This document shows, in pieces, positions 1-64,000 of a DNA stretch of 64,000 bases. The notes beneath the pieces were generated by a model, which was not told where the DNA came from, searched no databases, and saw only the letters and a program-made list of their open reading frames with translations. The position numbers were made by a program, and so were the translations under genes. Source of the DNA: Myroides phaeus (lineage in GTDB: Bacteria; Bacteroidota; Bacteroidia; Flavobacteriales; Flavobacteriaceae). The DNA is taken from positions 1-64,000 of the forward strand of contig NZ_FNDQ01000014.1 in NCBI RefSeq assembly GCF_900099675.1, written 5' to 3'. Every line of letters starts with the position of its first letter. Within the stretch, counting starts at the first letter, position 1.

Positions 1-94
1 AACGACTATTTAATTCTTCAACTTTTGTAATATTGAAATGCTCTACCAAGTACTCAGGTAGGATTAGTTTTAGTATTTCTTTGCTATCCATCAT
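1..94 (-). mobile_element. Partial ISAon1-type transposase, N-terminal region (runs off the window)
   Basis: Reading the minus strand from the ATG at 94 gives 31 open codons beginning MMDSKEILKLILPEYLVEHF, and the frame is still open at the window edge. This matches my memory of the short N-region protein of ISAon1-family elements, which in Flavobacteriaceae precedes the main transposase ORF. Only the 5' end is present, so the element lies to the left of the window. The start could be the ATG at 94 or the one at 91. The flanking bases to about 150 probably include the element's right end, but I could not delimit an inverted repeat. Assignment rests on pattern memory only. Confidence 0.55.
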
Positions 95-301
95 GGTGCA
101 AATATATTATTTTACAACTTCCTCCCCAACTTTTGTGCTTGATCCAAAACAAATATTACTTTACTGTTAATCAACATATTTAAACGCGAAAACCATCTCC
201 TAAACTTTCGGGTTATTTAAAAAAACAAGTAACTTTAAGAAATTCGCCTTTACTAAGGCATAATTAATGCATATAATTAATTAACCTTAAAAGTGATTAA
301 T
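95..301. other. Intergenic region, probable IS end plus upstream region of a small gene
   Basis: About 200 bases with no credible coding sequence. The first ~60 bases are likely the right flank or terminus of the IS element. The rest is AT-rich leader for the small plus-strand gene that follows. I see no clear terminator or palindrome here. Confidence 0.4.
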
Positions 302-574
302 ATGTTTTATTTACTTTCAAATGTATACAGTCCTCTTCTTTTTTACCACGCTATTTTAAACGTGCAACAAGAAGTAGATTTAGCCCCTTTAAAATTGGTA
401 TTACACATATCATTTTTAATAGCGCTTTCAGTGGTACTAATTCGTTTGTTAAGAGATATGTTGAAACATAGGCAATCCTTTAAAAATGCTATTCTTAAAC
501 GCAGTGGTGCCTTATTCATCATTATCATAACATACATTATCATATTTGCGCTAATTAGTTTCTCTTATGAATAA
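302..574 (+). CDS. Small uncharacterised membrane protein (two TM segments)
   Basis: A 90-residue protein of unknown function with two hydrophobic segments, roughly residues 30-47 and 68-87, joined by a short basic loop (LLRDMLKHRQSFKNAILKR). The basic loop between the two helices suggests both ends face the periplasm. I do not recognise a family. A GTG three codons upstream (293) would add three residues. The ATG at 302 is preferred as the commoner codon. The gene stands alone between the IS end and a hairpin that serves the opposite strand. Confidence 0.55.
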   Translation: MFYLLSNVYSPLLFYHAILNVQQEVDLAPLKLVLHISFLIALSVVLIRLLRDMLKHRQSFKNAILKRSGALFIIIITYIIIFALISFSYE

Positions 575-602
575 AAAAAGGGGATTGCTTACACAATCCC
601 CT
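572..602 (-). terminator. Rho-independent terminator of the DEAD-like/response regulator operon
   Basis: A 9-bp stem (left arm 579-587, right arm 594-602) with a six-base loop. On the minus strand it is followed by a run of seven T. It lies 29 bases beyond the stop codon at 631, so it ends the minus-strand operon. Confidence 0.8.
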
Positions 603-630
603 AAATCATTATTTAATGCTTTTAAAAAGC

Positions 631-1269
631 TTATTCTTCTTCATCTTCTTCGTAGAAATCAAACCACTCAACATCTTCTGTCATTGTTTTGTCAACAAAC
701 ATATCAATCTGCTCTACGTAATCTTTCATAAAGTAAACACGTTGTGTTTTACCAATACTATCAGACAATCTGAACAAACGTGGTTCTAAGCGATTTCTCA
801 ATTGAACATCTACATCATCAATGATGTACATTTGAAGTTGATTTACATCAAAACCAGCACTACTAAACATCTCGTTTAAACGGTTACAAGTACCAATTAA
901 AATATCATTTCCTAAAGACATCTGATTTTTATCCTCATCCAAGTCTGTAAAGTCGTGAACCCCATAAACTTCAAGATCCATCCCTTTTCCATAAAGCTCA
1001 AACACTTCCATTAAGCGCTCTACTTCAAACTTATCCTTTACAACAATCAAAACTCTTGTTGCAATTTCTCCTTCAATTGGTCTTTGTAATTTCTGAAGTG
1101 CAGCAATAACCATAGCGGTTGTTTTCCCCTCCTCTTTAGGACCTGCGATTACAACATCAATCCCACTTTTAATCTGACCAAAAGTTTTCTTTTGAAGAGT
1201 CGTTGGCTCCACTAATCCATTAGCTACCAAGTTCCCTTGTAAAATCTCATTTATCTTTTTTAACTTCAT
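631..1269 (-). CDS. DEAD/DEAH-box-like protein with a single RecA domain
   Basis: A 212-residue protein resembling only the first RecA domain of a DEAD-box RNA helicase. Visible elements are a Q-motif-like Gln26, a Walker A variant AGPKEEGKTT (42-51), a TCN segment (127-129) where motif Ib-like residues fall, and DDVD (151-154) in place of DEAD. The SAT motif is replaced by YFMKD near 179. The second RecA domain (motifs IV-VI), needed for helicase activity, is absent, and the protein ends in a very acidic tail. It may bind ATP or RNA or act as a partner protein, but unwinding is unlikely. It is the last gene of the operon, three bases after the sigma-54 regulator. Databases commonly label such proteins helicases. 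I regard the function as unknown. Confidence 0.75.
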   Translation of the reverse strand: MKLKKINEILQGNLVANGLVEPTTLQKKTFGQIKSGIDVVIAGPKEEGKTTAMVIAALQKLQRPIEGEIATRVLIVVKDKFEVERLMEVFELYGKGMDLEVYGVHDFTDLDEDKNQMSLGNDILIGTCNRLNEMFSSAGFDVNQLQMYIIDDVDVQLRNRLEPRLFRLSDSIGKTQRVYFMKDYVEQIDMFVDKTMTEDVEWFDFYEEDEEE

Positions 1270-1272
1270 ATG

Positions 1273-2445
1273 CTATTTGTTTGCAAACATCTCAACATCT
1301 TGTTTTGAAACCTCTTTGCCTCCTAAAATAATTAATCTTTCTATTACGTTTCTTAACTCACGAATATTACCTGTCCAATCGTACTCTTGCAAAAGACTAA
1401 TAGCTTCTGCTGAGAATGTTTTCGGACTTGTACCTTGTTCTTTTGCTATCTGACTTACGAAGTGATTTACCAATAAGGGAATATCATCACGTCTATCATT
1501 TAGCCCTGGAACCTCAATTAAGATAACTGCTAATCGGTGATATAAATCTTCTCTAAATCTACCTTCTGCAATTTCTTTTCGCAAGTCTTTATTTGTTGCA
1601 GCAATTACGCGTACATCTACTTTTAAATCCTTTTCTGCCCCTACTCTTGTAATCATATTCTCTTGTAATGCTCTTAACACTTTTGCCTGAGCAGACAAAC
1701 TCATATCTCCAATTTCGTCTAAGAAAATAGTTCCTTTATTAGCAAGTTCAAATTTACCTGGTCTATCTTTCACAGCAGAAGTAAATGCTCCTTTGACGTG
1801 ACCAAATAATTCACTTTCTATTAATTCAGAAGGAATAGCAGCACAGTTTACTTCAATCAAAGGGTTTTGTGATCTTGTACTTTGTAAGTGTAATTGATGA
1901 GCTACTAACTCTTTTCCTGTTCCATTAGGACCAGTAATCAATACTCTCGCTTCAGTTGGAGCTACCTTCTCAATCATATCTTTTATAAGGTTGATAGGCT
2001 CACTATTCCCTATCATCTCATATTTCTTACTCACTTTCTTTTTCAAGATTGTGTTTTCAACAACCAATTTACTCGTATCTAAAGCATTTCTAACAGTTGT
2101 TAATAATCTATTCAAATCTGGTGGTTTTGATATATAATCAAAGGCTCCAAGACGCATTGTATTAACTGCTGTCTCTAAGTCCCCGTGACCGGATATCATT
2201 ACAAAAACCACTTCTGGTTTTATTTTCTTTGCCTCAACTAACAGTTCCTCACCGTCCATCTTTGGCATTTTTATATCTGAAATAACTAAATCATAATCTT
2301 CACTTACGATTTTCTTCAAAGCCTCTTCTCCGTTTTCTGCTGAATCAACAACATAATCAGACGACTCTTCTTCTAATATTTTAACTAAGACTCTGCGAAT
2401 TGACGCTTCATCTTCAACTATTAAAATCTTTGACATTTTCCCCAT
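1273..2445 (-). CDS. Sigma-54-dependent response regulator (NtrC family) lacking an HTH
   Basis: A two-domain regulator. The receiver occupies residues 5-120, with acidic pair E11/D12, phospho-acceptor D57 and K107. The AAA+ domain occupies ~145-375, with Walker A GPNGTGKE (172-179) and Walker B GTIFLDEIGD (238-247). The sigma-54 contact loop reads GAFTSA (219-224) instead of GAFTGA. The protein stops just after the AAA+ helical lid, so the Fis-type DNA-binding domain of NtrC/AtoC proteins is missing. It would activate RNAP-sigma54 when phosphorylated, possibly without a fixed enhancer. A start at 2436 (Met4, preceded by GGGGAAA) is equally plausible. It lies between an ABC exporter and the DEAD-like gene. 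No histidine kinase is in the window. Confidence 0.9.
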   Translation of the reverse strand: MGKMSKILIVEDEASIRRVLVKILEEESSDYVVDSAENGEEALKKIVSEDYDLVISDIKMPKMDGEELLVEAKKIKPEVVFVMISGHGDLETAVNTMRLGAFDYISKPPDLNRLLTTVRNALDTSKLVVENTILKKKVSKKYEMIGNSEPINLIKDMIEKVAPTEARVLITGPNGTGKELVAHQLHLQSTRSQNPLIEVNCAAIPSELIESELFGHVKGAFTSAVKDRPGKFELANKGTIFLDEIGDMSLSAQAKVLRALQENMITRVGAEKDLKVDVRVIAATNKDLRKEIAEGRFREDLYHRLAVILIEVPGLNDRRDDIPLLVNHFVSQIAKEQGTSPKTFSAEAISLLQEYDWTGNIRELRNVIERLIILGGKEVSKQDVEMFANK

Positions 2446-2472
2446 AATGCACTACAAATTTCTAAACTTCAA

Positions 2473-3783
2473 TTAATATTTAAGCCATTTATATAGCTCT
2501 TTCCACGAAGGTCGCTTACCATACATTAATATTCCAATACGGTAAATCTTCGCTGCTATCCAAACAACAAGAATAAATGTACCAAATAATAAAGCAATAG
2601 ACAATAAAACTTCCCACATTGGTACACCAAAAGGAATACGCATAAGCATTACAATCGGCGATGTAAATGGAATCATTGAAAATATTGTAGCAATCGAACC
2701 GTGGGGGTCTTTTATTACAGTAAAGAATCCAATATACACTCCAAGCATTAAAGGCAATAAAATTGGAAATAAAAACTGTTGTGTATCTGTTTCATTATCA
2801 ACTGCAGCTCCAATTGCTGCATACAAAGAACTATATAAAAAGTACCCTCCTATAAAGAATACTAAGAAATAAACAAACAAAGAAACTAAAGGTAAAGTCA
2901 AAATCTCACCTACATAGTTTTGTACATCAACCATTAACTCTGGAGACATCATAGAAGTAGCTTGTAAAGCTTCTGCTGATGCTACTCCTGGTGTAGCATT
3001 TATTCCTAAAACAACACTCGCTATCGTCAATAATACAGCACCAATTACTCCCCAAATTAAAAACTGCAATAAACCAGCCATTGAAGTACCGATGATTTTA
3101 CCCATCATTAATTGGAATGGTTTCACTGATGAAACAATGATCTCTATAATTCTATTTGTTTTCTCTTCAATTACAGAACGCATTACCATATTTCCATAAA
3201 TAATAATGAACATCATAATAAAGTAACCAAACAAACCGCCAATAACAATTTTTATTTCATTTAACCCTTTAACAGTAGCTTCTCCTGATGCTTTCGTAAG
3301 GTTTAAATTCACATTCGCTTTAGCCTCATCAATTACTTTTAAGTCAATACCACTATCTTTCAGGTTAATGTGTGTTAACTTATCCTCTAATAGTAGTTCT
3401 ACTTTACTCACAAAGCTTAAACTCGGACTATCATTAGATATATAAGTTATATTTTTTTGGTAATCACCTATACTTTCTGCTTTTGGAATATAGATAATCC
3501 CTTCGTATTTTTCTTCGTTTACACTATCTTTCAAGATAGATACATCAACGGCAGATAAATCTTGATACTCAAACTCCTCGTTGCTGACGAATTGATTAAC
3601 AAATAAACCGCTCTCATCGTGAATAGCTACTTTTTTTGTGTCTCCTTTCAATGTACTTAAGTACCCTACAAATAAAGTTAAGGCTACAAAGAAAAGTGGA
3701 CTTGCAAAAGTCATTACGATAAATGATTTATTGCGAACTTTTGCAATAAACTCTCTTTTTATAATTAAGGATAATATGCTCAT
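2473..3783 (-). CDS. ABC-2 type transporter permease (NatB-like)
   Basis: A 436-residue inner-membrane protein with the ABC2_membrane_3 layout. There is one N-terminal TM helix (~20-42), a large extracytoplasmic domain (~45-175) and then five or six TM helices in the C-terminal half. It is the membrane partner of the ATPase immediately upstream: the ATPase stop and this start are one base apart. NatAB-type exporters move Na+ or small toxic molecules, and substrate cannot be read from sequence. The downstream regulator starts 28 bases later, suggesting co-transcription. Confidence 0.88.
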   Translation of the reverse strand: MSILSLIIKREFIAKVRNKSFIVMTFASPLFFVALTLFVGYLSTLKGDTKKVAIHDESGLFVNQFVSNEEFEYQDLSAVDVSILKDSVNEEKYEGIIYIPKAESIGDYQKNITYISNDSPSLSFVSKVELLLEDKLTHINLKDSGIDLKVIDEAKANVNLNLTKASGEATVKGLNEIKIVIGGLFGYFIMMFIIIYGNMVMRSVIEEKTNRIIEIIVSSVKPFQLMMGKIIGTSMAGLLQFLIWGVIGAVLLTIASVVLGINATPGVASAEALQATSMMSPELMVDVQNYVGEILTLPLVSLFVYFLVFFIGGYFLYSSLYAAIGAAVDNETDTQQFLFPILLPLMLGVYIGFFTVIKDPHGSIATIFSMIPFTSPIVMLMRIPFGVPMWEVLLSIALLFGTFILVVWIAAKIYRIGILMYGKRPSWKELYKWLKY

Positions 3784-3784
3784 T

Positions 3785-4705
3785 TTACTTACTTACAGTT
3801 TGAATAAAAATATCGTTTACAGTTGGCAACTTCTCTACGAAATGTGTTACCTGACCATTTTGAGATAAAATATACAACAGTTCGTTTGGCATTCTTTCTC
3901 CTAAATTAATCTCTAACTGTACCTCATCATTTAAAGACTTAAAAGCTGTTGATTGAAAACTGAACTTATTTTTCAACTCATCGTGTAAGCGTTGTTTATT
4001 ATCTGTAAGAATTCCAACTTGATACAAATGTGTTCTATATTGACGCTTAACATCAACTAACTTACCTTCAATTAATTTATTTGATTTATTAATCAAAGCG
4101 ATGTAATCACACATTTCTTCTACACTCTCCATTCTGTGTGTAGAAAAAATAATTGTACTCCCCTTTTCCTTTAACTCAATAATCTCATCTTTAATAATAT
4201 TCGCATTGACTGGGTCAAAACCAGAAAAAGGTTCGTCTAAGATTAACAACTTAGGTTCGTGAAGTACAGTAACAACAAACTGAATCTTCTGTGCCATCCC
4301 TTTAGACAACTCTTGAATTTTCTTGTCCCACCATCCTTTGATATCTAATTTATCAAACCAGTAGTCTAATTGTTTTTTTGCTTCTGCTTTAGACAATCCT
4401 TTTAATTGTGCTAAATACATTGCCTGTTCACCAACCTTCATCGTTTTATACAACCCTCTTTCTTCAGGCATATAACCGATATCTTTAATATGGCTTGGAT
4501 TCAAAACCTGACCATCTAACAAGATTTGTCCTGCGTCAGGATAAGTAATTTGATTTATAATACGGATTAACGATGTCTTACCTGCACCATTTGGACCTAA
4601 AAGTCCATATATAGTACCTTTTGGTACAGTTAGCGACACGTTATTTAATGCTATTTTATCGGAGTATTTTTTTACTACATCCTTAACTTCTAATATAGGT
4701 TGCAT
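3785..4705 (-). CDS. ABC transporter ATP-binding protein (NatA-like)
   Basis: A 306-residue ATPase with Walker A GPNGAGKTS near residue 38, a signature LSKGMAQK where LSGGQ is usual, Walker B LLILDEPFSGFDP and the switch His in STHRMES. A C-terminal extension of ~80 residues (DUF4162-like) is typical of NatA/CcmA exporters. It is the first gene of a four-gene minus-strand operon: ATPase, permease, sigma-54 regulator, DEAD-like protein. A -7-like TATTTTTA and an 8-bp inverted repeat (4734-4756) lie upstream. Confidence 0.92.
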   Translation of the reverse strand: MQPILEVKDVVKKYSDKIALNNVSLTVPKGTIYGLLGPNGAGKTSLIRIINQITYPDAGQILLDGQVLNPSHIKDIGYMPEERGLYKTMKVGEQAMYLAQLKGLSKAEAKKQLDYWFDKLDIKGWWDKKIQELSKGMAQKIQFVVTVLHEPKLLILDEPFSGFDPVNANIIKDEIIELKEKGSTIIFSTHRMESVEEMCDYIALINKSNKLIEGKLVDVKRQYRTHLYQVGILTDNKQRLHDELKNKFSFQSTAFKSLNDEVQLEINLGERMPNELLYILSQNGQVTHFVEKLPTVNDIFIQTVSK

Positions 4706-4733
4706 TCGGTCAAGTCTATTAATTTGTGTAAAA

Positions 4734-4756
4734 ATAGTTATTTATTTTATAACTAT
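4734..4756. promoter_or_regulatory. Inverted repeat upstream of the natA-like operon
   Basis: Arms ATAGTTAT (4734-4741) and ATAACTAT (4749-4756) with a seven-base spacer, about 40 bases upstream of the ATPase start. The left part overlaps a -7-like TATTTTTA on the minus strand. A repressor operator is possible, but the region is very AT-rich and the match could be chance. Confidence 0.35.
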
Positions 4757-4788
4757 CAGAGGGAAGAAAAGCAATTTCGATATTATAT

Positions 4789-4826
4789 AAAAAAACCCAA
4801 CCTTATTTGGAAAAATAAGGTTGGGA
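4789..4826 (-). terminator. Terminator of grpE-dnaJ
   Basis: A 13-bp perfect stem (4796-4808 with 4813-4825) and a four-base loop, followed on the minus strand by seven T. It sits 70 bases past the dnaJ stop. Confidence 0.85.
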
Positions 4827-4894
4827 AAAATTGCTATGAAAAAGAAAATCCACTGTTTAATAAGTGTCCTGCAAATGTATAAATATTTCTCAGA

Positions 4895-6028
4895 CTAAGA
4901 AAACATTTCCTTTACTTTTTCAAAAAAAGATTTTTCACTCTTCGAAGGAGCTGGTTGGAAGTTCTCATCTTCCTTCATACTCTCGAAAAATGCACGTTGT
5001 TCTTTTGTAAGTTTTTTAGGAGTCCATACATTCACGTGTACTAACAAGTCTCCGTTACCATAGCTATTCAAGCTTGGTAGTCCCTTACCTTTCAAACGCA
5101 ATATTTTACCAGATTGAATTCCTTCTTCTAACTTAATGCGCACTCTTCCATTAACAGCATCAATCTCTTTTGATCCTCCTAATGCAGCTTCAGCAAAGCT
5201 AATATATAAGTCATAATGAAGATTTTCACCTTCTCTTTTTAATGTTTCGTGTTCTAATTCTTCAATCACAACAAGTAAATCACCTGGTACATTATTTTTA
5301 CCTGGTGCTTCATTACCTTTTCCTGAAACTTTCAATTGCATTCCTTCAGATACCCCTGCTGGAATTTTGATTGATACTGTTTCTTCATTAAGAATTAAAC
5401 CATCTGCATCAGCACCTGCTGGTTTGTGATCCATAATCTGACCACTTCCGTGACAAGCACCACAAGGAGATGCAGTTTGCATACGTCCAAATACAGTATT
5501 CGCAATCTTAGTTACCTGACCAGAACCATTACAAGTTGGACAAGTTTTATAAGTTACTCCTTGTGCTTGAACTTTGCGTTTAACTTTTATTTTCTTTTCA
5601 ACACCATTAGCGATGTCTTCTATAGTTAACTTCACCTTAATTCTAAGGTTAGCTCCTTTCACTCTACGTTGACCTCCGCCTCCGCCGAAACCTCCAAAGC
5701 CACCTCCGCCTCCGAAAGCACCTCCAAAAATATCACCGAATTGGCTAAAGATGTCATCCATATTCATATGGCCTCCGCCGAAGCCTCCGCCACCGCCAAA
5801 TCCGCCATCAAATGCAGCGTGACCATATTGGTCGTATTTAGCTTTCTTATCAGCATCACTTAATACTTCATAAGCTTCTGCAGCTTCTTTAAATTTCTCC
5901 TCAGCTTCTTTATCACCTGGATTTTTGTCTGGGTGAAATTCAATCGCTTTTTTGCGGTAAGCCTTTTTAATTGCTGCCGCATCTGCACTTTTATCTACAC
6001 CAAGTATTTCGTAATAATCTTTTTTCAT
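4895..6028 (-). CDS. dnaJ: Chaperone protein DnaJ (two-repeat zinc domain)
   Basis: Hsp40 co-chaperone that delivers clients to DnaK and stimulates its ATPase. J domain 1-68 with HPD at 32-34, Gly/Phe-rich linker ~72-122, then a cysteine domain and the C-terminal substrate-binding domains. The cysteine domain has only two CxxCxGxG motifs (CPTCNGSG and CGACHGSG) instead of the usual four. This corresponds to repeats 2 and 3, so zinc centre I is missing and centre II is kept. I recall the same layout in other Flavobacteriaceae, so it is probably a clade trait and not decay. It follows grpE by 36 bases and is co-transcribed from the heat-shock promoter upstream of grpE. Confidence 0.96.
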
Positions 6029-6064
6029 CGTTGTAAACTCTTTATATATTTTGCTTTTGAAAGA

Positions 6065-6616
6065 TTATTGTCCAATTACAACTTTAGGGAAACGAATAAT
6101 CTTCTCTCCTAATTTATATCCTCTTTCAATTACATCAACAATTTTCCCTTTCATATCATCTCCTGCCGGAATTTGTGTCACTGCTTCTGCCACATCTGCA
6201 TCAAAGTTATCTCCTGCTTTCAAAGCTACTTCTTCTAATCCTTTGCTTGACAATGTATCTTTGAACTTGTTTGAGATTAATTTAATTCCTGTTAAATGAT
6301 CACTTTCTCCGTGTTTTTCTAACTCAGTTACTGCACGATCAAAGTCATCCATTACAGGTAATAAAGCTGACATAACTTCTTCTCCTGCTGTTTTAAACAA
6401 CTCAATACGCTCTTTAGCAGTTCGTCTCTTATAATTCTCAAATTCAGCAAATAAGCGAATAAATTTATCTTTTTCTTCAGCCAATTTTATAGTCATTTCT
6501 TCTTCAGCGCTTAATTGCTCAGTTGTACCTTCTGCAGCTGCTCCTTCAGTCGTTTGATCTACATCTTGTTGAATTTCCTCTTGCTCTTTGTTTATATCTT
6601 TGTTCTCAGTATTCAT
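6065..6616 (-). CDS. grpE: Nucleotide exchange factor GrpE
   Basis: A 183-residue GrpE that promotes ADP release from DnaK. A low-complexity acidic/Gln-rich N terminus (1-45) is followed by a long helix with KFIRLFAEFENYKRRTAKER, the typical dimerisation segment. The C-terminal beta domain ends in GEKIIRFPKVVIGQ. It is the first gene of the grpE-dnaJ pair. The upstream region carries a 13-bp palindrome and a -24/-12-like element described separately. dnaK itself is not in the window. Confidence 0.96.
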   Translation of the reverse strand: MNTENKDINKEQEEIQQDVDQTTEGAAAEGTTEQLSAEEEMTIKLAEEKDKFIRLFAEFENYKRRTAKERIELFKTAGEEVMSALLPVMDDFDRAVTELEKHGESDHLTGIKLISNKFKDTLSSKGLEEVALKAGDNFDADVAEAVTQIPAGDDMKGKIVDVIERGYKLGEKIIRFPKVVIGQ

Positions 6617-6656
6617 AGTTTAGACAAATTAAATTTTATAATTTACACTCACTAAA

Positions 6657-6698
6657 TAGCAAATCCTTTGCCAACTTGCTTTCTCTGTCATAATGACA
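6657..6698 (-). promoter_or_regulatory. Composite heat-shock promoter of grpE-dnaJ (sigma-54-like element plus palindrome)
   Basis: On the minus strand, 6674 to 6657 reads TTGGCAAAGGATTTGCTA. This has the GG-N10-GC spacing and the TTGGCA/TTTGCT halves of a sigma-54 -24/-12 promoter, and predicts a start near 6648. Exactly 11 bases upstream is the perfect 13-bp palindrome TGTCATTATGACA (6698-6686). The same arrangement precedes htpG. Factor assignment is inferred. Confidence 0.55.
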
Positions 6699-6774
6699 TT
6701 TTTTAGTCAGTTAGTAAAATTCTATCCTACTGCTATTTACTCTTCTTTCTTCCTAAAAACAACTACCTATGAAA

Positions 6775-6800
6775 CAAAAAAATGTGCCTAAGCACATTTC
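6775..6800 (-). terminator. Terminator after the epimerase gene
   Basis: An 8-bp stem (6780-6787 with 6792-6799), four-base loop, then six T on the minus strand, directly after the stop at 6802. Confidence 0.75.
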
Positions 6801-6801
6801 T

Positions 6802-7707
6802 CTATTTATATATGTCTTGCAAAGCAGTCTTTAATTCGCAATAGTTAAACACATATCCTGCTTTTTCAATTTTTGCACTACTTACGCGTTGTCCTTCTAC
6901 AACAAGTACTGCTTTTTCTCCAATTACCATTTTTAAAACCCATTTAGGTACTGCTGGTAACAAAATCTTTTTATTCAAAACCTTTGACAAGCGAATGGTA
7001 AATGATTTATTTGTTTCTGGTTTTGGAGCAACGGCATTGTAAACACCTTCTTTTTCGTGTTTTGTCAAAAACAAAAATATACCTACTAAGTCTTTAATAT
7101 GTATCCACGAATAAAACTGCTTTCCATCTCCTAATACACTTCCCATATACCAATTAGTCATCTTGGCAATTTGAGGTAAAGCTCCTCCTTCTTTAGCAAG
7201 AACCAAACCTATGCGTACTAAGCTCACTTTAACTCCTATTTCTTGAAATTTCAAATTAGCAGCCTCCCATTGAGAAACAACACTTCCCAAGAAATTATCT
7301 GCTTCAAAATACTGTTCTTCACTTTGCCACTTACTACTATTTGCATAAAGGCCAACAGCAGATGAACAAACAATCTGTTTAACAGAATGTGTTTTTTTAG
7401 CCAACTGCTCGTAAATAAAATTACTGGGAACAATACGGCTTTCTACTATCTTCGCTTTTCCCGTTTTTGACCACGATTCCGAAATATTTGACCCCGCTAA
7501 ATGTATGATGGTATATACCTCATCAAAAGCCTTTTCTTCTATCTCTCCTTTGTAAGGATTCCAATAAAAGCCTTTTGCTCCAATAAACACACCTTCTTTC
7601 TTCTCTTTATTAGTTGTTAGGTAATTGACTTCATATCCCTCTTCTAATAGTTTATGCACCAATTGCTTTCCTATCAATCCAGTCGCACCTGTAACTAAAA
7701 TACGCAT
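6802..7707 (-). CDS. TIGR01777 family NAD(P)-dependent epimerase (SDR39U1/YfcH-like)
   Basis: A 301-residue extended short-chain dehydrogenase-like protein. The N-terminal Rossmann motif is TGATGLIG (~7-14), with IIHLAGSNI near 90 and SSAVGLY near 115, matching the TIGR01777 subfamily. A DUF1731-like C-terminal segment carries PAVPKWVLKM. Substrate is unknown. Family members have been linked to cell division and oxidative stress only indirectly. The DUF4442 gene lies six bases upstream, so the two are probably one transcript. Confidence 0.88.
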   Translation of the reverse strand: MRILVTGATGLIGKQLVHKLLEEGYEVNYLTTNKEKKEGVFIGAKGFYWNPYKGEIEEKAFDEVYTIIHLAGSNISESWSKTGKAKIVESRIVPSNFIYEQLAKKTHSVKQIVCSSAVGLYANSSKWQSEEQYFEADNFLGSVVSQWEAANLKFQEIGVKVSLVRIGLVLAKEGGALPQIAKMTNWYMGSVLGDGKQFYSWIHIKDLVGIFLFLTKHEKEGVYNAVAPKPETNKSFTIRLSKVLNKKILLPAVPKWVLKMVIGEKAVLVVEGQRVSSAKIEKAGYVFNYCELKTALQDIYK

Positions 7708-7713
7708 AGTCTC

Positions 7714-8169
7714 TTATTTTTTAACCTTCAATGTCCACTCAAAGTTCATAACAGAAACTTGCTCTCCTTTCTCATTTTTACCAATAGATTTCATCCATAC
7801 TGTAACACCTTCCCCAGTAGCAATCGCCTTAGCAATCGCTTCGTCTAATAACGCTCCATCAACGCATTCAAAGTAAATACGACCGGTTGCTTTTTTGGTA
7901 AACGAACTATTGTTGTTAGCAACTAACATCGATATCTTCTGTCCGCTCTCTTGTATTTTTCTCATTACTAAAGCTCCAGTTGATAATTCTGCCGCCATAG
8001 CTTGTACTGCAAAATACATTGATCTAAACGGATTTTGATTTACCCATTTATGCTTAACTGTAGTAACAGCAGTAGTGTTACTAATCTCTTTCATACGCAC
8101 TCCTGTCCAATAAGCAGAAGGCAATTTGAAAAATAAAAACTTATTTATGTTTGAAACTGTAAACTCCAT
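7714..8169 (-). CDS. DUF4442 hotdog-fold protein (PaaI-thioesterase-like)
   Basis: A 151-residue protein. The N-terminal helix plus NPFRSMYFAVQAMAAELSTG at ~45-65 is typical of DUF4442, a branch of the hotdog thioesterase superfamily. No substrate can be named. It is upstream of, and nearly contiguous with, the SDR39U1-like gene, suggesting a shared role in acyl or redox metabolism. This is inference from position only. Confidence 0.8.
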   Translation of the reverse strand: MEFTVSNINKFLFFKLPSAYWTGVRMKEISNTTAVTTVKHKWVNQNPFRSMYFAVQAMAAELSTGALVMRKIQESGQKISMLVANNNSSFTKKATGRIYFECVDGALLDEAIAKAIATGEGVTVWMKSIGKNEKGEQVSVMNFEWTLKVKK

Positions 8170-8482
8170 TCTTTTAGATTTTTACTAAATATACAAAAAA
8201 AGTTGAATGATTTACTTTCTTCATTTTTTCCTGTAAATACACTTTTTTAGACTTATATATCTTCTTTTAAAAGGGGGTAAATTACTTTCAAACCAAAATA
8301 TATATATCTAATATTCTACTTGACACAAAATAATCTTCTTAATCCTGAAATAATTAAAACTGCCTAAAACAAAAGACAATACAAAAACAAAATATTAATA
8401 ACCAACAAGTTATAACCTAAAAACACTCCTTACAGAAGTATATTCCTTTTTTTACAACTGTTAAATACTTGTTAATTTACAG
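8170..8482. other. Divergent intergenic region, AT-rich
   Basis: About 310 bases between the divergent DUF4442 and padR genes. Apart from the operator and promoter listed next, I see only AT-rich sequence with no hairpin or ORF worth reporting. Confidence 0.5.
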
Positions 8483-8501
8483 TACTATGTAATACAAAGT
8501 A
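8483..8501. promoter_or_regulatory. Probable PadR operator
   Basis: The 19-bp TACTATGTAATACAAAGTA is a near-perfect palindrome. Arms TACT-n-TGTA and TACA-n-AGTA match at all positions except three (5, 10, 15), and the flanking G/C pair at 8482/8502 extends it. It is centred 24 bases upstream of the -7 box, over the -33 position, ideal for autorepression by the PadR protein encoded just downstream. Confidence 0.6.
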
Positions 8502-8515
8502 CCTGCTTTTAGATA

Positions 8516-8523
8516 TATCTTTG
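8516..8523 (+). promoter_or_regulatory. -7 box of padR-pspC
   Basis: TATCTTTG fits the Bacteroidetes TAnnTTTG -7 consensus. It lies 28 bases before the padR start, so transcription would begin near 8530. No TTG is seen at the -33 position, which is occupied by the palindrome. Confidence 0.6.
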
Positions 8524-8551
8524 CATAAGAAACAAAGACCAAGAAGTAATT

Positions 8552-8881
8552 ATGAATATAGAAAACACTAAAGCACAAATGCGCAAGGGAATTTTAGAGT
8601 TTTGTATTCTTTCTATTTTAAAACAGAAAGATTGCTATACCTCTGAAATACTGGATGAACTAAAAAGCGTAAAGCTGGTTGTTGTTGAAGGAACTGTTTA
8701 TCCTTTACTAACACGACTTAAAAACGACGATTACTTGTCTTATCGATGGGAAGAATCTGTCTCTGGTCCTCCTCGCAAGTATTACAAACTAACAGAAAAG
8801 GGAGAAGAGTTTTTAAACGAACTTGCTAAAACCTGGTCTGAACTTGCAAATGCAGTAGAAGCTATAACCTCAAAAAACTAA
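8552..8881 (+). CDS. PadR family transcriptional regulator
   Basis: A 109-residue winged-helix repressor. The MRKGILEFCILSILKQKDCY start, the EGTVYPLLTRLKNDDYLS recognition region and SGPPRKYYKLTEKGEE wing are diagnostic of PadR. It lacks the long C-terminal dimer arm of classical PadR (subfamily 2, ~110 residues). It is four bases upstream of the pspC gene and very likely controls this operon through the palindrome at 8483-8501, responding to membrane or envelope stress in related systems. Confidence 0.93.
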   Translation: MNIENTKAQMRKGILEFCILSILKQKDCYTSEILDELKSVKLVVVEGTVYPLLTRLKNDDYLSYRWEESVSGPPRKYYKLTEKGEEFLNELAKTWSELANAVEAITSKN

Positions 8882-8885
8882 CACG

Positions 8886-10403
8886 ATGAACAAAACATTA
8901 ACTGTAAATATAGGTGGATTAGTATTCCACATTGACGAGAATGCTTACCACAAATTAGACCGCTACTTACAAGCGATCAGACGTACCTTCGCTCAGGAAG
9001 AACAAGATGAAATTATTCACGATATCGAAATAAGAATAGCTGAATTATTCAATGAGAAAATTACAGATACTAATCAAGTAATTACAGAGAGCAACGTAGA
9101 GGAAGTTATCAATATTATGGGAAAACCTGAAGATTATATCCTTGACGATGAAGAAACTATAAAAACAGAATACATCTACACTGGACAAAAAAAGCTATAC
9201 AGAGATACAGATAGAGGTGTTATCGGAGGTGTATTAGCTGGTTTAGGACATTACTTCAAAATTGATGTTGTTTGGATTAGAATTTTATTCGCTTTTTTAT
9301 TGGTATTCTACGGAACAGGTGTATTACTATACTTAATCTTATGGATTATAATTCCTGCTGCAAGGACTACTTCTCAACGTTTAGAAATGGAGAGAGAACC
9401 TATCAATATTGAGACTATTGAAAGAAAAGTTAAAGAGAATGTTTCTTATGTTACTAATAAAATCAACGATATTGATTATGATAACATCAAAAGGCAAACT
9501 CAAGTAGCAGGGGAAAAAAGTGGTAAGTGGATTAGATATATATTTGGTATTGGGTTCATCGCTTTTAGTGCAATTAATTTATTAACGATTATAATTGCTG
9601 CCATTGGAGTGTGGGTAAACAAAGATTATATCTTAGCTGAAACAGCTGCTGAAGGGGTTCCATTCTTTTTATTCTCTGAAGCAAACTATGGTAGAACAAT
9701 AGCATTAGCATTTATGTTAGTTACCTTGCCATTTATTGGATTATTAATTATTGGATTGCGTTTAATCTACACCAATATCAAATATGTAGCGGCTACAATT
9801 ATCTCGTTAATTATTATCTGGTTTATTACATTAGGACTATTTGCTATTCCGTTTGCCAATGCTAAGAACTGGGAAGATTTAGGCAATCAAATGGACAGAC
9901 AACGCGTGGAGAGACAAACTAACTTTACCTTTTACGATACAGATAGTTTAAACATCAAATTTGTTGACGCTGCTTACTTTAATTCAAATCGCACTACTAC
10001 TGATGGCTTTGAAGTAATAGACACAGCAAACACATTGCCAATTGAAATAGAATTACTACCTTCTTTTCAAGATGAAATCTACGGAAAAGTATCGGGTACT
10101 AACTTTGCTGAGGCAAGATATACAAAGAAAGGAAGACAGTCTGAATTAGTCTATTCTAATGAAATACAAGCTATTCAGTTTGAACAAAAAGACAATGTAC
10201 TATTAATAGCAAGTAGTTTCAATAATAACAAAACATCAGAGGCTAAACTAAAATACTCTATTTACATCCCACAAGGAAAAAGTGTTTATATCAATGAGGT
10301 AGTGAAAGCAGCTTTGATTGACCAACAACAAGTAAATGAAGCTAATCATTGGTATAAAATGCAAGAAGACCAAACCTTAACTTGTGTTGATTGCTCCCTT
10401 TAA
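8886..10403 (+). CDS. PspC domain-containing membrane protein
   Basis: A 505-residue protein. The N-terminal ~75 residues resemble a HAAS-like signalling segment with a conserved FHIDENAYHKLDRYL. The PspC domain spans ~105-165, with GVIGGVLAGLGHYF and a TM hairpin. Four further TM segments fall between ~215 and 330, and a C-terminal beta-rich extracytoplasmic domain follows. Pairing with a PadR repressor is a standard Bacteroidetes arrangement and replaces the PspA/F system of enterobacteria. Likely role: sensing or buffering envelope stress. Confidence 0.88.
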   Translation: MNKTLTVNIGGLVFHIDENAYHKLDRYLQAIRRTFAQEEQDEIIHDIEIRIAELFNEKITDTNQVITESNVEEVINIMGKPEDYILDDEETIKTEYIYTGQKKLYRDTDRGVIGGVLAGLGHYFKIDVVWIRILFAFLLVFYGTGVLLYLILWIIIPAARTTSQRLEMEREPINIETIERKVKENVSYVTNKINDIDYDNIKRQTQVAGEKSGKWIRYIFGIGFIAFSAINLLTIIIAAIGVWVNKDYILAETAAEGVPFFLFSEANYGRTIALAFMLVTLPFIGLLIIGLRLIYTNIKYVAATIISLIIIWFITLGLFAIPFANAKNWEDLGNQMDRQRVERQTNFTFYDTDSLNIKFVDAAYFNSNRTTTDGFEVIDTANTLPIEIELLPSFQDEIYGKVSGTNFAEARYTKKGRQSELVYSNEIQAIQFEQKDNVLLIASSFNNNKTSEAKLKYSIYIPQGKSVYINEVVKAALIDQQQVNEANHWYKMQEDQTLTCVDCSL

Positions 10404-10475
10404 AAGGAAACCAACACGTGTTATGATAAAATATTTTTCAATTATTACCCGTAGTTTTTACAAACTATAAACCAC

Positions 10476-10515
10476 AAAAAAAGGGAAAGAAGTACAGTAC
10501 TTCTTTCCCTTTTTA
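10476..10515. terminator. Bidirectional terminator between pspC and ompA genes
   Basis: A long stem (aaaaagggaaagaagta and its complement) across 10476-10515, with A-rich 5' and T-rich 3' flanks on both strands. It sits between convergent genes and can serve both. Confidence 0.85.
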
Positions 10516-10533
10516 CTTTATGAGAAAACTCAA

Positions 10534-11235
10534 TTAACGAACACCAGATTCGTTTTGAGCATCTTGAATCATTTTTTCGTTAGCACGAATACCAAACTCT
10601 ACACGTCTATTAAGAGCTTGTCCTGCTTTAGTCTCGTTAGAAGCAATTGGATCAGCAATACCAAAACCATCTGCAACCATACGATTAGCAGCAATACCTT
10701 GTTGAATTAAGTATTGTTTTACAGAAGCAGCTCTCTTTTTAGATAAACTTAAGTTGTACTCTTCTCTCCCTGTAATATCAGTATATCCGTAGATATCAAT
10801 ATATGTATCTGGGTTTTCTTTAAATACTTTAACTAATTTATCAAGATTTGCTTTTGCTTTTGTAGTCAATGTAGCAGAGTTAATATCAAAGTTTACAGAG
10901 TTTTCACCCAATACTAATTTGATACCCTCTCCAACTCTTTCAACTTGTGCACCTGGAACAGTTTGCTCAATTTGACGAGCTTGTTTATCCATTTTGTTTC
11001 CGATTACTCCTCCTGCAGATCCACCGATAACTCCACCTAAAACAGCACCAAGAGCTCCGTTTCCACCTTTACCAATGTTATTTCCTAAAATACCACCAAT
11101 AATAGCTCCACCAGCTGCCCCAATTGCAGCACCTCTTTGTGTCTTGTTTGAATTCTGTACAGCTTCACATCCAGTGAAAGTAAAAGAAGTTGCAAGCAAT
11201 GTACCTGCTAATACAAACGTGGTTACTTTTTTCAT
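10534..11235 (-). CDS. OmpA family lipoprotein with glycine-zipper segment
   Basis: A 233-residue outer-membrane lipoprotein. Lipobox FTGC with Cys23, a glycine-zipper segment at ~34-80 (repeated GAAGGAIIGG-like units) and a C-terminal OmpA peptidoglycan-binding domain at ~105-215 containing YGYTDITGREEYNLSLSKKR. It resembles E. coli YiaD. Expected role: tethering the outer membrane to peptidoglycan. The lipocalin-like gene ends upstream with a 20-base gap, so the pair may be co-transcribed. Confidence 0.92.
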   Translation of the reverse strand: MKKVTTFVLAGTLLATSFTFTGCEAVQNSNKTQRGAAIGAAGGAIIGGILGNNIGKGGNGALGAVLGGVIGGSAGGVIGNKMDKQARQIEQTVPGAQVERVGEGIKLVLGENSVNFDINSATLTTKAKANLDKLVKVFKENPDTYIDIYGYTDITGREEYNLSLSKKRAASVKQYLIQQGIAANRMVADGFGIADPIASNETKAGQALNRRVEFGIRANEKMIQDAQNESGVR

Positions 11236-11255
11236 CTTACTTATTTTTTATTTTT

Positions 11256-11714
11256 TTAGTTTTTTTCGAAATGATATGTCACATCATAAGTTTGTCCTCC
11301 TGCGTAGAATTTATCCACAAGTTCAAACGAATTTGCGGTTTGATTTCTCACTTGCATCGAGTATCCTGTAGTAACGTGTTTCGCTTTTACACCCTCATCT
11401 ACAAACTTAAATTCGAAACTTCCGTTTGGTGTTACTGTCCATTTGAACGAGCTTTCAAAGCTTGGACAATTTCCTCCTTGAGTTAAAGCTACGTTTCCTG
11501 AATTATTGTTTGAAACAAACTTCCACTGACTACCAATAAAACATTGAGAGTCTGCAATATTGAAAGAGTTTACTTTCACAAATTCACCACCAATATGTTT
11601 GATATTTGTCAATGTCCAATTCCCCTTAATTCCAACTTGTGATTTTGTATCCATTGTTGGTTTACAAGACGCCATTGCTAACGCTACAGCTCCAAATAAT
11701 AATACTTTTTTCAT
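11256..11714 (-). CDS. Lipocalin-like lipoprotein
   Basis: A 152-residue lipoprotein (lipobox MASC, Cys17) with a lipocalin-like small beta-barrel domain. It begins GNWTLTNIKH near residue 31 and ends in a DVTYHFEKN strand. Ligand unknown. The gene precedes the OmpA-like lipoprotein on the same strand. The family call is from overall pattern and GNWTL motif. Confidence 0.75.
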   Translation of the reverse strand: MKKVLLFGAVALAMASCKPTMDTKSQVGIKGNWTLTNIKHIGGEFVKVNSFNIADSQCFIGSQWKFVSNNNSGNVALTQGGNCPSFESSFKWTVTPNGSFEFKFVDEGVKAKHVTTGYSMQVRNQTANSFELVDKFYAGGQTYDVTYHFEKN

Positions 11715-11795
11715 ATCTCTTTTTTTTACATTAAATACATAGTTACAAAATGTATACCCAAAAATAGTGAATATTTAAACACTCTGACTTAAATC

Positions 11796-11835
11796 TGACA
11801 AAATGACACTCTAAATCCTTTGGTATCTTTTTTGT
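11796..11835 (+). promoter_or_regulatory. Composite heat-shock promoter of htpG (same architecture as grpE)
   Basis: TGACAAAATGACA (11796-11808) matches the grpE palindrome at 11 of 13 positions. It is followed after exactly 11 bases by TTGG-N7-TTTGT (11820-11835), giving GG-N10-GT spacing like a -24/-12 element. The -12 C is replaced by T, so the sigma-54 match alone is imperfect. The identical geometry to grpE is what makes it notable. Confidence 0.45.
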
Positions 11836-11889
11836 CCTAAGTACATCACAAAAATATTAAAAATTCAAATACTAAATAAACATACAATT

Positions 11890-13746
11890 ATGACATCTGG
11901 AAAAATTAACGTTACAGTGGAGAATATATTCCCACTTATTAAAAAGTTCTTGTACAGTGACCATGAAATTTTTTTAAGAGAGTTAATATCTAATGCTACT
12001 GATGCTACTTTAAAATTAAAGCATTTAACAAGCATTGGAGAAGCAAGCGTTGAGTATGGAAACCCTATTATTGAGGTAAAAATCGACAAAGAAAACAAGA
12101 AACTTCACATTATCGACCAAGGTATTGGTATGACGAAAGAGGAAGTTGAAAAATATATCAATCAAGTTGCTTTCTCAGGTGCTGAAGAATTCCTTGAAAA
12201 ATACAAAGATTCTGCTAAAGACACAGGAATTATCGGACACTTTGGTTTAGGTTTCTACTCTGCTTTTATGGTAGCTGATAAAGTTGAAATTTTAACTAAA
12301 TCTTTCAAAGATGAGCCTGCTGCACATTGGACTTGTGATGGTAGCCCTGAGTACACTTTAGAGGATTGTGATAAAACGTCAAGAGGTACTGAAATTATTT
12401 TACACATTGCTGAGGATTCTTTAGACTTCTTAGAAGAGTCTAAAATCAGCGGACTTTTAACGAAGTACAACAAATTTATGCCTGTGCCAATTAAATTTGG
12501 TACACACGAAGAAGGTGAAGGTGATGATAAAGTTGTAGTAGATACAATTATCAACAACCCTAACCCAGCTTGGACAAAACAACCATCTGAATTAACGGAT
12601 GAGGATTACAAAAACTTCTACCGTGAGTTATATCCAATGCAATTTGAAGAGCCATTGTTCCACATTCACTTGAATGTTGACTTCCCATTTAACTTAACGG
12701 GTATTCTTTACTTCCCTAAGTTGAGTGCTGATCTTCAAATGCAAAAAGACAAAATCCAGTTATACCAAAACCAAGTGTTTGTAACGGATAACGTAGAAGG
12801 TATTGTTCCTGAATTCTTGACAATGTTAAAAGGAGTAATTGACTCTCCAGATATTCCATTGAACGTATCAAGATCTTACTTACAAGCAGACGGAAACGTG
12901 AAAAAGATTTCTAACTACATCACACGTAAAGTAGCTGATAAGTTGAAATCTTTATTCAACGAAAACAGAGCTGACTTTGAAGCAAAATGGAACGACATTA
13001 AAATCGTTTTAGAGTACGGAATGTTATCTGAAGATAAATTCTATGAAAAAGCTGGTGCTTTTGCTCTTTACCCAACGGTAGATAACAAATACTATACTTT
13101 AGAAGAATTAAAAGAAGCTACTAAAGCCAACCAAACTGACAAGGATGGCAACTTAGTAATTCTTTATGCTTCTAATAAAGATGCACAACACAGCTATATT
13201 GCTGCTGCAAAAGATAAAGGATACGAAGTAGTGTTACTTGACTCTCCTATCGTTTCTCACTTAATCCAAAAGTTAGAAAGCGATAATGAGAAAATGACTT
13301 TTGCTCGTGTAGATGCTGACCACATCAGCAACTTAATCAAAAAAGAAGAAACAGAGATTTCTAAACTTTCTGAAGATGAACAAAAATCATTACAAGAAAT
13401 CGTAGAAAACATCGTTCCTAAAGATAAATATACAGTGAAGTTACAAGCTATGGATAGCACAGCTGAACCATTTATCATCACACAACCTGAGTTCATGAGA
13501 AGAATGAAAGAAATGAGCCAATCAGGTGGTGGCGGTATGTTCGGTATGGGTAACTTGCCTGAAATGTACAATGTAGTTGTAAATACAAACTCTGAGTTGG
13601 CAAGTAACATTATCAACAATACTAATGAGGAAGAAAGAACAACAAACATTAAACAAGCAATGGATTTAGCTAAACTTTCTCAAGGTTTATTAAAAGGAGA
13701 AGAACTTACTGAATTCGTAAAAAGAAATTTCAACAAATTGAAATAA
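11890..13746 (+). CDS. htpG: Molecular chaperone HtpG (Hsp90)
   Basis: A 618-residue cytosolic Hsp90. The N-terminal GHKL ATPase domain shows FLRELISNATDA (E-N catalytic and binding residues), DQGIGM and GHFGLGFYSAFMV. The middle domain contains SRSYLQAD, and the C-terminal dimerisation domain runs to residue 618. A Gly/Met-rich linker with GGGGMFGMG appears near 546. The start is the ATG at 11890 following an AT-rich leader. The gene is monocistronic, with its own terminator and a heat-shock-type promoter shared in design with grpE-dnaJ. Confidence 0.97.
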   Translation: MTSGKINVTVENIFPLIKKFLYSDHEIFLRELISNATDATLKLKHLTSIGEASVEYGNPIIEVKIDKENKKLHIIDQGIGMTKEEVEKYINQVAFSGAEEFLEKYKDSAKDTGIIGHFGLGFYSAFMVADKVEILTKSFKDEPAAHWTCDGSPEYTLEDCDKTSRGTEIILHIAEDSLDFLEESKISGLLTKYNKFMPVPIKFGTHEEGEGDDKVVVDTIINNPNPAWTKQPSELTDEDYKNFYRELYPMQFEEPLFHIHLNVDFPFNLTGILYFPKLSADLQMQKDKIQLYQNQVFVTDNVEGIVPEFLTMLKGVIDSPDIPLNVSRSYLQADGNVKKISNYITRKVADKLKSLFNENRADFEAKWNDIKIVLEYGMLSEDKFYEKAGAFALYPTVDNKYYTLEELKEATKANQTDKDGNLVILYASNKDAQHSYIAAAKDKGYEVVLLDSPIVSHLIQKLESDNEKMTFARVDADHISNLIKKEETEISKLSEDEQKSLQEIVENIVPKDKYTVKLQAMDSTAEPFIITQPEFMRRMKEMSQSGGGGMFGMGNLPEMYNVVVNTNSELASNIINNTNEEERTTNIKQAMDLAKLSQGLLKGEELTEFVKRNFNKLK

Positions 13747-13766
13747 GAGTTAACGCACTTCAAATC

Positions 13767-13803
13767 AAAAGCCTATAGATTCATTTCTATAGGCTTTTTT
13801 TGT
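13767..13803 (+). terminator. htpG terminator
   Basis: A 13-bp stem (13767-13779 with 13786-13798), six-base loop and T run, 20 bases after the htpG stop. Confidence 0.88.
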
Positions 13804-13866
13804 TAGACAATTGTCCTAATTCGCTCAAAAAATATTAAGTACCTTTGCACAGCAAAATAATAAAAG

Positions 13867-14838
13867 ATGAAAGAACAGAATATAGTAAAAGGAGTTTTCT
13901 TAGTAGCTATTGGGGCTTCAAGTTTTGGAATGCTGGCCTCGTTTGTAAAATTAGCTTATCAACACGGATACACAACTGCTGAAGTTACCTTATCGCAAGT
14001 TGTATTAGGTTTAGTGGGAATGTTAATCATTAATATGATTCGCAAAAAACAACCTACTGATCTTAAACCTACCAAAAAAGATATCAAACAGTTAATGCTT
14101 GCTGGTACATCAATGGGGTTCACTTCTGTGTTATACTATATGGCAGTAAGTTATATCGACGCTTCAATTGCGGTAGTACTATTAATGCAATCTGTTTGGA
14201 TTGGTGTTGTAATCGAAAGTGTTATTACAAAGACCTTCCCAAGTTTATTAAAAATCGTTGCTGTTTGTTTAATTTTATTCGGAACAGTCTTAGCGACTAA
14301 TGTATTAGCAAACGAAATTAACTTAGACATTAGAGGGGTAATCTTTGGTTTCTTAGCTTCTTGTTCATTCGCAACTACAATGTTTGCGTCTAACGTAGTG
14401 GCAAACCACCTTCCTGCTCCTAAGCGTAGTTTATTTATGTTATGTGGTGCATTTATCATTGTGGCGATTTTCGTAATCCTTACACAAGTAGGTCCAAATA
14501 ACTCTGACGCAATGATGGGATTGTTTAAGCAATTCTCTGACAATACTACTGGTATTAGAGATTTCAATTGGAATATTTTCTATACGTGGGGATTATTGTT
14601 AGCCTTGTTTGGTACAATCTTACCTCCTATCTTCTTAAATATGGGATTCCCTCATACTGGAGTAGGACTTGGAAGTATTATCTCTTCTTTAGAGCTTCCG
14701 GTTTCGGTGAGTGTTGCCTTTTTAGTATTAGGAGAGCAAGTAATCTTAATCCAATGGGTTGGAATTATCTTAATCTTAAGTGCTATCTTCTTAATGAATA
14801 GTTCACTTATCTTTAAAAGTAAAAAAGTAGAAGCTTAA
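13867..14838 (+). CDS. EamA/DMT superfamily transporter
   Basis: A 323-residue inner-membrane protein with about ten TM helices in two EamA repeats. The first ends near GTVLATNVLANEI, and the second contains the characteristic SSLELPVSVSVAFLVLGEQV. DMT proteins export amino acids, nucleotides or other metabolites. Substrate is unknown. It is monocistronic: own leader after the htpG terminator, own terminator downstream. Confidence 0.9.
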   Translation: MKEQNIVKGVFLVAIGASSFGMLASFVKLAYQHGYTTAEVTLSQVVLGLVGMLIINMIRKKQPTDLKPTKKDIKQLMLAGTSMGFTSVLYYMAVSYIDASIAVVLLMQSVWIGVVIESVITKTFPSLLKIVAVCLILFGTVLATNVLANEINLDIRGVIFGFLASCSFATTMFASNVVANHLPAPKRSLFMLCGAFIIVAIFVILTQVGPNNSDAMMGLFKQFSDNTTGIRDFNWNIFYTWGLLLALFGTILPPIFLNMGFPHTGVGLGSIISSLELPVSVSVAFLVLGEQVILIQWVGIILILSAIFLMNSSLIFKSKKVEA

Positions 14839-14864
14839 CCAAAAGCTCAAAACATATCAAATAG

Positions 14865-14896
14865 CAAAAGCCTCCCTATTCAGGAGGCTTTTGTTA
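14865..14896 (+). terminator. Terminator of the EamA gene
   Basis: An 11-bp stem (14865-14875 with 14883-14893), seven-base loop and short T-rich tail, 26 bases after the stop. Confidence 0.8.
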
Positions 14897-15179
14897 TTTC
14901 ACCCCTATTTTTCACACTTACTTCTTACTATTTTTAATCTTTTACCTCCCTATCCCCCTTTTATTTTATTTCTTTTCTAAGATTTACCCCGCCTTTTTTA
15001 AGTACAATTGGCGAATATAAAACACTGTTACAAAAGATTTTATCTATCATTAAAAATATTACTATCAAATTATCTTATACTTAAATAAGGACAATCATTG
15101 ACAAATACTACTTATCCCCTGCTTAGCGAGATACATTTGCAGTGTACAAAATTACTTGTACTACTAAATATATTACACA
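14897..15179 (+). promoter_or_regulatory. Upstream region of the catalase gene with -7 box
   Basis: The -7 box TACATTTG (15132-15139) fits TAnnTTTG and places the transcript start about 35 bases before the catalase ATG. A TTGAC at 15098 is too far upstream to be the matching -33. The remaining bases are AT-rich with no hairpin I can support. No OxyR- or PerR-type palindrome was recognised. Confidence 0.5.
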
Positions 15180-16700
15180 ATGATAAAACAAACTATAGCA
15201 TTAGGATTATTTGCAATGGCAACTTGTTCTTATGGACAAACACTAACAACAAACTCTGGTGCTCCAGTAGGAGATAACCAAAACTCAAAAACAATCGGAA
15301 ACAACGGACAAGTGTTGTTAGAAGATATTCACTTAATTGACAAATTGGCTGCTTTTGACAGAGAGCGTATTCCTGAAAGAGTTGTACACGCAAGAGGTGC
15401 TGGAGCATTTGGAGAATTCGTAGCTGCAGCAGATTTTTCTGATGTTACAATGGCCGACTTCTTAAGTCAAGCTGGTAAAACAACACAATTAGTTGCTCGT
15501 TTCTCAACGGTAACTCACCAACAAGGTTCACCTGAAACGTATAGAGACCCACGTGGTTTTGCTGTTAAGTTCTATACAGAACAAGGAAACTGCGACTTAG
15601 TTGGAAACAATTTACCTGTGTTCTTTATTCGTGATGCTATCAAATTCCCTGATATGGTTCACGCTTTTAAACCATCTCCTTTAACAAATGGTGTGTCTGA
15701 CCCTAACCGTGTGTTTGACTTCTTTTCAAACTTACCTGAGTCTACACATATGCTAACTTGGTTATTCTCTGACTACGGTATTCCTGCTAACTTCCGTCAA
15801 ATGGAAGGTAATGGTGTACACGCATACAAATGGGTGAATGCAGAAGGTGAAGTAACGTATGTAAAATACAAATGGGTACCTCAACAAGAAAGAAAAAACC
15901 TAACACAAGAAGAGGCTGATAAAATTCAATCTAAAAGTGTAGAACACGCTACATTGGATTTATACAACAACATCCAAGCTGGTAACTTCCCTAAATGGGA
16001 TTTATACGTTCAAATGTTGAAAAGAGAAGACTTTGATGCTTTAGATTTCAACCCAACTGACGTTACTAAAATCTGGCCTGAGTCTGTTGCAAAACTGATT
16101 AAAGTAGGTACAATGACGTTAAATCAAACTCCAACTAACTATTTCCAACAAGTAGAACAAGCGGCTTTTGCTCCTTCTAACCTTGTTCCTGGTATTGAAG
16201 CATCTGAAGATAAATTATTACAAGGTAGATTATTCTCTTATGCAGATACACAACGTCACCGTCTTACAGGTAACTTCCAACAAATTCCTGTAAACCAACC
16301 TAAAAATCAAGTAACTACGTATAACCAAAACGGGTATATGTCATTACGTCCACAATCAGGAGATGTGAATTACCAACCATCTACAAACAAACCAGAGGTT
16401 GTTGATAATGCGAAATTCAAATACTCTAAATCTGTTTTCACTGCTAATACAAGTACAACACAACACGTAATTGACAAGGAAAACAACTTTAAACAAGCGG
16501 GTGAATTATACAATTCTTTCTCTAAACAAGATAAAGAAAACTTAATCAAAAACTTAAGTGGAGCATTAAATAGTGTTCACAACAAAGTGATTGTTAAGAA
16601 AATGATTGCATTTTTCTACCAAGCAGATAAAAACTACGGTAACTCTTTATTGAAAGCAACTAATTTAAAACTTGCGGATATTCAAGAATACATCAAATAA
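15180..16700 (+). CDS. Exported haem catalase (small-subunit type)
   Basis: A 506-residue catalase (2 H2O2 to O2 and water). An N-terminal signal peptide (1-19, ending CSYGQ) indicates export to the periplasm, which is unusual among cytosolic catalases. Catalytic residues are visible: His70 in RVVHARGAGAFGEF, Asn143/144 in LVGNNLPVFFIRD and the haem-ligand Tyr near 355 in RLFSYADTQRHRL. Length matches clade 3 small-subunit enzymes. The next gene is an exported ankyrin protein, a pairing known from other bacteria, where the ankyrin partner supports catalase activity. Confidence 0.95.
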   Translation: MIKQTIALGLFAMATCSYGQTLTTNSGAPVGDNQNSKTIGNNGQVLLEDIHLIDKLAAFDRERIPERVVHARGAGAFGEFVAAADFSDVTMADFLSQAGKTTQLVARFSTVTHQQGSPETYRDPRGFAVKFYTEQGNCDLVGNNLPVFFIRDAIKFPDMVHAFKPSPLTNGVSDPNRVFDFFSNLPESTHMLTWLFSDYGIPANFRQMEGNGVHAYKWVNAEGEVTYVKYKWVPQQERKNLTQEEADKIQSKSVEHATLDLYNNIQAGNFPKWDLYVQMLKREDFDALDFNPTDVTKIWPESVAKLIKVGTMTLNQTPTNYFQQVEQAAFAPSNLVPGIEASEDKLLQGRLFSYADTQRHRLTGNFQQIPVNQPKNQVTTYNQNGYMSLRPQSGDVNYQPSTNKPEVVDNAKFKYSKSVFTANTSTTQHVIDKENNFKQAGELYNSFSKQDKENLIKNLSGALNSVHNKVIVKKMIAFFYQADKNYGNSLLKATNLKLADIQEYIK

Positions 16701-16710
16701 AATTATTTAC

Positions 16711-16745
16711 TAACAAGGGAGCATCCCCACACTCCCTTGTTTTTT
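16711..16745 (+). terminator. Terminator between catalase and ankyrin genes
   Basis: A 10-bp stem (16712-16721 with 16732-16741), ten-base loop and T tail, immediately downstream of the catalase stop and 18 bases before the ankyrin start. It may reduce, not block, read-through into the ankyrin gene. Confidence 0.75.
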
Positions 16746-16762
16746 ACATCAACTAAATTGCT

Positions 16763-17275
16763 ATGAAAAAACTCATTACTACACTTCTATTTTCACTATT
16801 GTGTTTTGCTGCACAAGCGCAAGACCTATTTTCTGCTGCTCGCACAAATAACGTGGCTGAAATAGAAAGTTATATCACACAAAAAATAGATATAAATCAG
16901 GCTGACGAAAGAGGAAATACTCCTTTAACACTGGCTTGTTATTACAATAATTACGACGTTGCACTTTTACTATTGCAAAACGGAGCTAATCCAAACGCAC
17001 AAGATTCGTCAGGAAATAGTGCTCTAATGGGAGCTATTTTTAAAGGATACAACACAATTGTTGCCTTATTACTTGAGCAAAAAGCATCAGTTAATCAATC
17101 GAATTACAACGGAGCAACTGCTTTGATTTTTGCTGCTACTTTCGGTAAAGCCGAAGTAACAAACCTACTCCTACAAGCTGGTGCGGATAAAGAGATAAAG
17201 GATAATAGAGGTAAAACAGCCTTAGATTATGCTTTAATTCAAGAAAATAAAGAGGTAATCGCTCTTTTGCAATAA
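16763..17275 (+). CDS. Exported ankyrin repeat protein, catalase-associated
   Basis: A 170-residue protein with a signal peptide (1-19, AAQAQ) and about four ankyrin repeats (~20-168), visible as GNTPLTLACYYNN, GNSALMGAIFKGYN, GATALIFAATFGKAE and GKTALDYALIQEN. In Pseudomonas aeruginosa an ankyrin protein (AnkB) encoded beside katB is needed for full catalase activity in the periplasm. The shared export signals here fit the same partnership. Function in this organism is inferred from that parallel. Confidence 0.88.
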   Translation: MKKLITTLLFSLLCFAAQAQDLFSAARTNNVAEIESYITQKIDINQADERGNTPLTLACYYNNYDVALLLLQNGANPNAQDSSGNSALMGAIFKGYNTIVALLLEQKASVNQSNYNGATALIFAATFGKAEVTNLLLQAGADKEIKDNRGKTALDYALIQENKEVIALLQ

Positions 17276-17347
17276 AAGTTCAGTGTCAAATATTTTCTTT
17301 TTTGTTAGAAGTTATAGTTTGCTGTTTGTAAACTACTGATTTCAACC

Positions 17348-17386
17348 TCAATGCCCTTACATTTCTGTAAGGGCATTTTTATTTTT
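17348..17386 (+). terminator. Terminator downstream of the ankyrin gene
   Basis: A 12-bp perfect stem (17350-17361 with 17366-17377), four-base loop and T-rich tail, 75 bases after the ankyrin stop. Confidence 0.85.
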
Positions 17387-17568
17387 AGCATAAATAAAAC
17401 CTCTAAAATAGACCTTGTTTACGCTATTATTGTTTATTTCTGAATGCTATAAAATGTCGCAATTCACGAATATTAGGTAAATAAAAGCCAAAATATTCAA
17501 ATATTATAAATGACTTTTTTACATTTACCCTTGAGAAAAACACACAAAATCAATTTAATAAACAACCT

Positions 17569-20211
17569 ATGCTGAAAAAAATATTTCCATTGGCATTACT
17601 TTTTACTTCGTCAATGTTTGGCCAAGTTGCAAAAGACACACTTTGGGTAGATTCTTTCGACTACAAAGTAGCTAAAAAAGAAGCGAAAGCGTTTAAACTT
17701 ATCAAGCCAATCAAAGGTCAAGAGTTAAGCATCATTGAAACATTTGACGCGAAAACTAAAAAAATTCAAACGAAAGGAAAAGGTATTGTTCAAGATGATT
17801 CAAGCATACTTTATAGTGGTAATGTAGAAAACTTCTCTCCTCAAGGAAAGTTAGAATCTACTTATGTATATGACAACAACGGTCAATTGATCAAAATAAA
17901 CTCTATCAACCAATTTACAGGAGAAAAATACGAAGGTACTTTCCAAGATGGTTCATTATACAATGGTGAAGTATTCCAAAGATGGTCTAATGTATTCATC
18001 AAAATGAAAGCTGTAGATGGTCTTTTCAGAGAATATGAAATCATCAATCCTGCAAACGCTAAAAATCGCCAAGCATTTATATTTGACGAAGAAAACGTAA
18101 TTACTGAAGAGCAATTCTATGATGTAAATGGTGCATTAACGCATAGTGCTTCTTACGAAAATGGTAGCCCTTATAACGGTACTGCATCTGCTATTAACTA
18201 CGAGAAATTCGGTGTTAAAGAGATCAATATTTACGAAGATGGAAACTTAGTTGGTAATAAATCTTTCTACTCAACTGGTCAGACAAAGTCTGAAGCGGTA
18301 ATTAATAGCGACCTACGTGTAGAGAACTTCTTTGCTAAAAATGGACAAAAACTTGGGGAATATAAACTTCGTTATAGTGATGCAGAGTATGTAGGTGAAC
18401 AAGAAGGAATTATTTACTACTTTAACTACAACGGAAACGAAGATGATATTGCTTCTGCTTATCACTTTGAAAATAATACTATTCGCAAAGTTGATGAGTA
18501 TTACGTAAATACTAAAAACAACTCTCTTAAAGCGGTTACTAACTACAAAGAAGACGGTTCTATAGAGAAAACGGTTTATTATAACGAAAACGGAACTGTA
18601 AAAGGTCAGTTGACATATGATGAATATGGTTATAATCCGTATGAAGGATTGTATGTAGAAGACAATGCAACGACACTTTATAAAGAAGGTAAAATTGTAG
18701 AGAGAACATCTTTCTACGAAAATGGAAAAGTGTTTGAAAAACGCAAAGGAGATACTACTGTTTTTTACGACAAAAAAGGAAAAGAATTAGGACGTGTTAC
18801 ACAAGGAATTGACCCGTATTACGAATTAGAAACGTATATAGATGGTTCTGTATATACCTTATTTGATGACGAAATTTCACAAATTACTTCATACAAAAAA
18901 GGTGAAATGACGTATTCTGCAACTTTTGATGTTGAAAACGGAAAATCAGTAATGTTGTCTGAAACTTTCTATGCTTTTGGAAGCATTTCTAAAATTGTTT
19001 CTTACTACCCTACTGGTGGAAAATACAAAGTTTCTAACTACAATACGCAAGCTTTTTCTATTGAGCCTGCTACAGAAACGTACTATGACAAAGCTGGTAA
19101 AGAAATTGGTGCTTACAACTTTGATACAAAAACAGGTACTTATTACGAGTTTAGCGATAAAGGAGTGATTACTCAAATTGCTAAATTCAACGCTGGAACT
19201 CCTGTTTACAGCAAAAAATATGCTCCTGTAACAAGAGATATGTTTGAAACAAATCCTAAATACTACTTACAAAGTGAGATTGATTACACTAAACAAGGTA
19301 AGTTTTATGATGTTAAAGGAAAATTAGTTTCTACTGTTACTTACAAAAATAATGCTCCTTATAACGGAACTACTTATGTAATTGACGAATACACAATGAC
19401 TGAAACTGTTTATAAAAACGGACAAAAAGTTGGTGTAGAAAGCGTTTACTATTATAGCTACGATTCTGAAAATGAAGGAAACACTATTGCAAGTAAAACA
19501 TATTACGAAAACGGAGAGAAAGTGAAAATTGAAGAGTTTCTTCAAGGAGAACTTCAATCTTCAGGAGAATACAAAGATGATGTATTACACGGAATGTACT
19601 ACTCTTATGACGAGGAAGGTAATGAAGTTTCACGTGTGCAATATAGTGAAGGTATGCCTTACCAAGGAGTCTTAACTGAGCAAACGTGGAATGCGGTTAC
19701 AACAAGTACGTATAGCAATGGAGAATTAAAAGAGATTATCTACAATGACCTAACCACAGGTGTAGTTTTAGCAACTGATACGTATGTTAATGCAGAAACG
19801 CTTAATCGTACTATTGTTGATGCGGAAGGAAATACTGTTTACAAATACACGCTAAAAGAAAACAACCTTGATGGTTTATGCCAATACTTTGAAAAGGGTA
19901 AAGTAAAATACAAAGCCACTTTTAAAGAGGGAATCTTACAAGAAGGAACTGTAGCGGTACAAGATTTGAATTATGCTACTGACAGTTACACTTATGCTGA
20001 AGAAGCAAAAGATAACTTTACGGTTCTTGATCTGAAAAAGAACAAACTGAAAGTGACTATTTATAAGCAAGAGTCTAATGAGAAAATCTACGATATGGAG
20101 GTTAAGATTAAAAAAGCCGACATCAGTGTAGATCCTATCTTATCTAAAAAAATAGACCCTACTAATTTATATCCAGCAAATGAATTATTTTCAACTGCTA
20201 CTTATTGGTAG
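17569..20211 (+). CDS. Large exported YwqK/MORN-like repeat protein
   Basis: An 880-residue protein with a signal peptide (1-18, SSMFGQ). Almost the whole mature part consists of short beta-hairpin repeats of the form Y-x-E/D-N/K-G-x-x-x and YDKKGKELG, which resembles the MORN-variant repeat used in YwqK-type proteins. More than 25 units can be picked out by eye. A repeat-free C-terminal ~90 residues follows. No catalytic motif and no sorting domain (T9SS type) is seen. The protein is probably periplasmic or surface-associated, perhaps a binding scaffold. Database labels of YwqK-family antitoxin for such repeats are not evidence of antitoxin function. It is monocistronic, with a terminator close behind. 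Confidence 0.7.
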   Translation: MLKKIFPLALLFTSSMFGQVAKDTLWVDSFDYKVAKKEAKAFKLIKPIKGQELSIIETFDAKTKKIQTKGKGIVQDDSSILYSGNVENFSPQGKLESTYVYDNNGQLIKINSINQFTGEKYEGTFQDGSLYNGEVFQRWSNVFIKMKAVDGLFREYEIINPANAKNRQAFIFDEENVITEEQFYDVNGALTHSASYENGSPYNGTASAINYEKFGVKEINIYEDGNLVGNKSFYSTGQTKSEAVINSDLRVENFFAKNGQKLGEYKLRYSDAEYVGEQEGIIYYFNYNGNEDDIASAYHFENNTIRKVDEYYVNTKNNSLKAVTNYKEDGSIEKTVYYNENGTVKGQLTYDEYGYNPYEGLYVEDNATTLYKEGKIVERTSFYENGKVFEKRKGDTTVFYDKKGKELGRVTQGIDPYYELETYIDGSVYTLFDDEISQITSYKKGEMTYSATFDVENGKSVMLSETFYAFGSISKIVSYYPTGGKYKVSNYNTQAFSIEPATETYYDKAGKEIGAYNFDTKTGTYYEFSDKGVITQIAKFNAGTPVYSKKYAPVTRDMFETNPKYYLQSEIDYTKQGKFYDVKGKLVSTVTYKNNAPYNGTTYVIDEYTMTETVYKNGQKVGVESVYYYSYDSENEGNTIASKTYYENGEKVKIEEFLQGELQSSGEYKDDVLHGMYYSYDEEGNEVSRVQYSEGMPYQGVLTEQTWNAVTTSTYSNGELKEIIYNDLTTGVVLATDTYVNAETLNRTIVDAEGNTVYKYTLKENNLDGLCQYFEKGKVKYKATFKEGILQEGTVAVQDLNYATDSYTYAEEAKDNFTVLDLKKNKLKVTIYKQESNEKIYDMEVKIKKADISVDPILSKKIDPTNLYPANELFSTATYW

Positions 20212-20243
20212 TAAATAAACGAATAATTCAATTGAATTTATAC

Positions 20244-20278
20244 AACACAGCTATCTTAGGATAGCTGTGTTTTTTTAT
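20244..20278 (+). terminator. Terminator of the repeat-protein gene
   Basis: A 12-bp perfect stem (20244-20255 with 20260-20271), TTAG loop and a run of T, 33 bases after the stop. Confidence 0.9.
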
Positions 20279-20467
20279 GCCTATATCTGATTGTTTCAAC
20301 TGGCAATAATGCCAACGAGATGTAAGGTATAAACCTATTTTGTTTTTTGTGCTCTCGCCTTTATAACAACAAACTACTTGTTATTTTCCACTTAAAGATA
20401 GTTTTTTAGTGTACAAAGGCTATTTTCTGTATCATAGTAAACACGAGGCTTACACGAGTTTTGTTTA

Positions 20468-20573
20468 TACCATGTTCGACACAAGTTCGACACAACGCCC
20501 ACATTCGCTCGGAAACAGGGGGTGTTTTCCGAACATCTCTCGAATTTGTGTGGTGTCAGTGTCGAACATGGTA
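20468..20573. repeat. 15-bp inverted repeat with internal hairpin
   Basis: TACCATGTTCGACAC (20468-20482) and its exact complement (20559-20573) enclose 76 bases. Inside lie a second GTTCGACACAA copy and a stem TCGGAAA/TTTCCGA. The whole could fold as a branched hairpin or cruciform. Confidence 0.6.
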
Positions 20574-20880
20574 CGACTATGATTAAAACCATAGTTGCGT
20601 AATAATAAACGAATGCTACTGTTTTACAAAAATATCAAAGAATTTAGCCAGCTTGTATTGGGTTGATAAGCAGAACAAATGTCTGTTATATCTAATGCAA
20701 AAGTAGGAATAGCTCAAACATAGAAATTGACAAAGCGGTTATTCTGACATCATTTGCTATCATCTGCTATCAAATGACATCATCTGCACTATAAACTCCG
20801 TCCCACTTTTGTACATAATTTTCTCCAAACCCTTATGAACAAAGGGATTGAAAGGGTTTTAAATGACATTTAGTCGTAAA

Positions 20881-20974
20881 TAAGCCGTAAATAAGTCGTA
20901 ATTACCTCACCTAAAGGCCTTTTTCGCGAACGAATTACGACTTAATTCCGAGGTAATTCCGACTTAATGCCGTA
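20881..20974. repeat. Competing inverted repeats (TAAGTCGTAATT family)
   Basis: TAAGTCGTAATT (20892-20903) is exactly complementary to 20933-20944. A longer imperfect pairing joins 20881-20908 with 20950-20974, including AATTACCTC/GAGGTAATT. The two pairings share the left arm and are mutually exclusive. Four near-direct copies of taaGYCGtaa-like words also occur across 20871-20974. Confidence 0.55.
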
Positions 20975-21011
20975 TGAGATAGTGATAAGATAATCTTCTT
21001 ATCATCTGCTT

Positions 21012-21299
21012 TTGTTTTTTATTCCGAAAGATTACAAGCAAGCTTCGTTACATATTAGCACTTGGTTTTTATTGCCGAATGCCTTTTCTATACCCCCCAT
21101 TCAATATGAAGAAATTATTGATTTTAATTCTGAAAATAACCTTGTAGAAGAACACCTGTGGCACAACATTTGTCCTATGAATAATGTATTAACTTTTTTA
21201 ATTGTTGAAATACGATTTTATGATACTGATGCCAAAGGTGTAAAATTGTTACTCAACTCTAAAGCATACAACCCAAGTATGCTTGTTGCGATAAAGTAA
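21012..21299 (+). CDS. Doubtful ORF, possibly the 3' remnant of a gene
   Basis: A 95-codon open frame with no recognised domain and no clear ribosome binding site. The C-terminal part (VEIRFYDTDAKGVKLLLNSK) looks more protein-like than the N-terminal part. A weak terminator follows. It may be a decayed or truncated gene, or noncoding. I include it only because the frame is open and followed by a terminator. Confidence 0.25.
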   Translation: MFFIPKDYKQASLHISTWFLLPNAFSIPPIQYEEIIDFNSENNLVEEHLWHNICPMNNVLTFLIVEIRFYDTDAKGVKLLLNSKAYNPSMLVAIK

Positions 21300-21321
21300 C
21301 CTACTTTTTATTTACAAACGA

Positions 21322-21360
21322 GAAAAGCCTGTAATCTTCATTATGGGCTTTTTGTTTTCT
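21322..21360 (+). terminator. Weak terminator before the hydrolase operon
   Basis: AAAAGCC and GGCTTTT arms with a T-rich tail, around 21323-21355. The stem is short with a large loop. Confidence 0.45.
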
Positions 21361-21440
21361 TATTGCCAGTTAGTTTATTATTGTTTATTTTTAAAAACTA
21401 CTAATAGCTAATCTATTGGTAGCAACTAACCTAACCAACT

Positions 21441-22355
21441 ATGAAAAAACTACTACACACACTTATCTTGTGTTTAGCAATTGCACCTGCTTTTGCCCAA
21501 ACACAAACCATCGATATTGATGCAGAATTACAAGGCGATTTATACAAAGCAAAATCAGAAAGCAAGCAGTTAGCTATTATCATTGCAGGTTCTGGACCTA
21601 CTGATAGAAATGGAAATAGCCTTCCTTCTTTGAATGCTAATTCCTACAAACTATTAGCTGAGGGGTTACAACAAGAGGGTATTAATGTCTTTACTTTTGA
21701 CAAACGCATTATCGCTAAATTGAAGAATAATACCATTAAAGACTATACACCCGACTTTGACGAAAATGTAAAAGACGTAAACCTCATCATTGCTCATTTT
21801 AAAAATCAATACCCTTCTATCACTTTAATCGGACATAGTGAAGGTGCGTTGGTGGCAAATCTGGCTACTATTCAAAATAAAGAAGTAACACATTTTGTTT
21901 CTCTACAAGGTGCGGGAGAGTCGATAGACCAAATAATGGATTGGCAATTGATAAAACAAATGCCTTTTTTCGAAACACAGATTAAAGCGATTCACGCACA
22001 ACTGAAAAGTGGTAAACCTGCTACTGATATTCCGCCAATGCTACAAGGATTGTATAATCCAGGCAATCAAGCGTATTTAATTTCGTGGATGAAATACAAT
22101 CCGACAGAAGAAATTAAAAAAGTAAAAGTACCCGTACTTATTGTTCAAGGAGATAAAGATTTGCAAGTGGTTACTGAACAAGGAGAACTCCTTAAAAAAG
22201 CGTTACCAACAGCTACTTTAACAACCATAAAAGGGATGAATCACGTATTGAAAACAGTAGAGAAGGACGAAGAAAACTTAGCTACTTATAGCAAACCATT
22301 GCTACCGTTACACAAAGAGATTGTACCACTTATTGCTAACTTTATTAAACAGTAA
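21441..22355 (+). CDS. Exported alpha/beta hydrolase
   Basis: A 304-residue serine hydrolase with a signal peptide (1-19, PAFAQ). Nucleophile elbow GHSEG (Ser near 134), acid in VQGDKDLQVV and catalytic His in KGMNHVLK complete the triad. The oxyanion region is IIAGSGPTDRNG. It resembles the S9/YqiA-like periplasmic peptidase or esterase group. Substrate is unknown. DUF3784 and SdpI-family genes follow within 5 and 7 bases, so the three form an operon. Confidence 0.88.
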   Translation: MKKLLHTLILCLAIAPAFAQTQTIDIDAELQGDLYKAKSESKQLAIIIAGSGPTDRNGNSLPSLNANSYKLLAEGLQQEGINVFTFDKRIIAKLKNNTIKDYTPDFDENVKDVNLIIAHFKNQYPSITLIGHSEGALVANLATIQNKEVTHFVSLQGAGESIDQIMDWQLIKQMPFFETQIKAIHAQLKSGKPATDIPPMLQGLYNPGNQAYLISWMKYNPTEEIKKVKVPVLIVQGDKDLQVVTEQGELLKKALPTATLTTIKGMNHVLKTVEKDEENLATYSKPLLPLHKEIVPLIANFIKQ

Positions 22356-22359
22356 ATAA

Positions 22360-22785
22360 ATGATTCCGTTTATAGTTACCGCAGCAATATTATTTGCACT
22401 TAGCTTCATTTTAACTGTTGATAATGCCGACGGATTATTATCTGGTTATAATACGTTATCAGATGAGCGAAAAGCAAAGTATGACATTCATAAAATTGTT
22501 CCGTTTACAAATAACTTACTAAGAATTTCGGCTGGCTTTATTTTACTGGGAGGAGCACTTGCTAATTTTTTTGATAGCGGAATTATAGGGATAATTTCGA
22601 TTATATACCTTCCTGTGCTAATTCTTATTGGAGGTGGAATTTACAGTAGATTCCAACATACGACTGACCCGATTCGTCTGTATGAAAAAATCTTATATAC
22701 AGCAATTATTGCTTTAATGATTTATCTAACTGTCACTATTCAATGGAGTGAAGTAACCTTAGAATCATTGACAACAGCTAATTAA
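22360..22785 (+). CDS. DUF3784 membrane protein
   Basis: A 141-residue protein with four predicted TM helices. The N-terminal motif LLSGYNTLSDERKAKYDIHKI is cut here to its core GYNTLSDERKAKYD, the hallmark of DUF3784. Function is unknown. It sits between the hydrolase and an SdpI-like protein. Both DUF3784 and SdpI-like proteins recur in Gram-positive immunity-type loci, but no toxin gene is visible here. Confidence 0.82.
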   Translation: MIPFIVTAAILFALSFILTVDNADGLLSGYNTLSDERKAKYDIHKIVPFTNNLLRISAGFILLGGALANFFDSGIIGIISIIYLPVLILIGGGIYSRFQHTTDPIRLYEKILYTAIIALMIYLTVTIQWSEVTLESLTTAN

Positions 22786-22791
22786 ATACGT

Positions 22792-23130
22792 ATGATTATT
22801 TTAATAATAACATCTGTTATCTTTATTCTGTTAGGACTTATTTGTCCACAAATTAAAACGATAAATGGTTTTATAGGTTATAAAACTTATCGTGCTATGA
22901 AAAACCAACGCAATTGGGAGTTTGCACAAAAATATAGTGGTAAACTAATGCTTTATTTTGGTGCTACCTCAGCTATTTATACTGTCTTAGCCTATCTATT
23001 TCCAATGTTATATATTGGCGAGAGTTTGTATTTTGTAGTACTCACACTTTATATGGCATTCCTTATTTACAAAACAGAAACTGCTTTAAAAAAGATAGAA
23101 CAAGAAGGTAATGATTATAAAGACTTTTAA
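22792..23130 (+). CDS. SdpI family membrane protein
   Basis: A 112-residue protein with three TM helices. The segment GFIGYKTYRAMKNQRNWEFAQK is the conserved SdpI/YhfL motif (core IGYKTYRAMKN). In Bacillus, SdpI gives immunity to the SdpC toxin, but most family members are of unknown function. It is the last gene of the hydrolase-DUF3784-SdpI operon. Confidence 0.82.
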   Translation: MIILIITSVIFILLGLICPQIKTINGFIGYKTYRAMKNQRNWEFAQKYSGKLMLYFGATSAIYTVLAYLFPMLYIGESLYFVVLTLYMAFLIYKTETALKKIEQEGNDYKDF

Positions 23131-23210
23131 TAGATATCTATTTCACCAACGTTATTATAAAATATCGTATTAAAAAAATATTACATTTAACATAAATTTA
23201 AAACAATAAA

Positions 23211-23245
23211 AGATATTTTTACATCAGATATTTTTACATCAGATA
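23211..23245. repeat. Tandem 15-bp duplication
   Basis: AGATATTTTTACATC occurs twice in direct succession (23211-23225, 23226-23240) and is followed by AGATA. It lies 40-80 bases before the small membrane gene and may change spacing of its promoter elements. Probably slippage. Confidence 0.7.
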
Positions 23246-23287
23246 ATTTATTAACACTCCAAAAAAGTAAAACAATAACTATTAATT

Positions 23288-23503
23288 ATGAACAAAAAAT
23301 CATTAATCCCTATACTGAGTCTTGTTATTCTATATAGCTTTTACAACCTATATTTCGTAGAAAATGAGATCAGCCTTTTAGATTATAAATTCTATTTAAA
23401 AGACCTCAATTTTTATGTCTATTTTCTAATCTCTTTATTCTTTGATTTAATTCTAATCTACTCTTTAGTATTTAGAAAAAATAAGAAAACAACGACTATT
23501 TAA
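23288..23503 (+). CDS. Small uncharacterised membrane protein
   Basis: A 71-residue protein with two hydrophobic helices (~7-24 and ~41-61) and a basic C terminus (RKNKKTTTI). No family recognised. A good palindromic terminator follows, supporting real transcription. Confidence 0.5.
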   Translation: MNKKSLIPILSLVILYSFYNLYFVENEISLLDYKFYLKDLNFYVYFLISLFFDLILIYSLVFRKNKKTTTI

Positions 23504-23543
23504 TAGCATTATCCAAAAAGACATTCCTCAAAAACATATACAG

Positions 23544-23572
23544 AAAAAGCCGCTATATAGCGGCTTTTTTAT
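23544..23572. terminator. Bidirectional palindromic terminator
   Basis: A perfect 26-bp palindrome (23544-23569) with A-run and T-run ends, between the convergent small membrane gene and radical SAM gene. It can serve both strands. Confidence 0.85.
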
Positions 23573-23588
23573 ATCATTCAATCTCTAT

Positions 23589-25787
23589 TTATAACACCAA
23601 TAAGGCCATATCTCTCAAGGCTTGTGCTGGTTTTGAATACCAAAATGGTTCAAAGTCTTCATTGGTAAACTCCTCAAAACTCTTCTTCATTTCTTGATAT
23701 GTCATCGTTTGTGATGCTTTTTCTTTTAGCTGTTCAACAAACTGTACAAACCAATCTCCTACTACTCTATCAACATCTACTGTTACTGTTTCTTTCTTAG
23801 TGTAAAAAATCAACTGTGCCATTTCAAATACTCTACCCTTCTTCTTTTTCTCGAAATATTCAACAAAAGGAAAAGTTCCCAACCAACATACTTTTTGATT
23901 TGGTTTAAACACAGGCAACGGCTCGTTATTCAAACAACTAAATATATAATCTGGCTGAATACTTGTACGGGGTACTTTGAAATCAAACCACTCGTTTAAT
24001 GGCCAGTCAAAACACATACCGTGCATATAGTTAAACAGCGATTTCTTTAATCCAAATGAAAACTTATCGTGTATAGCACCACTCATTTCTTCGTGTGGTA
24101 CATCGTTATTAGCAAAACTTCCTTCTTCTTGTAAAAGACTGTTTACTTTGTATTTTTCAGGATTCATTCCCACTGGCGAGTGGGCTGTCATTGCAAATTG
24201 ATGCCAGAAACCAGACTGCATTACTCCAGCTTCAAATAGCTGACGTACCATCTCTAAACTGTCTATCGTTTCTTGAGCTGTTTGCGTTGGGAAACCATAC
24301 ATCAAATACGCGTGAACTAACACACCAGCTTCTGTAAAGTTTCTATTCACACGGGCTACTTGTTCTACCGTTACTCCTTTGTCAATTAATTTCAACAAAC
24401 GGTCTGAGGCAACTTCTAATCCCCCTGAAACAGCAATACAACCTGATGCTTTTAGCAATAAACACAAATCACGCGTAAAGCTCTTTTCAAAGCGAATATT
24501 TGTCCACCACGTTACGGTTAGCTTTCTACGCAAGATTTCTAAAGCAACTTCACGCATTAAAGCTGGTGGCGCTGCTTCGTCTACAAAGTGAAAACCTGTT
24601 TCCCCTGTTTGCTCAATCAACGTTTGCATTCTATCAACAATCTGCTTGGCTGCAATTGGCTCATATACCTTGATATAGTCTAAACTAATATCACAGAAAG
24701 TACATTTACCCCAATAACAACCGTGTGCCATTGTTAGTTTATTCCATCGCCCATCACTCCACATTCGGTGCATCGGATTGACAATTTCAATAACTGATAT
24801 ATACTCCGTCAATGGTAAATCTGAATAATCAGGTGTTCCCACTTCCGATTGTTTGTAGTCGCGTTTCAATGGGTTGTTGATATAAACCACCTCATTGTCT
24901 TTGGCAACTAACGTACGCTTTAATTCCTCTTGTGAAATCTTCCCTTCTACATATAAAATCAAGTTCTCCAAAGGAGCCTCACCATCGTCTAAAGTAATGA
25001 AATCAAAAAACTCAAATACCCTTACGTCTTTTAACGAACGTAGTTCTGTATTTGGAAAACCACCGCCCATAGTAATCTTGATGTGAGGATGGTGTTTTTT
25101 AATCCACTGTGCACAGCGAAAACTACTGTATAAATTTCCAGGGAAAGGCACTGAAAACCCGACAATCTTAGGATTAGACTTGTCGATTATTTTAGACAAT
25201 AGAGCAACTGTAATTTCGTCGATATACGTCAACGGTTGTTGTAACGCATTATATAGTTCGTCAAAAGAATGAGCAGAACGACCTAATCGTTCAGCATAAC
25301 GACTAAAACCAAAATTACTATCAACAGTTTCTACAATTAAGTCAGAAATATCTTCTAAATAAAGCGTTGCTAAGTGCTTGGCTTTATCAATAATTCCCAT
25401 TGTTCCAAACGCCCATTCTAACTCCTCCAACTGCTCAAAACGAGAAGCACGAGGCAAATAGTCCTCTTGAACAATAGCGTGAGCTAAAGTAGGATTCTTC
25501 CCTTGTAAGAAAGCAATAACAGGACCAATTGTAGCAATGTAATCCTCTTCTAACGCTAAGATACGATGGGTATTAGCAGATACCTCTTCTGTGTGTTCGT
25601 GAATATAGTCAAACAACTGCTTTAACCCTTCTGTACTAAATAAGGTTAATATAACTTCTATCCCTAAATCCGATTGATAAGCCGATATGTCAAGGGTATT
25701 CAAAAATCCTTTGATATAGGCTGTTGCAGGATATGGAGTGTTAAGTTGTGTAAAAGGAGGGGTTATAAAAGTAATTGTTGTATTCAC
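23589..25787 (-). CDS. B12-binding-domain radical SAM protein
   Basis: A large enzyme of 732 residues. An N-terminal cobalamin-binding-like Rossmann domain (to ~300, with VGFSVPF and MGGGFPNTEL) lacks an obvious DxHxxG. The radical SAM core follows. The cluster cysteines are spaced CX4CX2C (CYWGKCTFC, residues 370-378 counted from the upstream ATG), not the standard CX3CX2C. I chose the GTG at 25787: the upstream ATG at 25826 lies before or inside a TATCTTTG -7 box (on plus, 25810-25817), so a transcript would begin after it. The reaction is unknown. Relatives include methyltransferases and oxidative cyclases. Confidence 0.8.
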   Translation of the reverse strand: MNTTITFITPPFTQLNTPYPATAYIKGFLNTLDISAYQSDLGIEVILTLFSTEGLKQLFDYIHEHTEEVSANTHRILALEEDYIATIGPVIAFLQGKNPTLAHAIVQEDYLPRASRFEQLEELEWAFGTMGIIDKAKHLATLYLEDISDLIVETVDSNFGFSRYAERLGRSAHSFDELYNALQQPLTYIDEITVALLSKIIDKSNPKIVGFSVPFPGNLYSSFRCAQWIKKHHPHIKITMGGGFPNTELRSLKDVRVFEFFDFITLDDGEAPLENLILYVEGKISQEELKRTLVAKDNEVVYINNPLKRDYKQSEVGTPDYSDLPLTEYISVIEIVNPMHRMWSDGRWNKLTMAHGCYWGKCTFCDISLDYIKVYEPIAAKQIVDRMQTLIEQTGETGFHFVDEAAPPALMREVALEILRRKLTVTWWTNIRFEKSFTRDLCLLLKASGCIAVSGGLEVASDRLLKLIDKGVTVEQVARVNRNFTEAGVLVHAYLMYGFPTQTAQETIDSLEMVRQLFEAGVMQSGFWHQFAMTAHSPVGMNPEKYKVNSLLQEEGSFANNDVPHEEMSGAIHDKFSFGLKKSLFNYMHGMCFDWPLNEWFDFKVPRTSIQPDYIFSCLNNEPLPVFKPNQKVCWLGTFPFVEYFEKKKKGRVFEMAQLIFYTKKETVTVDVDRVVGDWFVQFVEQLKEKASQTMTYQEMKKSFEEFTNEDFEPFWYSKPAQALRDMALLVL

Positions 25788-25809
25788 AGTGTTTCCAAAT
25801 TTGGGCGCA

Positions 25810-25817
25810 AAGATACT
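25810..25817 (-). promoter_or_regulatory. -7 box of the radical SAM gene
   Basis: TATCTTTG on the minus strand fits TAnnTTTG. It lies inside the first codons of the longest open frame, arguing for the downstream GTG start at 25787. Confidence 0.5.
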
Positions 25818-25908
25818 ACTATTCAAAATAGGAATAAAATATATTAACCCAACGTTAAAGGATACCCTACCCCGTTTTATTTTTTTAAATTAGCAAAAAA
25901 TAATAACT

Positions 25909-27498
25909 ATGCCTTTAGATAAAATTACGTTTCAAAACTCGGGCTATTTTTCAAAGTTAATGGTGGACTACCTAAATCAGGTAGATACTTTAAAACCGTT
26001 GTACAACAACTTTCCTACTTTGGAGAATTTTGGAAAACAAATAGCTGAGAAACAAAACAATTTTCCTGTTACAAACAGACAGGTGCTTACTAAGGCGCTA
26101 TTACAACAATATACTAACGTATCGGCTTCTGATAAAACTATTGCTAATATTCAGTCGTTGGCAAACGAAAACACGTTTACCATTACGACAGGACATCAGC
26201 TAAACTTATTTACAGGGCCACTATACTTCTTATATAAAATTATCTCTGTTATTAATTTGACAGAACAATTGAAAAAAGAATACCCTCAAAACAACTTTGT
26301 ACCTATCTATTGGATGGCAACGGAAGACCACGATTTTGAAGAGATTAATCACTTCATTTTTGACGAAAAAGTTATCTGTTGGAACAAAGAAAGCAAAGGT
26401 CCTGTTGGGCGTTTGAGCACAGAGGGATTAGATAAAGTATTTGAAGTGTTTAAAGCTCACGTTGGTGTTGGTGCTAATGCGCAAAAAATAAAAGACTTGT
26501 TTGAGTCGGCTTATTTAAAACACAACAATCTAACAGATGCTACTCGCTATTTGGCAAATGAACTTTTTGCTGCTTATGGTTTAGTAATCGTGGACGGAGA
26601 TGATGTGGAGTTAAAGAAACTTTTTATTCCTTATGTGGAGCAAGAACTGCTAAACCAAAGTGCAATTAAAGAAGTTGAAAAGAGTTTTCCTATTTTAAAT
26701 GATTACTTGATACAGGTAAATCCGAGAGAGATTAACTTGTTTTATATTTTAGATGATTTGCGCGAGCGAATTGTGTTGGAAAATGATGTCTATAAAGTGA
26801 ACCACACTCCTATTCAATTTACGAAAGAGGAGTTGTTGGCTGAACTTTATGCACATCCTGAACGCTTTAGTCCTAATGTAATTCTTAGACCTTTATACCA
26901 AGAGATTATTCTGCCTAACCTTTGTTATATCGGTGGTGGTGGTGAATTGGCTTATTGGTTAGAATTGAAAAAGGTATTTGAACTACACCAAATTACTTTT
27001 CCAATGTTATTACTGAGAAACTCGGTATTATTGGCTACGCAAAAGCAAGTGGATAAAATGGATAAATTAAACTTGTCGTGGAGCGATATGTTTATGAAGC
27101 AACAGTCGTTAATGGAGGTCAAAACGAAAGCATTTTCTGAGATTGAGTTCAACTTTGACCAACAACGTCAAGTGTTAATTGACCAGTTTAAAGCGTTAGA
27201 AGAAATTGCTGCAAAAACAGATAAATCATTTATTGGTGCTGTGCAAGCGCAATCTAAAAAGCAGTTGAAAGGCTTGGACAACCTTGAAAAGCGATTGATG
27301 AAAGCTGAAAAAAGAAGTCATAAAGACCAATTGGAACGCATCGCTATGTTGCAAAATGAGTTGTTTCCAAACAACAGTTTACAAGAGAGAATTGTAAACT
27401 TCTCCGTTTATTACAAAGAATACGGTGATGATTTAATCAAAGCGTTGTTTGACAAACAACAACCGTTGGAACAAGATTTTGATATTATTACTTTATAA
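25909..27498 (+). CDS. bshC: Bacillithiol biosynthesis cysteine-adding enzyme BshC
   Basis: A 529-residue BshC, the putative ligase that adds cysteine to glucosaminyl-malate in the last step of bacillithiol synthesis. Diagnostic segments are TTGHQLNLFTGPLYFLYKI, PIYWMATEDHDFEEI and a long C-terminal coiled coil (~400-490). bshA and bshB are not in the window. The gene begins 80 bases from the divergent radical SAM gene and is followed by its own terminator. Confidence 0.95.
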   Translation: MPLDKITFQNSGYFSKLMVDYLNQVDTLKPLYNNFPTLENFGKQIAEKQNNFPVTNRQVLTKALLQQYTNVSASDKTIANIQSLANENTFTITTGHQLNLFTGPLYFLYKIISVINLTEQLKKEYPQNNFVPIYWMATEDHDFEEINHFIFDEKVICWNKESKGPVGRLSTEGLDKVFEVFKAHVGVGANAQKIKDLFESAYLKHNNLTDATRYLANELFAAYGLVIVDGDDVELKKLFIPYVEQELLNQSAIKEVEKSFPILNDYLIQVNPREINLFYILDDLRERIVLENDVYKVNHTPIQFTKEELLAELYAHPERFSPNVILRPLYQEIILPNLCYIGGGGELAYWLELKKVFELHQITFPMLLLRNSVLLATQKQVDKMDKLNLSWSDMFMKQQSLMEVKTKAFSEIEFNFDQQRQVLIDQFKALEEIAAKTDKSFIGAVQAQSKKQLKGLDNLEKRLMKAEKRSHKDQLERIAMLQNELFPNNSLQERIVNFSVYYKEYGDDLIKALFDKQQPLEQDFDIITL

Positions 27499-27503
27499 AA
27501 TAC

Positions 27504-27538
27504 GAAAAGGCATATTTAATTATATGCCTTTTTTTTGT
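27504..27538 (+). terminator. bshC terminator
   Basis: An 11-bp stem (27505-27515 with 27522-27532), six-base loop and a run of eight T. Confidence 0.88.
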
Positions 27539-27595
27539 AAAAGCTATTGGCCATATTTCCCTATCTTAGTTCACAGAAAAACTAAAAGCGCAATT

Positions 27596-28252
27596 ATGGA
27601 ATTATCTTCTACTCATAGAATGAATTTACCTAAACCAGCAGAATTGCAAACATTGTGTAAAGCACTGTCTGTATTAGAAGCTATTTTTTCTCCAGAATGG
27701 GAATATAGATATTACTCGTATAACAACAAATGGAATGAAGGACAAGAGTTCTTTCAAATGAGAGACGGTGAAGGGAATGAAATGTTAGTTCTTTTTACAA
27801 AAAGCGGAGTTGTAATTAATGGATTTGACCACGAATTATACGATTATGAGGCTAAGTTACCAGCTAAAAGTGAGCTTACTTTAAACTTACCAGTACACTT
27901 TAATGAGTTTATTTTTGGAGAACCCGTTGCTTCAATTGGAACTACGTATTGCTTGTGGACAAATGAGCAAGAAGAATGGACCGTTGGAAATATCAAGTAC
28001 AAAGACGATGGTTCTAATGACCATTTATACATTTTTGACGGAAACCCGATGACCTATATTGATTGGGTATTGTCTTATTACTTTGACGATGAATTAGACA
28101 ATTTATCGAGTGAGGCTATTGAAAGTGTTTGTAACATTTACAAAGGGGTGCCTCTAACAAAAGAAATGGTATTAAGTTTAAATAGCGATTTAGAAGATTG
28201 GGAGGAACTAAAGTCAGATATTTCAAATATAGGCTATCCTATCACTTTCTAA
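27596..28252 (+). CDS. Uncharacterised acidic cytosolic protein
   Basis: A 218-residue soluble protein rich in aromatic and acidic residues (FSPEWEYRYYSYNNKW, MTYIDWVLSYYFDDE). I do not recognise a domain. It has no signal peptide or TM segment. The open frame extends upstream to 27449, but that extension overlaps the bshC coding end and its terminator. The ATG at 27596, behind a TATCTTAG -7-like box, is the sensible start. It is monocistronic with a palindromic terminator. Confidence 0.75.
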   Translation: MELSSTHRMNLPKPAELQTLCKALSVLEAIFSPEWEYRYYSYNNKWNEGQEFFQMRDGEGNEMLVLFTKSGVVINGFDHELYDYEAKLPAKSELTLNLPVHFNEFIFGEPVASIGTTYCLWTNEQEEWTVGNIKYKDDGSNDHLYIFDGNPMTYIDWVLSYYFDDELDNLSSEAIESVCNIYKGVPLTKEMVLSLNSDLEDWEELKSDISNIGYPITF

Positions 28253-28278
28253 TCGGTTAAAATTAAACCGAGGTAAAG

Positions 28279-28312
28279 ACAAAGATATATGCGTGCATAT
28301 ATCTTTTTTTGT
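28279..28312 (+). terminator. Palindromic terminator
   Basis: A 12-bp perfect stem (28281-28292 with 28295-28306), effectively a palindrome, then a T run, 28 bases after the stop. Confidence 0.85.
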
Positions 28313-28343
28313 ATATTTAACTTTATATCAAAAAACATAAATT

Positions 28344-29216
28344 ATGAGTTTCACAGGAAAGATGCTTCAAGATGGAGCTTTAAACGATAAAGTAATTGTA
28401 GTTACAGGAGGAGGAAGTGGCTTAGGAAAGTCTATGACTAAATACTTCTTAGAATTGGGGGCAAAAGTAGCCATCACATCAAGAGATTTAGAGAAACTAC
28501 AAAATACTGCTAAGGAATTAGAAGAAGAAACAAAAGGTACTTGTTTACCTATTGCTTGTGACGTTCGTCATTATGACCAAGTAGAAAATATGTTACAAAC
28601 GGTAGTGGATAAATTTGGTAAAGTAGATGTTTTATTAAACAATGCTGCTGGAAACTTCATCTCTCCTACTGAGCGTTTGTCTTCTAACGCTTTTGATACA
28701 ATTATCGATATTGTATTGAAAGGAACGAAAAACTGTACATTAGCTTTTGGTAAACATTGGATTGAAAAAGGCGAAAAAAACAAGGTGGTTTTAAACATTA
28801 CAACTACTTATGCTTGGACAGGTTCTGGTTATGTAGTTCCATCGGCAACTGCAAAAGCAGGGGTACTTGCAATGACGCGTAGTTTAGCCGTAGAATGGGC
28901 TAAATACGGTATCCGTTCTAACGCTATTGCTCCAGGTCCATTCCCTACAAAAGGAGCTTGGGACAGATTACTGCCTGGTGATTTAAAAGATAAATTTGAC
29001 GTTACTAAAAAAGTGCCATTGCGCCGTGTTGGAGAACACCAAGAATTGGCAAACTTAGCAGCTTATTTAGTGTCTGACTTCTCGTCTTACGTTAATGGTG
29101 AGGTAATTACGATTGACGGAGGAGAATGGTTACAAGGCGCTGGAGAGTTTAATATGCTTGAAAAAATTCCTTCTGAAATGTGGGATATGCTTGAAGCAAT
29201 GACTAAAAAGAAATAA
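28344..29216 (+). CDS. SDR oxidoreductase, 2,4-dienoyl-CoA reductase (DECR) type
   Basis: A 290-residue short-chain dehydrogenase that probably reduces 2,4-dienoyl-CoA with NADPH during beta-oxidation of unsaturated fatty acids. The nucleotide motif is TGGGSGLGKS, and NNAAGNF follows. The usual YxxxK reads SATAK. However, Tyr in TTTYAW, Ser and Lys are spaced exactly as the Tyr-Ser-Lys set of DECR enzymes (Tyr 15 before Lys, Ser 4 before Lys), and APGPFPTKGAWDRL also matches DECR. So the active site is intact and not degenerate. Confidence 0.88.
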   Translation: MSFTGKMLQDGALNDKVIVVTGGGSGLGKSMTKYFLELGAKVAITSRDLEKLQNTAKELEEETKGTCLPIACDVRHYDQVENMLQTVVDKFGKVDVLLNNAAGNFISPTERLSSNAFDTIIDIVLKGTKNCTLAFGKHWIEKGEKNKVVLNITTTYAWTGSGYVVPSATAKAGVLAMTRSLAVEWAKYGIRSNAIAPGPFPTKGAWDRLLPGDLKDKFDVTKKVPLRRVGEHQELANLAAYLVSDFSSYVNGEVITIDGGEWLQGAGEFNMLEKIPSEMWDMLEAMTKKK

Positions 29217-29388
29217 ATTCAATTTTATAAATATTGAATGATAAGTAGATGCTATTTAATTTTTAGATAGCATCTATTTTTATAACGTGCTGAATCATAA
29301 TGAATTTAGCAAAATGTTAATAAATAAGATTTCGTATACCCACAAAAAATCGTATTTTTACCACTTATAAAAATATTCTTTTGGTAAA

Positions 29389-30153
29389 ATGGGTAAAATC
29401 ATTGCTATTGCTAATCAAAAAGGTGGTGTTGGAAAAACAACTACATCTGTCAATCTTGCAGCTTCTTTAGGAGCACTTGAGAAAAAAGTCTTACTAATAG
29501 ACGCAGATCCTCAGGCTAATACAACTTCTGGCTTAGGTGTAGATGTAGATGCGGTTGAAATTGGAACGTATGAAATATTAGAGCACAGCTATACTCCAGA
29601 AGAGGCTATTGTAGACTGTACAGCACCTAATGTAAGCTTGATTCCAGCGCACATTGATTTAGTTGCGATTGAAATAGAATTGGTTGACAAACCAAATCGT
29701 GAGTATATGCTTAAACAAGCATTACAATCTATAAAGGAACAATATGATTATATTATAATTGATTGTGCTCCTTCTTTAGGGCTATTAACTTTAAACGCAC
29801 TTACAGCTGCGGATTCTGTTATTATTCCAATTCAATGTGAGTATTTTGCATTGGAAGGTTTAGGTAAACTATTAAACACTATTAAAAGTGTTCAAAAAAT
29901 ACACAACGCTAATTTAGACATCGAGGGATTGTTACTGACTATGTACGATTCTCGTTTGCGATTGTCTAATCAAGTTGTAGAAGAAGTACAAAAACACTTC
30001 AACGATATGGTGTTTGACACTATTATTCAACGAAATGTAAAACTGAGTGAAGCTCCAAGTTTTGGAGAAAGTATCATAAACTATGACGCTACGAGTAGAG
30101 GAGCTACCAATTATATAAACTTGGCAGAAGAGGTTATTCGTAAAAATAGTTAA
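29389..30153 (+). CDS. parA: Chromosome partitioning ATPase ParA (Soj)
   Basis: A 254-residue deviant-Walker ATPase of chromosomal ParA type: KGGVGKTTTSVNLAASL (deviant Walker A, residues 11-18), LLIDADPQANTTSG and IIIDCAPSLGLLTLNAL. It moves ParB-bound origin regions during segregation. parB follows after 27 bases. The parA-parB-DUF5683-dapB-lepB order is a conserved Flavobacteriaceae cluster. Confidence 0.95.
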   Translation: MGKIIAIANQKGGVGKTTTSVNLAASLGALEKKVLLIDADPQANTTSGLGVDVDAVEIGTYEILEHSYTPEEAIVDCTAPNVSLIPAHIDLVAIEIELVDKPNREYMLKQALQSIKEQYDYIIIDCAPSLGLLTLNALTAADSVIIPIQCEYFALEGLGKLLNTIKSVQKIHNANLDIEGLLLTMYDSRLRLSNQVVEEVQKHFNDMVFDTIIQRNVKLSEAPSFGESIINYDATSRGATNYINLAEEVIRKNS

Positions 30154-30180
30154 TACCCAAAACGATATTTTTAGAGTATT

Positions 30181-31086
30181 ATGGCAAAGGCGATTAAAAA
30201 ACAAGCTTTAGGACGAGGTCTATCGGCTCTTTTAAAGGATCCTGAAAATGATATCAAGTCGATAGAAGATACTAATGCTGATAAGGTTATTGGAAATATT
30301 ATTGAATTAGATGTTGATTCTATTGAAATTAACCCTTTTCAACCAAGAACTAATTTCAATGAGGAGTCTCTTAGTGAATTAGCAACAAGTATTCACGAGC
30401 TTGGGGTAATTCAACCTATTACTGTTAGAAAAACTAACTATAATAAATATCAATTAATTTCAGGAGAACGCAGATTACGTGCTTCTAAATTAGTTGGCCT
30501 GCAAACTATTCCTGCATATATACGAATTGCAAACGATAATGAATCGTTGACTATGGCATTGGTTGAAAACATCCAACGTCACGATTTAGACCCTATCGAA
30601 ATTGCACTTTCTTATCAACGCTTAATGGACGAAATTGATCTTACACAAGAACAAGTGAGTGAGCGCGTTGGTAAAAAAAGATCAACTATTGCAAATTACT
30701 TGAGATTATTACGCCTTGATCCTATTATTCAAACGGGAATTAGAGATGGTTTCATCACAATGGGACACGGTCGTGCAATTATAAACATTGAGGATCTTGA
30801 CGCTCAAACAGATATCTACCACAAAATTATTACAGAGAATTTGTCTGTAAGAGAAACGGAAGCTATTGTTAAGAATTATCAATTGTCACTAAAAGGTATG
30901 CTTACTCCTGAAGTGCCAAAAACAACAAACGAATTTAAAATTCCAGAAAACTACACAAGATCTTTTGGTCAGTTTTTTGGAACTAAAGTAGACATAAAGG
31001 CTTCTGCTAATGGTAAAGGTAAAATTTCAATTCCTTTCCACTCTGAAGAAGATCTAAATCGTATTATCAAACTTTTAGAAAATTAG
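30181..31086 (+). CDS. parB: Chromosome partitioning protein ParB
   Basis: A 301-residue CTPase/DNA-clamp protein. N-terminal basic peptide KKQALGRGLSALL contacts ParA. The ParB/Srx domain carries ISGERRLRASK and MALVENIQRHDLDPIE. An HTH region around LTQEQVSERVGKKRSTIANYLRLL follows, and then the dimerisation end. It binds parS sites. I did not find a canonical parS 16-mer in this window. Confidence 0.95.
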   Translation: MAKAIKKQALGRGLSALLKDPENDIKSIEDTNADKVIGNIIELDVDSIEINPFQPRTNFNEESLSELATSIHELGVIQPITVRKTNYNKYQLISGERRLRASKLVGLQTIPAYIRIANDNESLTMALVENIQRHDLDPIEIALSYQRLMDEIDLTQEQVSERVGKKRSTIANYLRLLRLDPIIQTGIRDGFITMGHGRAIINIEDLDAQTDIYHKIITENLSVRETEAIVKNYQLSLKGMLTPEVPKTTNEFKIPENYTRSFGQFFGTKVDIKASANGKGKISIPFHSEEDLNRIIKLLEN

Positions 31087-31667
31087 TGAGAAGTAATCTT
31101 TTAATCTTGATGTTTCTCTTCACTGTATTCTGTAACCCCACATTTGCACAGAATAAAAAAGAGAAAAATAAATCTGTTCCTTCAATTAGTAATATTGAAG
31201 AAAAACCAATGGATCCATTAGCGCCAGCTCGTGCTGCATTCTTTGCGTCTGTTGTTCCTGGATTAGGACAGATTAACAATGGTAAATATTGGAAATTACC
31301 GCTGGTTTATGCCGGAATTGGTGTACCTACATATTTTTGGATTGATAACCAAAGACAATATACTCGCTATAGAAACGAATATAAAAACAGATTACAAGGT
31401 ATTCACAATGTTGACGATCCTACTTTTGGAGGCTTAGACAACGATCGTTTATTAGAGGCTCAAAAGTTTTATAGACGTAATCGTGATTTGTCTGTTGTAA
31501 TCACTGCTGGTTTTTATATTTTAAGTATTATTGATGCCAATGTTGACGCGCATTTAATGCAGTTTAATGTTAATGAAAATTTGACTATTAAACCTGCTTT
31601 TGAATACAATCAGATTGAGACTCCTAATCAATTCCAATACGCTATTAACGTTCAATATCGTTTTTAA
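31086..31667 (+). CDS. DUF5683 domain-containing protein
   Basis: A 193-residue exported or membrane protein. The GTG start at 31086 overlaps the last base of the parB stop, signalling translational coupling. An N-terminal signal-like segment ends CNPTFAQ. The DUF5683 core AFFASVVPGLGQINNGKYWKLP lies at ~43-64, and IDANVDAHLMQFNVNENL near the end. Function unknown. The family is Bacteroidetes-specific and sits in the parAB-dapB cluster. Confidence 0.85.
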   Translation: MRSNLLILMFLFTVFCNPTFAQNKKEKNKSVPSISNIEEKPMDPLAPARAAFFASVVPGLGQINNGKYWKLPLVYAGIGVPTYFWIDNQRQYTRYRNEYKNRLQGIHNVDDPTFGGLDNDRLLEAQKFYRRNRDLSVVITAGFYILSIIDANVDAHLMQFNVNENLTIKPAFEYNQIETPNQFQYAINVQYRF

Positions 31668-31680
31668 AAAAAAACTATTT

Positions 31681-32385
31681 ATGAAAATTGCATTATTAGG
31701 CTACGGGAAAATGGGTAAAATCATTGAACGTATCGCTATAGAAAGAGGTCATACTATTGTATTAAAAAAACATAGTAATGATGCTTACACAGGACTTGAA
31801 CAGGCTGATGTTGCTATTGATTTTAGCGTACCGACTGCAGCTGTTGAAAATATTACGACTTGTTTAAATCTGAAGGTACCAGTTATTTCGGGTACTACTG
31901 GTTGGTTAGAACATTACCAAGAAATGGTTGATTTGTGTCAACAAAAAGAAGGAGCTTTCCTTTATGGTTCTAACTTCAGCGTTGGAGTTAATGTCTTTTT
32001 TGAACTAAATAATTATTTAGCAAAAATGATGAGTAACCTAAAGGAATACAATGTATCAATGGAAGAAATTCACCATACTCAAAAGTTGGATGCTCCGAGT
32101 GGTACTGCTATTTCTTTAGCGAATGGAATCATTGAAAACTCCAGCTATGAAAAGTGGACTTTAAACGACGCTAAAGCAAATGAAATTCATATTGATGCTA
32201 TTAGAGAAGATGCTGTTCCTGGAACTCATAGTGTTTTTTACGACTCAGAAATTGACCAAATAGAGATAAAACACACGGCACATAGTCGTGAAGGATTTGC
32301 TTTAGGAGCTGTAATTGCTGCAGAGTGGATTCAAAATAAAAAAGGAGTTTTTTCGATGAAGGACGTTCTTAATTTGAAAAAATAA
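31681..32385 (+). CDS. dapB: 4-hydroxy-tetrahydrodipicolinate reductase DapB
   Basis: A 234-residue reductase of the lysine/diaminopimelate pathway. NAD(P) motif GYGKMGKI and catalytic EIHHTQKLDAPSGTA (paired His and Lys). The open frame extends upstream to 31600 inside DUF5683, but the ATG at 31681 gives the exact family N terminus MKIALLGYGKMG. It supplies meso-DAP for peptidoglycan. Confidence 0.96.
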   Translation: MKIALLGYGKMGKIIERIAIERGHTIVLKKHSNDAYTGLEQADVAIDFSVPTAAVENITTCLNLKVPVISGTTGWLEHYQEMVDLCQQKEGAFLYGSNFSVGVNVFFELNNYLAKMMSNLKEYNVSMEEIHHTQKLDAPSGTAISLANGIIENSSYEKWTLNDAKANEIHIDAIREDAVPGTHSVFYDSEIDQIEIKHTAHSREGFALGAVIAAEWIQNKKGVFSMKDVLNLKK

Positions 32386-32420
32386 TTACCTTCACATCTT
32401 ACATTAAATAATTATTCGCT

Positions 32421-34013
32421 ATGACAATGACGCAATGGTTTCTATTTTTCCTACTTGTTCAAGTAATTCATTTTCTTGGAACTTGGAAATTATATGTGAA
32501 AGCAGGTAGAAAAAGTTGGGAAGCAATAGTACCTGTTTACAATGCAATTGTATTAATGGGTATCATTAACAGACCTAAATGGTGGGTTATCCTACTTTTT
32601 ATTCCGATTGTAAACTTGATTATGTTCCCAGTAGTATGGGTTGAAATATTGAGAAGTTTTGGTAAAAACAAAGCTATTGACACTGTGCTTGGTGTTGTAA
32701 CTTTAGGTCTTTATATCTTCTATATTAACTATGCTACGGATGCTAAATACGTTGAAAACAGAAGTACAAAAGCAGAAAGTAACTCAGGAGAGACTGTAAG
32801 CTCTATCTTATTTGCTGTTGTTGTTGCTACGATTATCCATACGTATGTAATACAACCTTATACAATTCCAACGTCATCATTAGAAAAAACGTTATTGGTA
32901 GGTGACTTCTTATTTGTGAGTAAGTTTCACTATGGTGCAAGAACACCTATGACAACAGTAGCTTTACCAATGGTACACGATACTATTCCTGGTACTAAGC
33001 TTAACTCATACTTAAAGAAACCTCATTTACCATATTTTAGATTGCCTGGTTTCCAAAAAGTACAACACAATGATATTGTTGTGTTCAACTGGCCTACGGA
33101 TACCGTATATCAATTTAACGATCCACTACACCGTCCTGCCGTTGATAAGCCTATCGATAAAAAGACGAATTATGTTAAAAGAGCAGTAGGTCTTCCTGGT
33201 GAAAACTTATCTATTAAAGATGGAGATGTTTATATCAATGGAGAAAAAATGAAATTGAATGATCGTGCTAAATTACAGTTTACTTATACGGTAAAAACAG
33301 ATGGTTCTGCAATTGACTTTAACTCACTTATCAAACGTTTAGATTTACGTGAAGGTGCGAGTTACTACAACAACGACCCGACAACTATTATACTTGGGGC
33401 AGTTACTGATGAGGCAGCTGAAGTTCTAAGATCTGTAACTGGTGTAGTTAGTGTTCAAAAAGGACTACCAAAAGATTACCAAGATCAAATCACTCCTATT
33501 GTGTCTAAAATGTTGTTCCCTCACAATCAAGTTGGCTGGAACGAAGAAAACTTAGGTCCTATTCATATTCCTGCTGAAGGAGAAACTGTAACATTAACAC
33601 AAGAGAATTTACCATTCTACCAACGTGCTATCTCAGTATATGAACACAATAAATTAGAGGTTAAAAATGATCAAATCTATATTAATGATGTAGCTACTGA
33701 TAAATATACTTTCCAACAGAACTATTACTTCATGATGGGAGATAATAGAAATAGATCTGAGGATAGTAGATACTGGGGGTATGTACCAGAAGACCACATT
33801 GTAGGTAAACCTGTATTCGTTTGGATGAGTTTAGATCAAGCTATTCCATGGGGACAAGCCATCGATAAAATCAGATGGGACAGATTGTTTACAACAGTTA
33901 ATGGTAATGGAAAACAAGTTTCTTACTTCCCTTACTTCTTAGTTATTGTATTTGGTCTTGTAGGTTACAACACTTACAAAAAGAGAAAAGAAAAAAAGAA
34001 TTCTAAATTTTAA
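32421..34013 (+). CDS. lepB: Signal peptidase I, large Bacteroidetes form
   Basis: A 530-residue inner-membrane protease that releases preproteins after Sec export. The N-terminal ~115 residues hold four hydrophobic segments (DUF5684-like) absent from enterobacterial LepB. The catalytic Ser153 lies in TIPTSSLEKTL, where the usual SM(x)P reads SLEK, and the catalytic Lys lies in NYVKRAVGLPGE. MMGDNRNRSEDSRYWG near 440 completes box D/E. A ~190-residue insertion separates the boxes, and one more TM helix lies near the C terminus. Length is about twice that of typical LepB but normal for the phylum. Confidence 0.94.
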   Translation: MTMTQWFLFFLLVQVIHFLGTWKLYVKAGRKSWEAIVPVYNAIVLMGIINRPKWWVILLFIPIVNLIMFPVVWVEILRSFGKNKAIDTVLGVVTLGLYIFYINYATDAKYVENRSTKAESNSGETVSSILFAVVVATIIHTYVIQPYTIPTSSLEKTLLVGDFLFVSKFHYGARTPMTTVALPMVHDTIPGTKLNSYLKKPHLPYFRLPGFQKVQHNDIVVFNWPTDTVYQFNDPLHRPAVDKPIDKKTNYVKRAVGLPGENLSIKDGDVYINGEKMKLNDRAKLQFTYTVKTDGSAIDFNSLIKRLDLREGASYYNNDPTTIILGAVTDEAAEVLRSVTGVVSVQKGLPKDYQDQITPIVSKMLFPHNQVGWNEENLGPIHIPAEGETVTLTQENLPFYQRAISVYEHNKLEVKNDQIYINDVATDKYTFQQNYYFMMGDNRNRSEDSRYWGYVPEDHIVGKPVFVWMSLDQAIPWGQAIDKIRWDRLFTTVNGNGKQVSYFPYFLVIVFGLVGYNTYKKRKEKKNSKF

Positions 34014-34021
34014 TTGATAAA

Positions 34022-34648
34022 ATGAATAACATTCTTATTCATCCTACTTACTTTGCTTCTGTTAGCCATTATGTAGCTATGTTACAGGCTGACAGTGTAA
34101 TGTTTGAAGTAGAAGATAATTTTCAGAAACAAACGAACAGAAATAGAATGTATATCTATAGTGCTAATGGAATTCAAATGTTGAATATACCAGTTAAGCA
34201 CAGCGATGATAAGCACAGGAAATTTAAAGACACAAGAATTGAGCATGCTTTTGGATGGCAAAAACAGCATTTTAAGAGCTTAGAAGCTGCGTATAGAACT
34301 TCTCCTTACTTTGAGTACTTTGAAGACGATATACGTGCTATTTTCGAAGGAAAACATGACTTTATGTTAGACTTAAATTTACAAATACATGAAGTTGTTA
34401 ATTCTTGTTTAGGTATTTCTATTCCGTTTGAAAAAACAATTGAGTTTGAAAAAGACTTGACTGAAGATATATCTGATTTTAGATCATTAGTTAATGGTAA
34501 AAAAGACATTAATTCTTTTGAAAGTTATATTCAGGTTTTTGATGAGAAACACGGATTCCTAAATAACTTGAGTATTTTGGATTTATTGTTCAACGAAGGA
34601 AGACATGCTGTTGATTATTTAAAACGTCAAGAGCTAATTATAAAGTAA
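34022..34648 (+). CDS. WbqC family protein
   Basis: A 208-residue protein of the WbqC family (ILIHPTYFASVSHYVAMLQAD and GWQKQHFKSLEAAYRTSPYFEYF cores). WbqC proteins occur in O-antigen loci and are suspected sugar acyltransferases, but in Flavobacteria this gene is fixed beside lepB and its role is unknown. It begins eight bases after lepB, so it is in the same operon, and a strong terminator follows. Confidence 0.88.
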   Translation: MNNILIHPTYFASVSHYVAMLQADSVMFEVEDNFQKQTNRNRMYIYSANGIQMLNIPVKHSDDKHRKFKDTRIEHAFGWQKQHFKSLEAAYRTSPYFEYFEDDIRAIFEGKHDFMLDLNLQIHEVVNSCLGISIPFEKTIEFEKDLTEDISDFRSLVNGKKDINSFESYIQVFDEKHGFLNNLSILDLLFNEGRHAVDYLKRQELIIK

Positions 34649-34683
34649 AAAAAAAGGTAACTTATATAAGTTACCTTTTTTTT
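34648..34683. terminator. 36-bp perfect palindromic terminator
   Basis: An uninterrupted palindrome from 34648 to 34683 beginning at the last base of the WbqC stop codon, with A and T runs at its ends. Confidence 0.9.
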
Positions 34684-34690
34684 GTATTCT

Positions 34691-34818
34691 CTTTTCATAG
34701 CAATCTTAATACATTTTATCAAAGTACTAAGACAAACAGAACAATGTATTTAGTTTCTTTTCATAGCATTTTAAAACACTTTTATCTGTTTGTTATTATT
34801 AAGACAACCTTATAGTAG
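34691..34818. repeat. Short direct and inverted repeats in a convergent intergenic region
   Basis: CTTTTCATAGCA occurs at 34691-34702 and 34757-34768 (66-base period). ACAAACAGA (34732-34740) is complementary to 34785-34793. The region lies between convergent genes. No gene seen. Confidence 0.5.
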
Positions 34819-34847
34819 AAAAGTCACTTAAAAAAGTAACTTTTTTT
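34819..34847 (-). terminator. Probable terminator of the cco operon
   Basis: A 9-bp stem with one G-U pair (34836-34844 with 34819-34827 on the minus strand), 52 bases after the SafE-like stop. The T run is short. Confidence 0.5.
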
Positions 34848-34898
34848 ATTTTTTATGGACACAAAAACACAACACACTGATTACAAGTCATTAACAAA

Positions 34899-35594
34899 CT
34901 AACAATTTGCCTCACCTCTAACAAATAAATTTAAGTTATCAGGAGATATAAATGGAATATCTAATCCTAATCCTCTTAATATAAATAGCATTCCAAAAAG
35001 AACAATAATAAATGGATAGTACTTCATTATAGCATTTCTAACCTTCGTAGAGAATAAATCTCTAACATAAACTACCGAACTCATTAAAGGAATTGTACCT
35101 ATACCAAATAACACCATATAAAGCATCCCTAAAGCTATATTCTGCGTAGCTAATGCTCCAAAAAGAGCAACATACACCATTCCACAAGGTAAAAAGCCAT
35201 TAAAAAATCCAATCATATATAAAGACTTAACATCTTGCTTTTTAAACTGAGAACCCAATGCTTTCTTTAATTTACTTGTAAGCTTATATATAGGTTTTAA
35301 AAAATTTAAACTCCCCAGCTTATTTTGTGGTATCAAGACGAATAAAATCATTAAAATACCAACTACAATTGACATTTGCTGTTGAAGTCCAGCAATGTAC
35401 AATCCTTTACCAAAAAGTCCAAAGACAAGTCCTAAAATAGAATATGCAGATATTCTACCTATATGATAGGTGAATATCTGCATAGCCTTTTTAGATTGAT
35501 TGTTCTTAGAAACAGGTAATATCATAGCAATTGGTCCACACATACCTATACAATGTAGACTGCTGACTAACCCAAAAATAAGTGCAGTAATCAC
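34899..35594 (-). CDS. SafE/DsbD-like membrane protein of the cbb3 locus
   Basis: A 231-residue membrane protein with six TM helices, annotated in this clade as sulfite exporter TauE/SafE family. The first helix carries a CxxxC pair in SLHCIGMCGP. The sequence GFLPCGMVYVALFGAL recalls the DsbD/CcdA fold. Position at the end of the cbb3 cluster after ccoH is conserved in Bacteroidetes and suggests a role in oxidase maturation (copper or thiol handling), not sulfite export. Confidence 0.82.
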   Translation of the reverse strand: MITALIFGLVSSLHCIGMCGPIAMILPVSKNNQSKKAMQIFTYHIGRISAYSILGLVFGLFGKGLYIAGLQQQMSIVVGILMILFVLIPQNKLGSLNFLKPIYKLTSKLKKALGSQFKKQDVKSLYMIGFFNGFLPCGMVYVALFGALATQNIALGMLYMVLFGIGTIPLMSSVVYVRDLFSTKVRNAIMKYYPFIIVLFGMLFILRGLGLDIPFISPDNLNLFVRGEANC

Positions 35595-35601
35595 GTTTAA
35601 A

Positions 35602-36060
35602 TTATTTAACTGTTAACTTATCTATATTTCTATAATCAGAACCCTCATAATTCCATTCGATAGCAATATCCCAACGACCGTCTACCAAATTTGTGTTAGG
35701 TATGAGCAAATTGGAAGAAGACAAAGATATAGGAATATCAAAGTCTAATTTCTGGTTAGACGGTCTATATAGGAATATTTTACCGGTAATTTTTTTATAA
35801 TCAAACTCTTTAGGAAATGAAACAACAACACCTTCTGATGACACTTCTATTCCAACTGGACGAGATAATTTCAAAGCCGCAACTTCTCTATCATGTCTTC
35901 CATCAACTTCTATCTCTTGTTGATAATAGTTTTCTGTAACTAACTCATTATCAAACTTCGGATTAACTTGAACTCTTATAACATATTGTAATATAAACAC
36001 CATGAATAACCCCATAGCAATTACAATTCCTGTTCCAAAATTAAATTTCATACCTAACAA
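35602..36060 (-). CDS. ccoH: FixH/CcoH family protein
   Basis: A 152-residue protein with one N-terminal TM helix (~8-27) and an extracytoplasmic beta-rich domain. The sequence ELVTENYYQQEIEVDGRHD is typical of FixH. It is needed for assembly or stability of cbb3 oxidase. It lies eight bases after ccoG and seven before the SafE-like gene. Confidence 0.88.
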   Translation of the reverse strand: MLGMKFNFGTGIVIAMGLFMVFILQYVIRVQVNPKFDNELVTENYYQQEIEVDGRHDREVAALKLSRPVGIEVSSEGVVVSFPKEFDYKKITGKIFLYRPSNQKLDFDIPISLSSSNLLIPNTNLVDGRWDIAIEWNYEGSDYRNIDKLTVK

Positions 36061-36068
36061 ATTTTAAA

Positions 36069-37490
36069 TTAATCTAATGTTCTTGGCCCAAGGAAGTTTG
36101 TTGAAGTTGTTTGTATCAATTTATCCCCATCATACACTTCGATTTTGACTTTAGTACGGTGGCTTTCTAATAAATATTGAGGTACTTCAATAAACATTGT
36201 TCCTTCAGCATAACCTTCTTTTTCTACTTTAATAATAGGTTTCCCTACTAAAATAATCTCTCCTTGCTCAGGCTCTTTTAGTTTAAAAGTAATGTCTTCA
36301 AAATCACGCATTGTTTTATTAACAACTTTGAATGTATAAACATTACTTAGGTTCTCACCTTTATGCTCGTAAGTTTGTCCTGCAACACGTAAAACAGTCG
36401 CTTCAACATCTGTTCTTAAAAATAATAATCCTATTAAAATGAAAGATAAAATTCCTAAAACAGCTGTATATCCTTTCTGTCTTGGAGTAAACTCAAACTT
36501 CTTATTCTCTGTAATTTCTTCTTCTGAAGCGTAGCGAATTAAACCTTTTGGCAACCCAACACTTTCCATCATATGATCACACTCGTCAATACAAGCAGTA
36601 CAGTTTGTACATTCTAATTGAGTACCATTACGAATATCAATCCCTGTAGGACAAACATTTACACATTGCTTACAATCGATACAATCACCTATTCCTGCTG
36701 CTTGACGATCAACATCTTTTCTAAACTTAGCTCGACCATTCTCTCCTTCTCCTCTTACGTGATCGTAAGCTACAATAATAGATTTATTATCTAATAAAAC
36801 CCCTTGTAAACGACCATAAGGACAAGCAATCACACATACTTGTTCTCTAAACCAAGTAAATACAAAGTAGAAAACTGTCGTAAATATCAATAATCCAATA
36901 AATCTTCCAATATGATTAGAAGGTCCTTCTTTCATCATTTGTATCACATCATCTGATCCAATAATGTAAGCTAAAAATACATTTGCAATTGCAAATGAAA
37001 TCAAGAAGAAAATAAACCATTTAGTCAAGCGCTTTCTAATTTTCTCACCATTCCAAGGTTGTTTCTCTAACCTCATCTGAGCTCCTCTATCTCCGTCAAT
37101 CCAATATTCGATACGTCTAAAAACCATTTCCATAAAAATAGTCTGTGGGCATATCCAACCGCAGAAAATACGACCAAAAGAAACTGTAAATAAAGTAACA
37201 AAAACAACACCAATGATTAATGAAATTACCACTAAATAAAAATCTTGTGGCCAAAAAGGAAAACCAAAAATGTTGAACTTTCTATCTATTACATTAAATA
37301 ATAAAAACTGATTTCCATTCAATTTAATAAATGGAGCCGCAAATAGAAAAGCAATTAATAAATAACTAACTATTTTACGTTTGTTATAAAAAGGTCCTGA
37401 AGGCTTTTTAGGGTGAAGAAATACTCTTTTCCCATCTTTACCAATAGTACCTATGGAGTCACGGAAACTCTCATCTTTTTCTGTAGCCAT
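36069..37490 (-). CDS. ccoG: Cytochrome c oxidase accessory protein CcoG
   Basis: A 473-residue membrane iron-sulfur protein thought to reduce copper for the CuB site of cbb3 oxidase. About five TM helices include the FixG-type CGWICPQTIF. Two 4Fe-4S motifs follow: CIDCKQCVNVCPTGID and CTNCTACIDECD. The C-terminal ~110 residues form an Ig-like FixG_C domain. A terminator-like hairpin separates it from ccoP. Confidence 0.95.
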   Translation of the reverse strand: MATEKDESFRDSIGTIGKDGKRVFLHPKKPSGPFYNKRKIVSYLLIAFLFAAPFIKLNGNQFLLFNVIDRKFNIFGFPFWPQDFYLVVISLIIGVVFVTLFTVSFGRIFCGWICPQTIFMEMVFRRIEYWIDGDRGAQMRLEKQPWNGEKIRKRLTKWFIFFLISFAIANVFLAYIIGSDDVIQMMKEGPSNHIGRFIGLLIFTTVFYFVFTWFREQVCVIACPYGRLQGVLLDNKSIIVAYDHVRGEGENGRAKFRKDVDRQAAGIGDCIDCKQCVNVCPTGIDIRNGTQLECTNCTACIDECDHMMESVGLPKGLIRYASEEEITENKKFEFTPRQKGYTAVLGILSFILIGLLFLRTDVEATVLRVAGQTYEHKGENLSNVYTFKVVNKTMRDFEDITFKLKEPEQGEIILVGKPIIKVEKEGYAEGTMFIEVPQYLLESHRTKVKIEVYDGDKLIQTTSTNFLGPRTLD

Positions 37491-37504
37491 AGTATTGTGT
37501 TTTT

Positions 37505-37548
37505 AAAAAAAGGCTGAGCGAGTTACCTCTACTCAGCCTTTTATATTT
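37505..37548. terminator. Hairpin between ccoP and ccoG (possible attenuator)
   Basis: An 11-bp stem (37508-37518 with 37532-37542) with A/T runs on both sides. On the minus strand it follows ccoP and precedes ccoG by 15 bases. It may lower expression of the assembly genes relative to the structural subunits. Confidence 0.65.
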
Positions 37549-37595
37549 TATTGTAGTTTAAATCTGCTCAAAAAGAACATTTATTATCTACTGAC

Positions 37596-38570
37596 TTATT
37601 CAGCCGAAACTTCTGTATTGTCGCTAGAAGCTTCTGTATTTTCTTCAGCAGGAGCAGCTTCTGCTTCTCCTCCTTCATTTGCTAATTCAGCCTTTGACCA
37701 GATGATATCTCCCTCTGGAGCTTTTGCTTCTGCTGGAGTAGTACCATTTAGAGAAATTACATAAGATGCAATTTTTTCAATTTCAGATGGTTTGAAGTTT
37801 GATTTCCAAGGCACCATCCCTTTTCCTGGACGACCTCCTTCAGAAATAGTGTTGAACACATTTTTCATACCTCCACCTAAAATCCAATGATCGTCTGTTA
37901 AGTTAGGCCCAATTGCTCCTCCACCATCTGCTTTGTGACACATTGCACAGTTTGTATCGAAAAGCTGTTTACCAGCAGCCAATACAGCAGGGTCATCAGA
38001 GAATACAGCTTGATCTGCAGTTAACATATCTGGTGCTGTTTTCTTATATTCTTCTACTTGTTCTTTAGCAGCAATCATCTCTTTTTCATACTCAACAACT
38101 TGACTATCTCCGTCAAATACGTGGAATCTTAATAAGTAAATTACAGCAAAAATGAACGTTACGTAGAATAACCCAACCCACCAAGGCGGTAAATCATTAT
38201 CTAACTCTTTAATTCCATCATAATCATGATCCATCATGATATCACTTTCTTCATGGATTTCTTTCGTCTTAGTTAATTTCTTCATTAACCTCTTAACCCA
38301 TGGAGACTCAGCAAAAGGAAGACTCTCTTCTTTAGCTTTTGCAGCTCTTTCTTCTGGCGTCATTAAACGATCCAGAATCTTATTTGTTGCCGATGCTACA
38401 ATTTCTACAGCAATCAAAGCAAATAAGAACAAACCTAATAAGATTAGAACAACTGGATGTTCCATAAATGCAGGCTTGCCACTTTCTCCCCCTATTATCC
38501 ATTCTATTGCGAAAAAGAAAATCGCGAATAAAAGAGGTACTCTAACATATACTGGAAAAAACTTCTTCAT
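37596..38570 (-). CDS. ccoP: cbb3-type cytochrome c oxidase subunit CcoP (mono-haem)
   Basis: A 324-residue subunit with three hydrophobic segments: two N-terminal (~8-60) and one near 135-155 after PPWWVGLFY. One cytochrome c domain at ~205-280 contains CAMCH. Proteobacterial CcoP has two CxxCH motifs, and here only one is present. The tail is Ala/Glu-rich. It transfers electrons to CcoO and CcoN. It begins two bases after the ccoQ stop. Confidence 0.93.
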   Translation of the reverse strand: MKKFFPVYVRVPLLFAIFFFAIEWIIGGESGKPAFMEHPVVLILLGLFLFALIAVEIVASATNKILDRLMTPEERAAKAKEESLPFAESPWVKRLMKKLTKTKEIHEESDIMMDHDYDGIKELDNDLPPWWVGLFYVTFIFAVIYLLRFHVFDGDSQVVEYEKEMIAAKEQVEEYKKTAPDMLTADQAVFSDDPAVLAAGKQLFDTNCAMCHKADGGGAIGPNLTDDHWILGGGMKNVFNTISEGGRPGKGMVPWKSNFKPSEIEKIASYVISLNGTTPAEAKAPEGDIIWSKAELANEGGEAEAAPAEENTEASSDNTEVSAE

Positions 38571-38572
38571 AA

Positions 38573-38773
38573 TTAATTTGAATTAGGATCAACATTTTGC
38601 TCTTCATCATCCATGAATGGCATATTGCTTAATTCTTCTATTGTATCTTTTTTATAGGTAGCAACCCATATAAAAAGTCCAACAAAGAAAGTAAAGAAAA
38701 TGAGTAGCGAAATAATTGGGAAGATTTCAATCCCTCCAATCGTTTCCATATTATGTTTAATGAACTTTAGCAT
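38573..38773 (-). CDS. ccoQ: CcoQ/FixQ-like small subunit
   Basis: A 66-residue protein with one TM helix (~17-39) and an acidic C terminus (PFMDDEEQNVD). Size, position between ccoNO and ccoP, and topology fit CcoQ, which stabilises cbb3 oxidase. Sequence conservation in this family is low, so the call leans on context. Confidence 0.82.
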   Translation of the reverse strand: MLKFIKHNMETIGGIEIFPIISLLIFFTFFVGLFIWVATYKKDTIEELSNMPFMDDEEQNVDPNSN

Positions 38774-38792
38774 ATTGATTCACTTTTTTATA

Positions 38793-40976
38793 TTATTCTT
38801 CTACTCTTTCTTTAATATCTGTACCTAAACGTTGTAAGTAAGCAATTACTGCTACAATTTCACGTTCGCTCATTGGAACAAACTCTTCTCCTTTTGCTTC
38901 AGCACGTTTTTTACTATCCTCATATGATTTAACATAATCTGGATCGCCTTCTAAATTAAGTGCTATTCCTTCTGCTTGCGCTTTAATAGAAGCTCTTGCA
39001 TTAGCAATATCTTCATCAGTATAAGGAACACCTAATGTTCTCATTACGCTCATTTTTTTCTCAATGTCAGAATAATCTTTTGCTTTGTTAGCAAATAACC
39101 ATTTATAACCTGGCATAATAGAGTTTGGAGATGTTGATTGCGGGTCAAACATGTGATTATAATGCCAGCTATCAGAATATTTACCTCCAACACGCATTAA
39201 ATCTGGACCTGTTCTCTTAGACCCCCATAAGAATGGGTGATCGTAAACATACTCTCCTGATTTTGAATACTCACCGTATCTTTCAACTTCTGAACGGAAA
39301 GGACGAATCTGTTGAGAGTGACATCCAACACAACCTTCTCTAATATATAAGTCACGACCTTCTAACTCTAATGGTGTATATGGTTTAACACTTGTAATAG
39401 TTGGAATATTCGACTTCACGAAGATTGTTGGTATAATCTGAACCATACCTCCAATTAAAATAGCAATTGTAGTTAAAATAGTAAACTGAATTGGTCTTCT
39501 TTCTAACCATACGTGCCATCCTTCTCCTTTTAATCTTCCTGCAGAAATTCTTGTTAATGCAGGTGCTTCAGCTAATTCATCTTCTACTGGCTGACCAGCT
39601 TTAACTGTTTTATAGATATTGTAAATTAATACAAGTACCCCTGCTAAGTATAATGTACCTCCAATTGCACGCATCGCATACATTGGTAAAATAGCAGTAA
39701 CAGTTTCTAAGAAGTTACCATATTTTAATGTTCCATCTGGATTAAAGTCTTTCCACATTAAGTGTTGAGAGAAACCTGCAACATACAATGGAATCACATA
39801 TAAAATAATACCTAAAGTACCAATCCAGAAGTGGAAGTTAGCTAATGCTTTAGAATATAAATCTGTTTTTACCATTCTTGGAATTAACCAATAAACCATA
39901 CCGAATGTCATAAATCCATTCCAAGCTAATGCACCAACGTGTACGTGAGCTACGATCCAGTCAGTAAAGTGAGCAATAGCGTTTACGTTTTTCAATGATA
40001 ACATTGGTCCTTCAAAAGTAGCCATACCATATCCAGTAATACCTACAACGAAGAATTTTAAAACAGGATCTACTCTTACTTTATCCCATACTCCACGAAG
40101 AGTTAACAAACCATTAATCATACCTCCCCAAGATGGAGCAATCAACATAACAGAGAATACTACTCCTAAGTTTTGTGCCCATTCAGGTAAAGCTGAATAC
40201 AATAAGTGGTGAGGTCCCGCCCAGATGTATAAGAAAATTAATGACCAGAAGTGAATAATAGAAAGTCTATAAGAATAAACTGGTCTATTAGCAGCTTTTG
40301 GCAAGTAGTAATACATTAACCCTAAGAACGGTGTTGTTAAGAAGAACGCTACTGCGTTATGTCCATACCACCATTGAACTAATGCATCTTGTACCCCAGC
40401 ATAAACTGAGTAAGATTTGAAAGCACTCACAGGCAACTCTAATGAGTTAAAGATGTGAAGTACTGCTACCGTAACGAATGTAGCTAAGTAGAACCAAATA
40501 GCAACATAAATATGACGTTCTCTTCTCTTAATGATTGTCATAATCATGTTTATACCAAATGTTACCCAAATAATTGCAATTGCAATATCAATTGGCCATT
40601 CTAACTCGGCATACTCTTTTGATGTTGTGAACCCTAATGGCAAAGTAATTACTGCACCTATTAAGATTAATTGCCATCCGTAAAAGTGAAGATTACTTAA
40701 AAAATCACTGTACATTCTGGCTTTACATAACCTTTGTAAAGAGTAATAAATACCGCCAAAAATAGCGTTACCAACGAATGCGAAAATTACCGCATTTGTG
40801 TGTAGAGGACGTAATCTCCCGAAACTTAAGAACGATATTCCATCGGTTAAGTTAGGAAATATAAACATCACTGCTAACAGTAACCCTACTAGCATCCCTA
40901 CTGCTCCAAAAAATATCGAAGCGTAAAGAAATTTCTTTACAATTTTGTTGTCATAATAAAATTGTTGCACTTCCAT
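38793..40976 (-). CDS. ccoNO: Fused cbb3 oxidase subunits I and II (CcoNO)
   Basis: A 727-residue fusion. Residues ~1-470 are CcoN, the haem-copper catalytic subunit with twelve TM helices. It shows the low-spin haem His in RPLHTNAVIF, the CuB/active-site QWWYGHNAVAFFLT and the GPHHLLY and HVHVGALAWNG ligands. After a linker and TM helix (~490-510), residues ~520-727 are CcoO with one haem-c motif CVGCHSQQIRPF. The fusion is standard in Bacteroidetes. It reduces O2 at low oxygen and pumps protons. It follows ccoS by six bases. Confidence 0.96.
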   Translation of the reverse strand: MEVQQFYYDNKIVKKFLYASIFFGAVGMLVGLLLAVMFIFPNLTDGISFLSFGRLRPLHTNAVIFAFVGNAIFGGIYYSLQRLCKARMYSDFLSNLHFYGWQLILIGAVITLPLGFTTSKEYAELEWPIDIAIAIIWVTFGINMIMTIIKRRERHIYVAIWFYLATFVTVAVLHIFNSLELPVSAFKSYSVYAGVQDALVQWWYGHNAVAFFLTTPFLGLMYYYLPKAANRPVYSYRLSIIHFWSLIFLYIWAGPHHLLYSALPEWAQNLGVVFSVMLIAPSWGGMINGLLTLRGVWDKVRVDPVLKFFVVGITGYGMATFEGPMLSLKNVNAIAHFTDWIVAHVHVGALAWNGFMTFGMVYWLIPRMVKTDLYSKALANFHFWIGTLGIILYVIPLYVAGFSQHLMWKDFNPDGTLKYGNFLETVTAILPMYAMRAIGGTLYLAGVLVLIYNIYKTVKAGQPVEDELAEAPALTRISAGRLKGEGWHVWLERRPIQFTILTTIAILIGGMVQIIPTIFVKSNIPTITSVKPYTPLELEGRDLYIREGCVGCHSQQIRPFRSEVERYGEYSKSGEYVYDHPFLWGSKRTGPDLMRVGGKYSDSWHYNHMFDPQSTSPNSIMPGYKWLFANKAKDYSDIEKKMSVMRTLGVPYTDEDIANARASIKAQAEGIALNLEGDPDYVKSYEDSKKRAEAKGEEFVPMSEREIVAVIAYLQRLGTDIKERVEE

Positions 40977-40982
40977 AGTTGT

Positions 40983-41192
40983 TTATATTTGATTTTCTTT
41001 TTGATTTTTATTGTTAGTCTTTTTTTCTTTCAAATCTTTTGAGGTGATTTTTACTTCATCGTCAAATAACATACGTACCGATGGAGTATACGAGTCATCA
41101 AACTGTCCACTCTTAACGGACTTGATGAACAAGTATAGAAAGATACCAGCAACAACAACGCTGATACTGATTAAGAAATAAATAACACTCAT
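40983..41192 (-). CDS. ccoS: cbb3 oxidase assembly protein CcoS
   Basis: A 69-residue protein with one TM helix (~4-24), then KSGQFDD, the signature of CcoS, and a charged Lys-rich tail. Needed for cofactor insertion into cbb3 oxidase. It is the first gene of the ccoS-NOQP transcript, directly behind an FNR-type box and a perfect -7 box. Confidence 0.9.
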   Translation of the reverse strand: MSVIYFLISISVVVAGIFLYLFIKSVKSGQFDDSYTPSVRMLFDDEVKITSKDLKEKKTNNKNQKENQI

Positions 41193-41209
41193 ACCTTTTA
41201 TTTACATTA

Positions 41210-41217
41210 CAAAATTA
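41210..41217 (-). promoter_or_regulatory. -7 box of ccoS-NOQP
   Basis: TAATTTTG on the minus strand is an exact TAnnTTTG. Its 5' T (41217) is 29.5 bases from the centre of the FNR-type box. Predicted transcript start near 41204. Confidence 0.65.
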
Positions 41218-41236
41218 ACATATCCCATTCCTCTAA

Positions 41237-41256
41237 AATATGATAAGTATCATATT
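41237..41256. promoter_or_regulatory. FNR/CRP-type box upstream of ccoS
   Basis: AATATGAT-AAGT-ATCATATT is a perfect inverted repeat with 8-bp arms and a four-base spacer, the layout of FNR-family sites (TTGAT-N4-ATCAA). Its centre (41246.5) lies about 42 bases upstream of the predicted ccoS transcript start, the class II activator position. Confidence 0.7.
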
Positions 41257-41269
41257 CTAAATCTTTCTA

Positions 41270-43660
41270 TTATCCTTTTCGTATATTTTTCTTAGCCATA
41301 TAATTACTAAGAATTGTTACGAAACTTATTATAGATATTGTACTTATAGGCATTAAGATTGCAGCCACCAATGGCGACATCTTATTCATAATTGATACTG
41401 AGATACCTATCACATTATATGTTAATGCTAAGGTATAACTTAATTTGATAATTTTAACAGAATTCTTTGAGTATTTTAAGAATGACGCCAAACTTCCAAA
41501 CATTTTAGCATCTAATATTCCGTCACTTGCTGGTGTAAAAACATTGACATTCTCAGATACTGAAACCCCTACATTACTCTGTGCCAATGCTCCAGCATCA
41601 TTAAGTCCATCTCCTACCATCATTACGTTCCCTCCTGACTCCTGCAATTTCTTAACAAATTCCAACTTCTCTTCTGGCTTTTGATTAAATACTAATTGTG
41701 TTCCTTTAGGCAACATTTCTTTTAAAACTGCTGCTTCTCCATCGTTATCACCAGACAAAATAGCTAATTTATAACCACTTAAGTCTAATTCCGAGAACAA
41801 TTCACTTAGTCCGTCGCGGTAATGATTAGCGAAAATAAACTTCCCTTTATATTCATCATTTATCTTTATGTGAACGGCTGTTTCATTTAACACTTTTTCC
41901 TTCTGTTCTCCTAACAACATTGGTGAACCGATTAAATACTTCTGCCCATTTACAATTCCAATCAACCCTTTTCCTGCGATTTCTTCAAAGAACTCAGGCT
42001 TCACAACTACTTTAGTTGTCAAAAAATTATATAACTTTCTACTTAATGGGTGATTCGATGCGCGAATTATATTCCTAATATCACTTTGTTCTTGTATGGA
42101 TAAATCTCCGCCTACATATTTAACTGCTGATGATGCATTGGTTGTGATTGTTCCTGTTTTATCAAATACAAGCGTATTTACTTTTGCCATTTGCTCTACT
42201 ACAGTAACGTTCTTTAAGTAAAATTTCTTTCGTCCATAAATGCGAATGGCATTCCCTAATGTAAAAGGTGCTGTTAATGCTAATGCACAAGGACAGGCAA
42301 CAATTAAAATCGCTGTGAAAACATTAAATGCTGCATTCAAGTCTACAAAAGACCAACCGATAAAAGCTAAAATGGAAATTGTTAGTAAAACAGGTGTAAA
42401 ATAATGACTTATCGTATCCGTAATTGTCTTGTATTTCATATCTACTTTCTTCTGAAATACATCATTACTCCACAATTGTGTCAAATAACTTTGTGAAACT
42501 GTATTGATTGCTTCTATCTCCACAACATCACCTACTTGCTTTCCTCCTGCAAATAGTTTATCTCCTGATTTCTTTTCAACCGGAATTGCCTCCCCAGTTA
42601 CGAAACTATAATCGATAAAAGCACTACCAGAAATTAAAATCGAATCAACAGGAATTAACTCCTGATTTCTTATCAACAACCTATCTCCTTTTTCAACATC
42701 ATATACTTGAACTGGTTCTTCTATATTTCCTTCACCTAATTTTGTAATGGCAATTGGAAAATACGATTTATAGTCACGCTCAAAAGACAAAAAGTTATAG
42801 GTACGTTGTTGAAATAATTTTCCTAACAGCATAAAGAAAACCAGCATAGTCATACTGTCAAAAAAACCAGGTCCTAAATCAAATACAATATCAATTGTAC
42901 TACGTAAAAACATCACAATAATTCCCAAAGCCATTGGAATATCAATTGTATAGTTTTTAGTTTTAATGCCTTTCCACGCTGCTACGTAATAGGGAGATGC
43001 CGAATAAAGAAAAACTGGCATAGATAAAATTAGGATTAACCATCTAAAGAAATCTTTATACTGACGCATCCAAATATCATCAATATTAAAGTACTCAGGA
43101 AACGAGAGCATCATCACATTACCAAAACTAAAAAAGGCAATACCAATCTTATACATCAAGCTTCTATCTACAGCCTGAGGTTTCTCTTCATAGTTTTTTA
43201 AACTAATATACGGCTCATATCCTATCTTGTTTAACAACAAGACAATCTCTTTTAAAGAAACTTTATCTGAGTTAAATGTAATCGTTGCTTTTTTCTCTGG
43301 AAAATTAACCAACACACGCAACACACCTTCGTTCAAACGGTGTAAGTTCTCTAATATCCAAATACAAGAACTACAATGTATATGAGGAATGTAAAGTGAT
43401 ACAATATTAGTACTACCTTCGTTAAACTCAAGTAGTTTATTAATGATATCTCCCTTGTCTAAAAAGTCATATTTACCATTAGCATCTTCTGGAGTTGCTC
43501 CAGGAGTAAGCTCCATATCATAATAACACCCTAAATCGTTTTCGCTAAAAATCTCGTAAACTGTTTTGCAACCATTGCAACAAAACTCCTTTTCATCAAA
43601 TTCAATGCGGTTGAATGTGTTAACTTCATTACCACAATGAAAACACGTCTTCTTATCCAT
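41270..43660 (-). CDS. ccoI: Copper-translocating P1B ATPase CcoI (FixI)
   Basis: A 796-residue membrane ATPase that supplies copper for cbb3 oxidase. An N-terminal cysteine cluster (CFHCGNEV, then CCNGC) precedes a heavy-metal domain with HCSSCIWILE. The metal-transport motif is CPCALALTAPF, the phosphorylation site DKTGTIT, and the hinge GDGLNDAGAL. About eight TM helices. The N-terminal cysteine-rich extension is characteristic of FixI/CcoI compared with CopA. It starts 115 bases from the divergent fnr gene and 77 bases upstream of ccoS, each with its own FNR-type box. Confidence 0.95.
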   Translation of the reverse strand: MDKKTCFHCGNEVNTFNRIEFDEKEFCCNGCKTVYEIFSENDLGCYYDMELTPGATPEDANGKYDFLDKGDIINKLLEFNEGSTNIVSLYIPHIHCSSCIWILENLHRLNEGVLRVLVNFPEKKATITFNSDKVSLKEIVLLLNKIGYEPYISLKNYEEKPQAVDRSLMYKIGIAFFSFGNVMMLSFPEYFNIDDIWMRQYKDFFRWLILILSMPVFLYSASPYYVAAWKGIKTKNYTIDIPMALGIIVMFLRSTIDIVFDLGPGFFDSMTMLVFFMLLGKLFQQRTYNFLSFERDYKSYFPIAITKLGEGNIEEPVQVYDVEKGDRLLIRNQELIPVDSILISGSAFIDYSFVTGEAIPVEKKSGDKLFAGGKQVGDVVEIEAINTVSQSYLTQLWSNDVFQKKVDMKYKTITDTISHYFTPVLLTISILAFIGWSFVDLNAAFNVFTAILIVACPCALALTAPFTLGNAIRIYGRKKFYLKNVTVVEQMAKVNTLVFDKTGTITTNASSAVKYVGGDLSIQEQSDIRNIIRASNHPLSRKLYNFLTTKVVVKPEFFEEIAGKGLIGIVNGQKYLIGSPMLLGEQKEKVLNETAVHIKINDEYKGKFIFANHYRDGLSELFSELDLSGYKLAILSGDNDGEAAVLKEMLPKGTQLVFNQKPEEKLEFVKKLQESGGNVMMVGDGLNDAGALAQSNVGVSVSENVNVFTPASDGILDAKMFGSLASFLKYSKNSVKIIKLSYTLALTYNVIGISVSIMNKMSPLVAAILMPISTISIISFVTILSNYMAKKNIRKG

Positions 43661-43684
43661 AATAAATGCTCAAAATACCTTTAA

Positions 43685-43692
43685 CAAAGGTC
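43685..43692 (-). promoter_or_regulatory. -7-like box of ccoI
   Basis: GACCTTTG on the minus strand matches TAnnTTTG except T to G at the first position. Its position relative to the FNR-type box (29.5 bases to centre) is identical to the ccoS promoter, which supports it. Confidence 0.5.
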
Positions 43693-43713
43693 TACGTTTA
43701 ATAAAGCAGAATA

Positions 43714-43729
43714 TATGATATTTATCATA
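43714..43729. promoter_or_regulatory. FNR/CRP-type box between ccoI and fnr
   Basis: TATGAT-ATTT-ATCATA, perfect inverted repeat with 6-bp arms. It lies at about -42 of the predicted ccoI start and about -31 of the fnr start, so it could activate ccoI and repress fnr. Confidence 0.7.
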
Positions 43730-43738
43730 AAAAAAACG

Positions 43739-43746
43739 TACATTTG
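43739..43746 (+). promoter_or_regulatory. -7 box of the fnr-type gene
   Basis: TACATTTG fits TAnnTTTG, 29 bases before the ATG. The region where a -33 element should be is occupied by the FNR-type box. Confidence 0.6.
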
Positions 43747-43775
43747 CAAAAAGTTTTTAACACAAATTATTAGTT

Positions 43776-44459
43776 ATGGGTAGATGTGAGCAATGTATAA
43801 TTAGAGAGTTTAGTTCTTTAAAAGCATTAACAAGGGAAGAACTCTTAACAATATCTGAAACAAAAACTCACTTCATTGTCAAAAAAGGTGAGACAATTTT
43901 TACAGAAGGTGATAACCTTAATGGTGTGTATTGTATCAAAGATGGTTTTTGTAAATTGACAAAACTAAACTCTAACGGTAAAGACACTATTGTAAAACTT
44001 GCTAAAGACGGGGACTTACTTGGCCAACGTTCTATTATCAATGAAGAAACTTCAAATCTTACAGCTACGGCTATTGAAGATATGCAAATCTGTTTTATTC
44101 CTAAAAAGGAGATGATGGATTACTTCACTGACAACAATAAATTCTCTTTATTAGTTACCAGAGATATTTGTAACCACTTAAAAGACGCTGATAAAGGCTT
44201 AGCTGATCATACCCATAAGACAGTGAAAGAACGTTTAGCTATTATTCTTTTAAAACTTGAAGAAGTTGGTGGTACAAACCAAGAAACTAATGCTTTAAAT
44301 ATCCAACTTTCACGTGAAGATTTAGCTAATATGGTTGGTACAGCTACTGAAAGTTGTATTAGACTATTGTCTGATCTTAAGAAAGAGGGTATTATCGAAC
44401 TTTCTGGTAAAAAAATCATCTTAAAAAACAAAGCTGAACTAAAAGCTTTAGCGCAATAG
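43776..44459 (+). CDS. Crp/Fnr family transcriptional regulator, FNR-like
   Basis: A 227-residue regulator with an N-terminal cyclic-nucleotide-type sensor fold and a C-terminal Crp HTH (LSREDLANMVGTATESCIRLLSDL). Cysteines at 4 and 7 (CEQC) and at 106 (QICFIP, aligned by eye with C122 of E. coli FNR) suggest an oxygen-sensitive 4Fe-4S cluster. The third N-terminal Cys of E. coli FNR is not conserved (Ser13 falls there), while C53 and C59 are extra. Divergent from ccoI and flanked by an FNR-type box, it most likely controls the cbb3 locus and itself. Confidence 0.9.
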   Translation: MGRCEQCIIREFSSLKALTREELLTISETKTHFIVKKGETIFTEGDNLNGVYCIKDGFCKLTKLNSNGKDTIVKLAKDGDLLGQRSIINEETSNLTATAIEDMQICFIPKKEMMDYFTDNNKFSLLVTRDICNHLKDADKGLADHTHKTVKERLAIILLKLEEVGGTNQETNALNIQLSREDLANMVGTATESCIRLLSDLKKEGIIELSGKKIILKNKAELKALAQ

Positions 44460-44545
44460 TATTATACCACTACTCATTTATTTGTTTTATATCATTTTAA
44501 AGAAAAACACATTATTTTGAGCACAAAATAATGTACTTTCGCATT

Positions 44546-45568
44546 ATGATGAATGAAAAAAATTTAGAGTCATTAGAACGCATTCTAAACTCACCAAAAA
44601 AGATTACTATTATTCCCCATAGAAATCCAGATGGGGATGCTATTGGTTCAACATTAGGTCTTTATCATGTTCTAAAAAAAATAGGACATGATGTACACGT
44701 TGTAGCTCCTAACGATTTCCCACATTTTTTAGCTTGGATGCCAGCAAGTGAAGATATATTAATCTATGATAAAAATAGAGAAAGTACTTCTAAACTTATC
44801 GCTGACTCTGATTATATATTCACATTAGACTTTAATGTTCTTCTTAGAACAGGGGATGATATGGAGAAAATGTTGCAAAAATTACCAAATCCTTTTGTGA
44901 TGATTGATCATCACCAAATGCCGGGTAATTTTGCAGAATTAACATTCTCTAATCCTGAATTTGGTTCTACTTGTGAACTTTTATACACAATCTTAGACAA
45001 GATCAACTTCACTAAATATATTGATAAAGATGCTGCTACTTGTATTTATACAGGTATTGTAACAGATTCTGGCTCTTTTAGATTTCCTAAAACGAATGCT
45101 AATACTCACCGTGTGATTGCTGCGTTAATTGACAAAGGAATTGATAACCCACAAATTCACAACAATCTTTTCGACAATAGTAGCTATAATAGACTACAGC
45201 TTTTAGGTAGAGCTTTACAAAATATGGTATTGCTTCCTGAACTAAACACTTCGTATATATACCTTACGGATGAGGATCTAAACGAATTCAAACACGTTAA
45301 AGGGGATACAGAAGGCGTTGTTAATTATGGTTTGTCAATTAAAGGAATTGACTTAACTTCATTCTTTATTGAGCGCAAAGACGAGGGAATTATTAAAATT
45401 TCTCTGCGTTCTCAAGGTAATTTTGATGTTAATTTACTTGCTCGAAAATACTTTGAAGGAGGCGGACACGTTAATGCGGCTGGTGGTAAGTCTAATTTAT
45501 CACTGCAAGAAACAATCGAAAGATTCAAAGAAATTATATCAAAACACAAAAACGAATTTTATGTTTAA
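44546..45568 (+). CDS. DHH/DHHA1 phosphoesterase, NrnA-like
   Basis: A 340-residue phosphodiesterase of the bifunctional oligoribonuclease/pAp phosphatase group. N-terminal HRNPDGDAIGST, DFN, DHHQMP (DHH motif) and TDSG, and C-terminal DHHA1 motif GGGHVNAAGG. It degrades short RNA and pAp. The frame opens at 44531, but a -7-like TACTTTCG covers that ATG, so the start is the ATG at 44546 or 44549. gldI overlaps the end by eight bases. Confidence 0.88.
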   Translation: MMNEKNLESLERILNSPKKITIIPHRNPDGDAIGSTLGLYHVLKKIGHDVHVVAPNDFPHFLAWMPASEDILIYDKNRESTSKLIADSDYIFTLDFNVLLRTGDDMEKMLQKLPNPFVMIDHHQMPGNFAELTFSNPEFGSTCELLYTILDKINFTKYIDKDAATCIYTGIVTDSGSFRFPKTNANTHRVIAALIDKGIDNPQIHNNLFDNSSYNRLQLLGRALQNMVLLPELNTSYIYLTDEDLNEFKHVKGDTEGVVNYGLSIKGIDLTSFFIERKDEGIIKISLRSQGNFDVNLLARKYFEGGGHVNAAGGKSNLSLQETIERFKEIISKHKNEFYV

Positions 45569-46112
45569 ATGTATTAAGTTTTTAGGTTTTCCTATTTTAT
45601 TAAGCCTTTTTGTTAGTTGTGCACAAAATGAACCTGCAAGAAAACCAATTTCTAAATCAAAAGAGAATGTAATACACTCTTCTGCTAAAATGAATATGGA
45701 GTTAATTAAAAGCGAGGAAGATTTAATTACCAATTACATTGACTCTCATCCTGAAAATACGTACATCAATTCTAAAAACGGCTTTTGGTACACTTATTTA
45801 AAAAGAGAATTAAAGGACTCTATTAGGCCTGTTGCGGGTAATACAGTTGTTTATACGTATAACATTAGCACATTACAAGATAGTGTTTTATACACAAAGA
45901 ACGATATTGGCACACTAAATTATCTCGTTGATAAAGAAGATATTTTACCTGTTCTTCGTCACTCTTTAAAATTGATGAAATCAAATGAATCTATCAAAGT
46001 TGTTACACCTTCTATTTTAGCTTATAGTTATTTAGGAGACAAACAAAAAATTGATAAAAACCAACCTCTAATCTTTACAATCGAATTACAATCTATTGAA
46101 AAAAATTATTAA
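45561..46112 (+). CDS. gldI: Gliding motility-associated FKBP-type isomerase lipoprotein GldI
   Basis: A 183-residue lipoprotein (lipobox FVSC, Cys20) with an FKBP-type peptidyl-prolyl isomerase domain in the C-terminal 130 residues. In Flavobacterium johnsoniae GldI is required for gliding and supports the type IX secretion machinery. The ATG at 45561 overlaps nrnA by eight bases. The open frame upstream of it is an overlap with nrnA. The next gene, a second isomerase, begins five bases downstream. Confidence 0.88.
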
Positions 46113-46117
46113 CTAAT

Positions 46118-47194
46118 ATGAAAAAAATGACAAGTTTAGTATTAAGTATTGTCGCTTTAATTTCATCTTGTGCATCGCCTAAAGCTGATTTACCTGATGG
46201 ACTTTACGCAGACATTAAAACATCTAAAGGAACTATTGTAGCAGAATTAGAATATGAAAAAGCTCCTGTAACTGTAGCTAACTTCGTTTCTCTTGCAGAA
46301 GGGAACAATCCTTTTGTAGATGCACAATTCAAAGACAAAAAATATTATGATGGAATTACTTTTCACCGTGTAGTTTCTAACTTCGTTATCCAAGGAGGAG
46401 ATCCAACTGGTACGGGGTCTGGTGGTCCAGGTTATGTATTTAAAGATGAGTTTGACGAAACTTTAAAACACGATAAAGCGGGTACTCTTTCTATGGCTAA
46501 TAGCGGACCTTTTACTAATGGAAGTCAATTCTTTATTACACATAAAGCAACTCCGCATCTTGATAATATGCACTCTGTTTTTGGTTATACAATTAAAGGA
46601 CAAGATGTAGTAGATGCGATTGAACAAGGAGACAAAATCGAATCTATCAAAATTATTAGAATCGGTAAAAATGCTAAAAAATTCAATGCTGCTAAGGTGT
46701 TTAAAAAATACTTTGAGGAAGAGGCTGCTTCAAAAAAAGAAAGTGAAGATAAATTGAATAAAGCAAAGAAAGAACAAGCTGATAAAATCACTGAATTGAA
46801 AGCTAAAGCTACAAAAACTGCTTCTGGCTTATCTTACGTAATTGTAAAAGAAGGTGAAGGTGCTAAGCCAAATATCGGTCAAGAAGTATTGATCGATTAT
46901 GCCGGTTTCTTTGAAAATGGAATTATGTTCGATTCAAGCAACGAAGAGCTTTCTAAAACTTTTGGAACCTTTGATGCAAGAAGAGCTGCTTATAATCAAT
47001 ACATTCCTATTCCTTTTAAATATGGAACTAAAACTGGTTTAATACCAGGTTTTATTGAAGGTATTGAGCAAATGAAAATAGGTGATAAAGCTATTGTTTT
47101 TATCCCTGCTCATTTAGCTTATGGTGAAAGAGGTGCAGGTCCTATTCCACCGAATACTGATTTAGTTTTTGAATTAGAAATGACAGTAAAATAA
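46118..47194 (+). CDS. Dual cyclophilin-FKBP peptidyl-prolyl isomerase lipoprotein
   Basis: A 358-residue lipoprotein (lipobox ISSC). Residues ~28-190 form a cyclophilin ([35 protein letters not shown]). A coiled-coil linker (~195-230) leads to an FKBP domain (~235-358; [36 protein letters not shown]). Such cyclophilin-FKBP fusions (FCBP) are known from Flavobacterium. It probably folds envelope proteins together with GldI, with which it is co-transcribed. Confidence 0.93.
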
Positions 47195-47210
47195 CTCACA
47201 TTTTGATACA

Positions 47211-47246
47211 AAAAAAGGCTTGACAGATTGTCAAGCCTTTTTTATA
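47211..47246 (+). terminator. Terminator of nrnA-gldI-FCBP
   Basis: A 15-bp stem (47211-47225 with 47229-47243), three-base loop and T run, 17 bases after the stop. Confidence 0.88.
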
Positions 47247-47394
47247 TCCTTTCTTAGACAGTTTAAATCTTCTTATATAAGACATATAACTACTTTTGAA
47301 ATTTTCGTTATTACATTAGAAAAAGTACTTTTTTTTACATAATTTACAAGTATTAAATTACTATTATCCAATTCATTAACTAAAATTAAAAAAT

Positions 47395-47664
47395 ATGAGT
47401 TCAGAGAGCAAAGACACAAAGTTTATTAAGGTACTTGGGGTTATCGCTACTATAATGTCAGTAGCTATGTATGTGTCTTACATACCACAAATTATAGCCA
47501 ATTTAGAGGGAAATAAAGGCGATTACATCCAGCCCTTAGTAGCTGCAATCAATTGCAGTCTCTGGGTAACTTATGGCGCACTGAGAAAAGACTGGCCTTT
47601 AACTGCTGCAAATGCACCTGGAATTTTATTCGGGCTATTTGCTTGCTACACCGCACTATTTTAA
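47395..47664 (+). CDS. SemiSWEET-family sugar transporter
   Basis: An 89-residue protein with three TM helices. YVSYIPQI (PQ motif, helix 1) and AAINCSLWVTYGALRKDWPL are the SemiSWEET signature. It functions as a dimer, giving a bidirectional sugar uniporter. It is a single gene, with a small hairpin (47729-47743) and a strong shared terminator downstream. Confidence 0.9.
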   Translation: MSSESKDTKFIKVLGVIATIMSVAMYVSYIPQIIANLEGNKGDYIQPLVAAINCSLWVTYGALRKDWPLTAANAPGILFGLFACYTALF

Positions 47665-47783
47665 ATATTAAAAGCTTTAACCAACTTTCTTTCGTTTCAA
47701 AACAAACATTCCAAAGAGAGTAAAACACAGCCTTAAAAAGGCTTATTTCACTTAAAAACATCAAAAGCACTCTGAAATAAATT

Positions 47784-47819
47784 AAAAAAGGCTACGTTAA
47801 ATTAACGTAGCCTTTTTTA
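47784..47819. terminator. Bidirectional terminator between SemiSWEET and secA
   Basis: A 17-bp near-palindrome (47784-47800 with 47802-47818) with A and T runs on the two sides, 19 bases past the secA stop. Confidence 0.88.
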
Positions 47820-47838
47820 TAGGTATGTAGTCGGAATA

Positions 47839-50800
47839 CTATGCTTCTTCAATAGAAGGTGTTTCCTCCACTTTTTGTTGCTGTGGTAAATCAGCTCTTG
47901 TCAAGAAAGTCATTACTTCTGAATCAATTTCACTAACTGTTTTCTTGAATAATTCGAAAGCTTCGAATTTATAAATCAACAATGGATCTTTTTGTTCGTG
48001 AACAGCTAACTGAACTGATTGTTTAAGCTCATCCATTTTTCTTAGGTGCTTTTTCCAAGCATCATCTAAGATTGTTAAGGTAATGTTTTTCTCAAAATCA
48101 TCAATTAAAGACATCCCTTGTGTTTGATAAGCCTCCTCTAAATTAGTAACAATATTAACCGATTTAACCCCATCTGTAAATGGAACTACAATACGTTCAA
48201 ATTGTCCTTCATTATTTTCGTAAACGTTTTTAATAACTTTAAATGCTTCAGCAGCACTACGAGCACATTTATCTTGGTATGCTTTATATACAATTTCATA
48301 TTGTTTATTAGCAAGTGTTACAACGTCATCTTTTGCAAACTCACTTTCACTAACAATTGTATTTACAGCAAAAGTACGAATGATATCAAACTCATAGTTT
48401 TTATAATCATTTGCCATTTTATTCGTGTCGATAATACGCTCACATAAATCATACATCATATTAGCGATATCCACTTTAAGACGCTCACCAAACAATGCGT
48501 GTTTTCTACGTTTGTAAATCACCTCACGTTGTGCATTCATAACGTCATCATATTCTAATAAACGCTTACGAATACCAAAGTTATTCTCTTCTACTTTTTT
48601 CTGTGCTCTTTCAATAGACTTAGTCATCATTGAGTGTTGGATAACCTCTCCATCTTCAAGTCCCATTCTGTCCATAATCTTAGCTACACGTTCTGAACCA
48701 AACAAACGCATTAGATTATCTTCTAAAGAAACATAGAACTGTGAACTTCCCGGATCTCCTTGACGTCCTGCACGACCTCTTAACTGACGGTCAACACGAC
48801 GTGAATCGTGTCTTTCTGTACCAATAATTGCTAAACCACCTCTGTCTTTTACCTCTTGAGATAATTTAATATCCGTACCACGACCTGCCATATTCGTAGC
48901 AATAGTTACGATACCTGGTTGTCCTGCTTCTTCAACAATTTGAGCCTCTTGTTTGTGTAATTTAGCATTTAATACATTGTGCTTAATTCCACGCATTTTC
49001 AAAGATCTACTCAATAACTCAGAAATCTCAACTGAAGTAGTACCAATCAATACTGGACGTCCAGCATTAGATAATTCAACTACGTCTTCAATTACAGCTT
49101 TAAATTTCTCACGTACTGATCTATAAATCTTATCTTCTTTATCATGACGAGCAATTCCACGGTTAGTTGGAATTTCTACCACGTCTAATTTATAAATTTC
49201 TAAAAACTCTCCCGCTTCTGTAGTAGCTGTACCAGTCATACCAGCAAGCTTGTTGTACATACGGAAGTAGTTTTGTAATGTAATCGTAGCAAATGTTTGA
49301 GTAGCTGCTTCAATTTTCACGTTTTCTTTAGCCTCAATCGCTTGGTGTAATCCGTCTGAATAACGACGTCCATCCATAATACGACCTGTTTGCTCATCAA
49401 CGATCATAATCTTATTGTCCATTACTACATACTCAGTATCTTTTTCAAATACAGTATATGCTTTTAATAATTGACTTAAAGTATGAATACGCTCACTCTT
49501 AATTCCGAAATCTTGGAATAAAGCTTCTTTTGCTTCTGCCTCTTGCTCTTTAGGCAATTTTAATGCCTCAATTTTCGAGATTTCAGTTCCAATATCTGGT
49601 AATATGAAGAAGTTTTCATCTGTATCTTGAGATAACGCTTTAATACCATTATCAGTCAACTGAACTTGGTTATTTTTCTCTTCAATAACAAAATATAAAG
49701 CCTCATCAACTTTATGCATTTCTCTATTGTTGTCCTGCATATAGTGATTTTCAGTTTTTTGAAGTAGTTGTTTTACACCTTCTTCACTTAAAAACTTAAT
49801 CAACGCTTTATTCTTAGGTAAACTTCTATACGCTCTTAACAATAAAAATCCTCCTTCTTTTGTATTTCCTTCACGAATTAATTTTTTAGCTTCCGCTAAG
49901 AAACCATTCGCAAGTTTTCTTTGCATTTCAACTAAGTTGGCAACCTGTGGTTTTAACTCGTTAAATTCGTGTCTATCTCCTTGAGGAACTGGTCCAGAAA
50001 TAATCAATGGTGTTCTTGCATCATCTACTAATACAGAATCCACCTCATCCACAATTGCAAAATTGTGTTTTCTCTGAACTAATTCTTCTGGCGAATGCGC
50101 CATATTATCTCTTAAGTAGTCAAAACCGAACTCGTTATTTGTACCATACGTAATATCTGCAGCATAAGCAGCACGTCTTCCTGGAGAGTTTGGTTGGTGA
50201 TTATCAATACAATCAACAGTCATACCGTGGAACTCGAATAAAGGAGCTTTCCACTGACTATCCCTTTTTGCTAAATAATCATTCACCGTTACCAAGTGAA
50301 CACCATTACCTGTCAATGCATTTAGGTACAATGGAGATGTAGCAACTAATGTCTTACCTTCCCCTGTTTGCATCTCTGCAATTTTACCTTCGTGCAATAC
50401 AATCCCCCCGATCATCTGAACATCGTAGTGAACCATATCCCAAGTAACTTGTTTTCCTGCAGCAGTCCAAGTATTTGCCCAATGTGCTTTATCTCCAACG
50501 ATAGTCACATAAGGTTTTGTTTCTGCAAACTCAATATCTTTTGGTGTAGCAGTAACAATAACTGTTTCATTTTCTTTAAATCGACGTGCAGTTTCTTTTA
50601 CCACAGCAAATGCTTCTGGTAAAATATCCATTAACAACTTCTCTGAATTGTTATACGCCTCTTTCTCTAAGCTATCAATGTTAGCATAAATAGCTTCTCT
50701 CTTATCGATATCCTGAGTTTTCTCAATTTCTTCTTTGTAAGAAGCAATTTTCTCATCTTGATTAGCTCTTGACTGTTGTATTTTTTCTTTAAAATAGATA

Positions 50801-50946
50801 GTCTTTGCTCTCAATTCGTCATTTGACAAACTTGCCAAGCTTGAATCGTAAGATTTTATTTTTTCAATTAATGGTTTTATTGCTTTGATATCTCTTTCCG
50901 ATTTATCACCAACAAATACCTTTAATATAGTGTTTATCAGGCTCAT
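47839..50946 (-). CDS. secA: Preprotein translocase ATPase SecA
   Basis: A 1035-residue SecA that drives Sec-dependent export. NBD1 with [11 protein letters not shown] and [19 protein letters not shown]; Bacteroidetes insertion at ~340-480; NBD2 with [13 protein letters not shown] and [16 protein letters not shown]. Helical wing and scaffold follow. The C terminus ends EETPSIEEA without the CxCGSGKKxKxCC zinc tail found in many SecA proteins, so direct SecB contact by that tail is not expected. The start ATG at 50946 gives the usual [16 protein letters not shown]. Confidence 0.96.
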
Positions 50947-50993
50947 AACTTTATATGATTTTATTCTATTAACTTCTAAAGGTAAACTTAAAT

Positions 50994-51026
50994 AAAAAAA
51001 AAGCCTCTATAAAAGGCTTTTTTTAA
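50994..51026 (-). terminator. Terminator of the DUF2795 gene
   Basis: Stem AAAAAAGCCT with AGGCTTTTTT around 50996-51024 and a T run on the minus strand, directly after the DUF2795 stop and 50 bases upstream of secA. Confidence 0.75.
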
Positions 51027-51034
51027 TTTGTATC

Positions 51035-51256
51035 TTAATACTCATCCTCGTTCCAAAGATAATCTTCGTCAGTAGGATAATCTGGCCATATCTCTTCCAT
51101 TGATTCGTATATCTCCCCTTCATCTTCGATAGATTGAAGGTTTTCAACTACCTCAAGTGGAGCGCCCGTTCTAATAGCATAATCAATAAGTTCATCCTTA
51201 GTAGCAGGCCATGGAGCATCACTTAGATAAGATGCTAATTCTAATGTCCAATACAT
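51035..51256 (-). CDS. DUF2795 domain-containing protein
   Basis: A 73-residue acidic protein. The segment LASYLSDAPWPATKDELIDYAIRTGAPLEVVENL (quoted core PWPATKDELIDYA) is a full DUF2795 domain, a small helical fold of unknown function. The C-terminal YPTDEDYLWNEDEY tail is strongly acidic. It is a single gene with its own terminator. Confidence 0.85.
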   Translation of the reverse strand: MYWTLELASYLSDAPWPATKDELIDYAIRTGAPLEVVENLQSIEDEGEIYESMEEIWPDYPTDEDYLWNEDEY

Positions 51257-51390
51257 CTCTATTCGTTTTTAATTTTTAATGCAAAAATAATTTTTATTAT
51301 GAAATTACCAAGCTTTTTTTTATTTATTTCGTGTAATTCTAAGAACGTAGCGTTCTAAAAGTAAATAACTTTTAGATAAAATCTTATTTT

Positions 51391-51966
51391 TTATGATTCC
51401 TTACGAGGAATCCACTTTACTTCTTCAGCACCCAAATCAAAAGTCAACTTTCGTGCCAACACAAATAGATAGTCAGAAAGTCGGTTTAAATACATTAAAA
51501 CAGACTCATCTATAGGCTCAACCTCATTCAATTGTACTGACAGACGCTCTGCTCTGCGACAAACACATCTGGCAATATGACAGAATGACACTGTCGTATG
51601 CCCACCTGGTAACACAAAATGGGTCATAGGTGATAGGGCTTCTTCCATTCTATCAATTTCATTCTCTAATAACGCCATATCTGCCTCGCTTATTTTTGGA
51701 ATATTTAAGCGTTCTTTTCCATTTTTCAGAATTGCTTTCTCCGGATCAGTAGCTAAAACAGCTCCAACAGTAAATAACCGATCTTGTATTTCTATCAAAA
51801 CATTTTTATACAATTGATTTATTTCTTGATCTCGAATTAATCCTATATAAGAATTCAATTCATCTACTGTCCCATAACTTTCTATGCGTATATGATGCTT
51901 TGGAACACGCGTTCCTCCGAACAATGCCGTAGTTCCTTTATCTCCTGTTTTTGTATATACTTTCAT
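51391..51966 (-). CDS. Cob(I)yrinic acid a,c-diamide adenosyltransferase (PduO type)
   Basis: A 191-residue enzyme that makes adenosylcobalamin from cob(I)alamin and ATP. N-terminal ATP site MKVYTKTGDKGTTALFGG, then SYGTVDELNSYIG, and C-terminal CRRAERLSV plus NRLSDYLFVLAR. All conserved PduO motifs are present. It may supply cofactor for methylmalonyl-CoA mutase or the B12-type radical SAM protein elsewhere in the window. No cobalamin riboswitch is visible upstream. Confidence 0.94.
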   Translation of the reverse strand: MKVYTKTGDKGTTALFGGTRVPKHHIRIESYGTVDELNSYIGLIRDQEINQLYKNVLIEIQDRLFTVGAVLATDPEKAILKNGKERLNIPKISEADMALLENEIDRMEEALSPMTHFVLPGGHTTVSFCHIARCVCRRAERLSVQLNEVEPIDESVLMYLNRLSDYLFVLARKLTFDLGAEEVKWIPRKES

Positions 51967-52037
51967 CTATTTTATCGTCTATAGCCTAATTGTTAACTCC
52001 ACCAAATTACAACAAATTATTAAACTTAATAACTCTC

Positions 52038-52727
52038 TTATTTTATTCGCTCATCACTTTCTATTACTCCATCTCTAAGGCGAATTATTCGATGAGCGTG
52101 TTCTGCAATATCTTCTTCGTGGGTAACTAATATCACAGTGTTTCCATTTGCGTGAATTTCATCAAACAATCCCATAATTTCAATCGAAGTCTTCGTATCT
52201 AAATTTCCTGTTGGTTCATCTGCTAAAATAATAGCTGGTCTATTTACCAATGCCCTTGCAACCGCTACACGTTGTCTTTGCCCTCCTGAAAGTTGGTTAG
52301 GATGATGATCCATACGATCACTCAACCCTACTTGCGTCAAAACCTCCGTTGCTCGTTCATTTCGCTCAGCTTTTGAATAACCCGCATACACCATCGGTAA
52401 AGCAACATTGTCTAATGCTGTTGTACGTGGTAATAAATTAAATGTCTGAAAAACAAAACCGATATTCTTATTGCGAATTTCTGCAAGTTGATCGTCATTT
52501 AAAGAACTGACATCCTTGCCATTTAAGATATATTCACCTGAAGAAGGGGTATCTAAACAACCTAATATATTCATCAAAGTGGATTTACCAGATCCTGAAG
52601 GCCCCATTAGAGCAACGTAATCTCCTTTTTCAATCTGAAGATTTACCCCTTTTAAAACTTTGACAGTTTCTGTTCCCAACTTAAAGTTGCGTTTAATATC
52701 CTTTACATCGATGATAGTTTCTCTCAT
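52038..52727 (-). CDS. ABC transporter ATP-binding protein (LolD/MacB type)
   Basis: A 229-residue ATPase with Walker [10 protein letters not shown], signature [15 protein letters not shown], Walker [13 protein letters not shown] and [13 protein letters not shown]. The [18 protein letters not shown] segment places it in the LolD/MacB/FtsE group that works with FtsX-like permeases on lipoproteins or macrolides. No permease is adjacent. The open frame reaches 52802, but the family N terminus ([14 protein letters not shown]) begins at the ATG at 52727. Confidence 0.9.
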
Positions 52728-52850
52728 AGCAATAGCATTACTTTTAACCAAGTTTAGCAGCAATAGCGCTTTAAAGACTACTGCCATCACAAACTCAAGC
52801 ATTAAAAATACTAAAGCTAATCTATACTACCACCATTAAAGTCTATAAAA

Positions 52851-53360
52851 TTACATTCGAAGTGTAAAATGTTGCTTCAATTGTTCTGATCTAATAAAAG
52901 CTAAACCGAAATAATAAAAGTCTAAAGTTACAATGAAACGCTCATCATTAACTACATCTTCCCATAATTGGTCAATTACAGAATTCCCTTTTCTCCTATC
53001 AAACATCAAGACCGTATCATTGTGCATAGCTGCATACAAAATATCACTTGTAAGCTCAGATTGCTGACTAATCGAACTACCGATCCAAATCAAATCACTT
53101 TTACCCTGAGAGGGCTTAAAACAAGTAACTACAGCAGAAGTACCCGCTATTTCTTGCTCCATTCCAATAGTGGCAATATGCTTTGGTGCATAATAGGCTA
53201 ATATCCTTTCAGGAAACGCCTCTTTTTTTGCCAATTTCTTCCATCTCGAATCTTTAGGATAAAGACCTTTAGTCAACAAATTAAAAACAAAGGGAGAATG
53301 CACCCCGTGTTCATTACTTGATTTCCACCAAAACTTAAAGTAATTCTTTTCCTTAGTCAT
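52851..53360 (-). CDS. Flavobacterial methyltransferase-like protein, short form
   Basis: A 169-residue protein starting MTKEKNYFKFWWKSSNEHGVHSPFVF-type sequence (core NEHGVHSPFVFNLLTKG). This is the conserved N terminus of flavobacterial class I SAM methyltransferase-like proteins. The usual glycine-rich SAM-binding loop is not recognisable, so it may be catalytically inactive or a short relative. The longer open frame begins at 53381, but the TATTTTTG box at 53383-53390 implies a transcript start near 53377, favouring the ATG at 53360. Confidence 0.65.
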   Translation of the reverse strand: MTKEKNYFKFWWKSSNEHGVHSPFVFNLLTKGLYPKDSRWKKLAKKEAFPERILAYYAPKHIATIGMEQEIAGTSAVVTCFKPSQGKSDLIWIGSSISQQSELTSDILYAAMHNDTVLMFDRRKGNSVIDQLWEDVVNDERFIVTLDFYYFGLAFIRSEQLKQHFTLRM

Positions 53361-53382
53361 CTTGTTGTAGGTTTGAAGCAAA

Positions 53383-53390
53383 CAAAAATA
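53383..53390 (-). promoter_or_regulatory. -7 box of the methyltransferase-like gene
   Basis: TATTTTTG on the minus strand, exact TAnnTTTG, 23 bases before the chosen ATG. Confidence 0.5.
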
Positions 53391-53401
53391 GGTTATAAAT
53401 A

Positions 53402-53432
53402 AAAAAAGCCCATCAAAATGATGAGCTTTTTG
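53402..53432 (-). terminator. Terminator of the tRNA-Arg pair
   Basis: Stem AAAAAGC-catca with tgatg-GCTTTTT and one internal mismatch, immediately after the first-listed tRNA, with a T run on the minus strand. Confidence 0.75.
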
Positions 53433-53506
53433 TGACCGCGGCAGGATTCAAACCTGCAACCTTCTGAGCCGTAATCAGATGCGCTATTCAGTTGCGCCAC
53501 GCGGCC
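53433..53506 (-). tRNA. tRNA-Arg(ACG), copy 1
   Basis: A 74-base cloverleaf. Acceptor GGCCGCG pairs with CGCGGTC (one G-U) and discriminator A; D stem GCGC; anticodon stem TCTGA/TCAGA with loop TTACGGC (anticodon ACG); T stem GCAGG/CCTGC with TTTGAAT. CCA is not encoded. The transcript comes from the second copy's promoter. Confidence 0.96.
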
Positions 53507-53539
53507 GAAATAACGTTAAATAGTCTATTTGACTTTTTG

Positions 53540-53613
53540 TGACCATGGCAGGATTCAAACCTGCAACCTTCTGAGCCGTAATCAGATGCGCTATTCAGTT
53601 GCGCCACATGGCC
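53540..53613 (-). tRNA. tRNA-Arg(ACG), copy 2
   Basis: Identical to copy 1 except for two acceptor-stem base pairs: GGCCATG with CATGGTC instead of GGCCGCG with CGCGGTC. Both changes are compensated, so the fold is kept. Transcribed first in the pair, with a 33-base spacer to copy 1. Confidence 0.96.
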
Positions 53614-53631
53614 ATTTCGTTATTGCGAGTG

Positions 53632-53662
53632 CAAATATAGAACGATATTCTGTAAATACAAA
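53632..53662 (-). promoter_or_regulatory. Promoter of the tRNA-Arg pair
   Basis: On the minus strand TTTG (53662-53659), 19 bases, then TATATTTG (53639-53632): an exact match to the flavobacterial TTG-N17-23-TAnnTTTG promoter. It is the clearest full promoter in the window. Confidence 0.8.
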
Positions 53663-53854
53663 CTCTATCTGCGTTTTTTTTCAATCCTTTTTTGACCAAT
53701 CCTTTTAAATAACTATAAATAAGCCATTTGTAAAGAAAAATATTTTTATATTTTTTTTCTCAAAAAACAACAAAACTACTTTTTACCCCAAACACCAGTA
53801 AATACAAGTAAAACAGAAACACCTGTATCTAATAAAAGTTACGTCATTTTACAC

Positions 53855-54184
53855 TTAAAATTTATCCTTTGGTGGTAAATAATAAATATACAGAGCAGCT
53901 GTTATTATAAATAAAACTAAAATAAAGTAAAATGAGTTTCCTGTAAATAATCCAAATACCAGAAATAAGATTGTAGCAACTGCCCCTATGAATAGAAAAT
54001 CAAAGCTTTTTTTATCCATTAATTCATCATCCCACTCCTCTTCTTCTTGTTCTAATAATTCTTTTTGCTTTTGCTTATACTCTAAATACTCCTCTTTGCT
54101 TTTAATACGCTTTATCGAAACAAACTGCCGAAATATAAAGAATACTACTAATACAACCACAAAAAACACAACTAATACACTCAT
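53855..54184 (-). CDS. Uncharacterised membrane protein with coiled-coil segment
   Basis: A 109-residue protein. TM helix ~3-18, then a charged coiled coil (KSKEEYLEYKQKQKELLEQ), a basic/acidic turn, and two more TM helices at ~64-82 and ~84-102. No family recognised. Monocistronic, between the tRNA pair and rho. Confidence 0.6.
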   Translation of the reverse strand: MSVLVVFFVVVLVVFFIFRQFVSIKRIKSKEEYLEYKQKQKELLEQEEEEWDDELMDKKSFDFLFIGAVATILFLVFGLFTGNSFYFILVLFIITAALYIYYLPPKDKF

Positions 54185-54304
54185 CTACTATTTAATTTCC
54201 CATTCTTTAACACTTCGAAAATAATCATTTTATCAAACTCTGCAAAAATTATATAAAAAACATTTAATAAAATCGAGAGAAGTTTCTATCTATAGCATTT
54301 TCAA

Positions 54305-54338
54305 AAAAAAGAGAGGATGTTAACACATCCTCTCTTAC
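54305..54338 (-). terminator. rho terminator
   Basis: A 12-bp perfect stem (54309-54320 with 54325-54336), four-base loop, and eight T on the minus strand, ~60 bases after the rho stop. Confidence 0.88.
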
Positions 54339-54398
54339 TATCTTTCAAATAATTACTCTCAAAACCCATACAGAGCTATCAAGCAATCATCATTACTA

Positions 54399-56240
54399 TT
54401 AGTCTTTCTCGTTTAAAGTTCTCAAGAAATCATCATTGTTATCTGTTCTTCTTAGATTATCAATAATAGATGTCATCGCTTCTACAGAATTCATATTATC
54501 CATAACATTACGCATAACCCAAAGACGCTGTAAAGCATCTTTATCTAATAATAAGTCATCGCGTCTTGTACTTGATGAAGTAATATCAATAGCAGGGAAA
54601 ATACGTTTATTAGAAAGTTTTCTATCTAATTGAAGTTCCATATTACCTGTACCTTTAAACTCTTCAAAGATAACCTCATCCATTTTTGAACCAGTATCTA
54701 CAAGAGCAGTTGCAATAATACTTAAAGAACCTCCATTTTCAATATTACGAGCAGCACCAAAGAAACGTTTTGGTTTTTGTAGCGCATTAGCATCTACCCC
54801 TCCACTCAATACCTTACCTGAAGCAGGTTGAACTGTATTATAAGCACGTGCTAAACGTGTAATTGAGTCTAATAAAATAACAACATCGTGACCACATTCA
54901 ACTAAACGCTTTGCTTTCTCTAAAACGATATTAGCAACTTTCACGTGTCTTTCTGCAGGTTCGTCAAATGTTGAAGCAATAACCTCTGCATCCACACTTC
55001 TCTGCATATCTGTAACCTCTTCCGGACGCTCGTCAATCAAAAGTACGATTAAATAAGCTTCTGGGTGATTTGCAGCAATAGCATTTGCCACATCTTTCAA
55101 CAACATCGTTTTACCCGTCTTTGGTTGCGCAACGATCATACCACGTTGTCCTTTACCAATTGGAGCAAACATATCCATTAAACGAGTTGATACTGTACTT
55201 CTTCTACCGTCAAGATTAAACTTCTCTTGAGGGAATAAAGGTGTCAAATGTTCAAATGATACACGGTCACGCACAGCTTGTGGATCGTGTCCGTTAATTT
55301 TTAATACTCTTACAAGTGGAAAAAACTTCTCTCCTTCTTTTGGAGGTCTTACCACTCCCTTAACTGTATCACCAGTTTTTAAACCAAATAATCTAATTTG
55401 AGATTGCGATAAGTAAATATCATCAGGAGAAGATAAATAGTTATAATCTGCAGAACGCAAGAACCCATAACCGTCAGGCATCATTTCAAGAACACCTTCA
55501 CTTTCAATAATTCCGTCAAACTCATAATCTGGTTCTCTGTAATTATTGCGTTTATTATTGTGGTTGTTATTATTTTTATTTTGCTGATTGCTGTGAGGCT
55601 TTTTGTTTTGATCTGAATCATTATTTTGATTTGTTTCAGCAACAACATTAACCTCTGGAGTAACCGTATCTACATCAGCCACAGTTGGAACTGCTTTTGC
55701 ATCTGTTGACTCAGCTGTATTTCTATTTTGATTTTTAAAATCTCTTTTTTGAGAATCTCGGCGATTAGAATCATCACCTCTCTTTTTATTAAATTCCCTT
55801 TTATTTTCACGATTATGAGCTGGCTTTGCCTCTCTTACACCTTCTGCTTTTTCTTCTGTATTTGTCGTATCAGTAGAAACTTTTCTTTCGTTTTGTTTAT
55901 CAGCAGGTTTTCTATGAGGTTTTTCTGCAATTACTTGAGAAGCTTGTTCTAACTTCGCTCCTAATTTGCTCTCTTCTTCTTGGGGTTTACTTAGTCTTGG
56001 ACGCTTTGATTTCTCGTTAGACTCTCCAACTTCTTGTGGCGTTGCGGCTTTCTTAGGATTAACAGTATTCGGTCCTTTCACACTCTGCTTTGCAACATTA
56101 GAATCTGCTTTTTGACTGTCTAAAATTTGCGTAATAAGCTCGTCTTTCTTCAATGAAGCAATTTTACCTATTTTGGCTTTTTTAGCAATCTCCTGAAGGT
56201 CAGCAACCTTCATTTTTTTTAATTCGGAAATTTCAAACAT
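54399..56240 (-). CDS. rho: Transcription termination factor Rho with long disordered insertion
   Basis: A 613-residue hexameric RNA translocase that ends transcription. N-terminal Rho_N SAP-like helices (1-47; [20 protein letters not shown]) are followed by a ~190-residue low-complexity segment rich in Asn, Lys and Gln (~50-240). Then come the RNA-binding cold-shock domain ([17 protein letters not shown]) and the ATPase core, with [23 protein letters not shown] and [12 protein letters not shown]. Such insertions are common in Bacteroidetes Rho and have been linked to phase separation. That function is not visible in the sequence itself. Confidence 0.96.
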
Positions 56241-56397
56241 AAAAATGTTTATAGATTATAAAAATATTGAATTATATATTTTAAATAAGATGGGAATTTA
56301 AAATAGAATTGCCGTATTATGAAGAACTTACGGCAGTACTGATGCAATATTACGAATTAATTTTTACAAACAATAGGTTTTTTAAAAAAAGAAACGT

Positions 56398-56405
56398 TAT
56401 TTTTG
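56398..56405 (+). promoter_or_regulatory. -7 box of the DUF4293 gene
   Basis: TATTTTTG fits TAnnTTTG exactly, 20 bases before the chosen ATG at 56426. Confidence 0.55.
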
Positions 56406-56425
56406 TATTTCATTTTTTACAAATC

Positions 56426-56842
56426 ATGTTACAAAGAATTCAAACTGTTTACTTAATCATCGTTTTTATACTTGTAGGTGTTTTACCATTCATATTCCCT
56501 TTGTGGACTAATGGAGAAGGTACAGAAATCTATTCGATGCATATACCTATGTTTACTATCCTTTTCGGATTATCAGTTGCTATGACAGTAGTTGCTATCT
56601 TAGGTTATAACAATCGAAAAAGACAGTTTGTCATCAATCGTTTGAATATAATATTAAATTTTATACTAGTAGGATTATTTATATACAGATCACTAAACAT
56701 ATCTGGAGAAGCAGTTGATACTGTTTCTGAGAAGGGTATTGGGATGTTCCTCCCTCTTATTTCTATCCTGTTTATCGTGTTAGCAAACAGAGCCATTAAG
56801 AAGGATGAAGATCTTGTAAAATCAGTAGATCGTTTAAGATAA
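56426..56842 (+). CDS. DUF4293 membrane protein
   Basis: A 138-residue protein with four TM helices. The N terminus MLQRIQTVYL and C-terminal LIFIVLANRAIKKDEDLVKSVDRLR-type end (core NRAIKKDEDLVKSVDRLR) are diagnostic of DUF4293, a Bacteroidetes family always near rho. The open frame extends to 56309, but the -7 box at 56398 and the conserved MLQRIQ start support 56426. Function unknown. Confidence 0.88.
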   Translation: MLQRIQTVYLIIVFILVGVLPFIFPLWTNGEGTEIYSMHIPMFTILFGLSVAMTVVAILGYNNRKRQFVINRLNIILNFILVGLFIYRSLNISGEAVDTVSEKGIGMFLPLISILFIVLANRAIKKDEDLVKSVDRLR

Positions 56843-56870
56843 ACCTAATATCTTAGTTTATTAGTGCGTT

Positions 56871-56902
56871 AAAAAAGCCGAACTTTAAAGTTCGGCTTTT
56901 TT
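56871..56902. terminator. 32-bp perfect palindromic terminator overlapping a coding end
   Basis: A perfect palindrome 56871-56902 with A and T runs. It terminates the DUF4293 gene on plus, and on minus its stem encodes the last codons (KKAEL and stop) of the phosphoesterase. Confidence 0.9.
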
Positions 56903-57394
56903 GTTTTTGGACCATTCAATAATTTCTAAGTCACTAATCTTTCCCTGGTCTATCTTAAAGCGCAGCATAGTTCGTACTTGGTGGAAACCACTAATTCCTG
57001 CTGCTCCTGGATTCATATGTAACACACCTAACATCTGGTCATATTGCACCTTTAGTATATGTGAATGTCCACAAATATAAATCCCCGGATGCTCTGTCAT
57101 TATTCTTTGTTTCACACTTGCTTTATACTTTCCAGGATATCCTCCAATATGTATCATATACACCTTCATTCCCTCACACTCAAAAAATTGTTCTTCCGGA
57201 AACTCTAACCTTGCCTCTGCCCCGTCTATATTTCCGTAAACAGCGCGCAAAGGCTTTACCTTCTTAATCGTATCAGTTACTGTTAAGTCACCAATATCTC
57301 CAGCGTGCCAAACCTCATCTGCTTGCGCTACATACTTCATAATATGCTCGTCTATGCAACTATGCGTATCAGACAATAATAATATATTCTTCAC
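56885..57394 (-). CDS. YfcE/MJ0936 family metallophosphoesterase
   Basis: A 169-residue calcineurin-like phosphodiesterase. Metal ligands SDTHSCID (D8, H10), WHAGDIGDL, GNIDG, GHSH and the MIHIGGYPG His are in order. E. coli YfcE and MJ0936 hydrolyse phosphodiesters, but the natural substrate is unknown. Convergent with DUF4293. Its last five codons lie within the shared terminator stem. Confidence 0.92.
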   Translation of the reverse strand: MKNILLLSDTHSCIDEHIMKYVAQADEVWHAGDIGDLTVTDTIKKVKPLRAVYGNIDGAEARLEFPEEQFFECEGMKVYMIHIGGYPGKYKASVKQRIMTEHPGIYICGHSHILKVQYDQMLGVLHMNPGAAGISGFHQVRTMLRFKIDQGKISDLEIIEWSKNKKAEL

Positions 57395-57415
57395 CTGTAT
57401 TACCTATTTAAAACA

Positions 57416-57443
57416 AGAAAGCTTCTCTACTGAGAAGCTTTCT
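57416..57443 (-). terminator. Terminator of the M64 peptidase gene
   Basis: A 12-bp perfect stem (57416-57427 with 57432-57443) and a four-base loop, just beyond the stop at 57451. The T run on minus is short (TTTGT). Confidence 0.7.
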
Positions 57444-57450
57444 AATATGA

Positions 57451-58719
57451 TTACTCTGTATAAAACAAAATTAACTCTTCTATCGCATTCTGACAAACGG
57501 GACAGAAATCTGGATATTGATTTGTTTTCATTCTACAATCCAATGTTCCTTTGTAAATCTTTCTTCCTGCTAATCCTTCATAAACACCTATTGGATATTT
57601 TTTCACATCTTTAGCGTCAGTTGGAATTGGCGTACCTTTTTTCAACATTTTCTTCCACTTACTATTAAAATCAACAAGTGTTGTAATGTTTCTTTCCCAC
57701 GGTTCGCTTACATTCGAAATTAAATCACTTAACACATCTTGCTCATAAAAATACTCATCTGCTAATCCGGCAAAACTATGACCAAACTCGTGTACTACCA
57801 CCGGTTTAAAATCTTTATTCCCAGTTGTAGTTAATGTGTACGAATTGTAAATTCCCCCTCCACCATACACATCTGTATTGGCTAATATAACAATGTGCTC
57901 GTAAGGAATACCCGCCAAAACATCGTGTAATTTTTTAATGCGATTAGTAGTCAAATAACGCTCTGAATAAAAAGTATCAAAATTTGACTCTACGGCTGTC
58001 TTACGCCACTCTCCTTTGCGAGGTACGCTTACTCCTGAATCTTGAGAAGCACTCTTCACTGCAATAAAATTAAAGTTATCTGCAAATTTGCCAAACGGTT
58101 TGTGCTTCAAAATTTCCTCTATTGAAACCTTAGCTGCAGTCATAAATTTATCCATCTCTCCTGCTTGAAAACCTTCTGCGACAAAAACCACATTTATTGC
58201 TTTTGCCTCATCTTTCGCTTTATGCAAATAAACGTGTTCAGTTACATCGGCTACTCCTTTTTGATGAATCAACATATCAGTTGGATCAACATAGTGAACT
58301 AATGTATCTTTCTCTTTGCCATTTTCGTCAAATAACACAAGTTCAATGCGCACTTTTTTCTTCGGAAACGGAACTAAGAATACGTTTTCAAAACTCTTTG
58401 TTGTACGCTGTGCTTCTTCAGTAGATAACCACTCTTGAAATAGCGTACTAAAGCTATTCGTATAAATAAGTAAATTGCTCTGTTCATCGTAAACGCGTAC
58501 TTGTCCATTGCCTTTTAGTGCATTTTCACTCAAGTGATGTGTTCTCCCTGCCCATTGTGGATACGAAGCTAACTCGTCTAATAAAATAAACTGTCGTTTG
58601 ACATCTCCTCCAAATACATAGTCTAATCGCAATGTTTTATCTTCAAAATAGTCTTTAAATTCTTGTGCACTGACCACTGTACTTAGGCACAATGCTAACA
58701 GTAAAAATAGTTTCTTCAT
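57451..58719 (-). CDS. Exported M64 family metallopeptidase (IgA-peptidase-like)
   Basis: A 422-residue secreted protease. Signal peptide 1-19 (STVVSAQ). An N-terminal beta-sandwich region (~20-165) precedes the catalytic M64 domain with the zinc site HEFGHSFAGLADE starting at His310. Two cysteine pairs in the C terminus (LDCRMK, FCPVCQ) may form disulphides. No T9SS sorting domain is present. The family includes IgA-specific peptidases, but most Bacteroidetes members have unknown substrates. Confidence 0.92.
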   Translation of the reverse strand: MKKLFLLLALCLSTVVSAQEFKDYFEDKTLRLDYVFGGDVKRQFILLDELASYPQWAGRTHHLSENALKGNGQVRVYDEQSNLLIYTNSFSTLFQEWLSTEEAQRTTKSFENVFLVPFPKKKVRIELVLFDENGKEKDTLVHYVDPTDMLIHQKGVADVTEHVYLHKAKDEAKAINVVFVAEGFQAGEMDKFMTAAKVSIEEILKHKPFGKFADNFNFIAVKSASQDSGVSVPRKGEWRKTAVESNFDTFYSERYLTTNRIKKLHDVLAGIPYEHIVILANTDVYGGGGIYNSYTLTTTGNKDFKPVVVHEFGHSFAGLADEYFYEQDVLSDLISNVSEPWERNITTLVDFNSKWKKMLKKGTPIPTDAKDVKKYPIGVYEGLAGRKIYKGTLDCRMKTNQYPDFCPVCQNAIEELILFYTE

Positions 58720-58739
58720 TTTGTTGTTTGGTTATTAAA

Positions 58740-59267
58740 AGGTAAAAATAGAAATTATTTACCAACTTATTTTGTACTTTTGTAAACATAAGTCATTATC
58801 TCTTTTAGGTAAGCTTTTTACGCTTTTAACTTATTTACTGTAAACGCATACTTGCTAAGCTGTTTTTCTCATTCTTATAAAAGACAACAGATACAAAGCA
58901 AAATCCTCCTAATTACTCAGCCCTAATAACGGTATGCTTTAGCTGTTTTACATTCCTTACTTATCATTTCAAAACAAGGTCATTAAGCTATTTTTTTGCA
59001 TTCATTTACAGAGTGTATGTATACTGTATGTATAGTGCTTGTATACTGGTTGTATACTTTCTATGTAAAAAGATACAACCACTCTACATACATTAAACAT
59101 AGGATATACATACGGACTGCATAAAACAATCTTAACATTCGCGGTCTTTTCGCAATGCTTTCAACTACGCCTTTTTACTTGTTTTAAAACGGACATTCCT
59201 ACTGCCTACTTATAAGAGTAAAAACTAATTTTATAATAACATAAACAGCCTAATCGTCTTTTTAAAG
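58740..59267. other. Intergenic region with TGTATAC-rich short repeats
   Basis: About 530 bases without a credible gene. Between 59014 and 59122 there are several near-copies of TGTATAC/TGTATGTATA, and some pair with downstream complements (GGTTGTAT at ~59048 with ATACAACC at ~59093). It may form RNA or cruciform structure. The rest is plain AT-rich DNA. Confidence 0.45.
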
Positions 59268-59275
59268 TATATTTG
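59268..59275 (+). promoter_or_regulatory. -7 box of truA
   Basis: TATATTTG fits TAnnTTTG and covers the first possible truA start codon, showing that the true start is downstream. Confidence 0.6.
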
Positions 59276-59299
59276 CTCTTTGTAAAAAACAGATTTACT

Positions 59300-60037
59300 T
59301 TGAGATACTTTTTAGAATTCGCTTATAACGGAACTCATTATCACGGTTGGCAACTACAACCGAATACTAAAACGGTACAAGAAACGCTTACTCACGCTAT
59401 TTCTACCTTACTTCGCACGCCTATTGAGCTGGTGGGGGCTGGAAGAACAGATGCTGGGGTTCACGCAAAACAGATGTTTGCACATTTTGACTTTGACGAG
59501 CCTTTTGAAAAAGCGAATTTGGTTCAAAAAATGAATTCTTTTTTACCTGAAGATATTGTTGTTTTTGACATTCATACCGTTGCTGATGAGGCGCACGCAC
59601 GTTTTGATGCTACTGCGCGTACGTATGAGTATCATATGCATTTGTTTAAAGATGCTTTTTGTAACGATTTAAGCTTTTATCACTTCAGACCTTTAAACGT
59701 TGAATTGATGAATGAAGCAGCTAAAATCTTATTTGAATACGAAGACTTCGAGTGTTTTTCTAAAACACATACGGATGTTTTCACATTCAATTGTACGATT
59801 TACAAAGCAGAATGGGAAGTAAAAGACAACAATAAATTAGTATTTACTGTTTCTGCAAACCGATTCTTGCGAAATATGGTGCGTGCAATAGTAGGTACAT
59901 TAATTAATGTTGGCTTGGAAAAAATTACGCTGGACGATTTTAGAAAAATCATCGAAAGCAAAAACAGAGGAAATGCAGGGTTTTCAGTTCCCGGAAAGGG
60001 ACTATTTTTAACTAAAGTAAGTTATCCTTATTTATGA
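59300..60037 (+). CDS. truA: tRNA pseudouridine(38-40) synthase TruA
   Basis: A 245-residue enzyme that modifies U38-40 in the anticodon arm of tRNAs. Catalytic Asp in GAGRTDAGVHA, FAYNGTHYHGWQLQP at the N terminus, and RFLRNMVRAIVGTLINVG. The start is set at the TTG at 59300 (giving MRYFLEFAYNG, the family N terminus). The longer frame begins inside the -7 box at 59273 and would not be transcribed. The following ABC exporter overlaps it by four bases (ATGA). Confidence 0.9.
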   Translation: MRYFLEFAYNGTHYHGWQLQPNTKTVQETLTHAISTLLRTPIELVGAGRTDAGVHAKQMFAHFDFDEPFEKANLVQKMNSFLPEDIVVFDIHTVADEAHARFDATARTYEYHMHLFKDAFCNDLSFYHFRPLNVELMNEAAKILFEYEDFECFSKTHTDVFTFNCTIYKAEWEVKDNNKLVFTVSANRFLRNMVRAIVGTLINVGLEKITLDDFRKIIESKNRGNAGFSVPGKGLFLTKVSYPYL

Positions 60038-61788
60038 AACGAATTAAATCTATATCCCTACAAAAAATATTAAACTTCGCTAAGCCTTATAAAAAGCGAT
60101 TTAATTGGGTAGTGGTATTTGCTATAACTTTATCCATCTTTGCTGCTATACGTCCGTATATGCTAAAGCTAACAGTGGATGAATATGTACAGAAACAAGA
60201 CAAAATAGGATTGCTTCTTTATGTAGGACTAATGGGTATTGTCTTATTATTAGAAGTGTCTTCTCAATTTTTCTTTACTTATTGGGCAAATTGGTTAGGC
60301 CAAGATATTGTTAAGGACATCAGAGAAAAATTGTTTGATAAAATCATCAGTTTTAGAATGCGCTATTTTGACAATGAACCAGTTGGTAAATTAGTAACGC
60401 GTTCGGTGTCTGATATTGAGTCTATCGCAAGTATTTTTAGTCAAGGACTTTTTATGATTGTCAGTGACTTACTTAAGATGTTTGTGGTGCTATGTATTAT
60501 GTTCTATATGAACTGGAAATTGAGCTGTATTGTATTAGTTGCAATGCCTATATTACTTTATGCAACTCGCGTGTTTCAGTTAAAAATGAAAACTGCTTTC
60601 CAAGAAGTACGTACGCAGATTTCTAACCTAAATACTTTTGTTCAAGAGCGATTGACAGGAATGAAAATTGTTCAATTGTTTTCAAGAGAAAAAATAGAAT
60701 ACGAGAAGTTTAAGGAAATCAACCAACGACATAATCAAGCTTGGTTGAAAAACATTATGTACAACTCTATTTTCTTCCCTATTGCTGATATTGTATCATC
60801 GCTAACCTTAGGGTTTGTTATTTGGTATGGAGGAATGTCGATTGTGAACGGTGATAACTTAACCACATTTGGAGATTTGTTTGCTTACACAATGTTGATT
60901 ACAATGCTTTTTAACCCATTGCGTCAAATTGCGGATAAATTTAACGTAATGCAAATGGGAATTATTGCAGCGGAACGCGTGTTTGAAGAACTTGAACTTG
61001 ACGAGGTGATTGAGGACAAAGGTACGCTTATTGCACCGCAGTTTAAAGGACATATTTTAATGAAAGATGTGCGATTTAGCTATATTCCTGAAGTCGAAAT
61101 TTTAAAGGGTATTAACTTAGAAATTGAAGCTGGAAAAACAATTGCTATTGTCGGGTCTTCTGGAGCAGGAAAGTCAACAATCATCAACTTATTAAATCGC
61201 TTTTACGATATTAATAGTGGTTCTATCAAGATTGATGGTACAGATATAAACGAGTTTAAACTGGATTCGCTACGAAAGCAAATTGCTGTGGTACTACAAG
61301 ATGTTTTCTTGTTTAGTGATAGTATTTTTAACAATATTACATTACACAACCCTAATATCAGTAGAGCGGATGTAATTAAAGCGGCGAAAACAATCGGTAT
61401 TCACAACTTCATTGAAAGTTTACCAGGAGGATATGATTACAATGTGAAAGAAAGAGGAGTTATGTTGTCATCAGGACAAAGACAGCTTATCGCTTTTTTA
61501 CGTGCTTATGTGAGCAACCCAAGTATTTTAATATTAGATGAGGCTACTTCTTCTATTGATACACATTCAGAAGAATTACTTCAAAATGCTACTGATTACT
61601 TGACAAAAGGACGTACATCAATTATCATTGCCCACCGTTTGGCTACTATTGTCAATGCAGACCAAATCATTGTTATGGACAAAGGGCAGATTGTTGAAAA
61701 AGGAACGCATAAAGAACTCCTTGAATTAGAAAATGGGTATTATAAAAACCTATATGAATCGCAATTTAAAATTGCCGAAGGAGCTTAA
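60034..61788 (+). CDS. Half-size ABC exporter (TMD-NBD fusion)
   Basis: A 584-residue ABC exporter. Six TM helices (~20-300) with the coupling region VQERLTGMKIVQLFSRE are followed by the NBD: GSSGAGKSTI (Walker A), signature LSSGQRQL (LSGGQ with Gly to Ser), LILDEATSSID (Walker B) and AHRLAT. It resembles MsbA/MdlB-type lipid or drug exporters, and substrate is unknown. It overlaps truA by four bases, so it is translationally coupled, and ends with its own terminator. Confidence 0.92.
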   Translation: MKRIKSISLQKILNFAKPYKKRFNWVVVFAITLSIFAAIRPYMLKLTVDEYVQKQDKIGLLLYVGLMGIVLLLEVSSQFFFTYWANWLGQDIVKDIREKLFDKIISFRMRYFDNEPVGKLVTRSVSDIESIASIFSQGLFMIVSDLLKMFVVLCIMFYMNWKLSCIVLVAMPILLYATRVFQLKMKTAFQEVRTQISNLNTFVQERLTGMKIVQLFSREKIEYEKFKEINQRHNQAWLKNIMYNSIFFPIADIVSSLTLGFVIWYGGMSIVNGDNLTTFGDLFAYTMLITMLFNPLRQIADKFNVMQMGIIAAERVFEELELDEVIEDKGTLIAPQFKGHILMKDVRFSYIPEVEILKGINLEIEAGKTIAIVGSSGAGKSTIINLLNRFYDINSGSIKIDGTDINEFKLDSLRKQIAVVLQDVFLFSDSIFNNITLHNPNISRADVIKAAKTIGIHNFIESLPGGYDYNVKERGVMLSSGQRQLIAFLRAYVSNPSILILDEATSSIDTHSEELLQNATDYLTKGRTSIIIAHRLATIVNADQIIVMDKGQIVEKGTHKELLELENGYYKNLYESQFKIAEGA

Positions 61789-61797
61789 AAATATAAA

Positions 61798-61832
61798 TTG
61801 AGGGAAGAGGTTATCTTCCCTCTTTTTTTTGC
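61798..61832 (+). terminator. Terminator of truA-ABC exporter
   Basis: A 9-bp stem (61800-61808 with 61815-61823) and a run of eight T, 10 bases after the stop. Confidence 0.85.
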
Positions 61833-62146
61833 TTAAAAAATGAATTTCCCTTACAATTAGTGAATTTATTACAACTATTTACTGTTATAGTTAAGCTATC
61901 TTAAAGTGAATTTATATCTACTAAGAGATTAAACAGACTACAGAACCTGCATATTTACTGCTAACTTTTTTAATGGATTGGTAAAAAATAAGTGTATTTT
62001 CTGATAATAATAAATTATTAGACGAGAAAACACGAATCCCTCTTCACAATTCATTAAAGAACAGCTGACCAACTTTTCAATCCGAAAGTTTCAAGTAAGA
62101 AAATAAATGATTATTTTCGTAGCATAAAATATAGAAATATATACAT
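61833..62146. other. Intergenic region upstream of lpd
   Basis: About 310 AT-rich bases. A -7-like TATTTTCG (one mismatch to TAnnTTTG) near 62112-62119 fits the lpd promoter. I see no hairpin, repeat or coding frame worth reporting. Confidence 0.4.
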
Positions 62147-63538
62147 ATGAAATTCGATATTATTGTTTTAGGAAGTGGCCCTGGAGGTTACGTGACTGCG
62201 ATCAGAGCATCTCAATTAGGCTTTAAAGTTGCGGTAGTTGAAAAAGAAAACTTAGGAGGTATCTGTTTAAACTGGGGATGTATCCCTACGAAAGCACTTC
62301 TAAAATCTGCCCAAGTATTTGAATACCTTAAACACGCTTCTGATTACGGATTGACAATCAATGGTGAAGTAGACAAGGATTTCAATGCTGTTGTTGCACG
62401 TTCTCGTAATGTTGCAGAAGGAATGAGCAAAGGAGTTCAATTCTTAATGAAAAAGAATAAAATCGAAATCATCGATGGATTTGGAAAAGTAAAAGCTGGT
62501 AAAAAAGTTGACGTAACTGATAAAGATGGTAACGTAACTGAAATATCTGCTGATCATATTATCATCGCTACTGGTGCGCGTTCAAGAGAATTACCAAACT
62601 TACCTCAAGATGGTAAAAAAGTAATCGGATACCGCCAAGCAATGACTTTACCTCAACAACCTAAGAAAATGATTGTTGTTGGTTCTGGTGCAATTGGAGT
62701 TGAATTTGCTTACTTCTACAATGCAATGGGTACGGATGTAACTATTGTAGAGTTTATGCCAAATATTGTTCCTGTTGAAGACGAAGATATCTCTAAACAA
62801 TTTGAGCGTTCTTTGAAAAAAGCAGGTATCAAAATTATGACTAATGCTTCTGTTGAAAAAGTTGATACTACTGGTGAAGGAGTAAAAGCTACTGTGAAAA
62901 CAGCTAAAGGAGAAGAAATCATTGAAGCAGACATCGTATTATCTGCTGTTGGTATCAAATCTAACATTGAAAACATCGGATTAGAAGAAGTTGGTATCGC
63001 TACTGATAGAGATAAAATCTTAGTAAACGATTTCTACCAAACTAATATCCCTGGATACTATGCAATTGGAGACGTTGTTCCTGGACAAGCGTTAGCACAC
63101 GTTGCTTCTGCTGAAGGAATTTTATGTGTTGAGAAAATTGCTGGTCACCACGTTGAACCATTAGACTACGGAAATATCCCTGGATGTACTTATGCTACTC
63201 CTGAGATTGCTTCTGTTGGTATGACTGAGAAAAAAGCTAAAGAAGCTGGTTATGATATCAAAGTTGGTAAATTCCCATTCTCTGCTTCTGGAAAAGCAAA
63301 AGCTGCTGGTACTCCTGACGGTTTCGTAAAAGTTATCTTTGATGCTAAATACGGAGAGTGGTTAGGTTGTCATATGATCGGAGCTGGTGTTACTGATATG
63401 ATTGCTGAAGCAGTTGTAGCACGTAAATTAGAAACTACAGGATACGAAATCTTGAAAGCGGTTCACCCTCACCCTACAATGAGTGAAGCTGTGATGGAAG
63501 CTGTTGCTGACGCTTACGGTGAAGTTATTCACTTATAA
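62147..63538 (+). CDS. lpdA: Dihydrolipoyl dehydrogenase
   Basis: A 463-residue flavoprotein (E3) that reoxidises lipoamide in 2-oxoacid dehydrogenase and glycine-cleavage complexes. FAD motif GSGPGGYVTAIRAS (9-22), redox disulphide Cys40/Cys45 in GGICLNWGCIPTK, NAD motif GSGAIGVEFAYFY, second FAD contact AIGDVV and C-terminal base pair His-Glu in HPHPTMSEAVMEA. No E1 or E2 gene is adjacent, so this is a stand-alone E3 that can serve several complexes. Confidence 0.96.
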   Translation: MKFDIIVLGSGPGGYVTAIRASQLGFKVAVVEKENLGGICLNWGCIPTKALLKSAQVFEYLKHASDYGLTINGEVDKDFNAVVARSRNVAEGMSKGVQFLMKKNKIEIIDGFGKVKAGKKVDVTDKDGNVTEISADHIIIATGARSRELPNLPQDGKKVIGYRQAMTLPQQPKKMIVVGSGAIGVEFAYFYNAMGTDVTIVEFMPNIVPVEDEDISKQFERSLKKAGIKIMTNASVEKVDTTGEGVKATVKTAKGEEIIEADIVLSAVGIKSNIENIGLEEVGIATDRDKILVNDFYQTNIPGYYAIGDVVPGQALAHVASAEGILCVEKIAGHHVEPLDYGNIPGCTYATPEIASVGMTEKKAKEAGYDIKVGKFPFSASGKAKAAGTPDGFVKVIFDAKYGEWLGCHMIGAGVTDMIAEAVVARKLETTGYEILKAVHPHPTMSEAVMEAVADAYGEVIHL

Positions 63539-63559
63539 GATTAAATATCAACAATATAG

Positions 63560-63594
63560 AAAAGCCTGTCAAAATTTTGACAGGCTTTTTTTAT
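63560..63594 (+). terminator. lpd terminator
   Basis: A near-palindromic 15-bp stem (63560-63574 with 63575-63590) followed by seven T, 21 bases after the stop. Confidence 0.88.
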
Positions 63595-63634
63595 TCCCTA
63601 TATTTATTTTTATTAATTATAAAGACTCCACATA

Positions 63635-63829
63635 ATGAAACGTTCAAGTGCCAATTTTTACAGGACAATATTGTTTTTAGTATTTGTCGTCGGACTGATT
63701 TTATTGATCAAGAGTATTGATACCTATATATTTACACAGTCCTTTGAACTTTTATCTTTCTTAACGCCACTATTATTTCTTTCTGTAGGAATATGGGGTA
63801 GTAAGAAATTAACCCAAATTAAGAAATAG
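63635..63829 (+). CDS. Small uncharacterised membrane protein
   Basis: A 64-residue protein with two TM helices (~9-27 and ~38-55) and a basic tail (SKKLTQIKK). No family recognised. A hairpin terminator follows at 63904. Confidence 0.5.
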   Translation: MKRSSANFYRTILFLVFVVGLILLIKSIDTYIFTQSFELLSFLTPLLFLSVGIWGSKKLTQIKK

Positions 63830-63901
63830 TCTTTTTCTTCCCGTAAATTTCTATTGCTTAATTGCTAACATTAGAATAACGATATGATGGTTTTACTAAA
63901 C

Positions 63902-63936
63902 AAAGAAGGTCATTTATTGCTAAATGACCTTCTCTT
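63902..63936. terminator. Terminator, possibly bidirectional
   Basis: A 13-bp perfect stem (63904-63916 with 63921-63933) and four-base loop, with moderately T-rich flanks on both strands. Confidence 0.75.
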
Positions 63937-63960
63937 ATTTGTAGTGCGAAACTATCTATA

Positions 63961-64000
63961 TTATATTCCCAAATAATTACTTGGTGTAATCTGTTTTAAT
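63961..64000 (-). CDS. 3' end of a minus-strand gene, possibly AraC-type regulator
   Basis: Only the last 12 codons lie in the window (LKQITPSNYLGI and stop at 63961-63963). The TPSNYL ending resembles the C terminus of AraC-family HTH domains (TPSxYR-like). Too short for confidence. The hairpin at 63904-63933 would be its terminator. Confidence 0.25.
   Translation of the reverse strand, partial: LKQITPSNYLGI

Follow-up and report, generated by a model that had tools for sequence, protein, structure and literature searches.

A conserved sigma-54-like promoter with a position-locked dyad before the chaperone genes of Bacteroidia, and a miaB-linked bEBP as its likely activator

The signals before grpE-dnaJ and htpG of Myroides phaeus form a real and strongly conserved control switch of the chaperone genes of Bacteroidia, as confirmed by comparison with other genomes. 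It is quite likely that they belong to a sigma-54 chaperone regulon in which the dyad of each promoter is most likely bound by a bEBP encoded next to miaB, although there are no binding, mutant or heat-shock data for this interpretation. The features concerned, in the window (the whole stretch of DNA that was analysed, 64,000 nucleotides) and outside it, are:

6686..6698, minus strand: grpE operator TGTCA-TTA-TGACA (TGTCATTATGACA), read directly, dyad centre near -45
6659..6674, minus strand: -24/-12 element of the grpE promoter (TTGGCAAAGGATTTGC), read directly
near 6647, minus strand: predicted grpE transcription start, inferred from the usual sigma-54 spacing
6065..6616, minus strand: grpE coding sequence (Pfam GrpE, 5.5e-35)
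4895..6028, minus strand: dnaJ coding sequence, one unit with grpE (Pfam DnaJ and DnaJ_C)
11796..11808, plus strand: htpG operator TGACA-AAA-TGACA (TGACAAAATGACA), read directly, dyad centre near -45
11820..11835, plus strand: -24/-12 element of the htpG promoter (TTGGTATCTTTTTTGT), read directly
near 11847, plus strand: predicted htpG transcription start
11890..13746, plus strand: htpG (HSP90) coding sequence (Pfam HSP90, 1e-43)
1273..2445, minus strand: second sigma-54 activator gene, downstream of dnaJ (Pfam Response_reg, Sigma54_activat and AAA_lid_14)
G000:C53:80606-81886, own genome, outside the window: miaB-linked bEBP gene, between miaB and lptE, near groESL

The elements before grpE and htpG are found at the coordinates and on the strands where the original prediction had placed them, with the 11-nt spacer between the 13-mer and the -24/-12 element at both sites, and with GG-N10-GC (grpE) and GG-N10-GT (htpG), which meets the GG-N10-G spacing of -24/-12 elements. 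When recounted, the two 13-mers are identical at 10 of 13 positions, not at 11 as had been claimed. Since relatives differ in the central base of each half, TGNCA-N3-TGNCA is the more suitable reading of the 13-mer, and the composite at both sites then consists of this dyad, 12 nt, TGG and a G ten bases further, in the sigma-54 -24/-12 spacing. The exact composite occurs in the own genome only before grpE and htpG, and its reversed control does not occur. Of the dyad, only the proximal half is present at the own dnaK and groES, where the spacer is N11 and not N12; the true groES element is this proximal TGTCA, located before TGGCA.

Several simpler patterns and single matches were rejected. 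The dyad TGNCA-N3-TGNCA alone, when used as a genome-wide marker, is found at 22 places, compared with 19 for the reversed pattern, and several of these are within genes or terminator-like hairpins. Among those discarded are the 13-mers at window 47221 (a hairpin), at window 51570-51590 (within a reading frame) and near the own groES at C53:78685 (a terminator-like hairpin). The pattern TTGGCN7TTGC alone gives 25 places, compared with 6 when reversed, but 20 of the 25 are within an ORF of more than 100 aa, so that it does not provide a regulon list. The single-half pattern was run on the own genome and 10 genus members, of which only the own places were followed; these are seven, two being dnaK and groES, and the five in long open frames, which run on either strand, were dropped as chance matches.

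The conservation is evident in a family sample of 41 genomes (one per genus), searched with at most one mismatch and with the reversed pattern as control. The composite occurs at 105 places, compared with 2 for the reversed pattern, and 96 of the 105 precede grpE (39), dnaK (32) or htpG (25), by which the criterion that the members of such a regulon be chaperones and proteases is met. Nine of the 65 family-level places that were fetched lie outside these three genes: three are before clpB, secA and hsp20, the identities of which are confirmed by Pfam, and six are unexplained or chance. As the dnaK and htpG leader sets were chosen by the motif itself, the counts for grpE and groES are the only ones free of bias. 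When all grpE leaders are considered, the composite is present in the same register, with at most one mismatch, in 39 of 41 genera, including L072, an exact match read from L443; the two remaining leaders, L066 and L197, have a spacer that is one base longer, and in L197 a half is also imperfect. TGG and the G at -13 are invariant in 39/39 aligned grpE leaders, whereas the 12-nt spacer and the flanks vary. In 24 loci fetched from other genera the htpG operator has the same register, and the htpG leaders of relatives have TGG[C/T]A-N6-TTG at the equivalent place.

The sigma-54 consensus at -12 is C (GC), and this C is present in the own grpE and not in the own htpG. It is also found in 32 of 39 grpE leaders; the base is A in 27, T in 4 and C in 1 of the dnaK leaders (n=32), and A in 12, T in 9 and C in 3 of the htpG leaders (n=24). 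The T at -12 of htpG, which had been singled out, is indeed present, but it is no oddity, since A is found in 27/32 dnaK leaders and A or T in 21/24 htpG leaders of relatives. The departure of dnaK and htpG from C at this position is a point against the sigma-54 reading, as is the sigma-A -7 box TAnnTTTG, which overlaps -12 in 32/39 grpE leaders.

Beyond the family sample, a search of 22 genus and order members with one mismatch allowed gives 37 places, compared with 6 for the reversed pattern, a control that is not negligible. The 30 of these places that were given loci precede grpE (12), htpG (8), clpB (3), miaB (2), dnaK (1), secA (1) or none of the named genes (3). In the phylum sample the exact composite is present in 37 of 49 genomes of the class Bacteroidia and in 2 of 149 others, with none for the reversed control. 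Of its 56 places, 48 were examined: 42 are before htpG, grpE or dnaK, three before thioredoxin, one before hsp20 and two before neither. The other eight are the own two, two of G062 and one of G022, which were covered separately, and three that are left out of the count (one of G187, two of G199). Downstream genes were named by eye from N-termini, by tblastn against the own proteins or by Pfam, depending on the sample. The motif is thus found before further chaperone genes (dnaK, clpB and hsp20, and groES with a weaker distal half) and throughout the class in orthologous grpE and htpG leaders, so that the absence of the motif, which would have refuted the original prediction, is not met. A dedicated chaperone regulon, as predicted, is supported by these occurrences, but its restriction to Flavobacteriaceae is not, as it is class-wide. 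The sigma-54-dependent reading with a promoter-proximal operator is likewise supported, while the label 'heat-shock' has gene content as its basis, as heat induction is not shown.

The groES leaders were read in 30 of the 41 family genomes, being those given loci. The proximal half is kept in 29 of these 30, with a spacer of N12 in 27 and N13 in 2, and with none in 1. A second full dyad is observed in 14 of the 29, located 20-22 or 30-31 bp upstream, which corresponds to two or three helical turns; no second dyad is found within 250 nt in 38 grpE, 32 dnaK and 24 htpG leaders. The groES leaders of G025, G028 and G065 have a -24/-12-like element without a clear dyad in register, the G053 groES leader is without such a promoter, and in L390 the groES promoter was not found.

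The protein that most likely binds the dyad is the miaB-linked bEBP. It begins with an AAA+ domain that has a GAFTGA loop, and a flexible linker connects this to a Fis-type HTH at the C-terminus; there is no receiver (own protein: PF00158, 1e-66; PF02954 HTH_8, 5.1e-14). The loop is GAFTGA in the own bEBP and GAFTGA or GSFTGA in all 13 parsed orthologues. The C-terminus, from residue 391, has a pLDDT of 86-91, and the HTH segment ELGISERTLYRK is invariant across 14 orthologues. This type of bEBP is present in 14/14 genomes examined, and in the reduced genomes G025, G028, G029 and G065 it is the only PF00158 protein at E < 1e-20. An orthologue scoring more than 540 bits is found in 49/49 sampled genomes of the class, and scores outside the class are at most 480 bits. 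RpoN (PF04552) is present in all 31 genomes searched (own and 30 relatives). The joint distribution of bEBP and operator is confounded by shared descent.

The operator is also observed before the miaB operon, in 31 of 36 leaders, compared with 0.02 expected per 250 nt; three of 39 leaders were left out of this count because their loci are incomplete, and one of the five without operator (L293) lacks it owing to a wrong start. In L342 the operator lies 53 nt before the bEBP gene itself; in the loci with Bacteroidales names, inspection by eye showed none shortly before this gene. The operator of the miaB operon sits just ahead of a sigma-A -7 box, around the -33 region, and this position in the bEBP's own operon suggests negative autoregulation, which is inferred.

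These observations can be combined into a mechanism, which remains inferred for the binding of the dyad, the activation from it, the autoregulation, and the heat response and its sensing. The grpE-dnaJ and htpG sites would be promoters of one chaperone regulon, read by sigma-54 (RpoN) RNA polymerase, with the dyad, locked 12 nt upstream of TGG and centred near -45, as the putative bEBP site. Bound beside the polymerase, the bEBP would remodel the closed complex formed with sigma-54 and activate grpE-dnaJ, dnaK, htpG and groESL, and in various species also clpB, hsp20, secA and thioredoxin, and from the operator at the miaB operon it may repress its own operon. It is a guess that chaperones keep the bEBP inactive until they are drawn off by misfolded protein. 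For the fuller proposal, that the cytosolic chaperone response of Bacteroidia runs via a single receiver-less bEBP with a position-locked site, which is self-repressing and probably chaperone-gated, the chances are about even; the proposal includes a centre at -45 with fixed helical phase and no looping, and a switch that is older than the class split.

A fixed bEBP site at -45 is odd, because bEBPs usually act from farther upstream, via looping. It is possible, though unlikely, that the sigma-54 promoters are correctly identified but that the dyad binds another, unidentified protein (a repressor or co-activator), with the bEBP acting from solution or from a distant site. A site locked 12 nt from -24 and centred at -45 indeed fits a repressor or class-II activator better than it fits a looping bEBP, and the grpE, dnaK and htpG leaders lack a second dyad within 250 nt. 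However, the dyad also heads the bEBP operon, where the other named genes (miaB, lptE and secG) are not transcription factors, the miaB-linked bEBP carries the conserved HTH, and about half of the groES leaders have the helically phased second dyad. The response-regulator bEBP encoded at window 1273-2445 is a candidate as a rival or accessory factor, being close downstream of grpE-dnaJ; such a gene lies no more than about 6 kb from grpE in G034, G038, G050 and G058 and adjoins dnaJ in G023 and G034. That it is the activator is nevertheless very doubtful: Pfam finds no HTH or other DNA-binding domain in it, and its loop (GAFTSA) lacks the second G of GAFTGA, as do the loops of 8 of 10 parsed orthologues. 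It is also absent from G025, G028, G029 and G065, of which G028, G029 and G065 (not G025) still have composite places before grpE, dnaK or htpG.

The alternative that the promoters are of the ordinary sigma-A kind (TTG, spacer, TAnnTTTG), combined with a regulatory dyad, and that their sigma-54 look is accidental, is highly improbable. TAnnTTTG does end at the same G in the 32 grpE leaders mentioned above, but it is not in register in 32/32 dnaK and 24/24 htpG leaders, nor at the own grpE, and the invariance of TGGCA would be left without a reason; moreover, transcription starts in F. psychrophilum are assigned to a sigma-54 motif in the accessible part of a published study (PMC9723704). Chance likeness or general leader conservation is already refuted. 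By itself the 13-mer shows no enrichment in the own genome, but the cross-genus conservation with its gene specificity far exceeds the reversed control, which upholds the predicted resemblance beyond chance, and the flanks and spacer are much less conserved than the motif.

The sigma-54 regulon with the miaB-linked bEBP has likenesses to known systems. PspF, the phage-shock bEBP, which is a sequence relative in the PDB, shares with the miaB-linked bEBP the AAA+ domain plus Fis-type HTH, the lack of a receiver and a stress regulon. PspF is restrained by PspA, and its sites of action are located farther upstream, whereas the miaB-linked bEBP has a promoter-proximal (putative) site and cytosolic chaperone targets. 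HrcA/CIRCE and RpoH (sigma-32) likewise provide co-ordinate control of dnaK, grpE and groESL, but the CIRCE operator (TTAGCACTC-N9-GAGTGCTAA) was not found in 141 loci examined (best match with 4 mismatches of 18; best in the window, 5).

Sigma-54 control of these chaperone genes is already published for F. psychrophilum: as far as the accessible text of that study goes, mapped 5' ends of groES, lon, dnaK, grpE, htpG and clpB are assigned to the sigma-54 motif SM4, a promoter of the kind seen here, which precedes groESL, lon, dnaK, grpE-dnaJ, htpG and clpB, three PF00158 activators are left unassigned, and the list of sigma factors is without sigma-32 (PMC9723704). No operator is named in that text. 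What the present analysis adds is an operator that has a fixed spacing and is spread over the class, together with a candidate activator. A survey of sigma-54 regulons by scoring matrices describes an enrichment of GroEL, GroES, GrpE, DnaJ, DnaK and IbpA behind sigma-54 promoters in Bacteroidota, without an assigned activator in the part that is available (PMC12316311). A published mention of the operator was not found in titles, abstract openings and a literal motif search, most subscription papers being out of reach; as far as this literature search reaches, the position-locked operator, with its centre at about -45, and its likely protein are new.

To our knowledge, the control of chaperone genes in Bacteroidota is poorly known. 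The present results provide a testable circuit, with one sigma factor, an operator, a candidate activator gene, a list of targets and predicted starts, in a class to which dominant bacteria of the human gut and of aquatic habitats belong. Among bEBPs, one that works from a rigid site close to the promoter would represent an unusual variant, and the rigid spacing, if functional, challenges the view of bEBPs as distance-independent enhancer proteins. If the response indeed runs via the single bEBP, the class would have a master switch for heat shock of a kind that has so far not been described.

The two composite elements of the window lie at the positions and on the strands originally predicted, before grpE and before htpG, as confirmed by direct reading, and their 13-mers agree at 10 of 13 positions, not at 11. 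At both sites, 12 nt separate a TGNCA-N3-TGNCA dyad from TGG, and a G stands ten bases past the GG. The exact composite occurs in the Myroides phaeus genome only at these two places, and the reversed pattern, used as chance baseline, does not occur at all. The dyad alone is not enriched (22 places versus 19 for the reversed pattern), and therefore the signal is carried by the fixed combination. Elsewhere in this genome (contig C13, 65120-65132, minus strand), a TGCCA-N3-TGTCA dyad is followed after 10 nt by TTGGC, overlapping a sigma-A box, upstream of a protein that we take, from its sequence, to resemble a zinc metallopeptidase. Between grpE and htpG, the plus strand (window 8552-10403) encodes a regulator of the PadR family and a large protein with a PspC domain.

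The composite is preserved across the family. A family model was used to find GrpE in 41 genomes of different genera, whose grpE leaders were then read blind to the motif; 38 carry the exact composite (among them locus L443) and 39 carry it with at most one mismatch, and in the remaining two the spacer is longer by one base. Alignment of these 39 leaders shows no variation in TGG or in the G ten bases past the GG and very little in the dyad halves (1.97 and 1.87 bits per column), whereas conservation is much weaker in the 12-nt spacer (0.82 bits per column) and the flanks (0.50 and 0.41).

As the original prediction of a heat-shock regulon required, the motif also precedes other chaperone genes, dnaK, clpB and hsp20 among them. 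When the same 41 whole genomes are scanned with at most one mismatch, 105 places are found, versus 2 for the reversed pattern: 39 lie 48 to 176 nt upstream of a GrpE match on the same strand, one is the htpG site of the window, and the other 65, all fetched, include 32 before dnaK, 24 before htpG, and one each before clpB, secA and hsp20; the last six look like chance or unexplained occurrences. A scan of 22 genus and order members, again at up to one mismatch, yields 37 places versus 6 reversed, spread over 21 of the 22 genomes, and the 30 examined precede grpE (12), htpG (8), clpB (3), miaB (2), dnaK (1), secA (1) or none of these (3). No second dyad is found within 250 nt in the grpE (38), dnaK (32) or htpG (24) leaders.

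The groES gene escapes the composite search because the distal half of its dyad is degenerate. In 29 of the 30 groES leaders read (from the 41 genomes), TG[T/A]CA precedes TGGCA, with N12 in 27 and N13 in 2, and in 14 of these 29 a complete dyad is present 20 to 22 or 30 to 31 bp further upstream, which corresponds to two or three helical turns. These upstream dyads are mostly within the apparent terminator hairpin of the preceding gene, and this location, together with the helical spacing from the proximal half, suggests that a single sequence may serve as both terminator and operator. Such hairpins holding the full dyad are seen, among others, in the groES leaders L370, L373, L381 and L397 and in the M. 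phaeus genome (contig C53, near 78685). The dnaK and groES leaders of M. phaeus itself have a looser form, a single TGTCA with N11.

Concerning the polymerase, 32 of the 39 grpE leaders have a sigma-A -7 box (TAnnTTTG) that overlaps the -12 element, and in that register the box is present in none of the 32 dnaK and 24 htpG leaders. RpoN is encoded in all 31 genomes tested, and the part that is invariant in the grpE, dnaK and htpG leaders is the sigma-54 spacing, although for dnaK and htpG this is partly a matter of selection, as both sets were chosen by the motif. The textbook -12 base of sigma-54 promoters is C, from which the dnaK leaders (A in 27 of 32) and the htpG leaders (21 of 24 have A or T) depart. 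For Flavobacterium psychrophilum, experimentally mapped transcript 5' ends at groES, lon, dnaK, grpE, htpG and clpB are assigned to a sigma-54 motif (PMC9723704), and a scoring-matrix survey describes the same chaperone enrichment behind sigma-54 promoters (PMC12316311). The sigma-54 part of the finding, for Flavobacterium, is therefore already known. For the operator, its rigid position, the class-wide spread and the activator assignment, no prior report was found, also not by a literal search for the operator, within a coverage that leaves out most subscription papers.

The M. phaeus genome encodes four full-strength sigma-54 activators, one of them in the window:

1273-2445, minus strand: response regulator with receiver and sigma-54 AAA+ domains, a GAFTSA loop and no HTH, downstream of dnaJ and beside an ABC transporter

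The second G of GAFTGA is also missing in 8 of 10 parsed orthologues, and this protein is possibly a sigma-54 activator with lost or changed activity. The proposed activator is instead the enhancer-binding protein (bEBP) encoded between miaB and lptE, near groESL, which has GAFTGA and an HTH_8 domain and lacks a receiver. This type is found in all 14 small or medium genomes examined, and G025, G028, G029 and G065 encode no other PF00158 protein at E < 1e-20. RpoN is present in the first three (G065 was outside that search). The composite precedes grpE in G028, htpG in G029, and grpE and dnaK in G065; the one composite place of G025 precedes no chaperone gene. A -24/-12-like element is kept before groES in G025, G028 and G065, without a clear dyad in register in these three leaders.

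The operator is also found at the bEBP operon itself. From 80 named loci collected, the leader of miaB, the first gene of the unit, could be read in 36, and TGNCA-N3-TGNCA occurs in 31 of these, against a chance expectation of 0.02 for every 250 nt. In most cases it sits just upstream of a sigma-A box, for example TATCTTTG. Two miaB leaders beyond these 31 also have it (L293, missed in the count through a wrong gene start, and L318, too short to count), and in L342 it lies 53 nt upstream of the bEBP gene itself; by eye, no such operator is seen close upstream of the bEBP gene in the Bacteroidales-named loci. The HTH segment ELGISERTLYRK is invariant in 14 orthologues, as would be expected were the operator invariant too; there are no binding data.

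A sample of 198 genomes from the whole phylum has the exact composite in 37 of 49 class members and 2 of 149 others, and no reversed hits anywhere. Examination of 48 of the 56 places assigns 42 to htpG, grpE or dnaK, three to thioredoxin and one to an Hsp20 gene outside the class; two (L232 and L468) have no such gene downstream. The thioredoxin genes, identified by Pfam in L462 and by eye in L465 and L466, belong to three genomes that are in Bacteroidia but not in the order. All 49 class genomes have the miaB-type bEBP, at 542 to 744 bits, and no score outside the class exceeds 480 bits, a distribution that shared descent could explain in part. Given the exact composite before the Hsp20 gene outside the class (L469, genome G099, where the bEBP relative scores just 441 bits), the circuit may predate the class.

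The AlphaFold model of the bEBP (mean pLDDT 74.6) comprises:

residues about 1-260: AAA+ domain
residues 279-326: helical pair
residues 327-383: disordered linker
residues 385-427: HTH

Its relatives in the PDB are NtrC-family regulators, FleQ, ZraR and PspF. Lacking a receiver, the bEBP is presumably kept inactive by another factor. Our guess is that the chaperones themselves might control the bEBP, which would parallel the relation between HrcA and GroEL.
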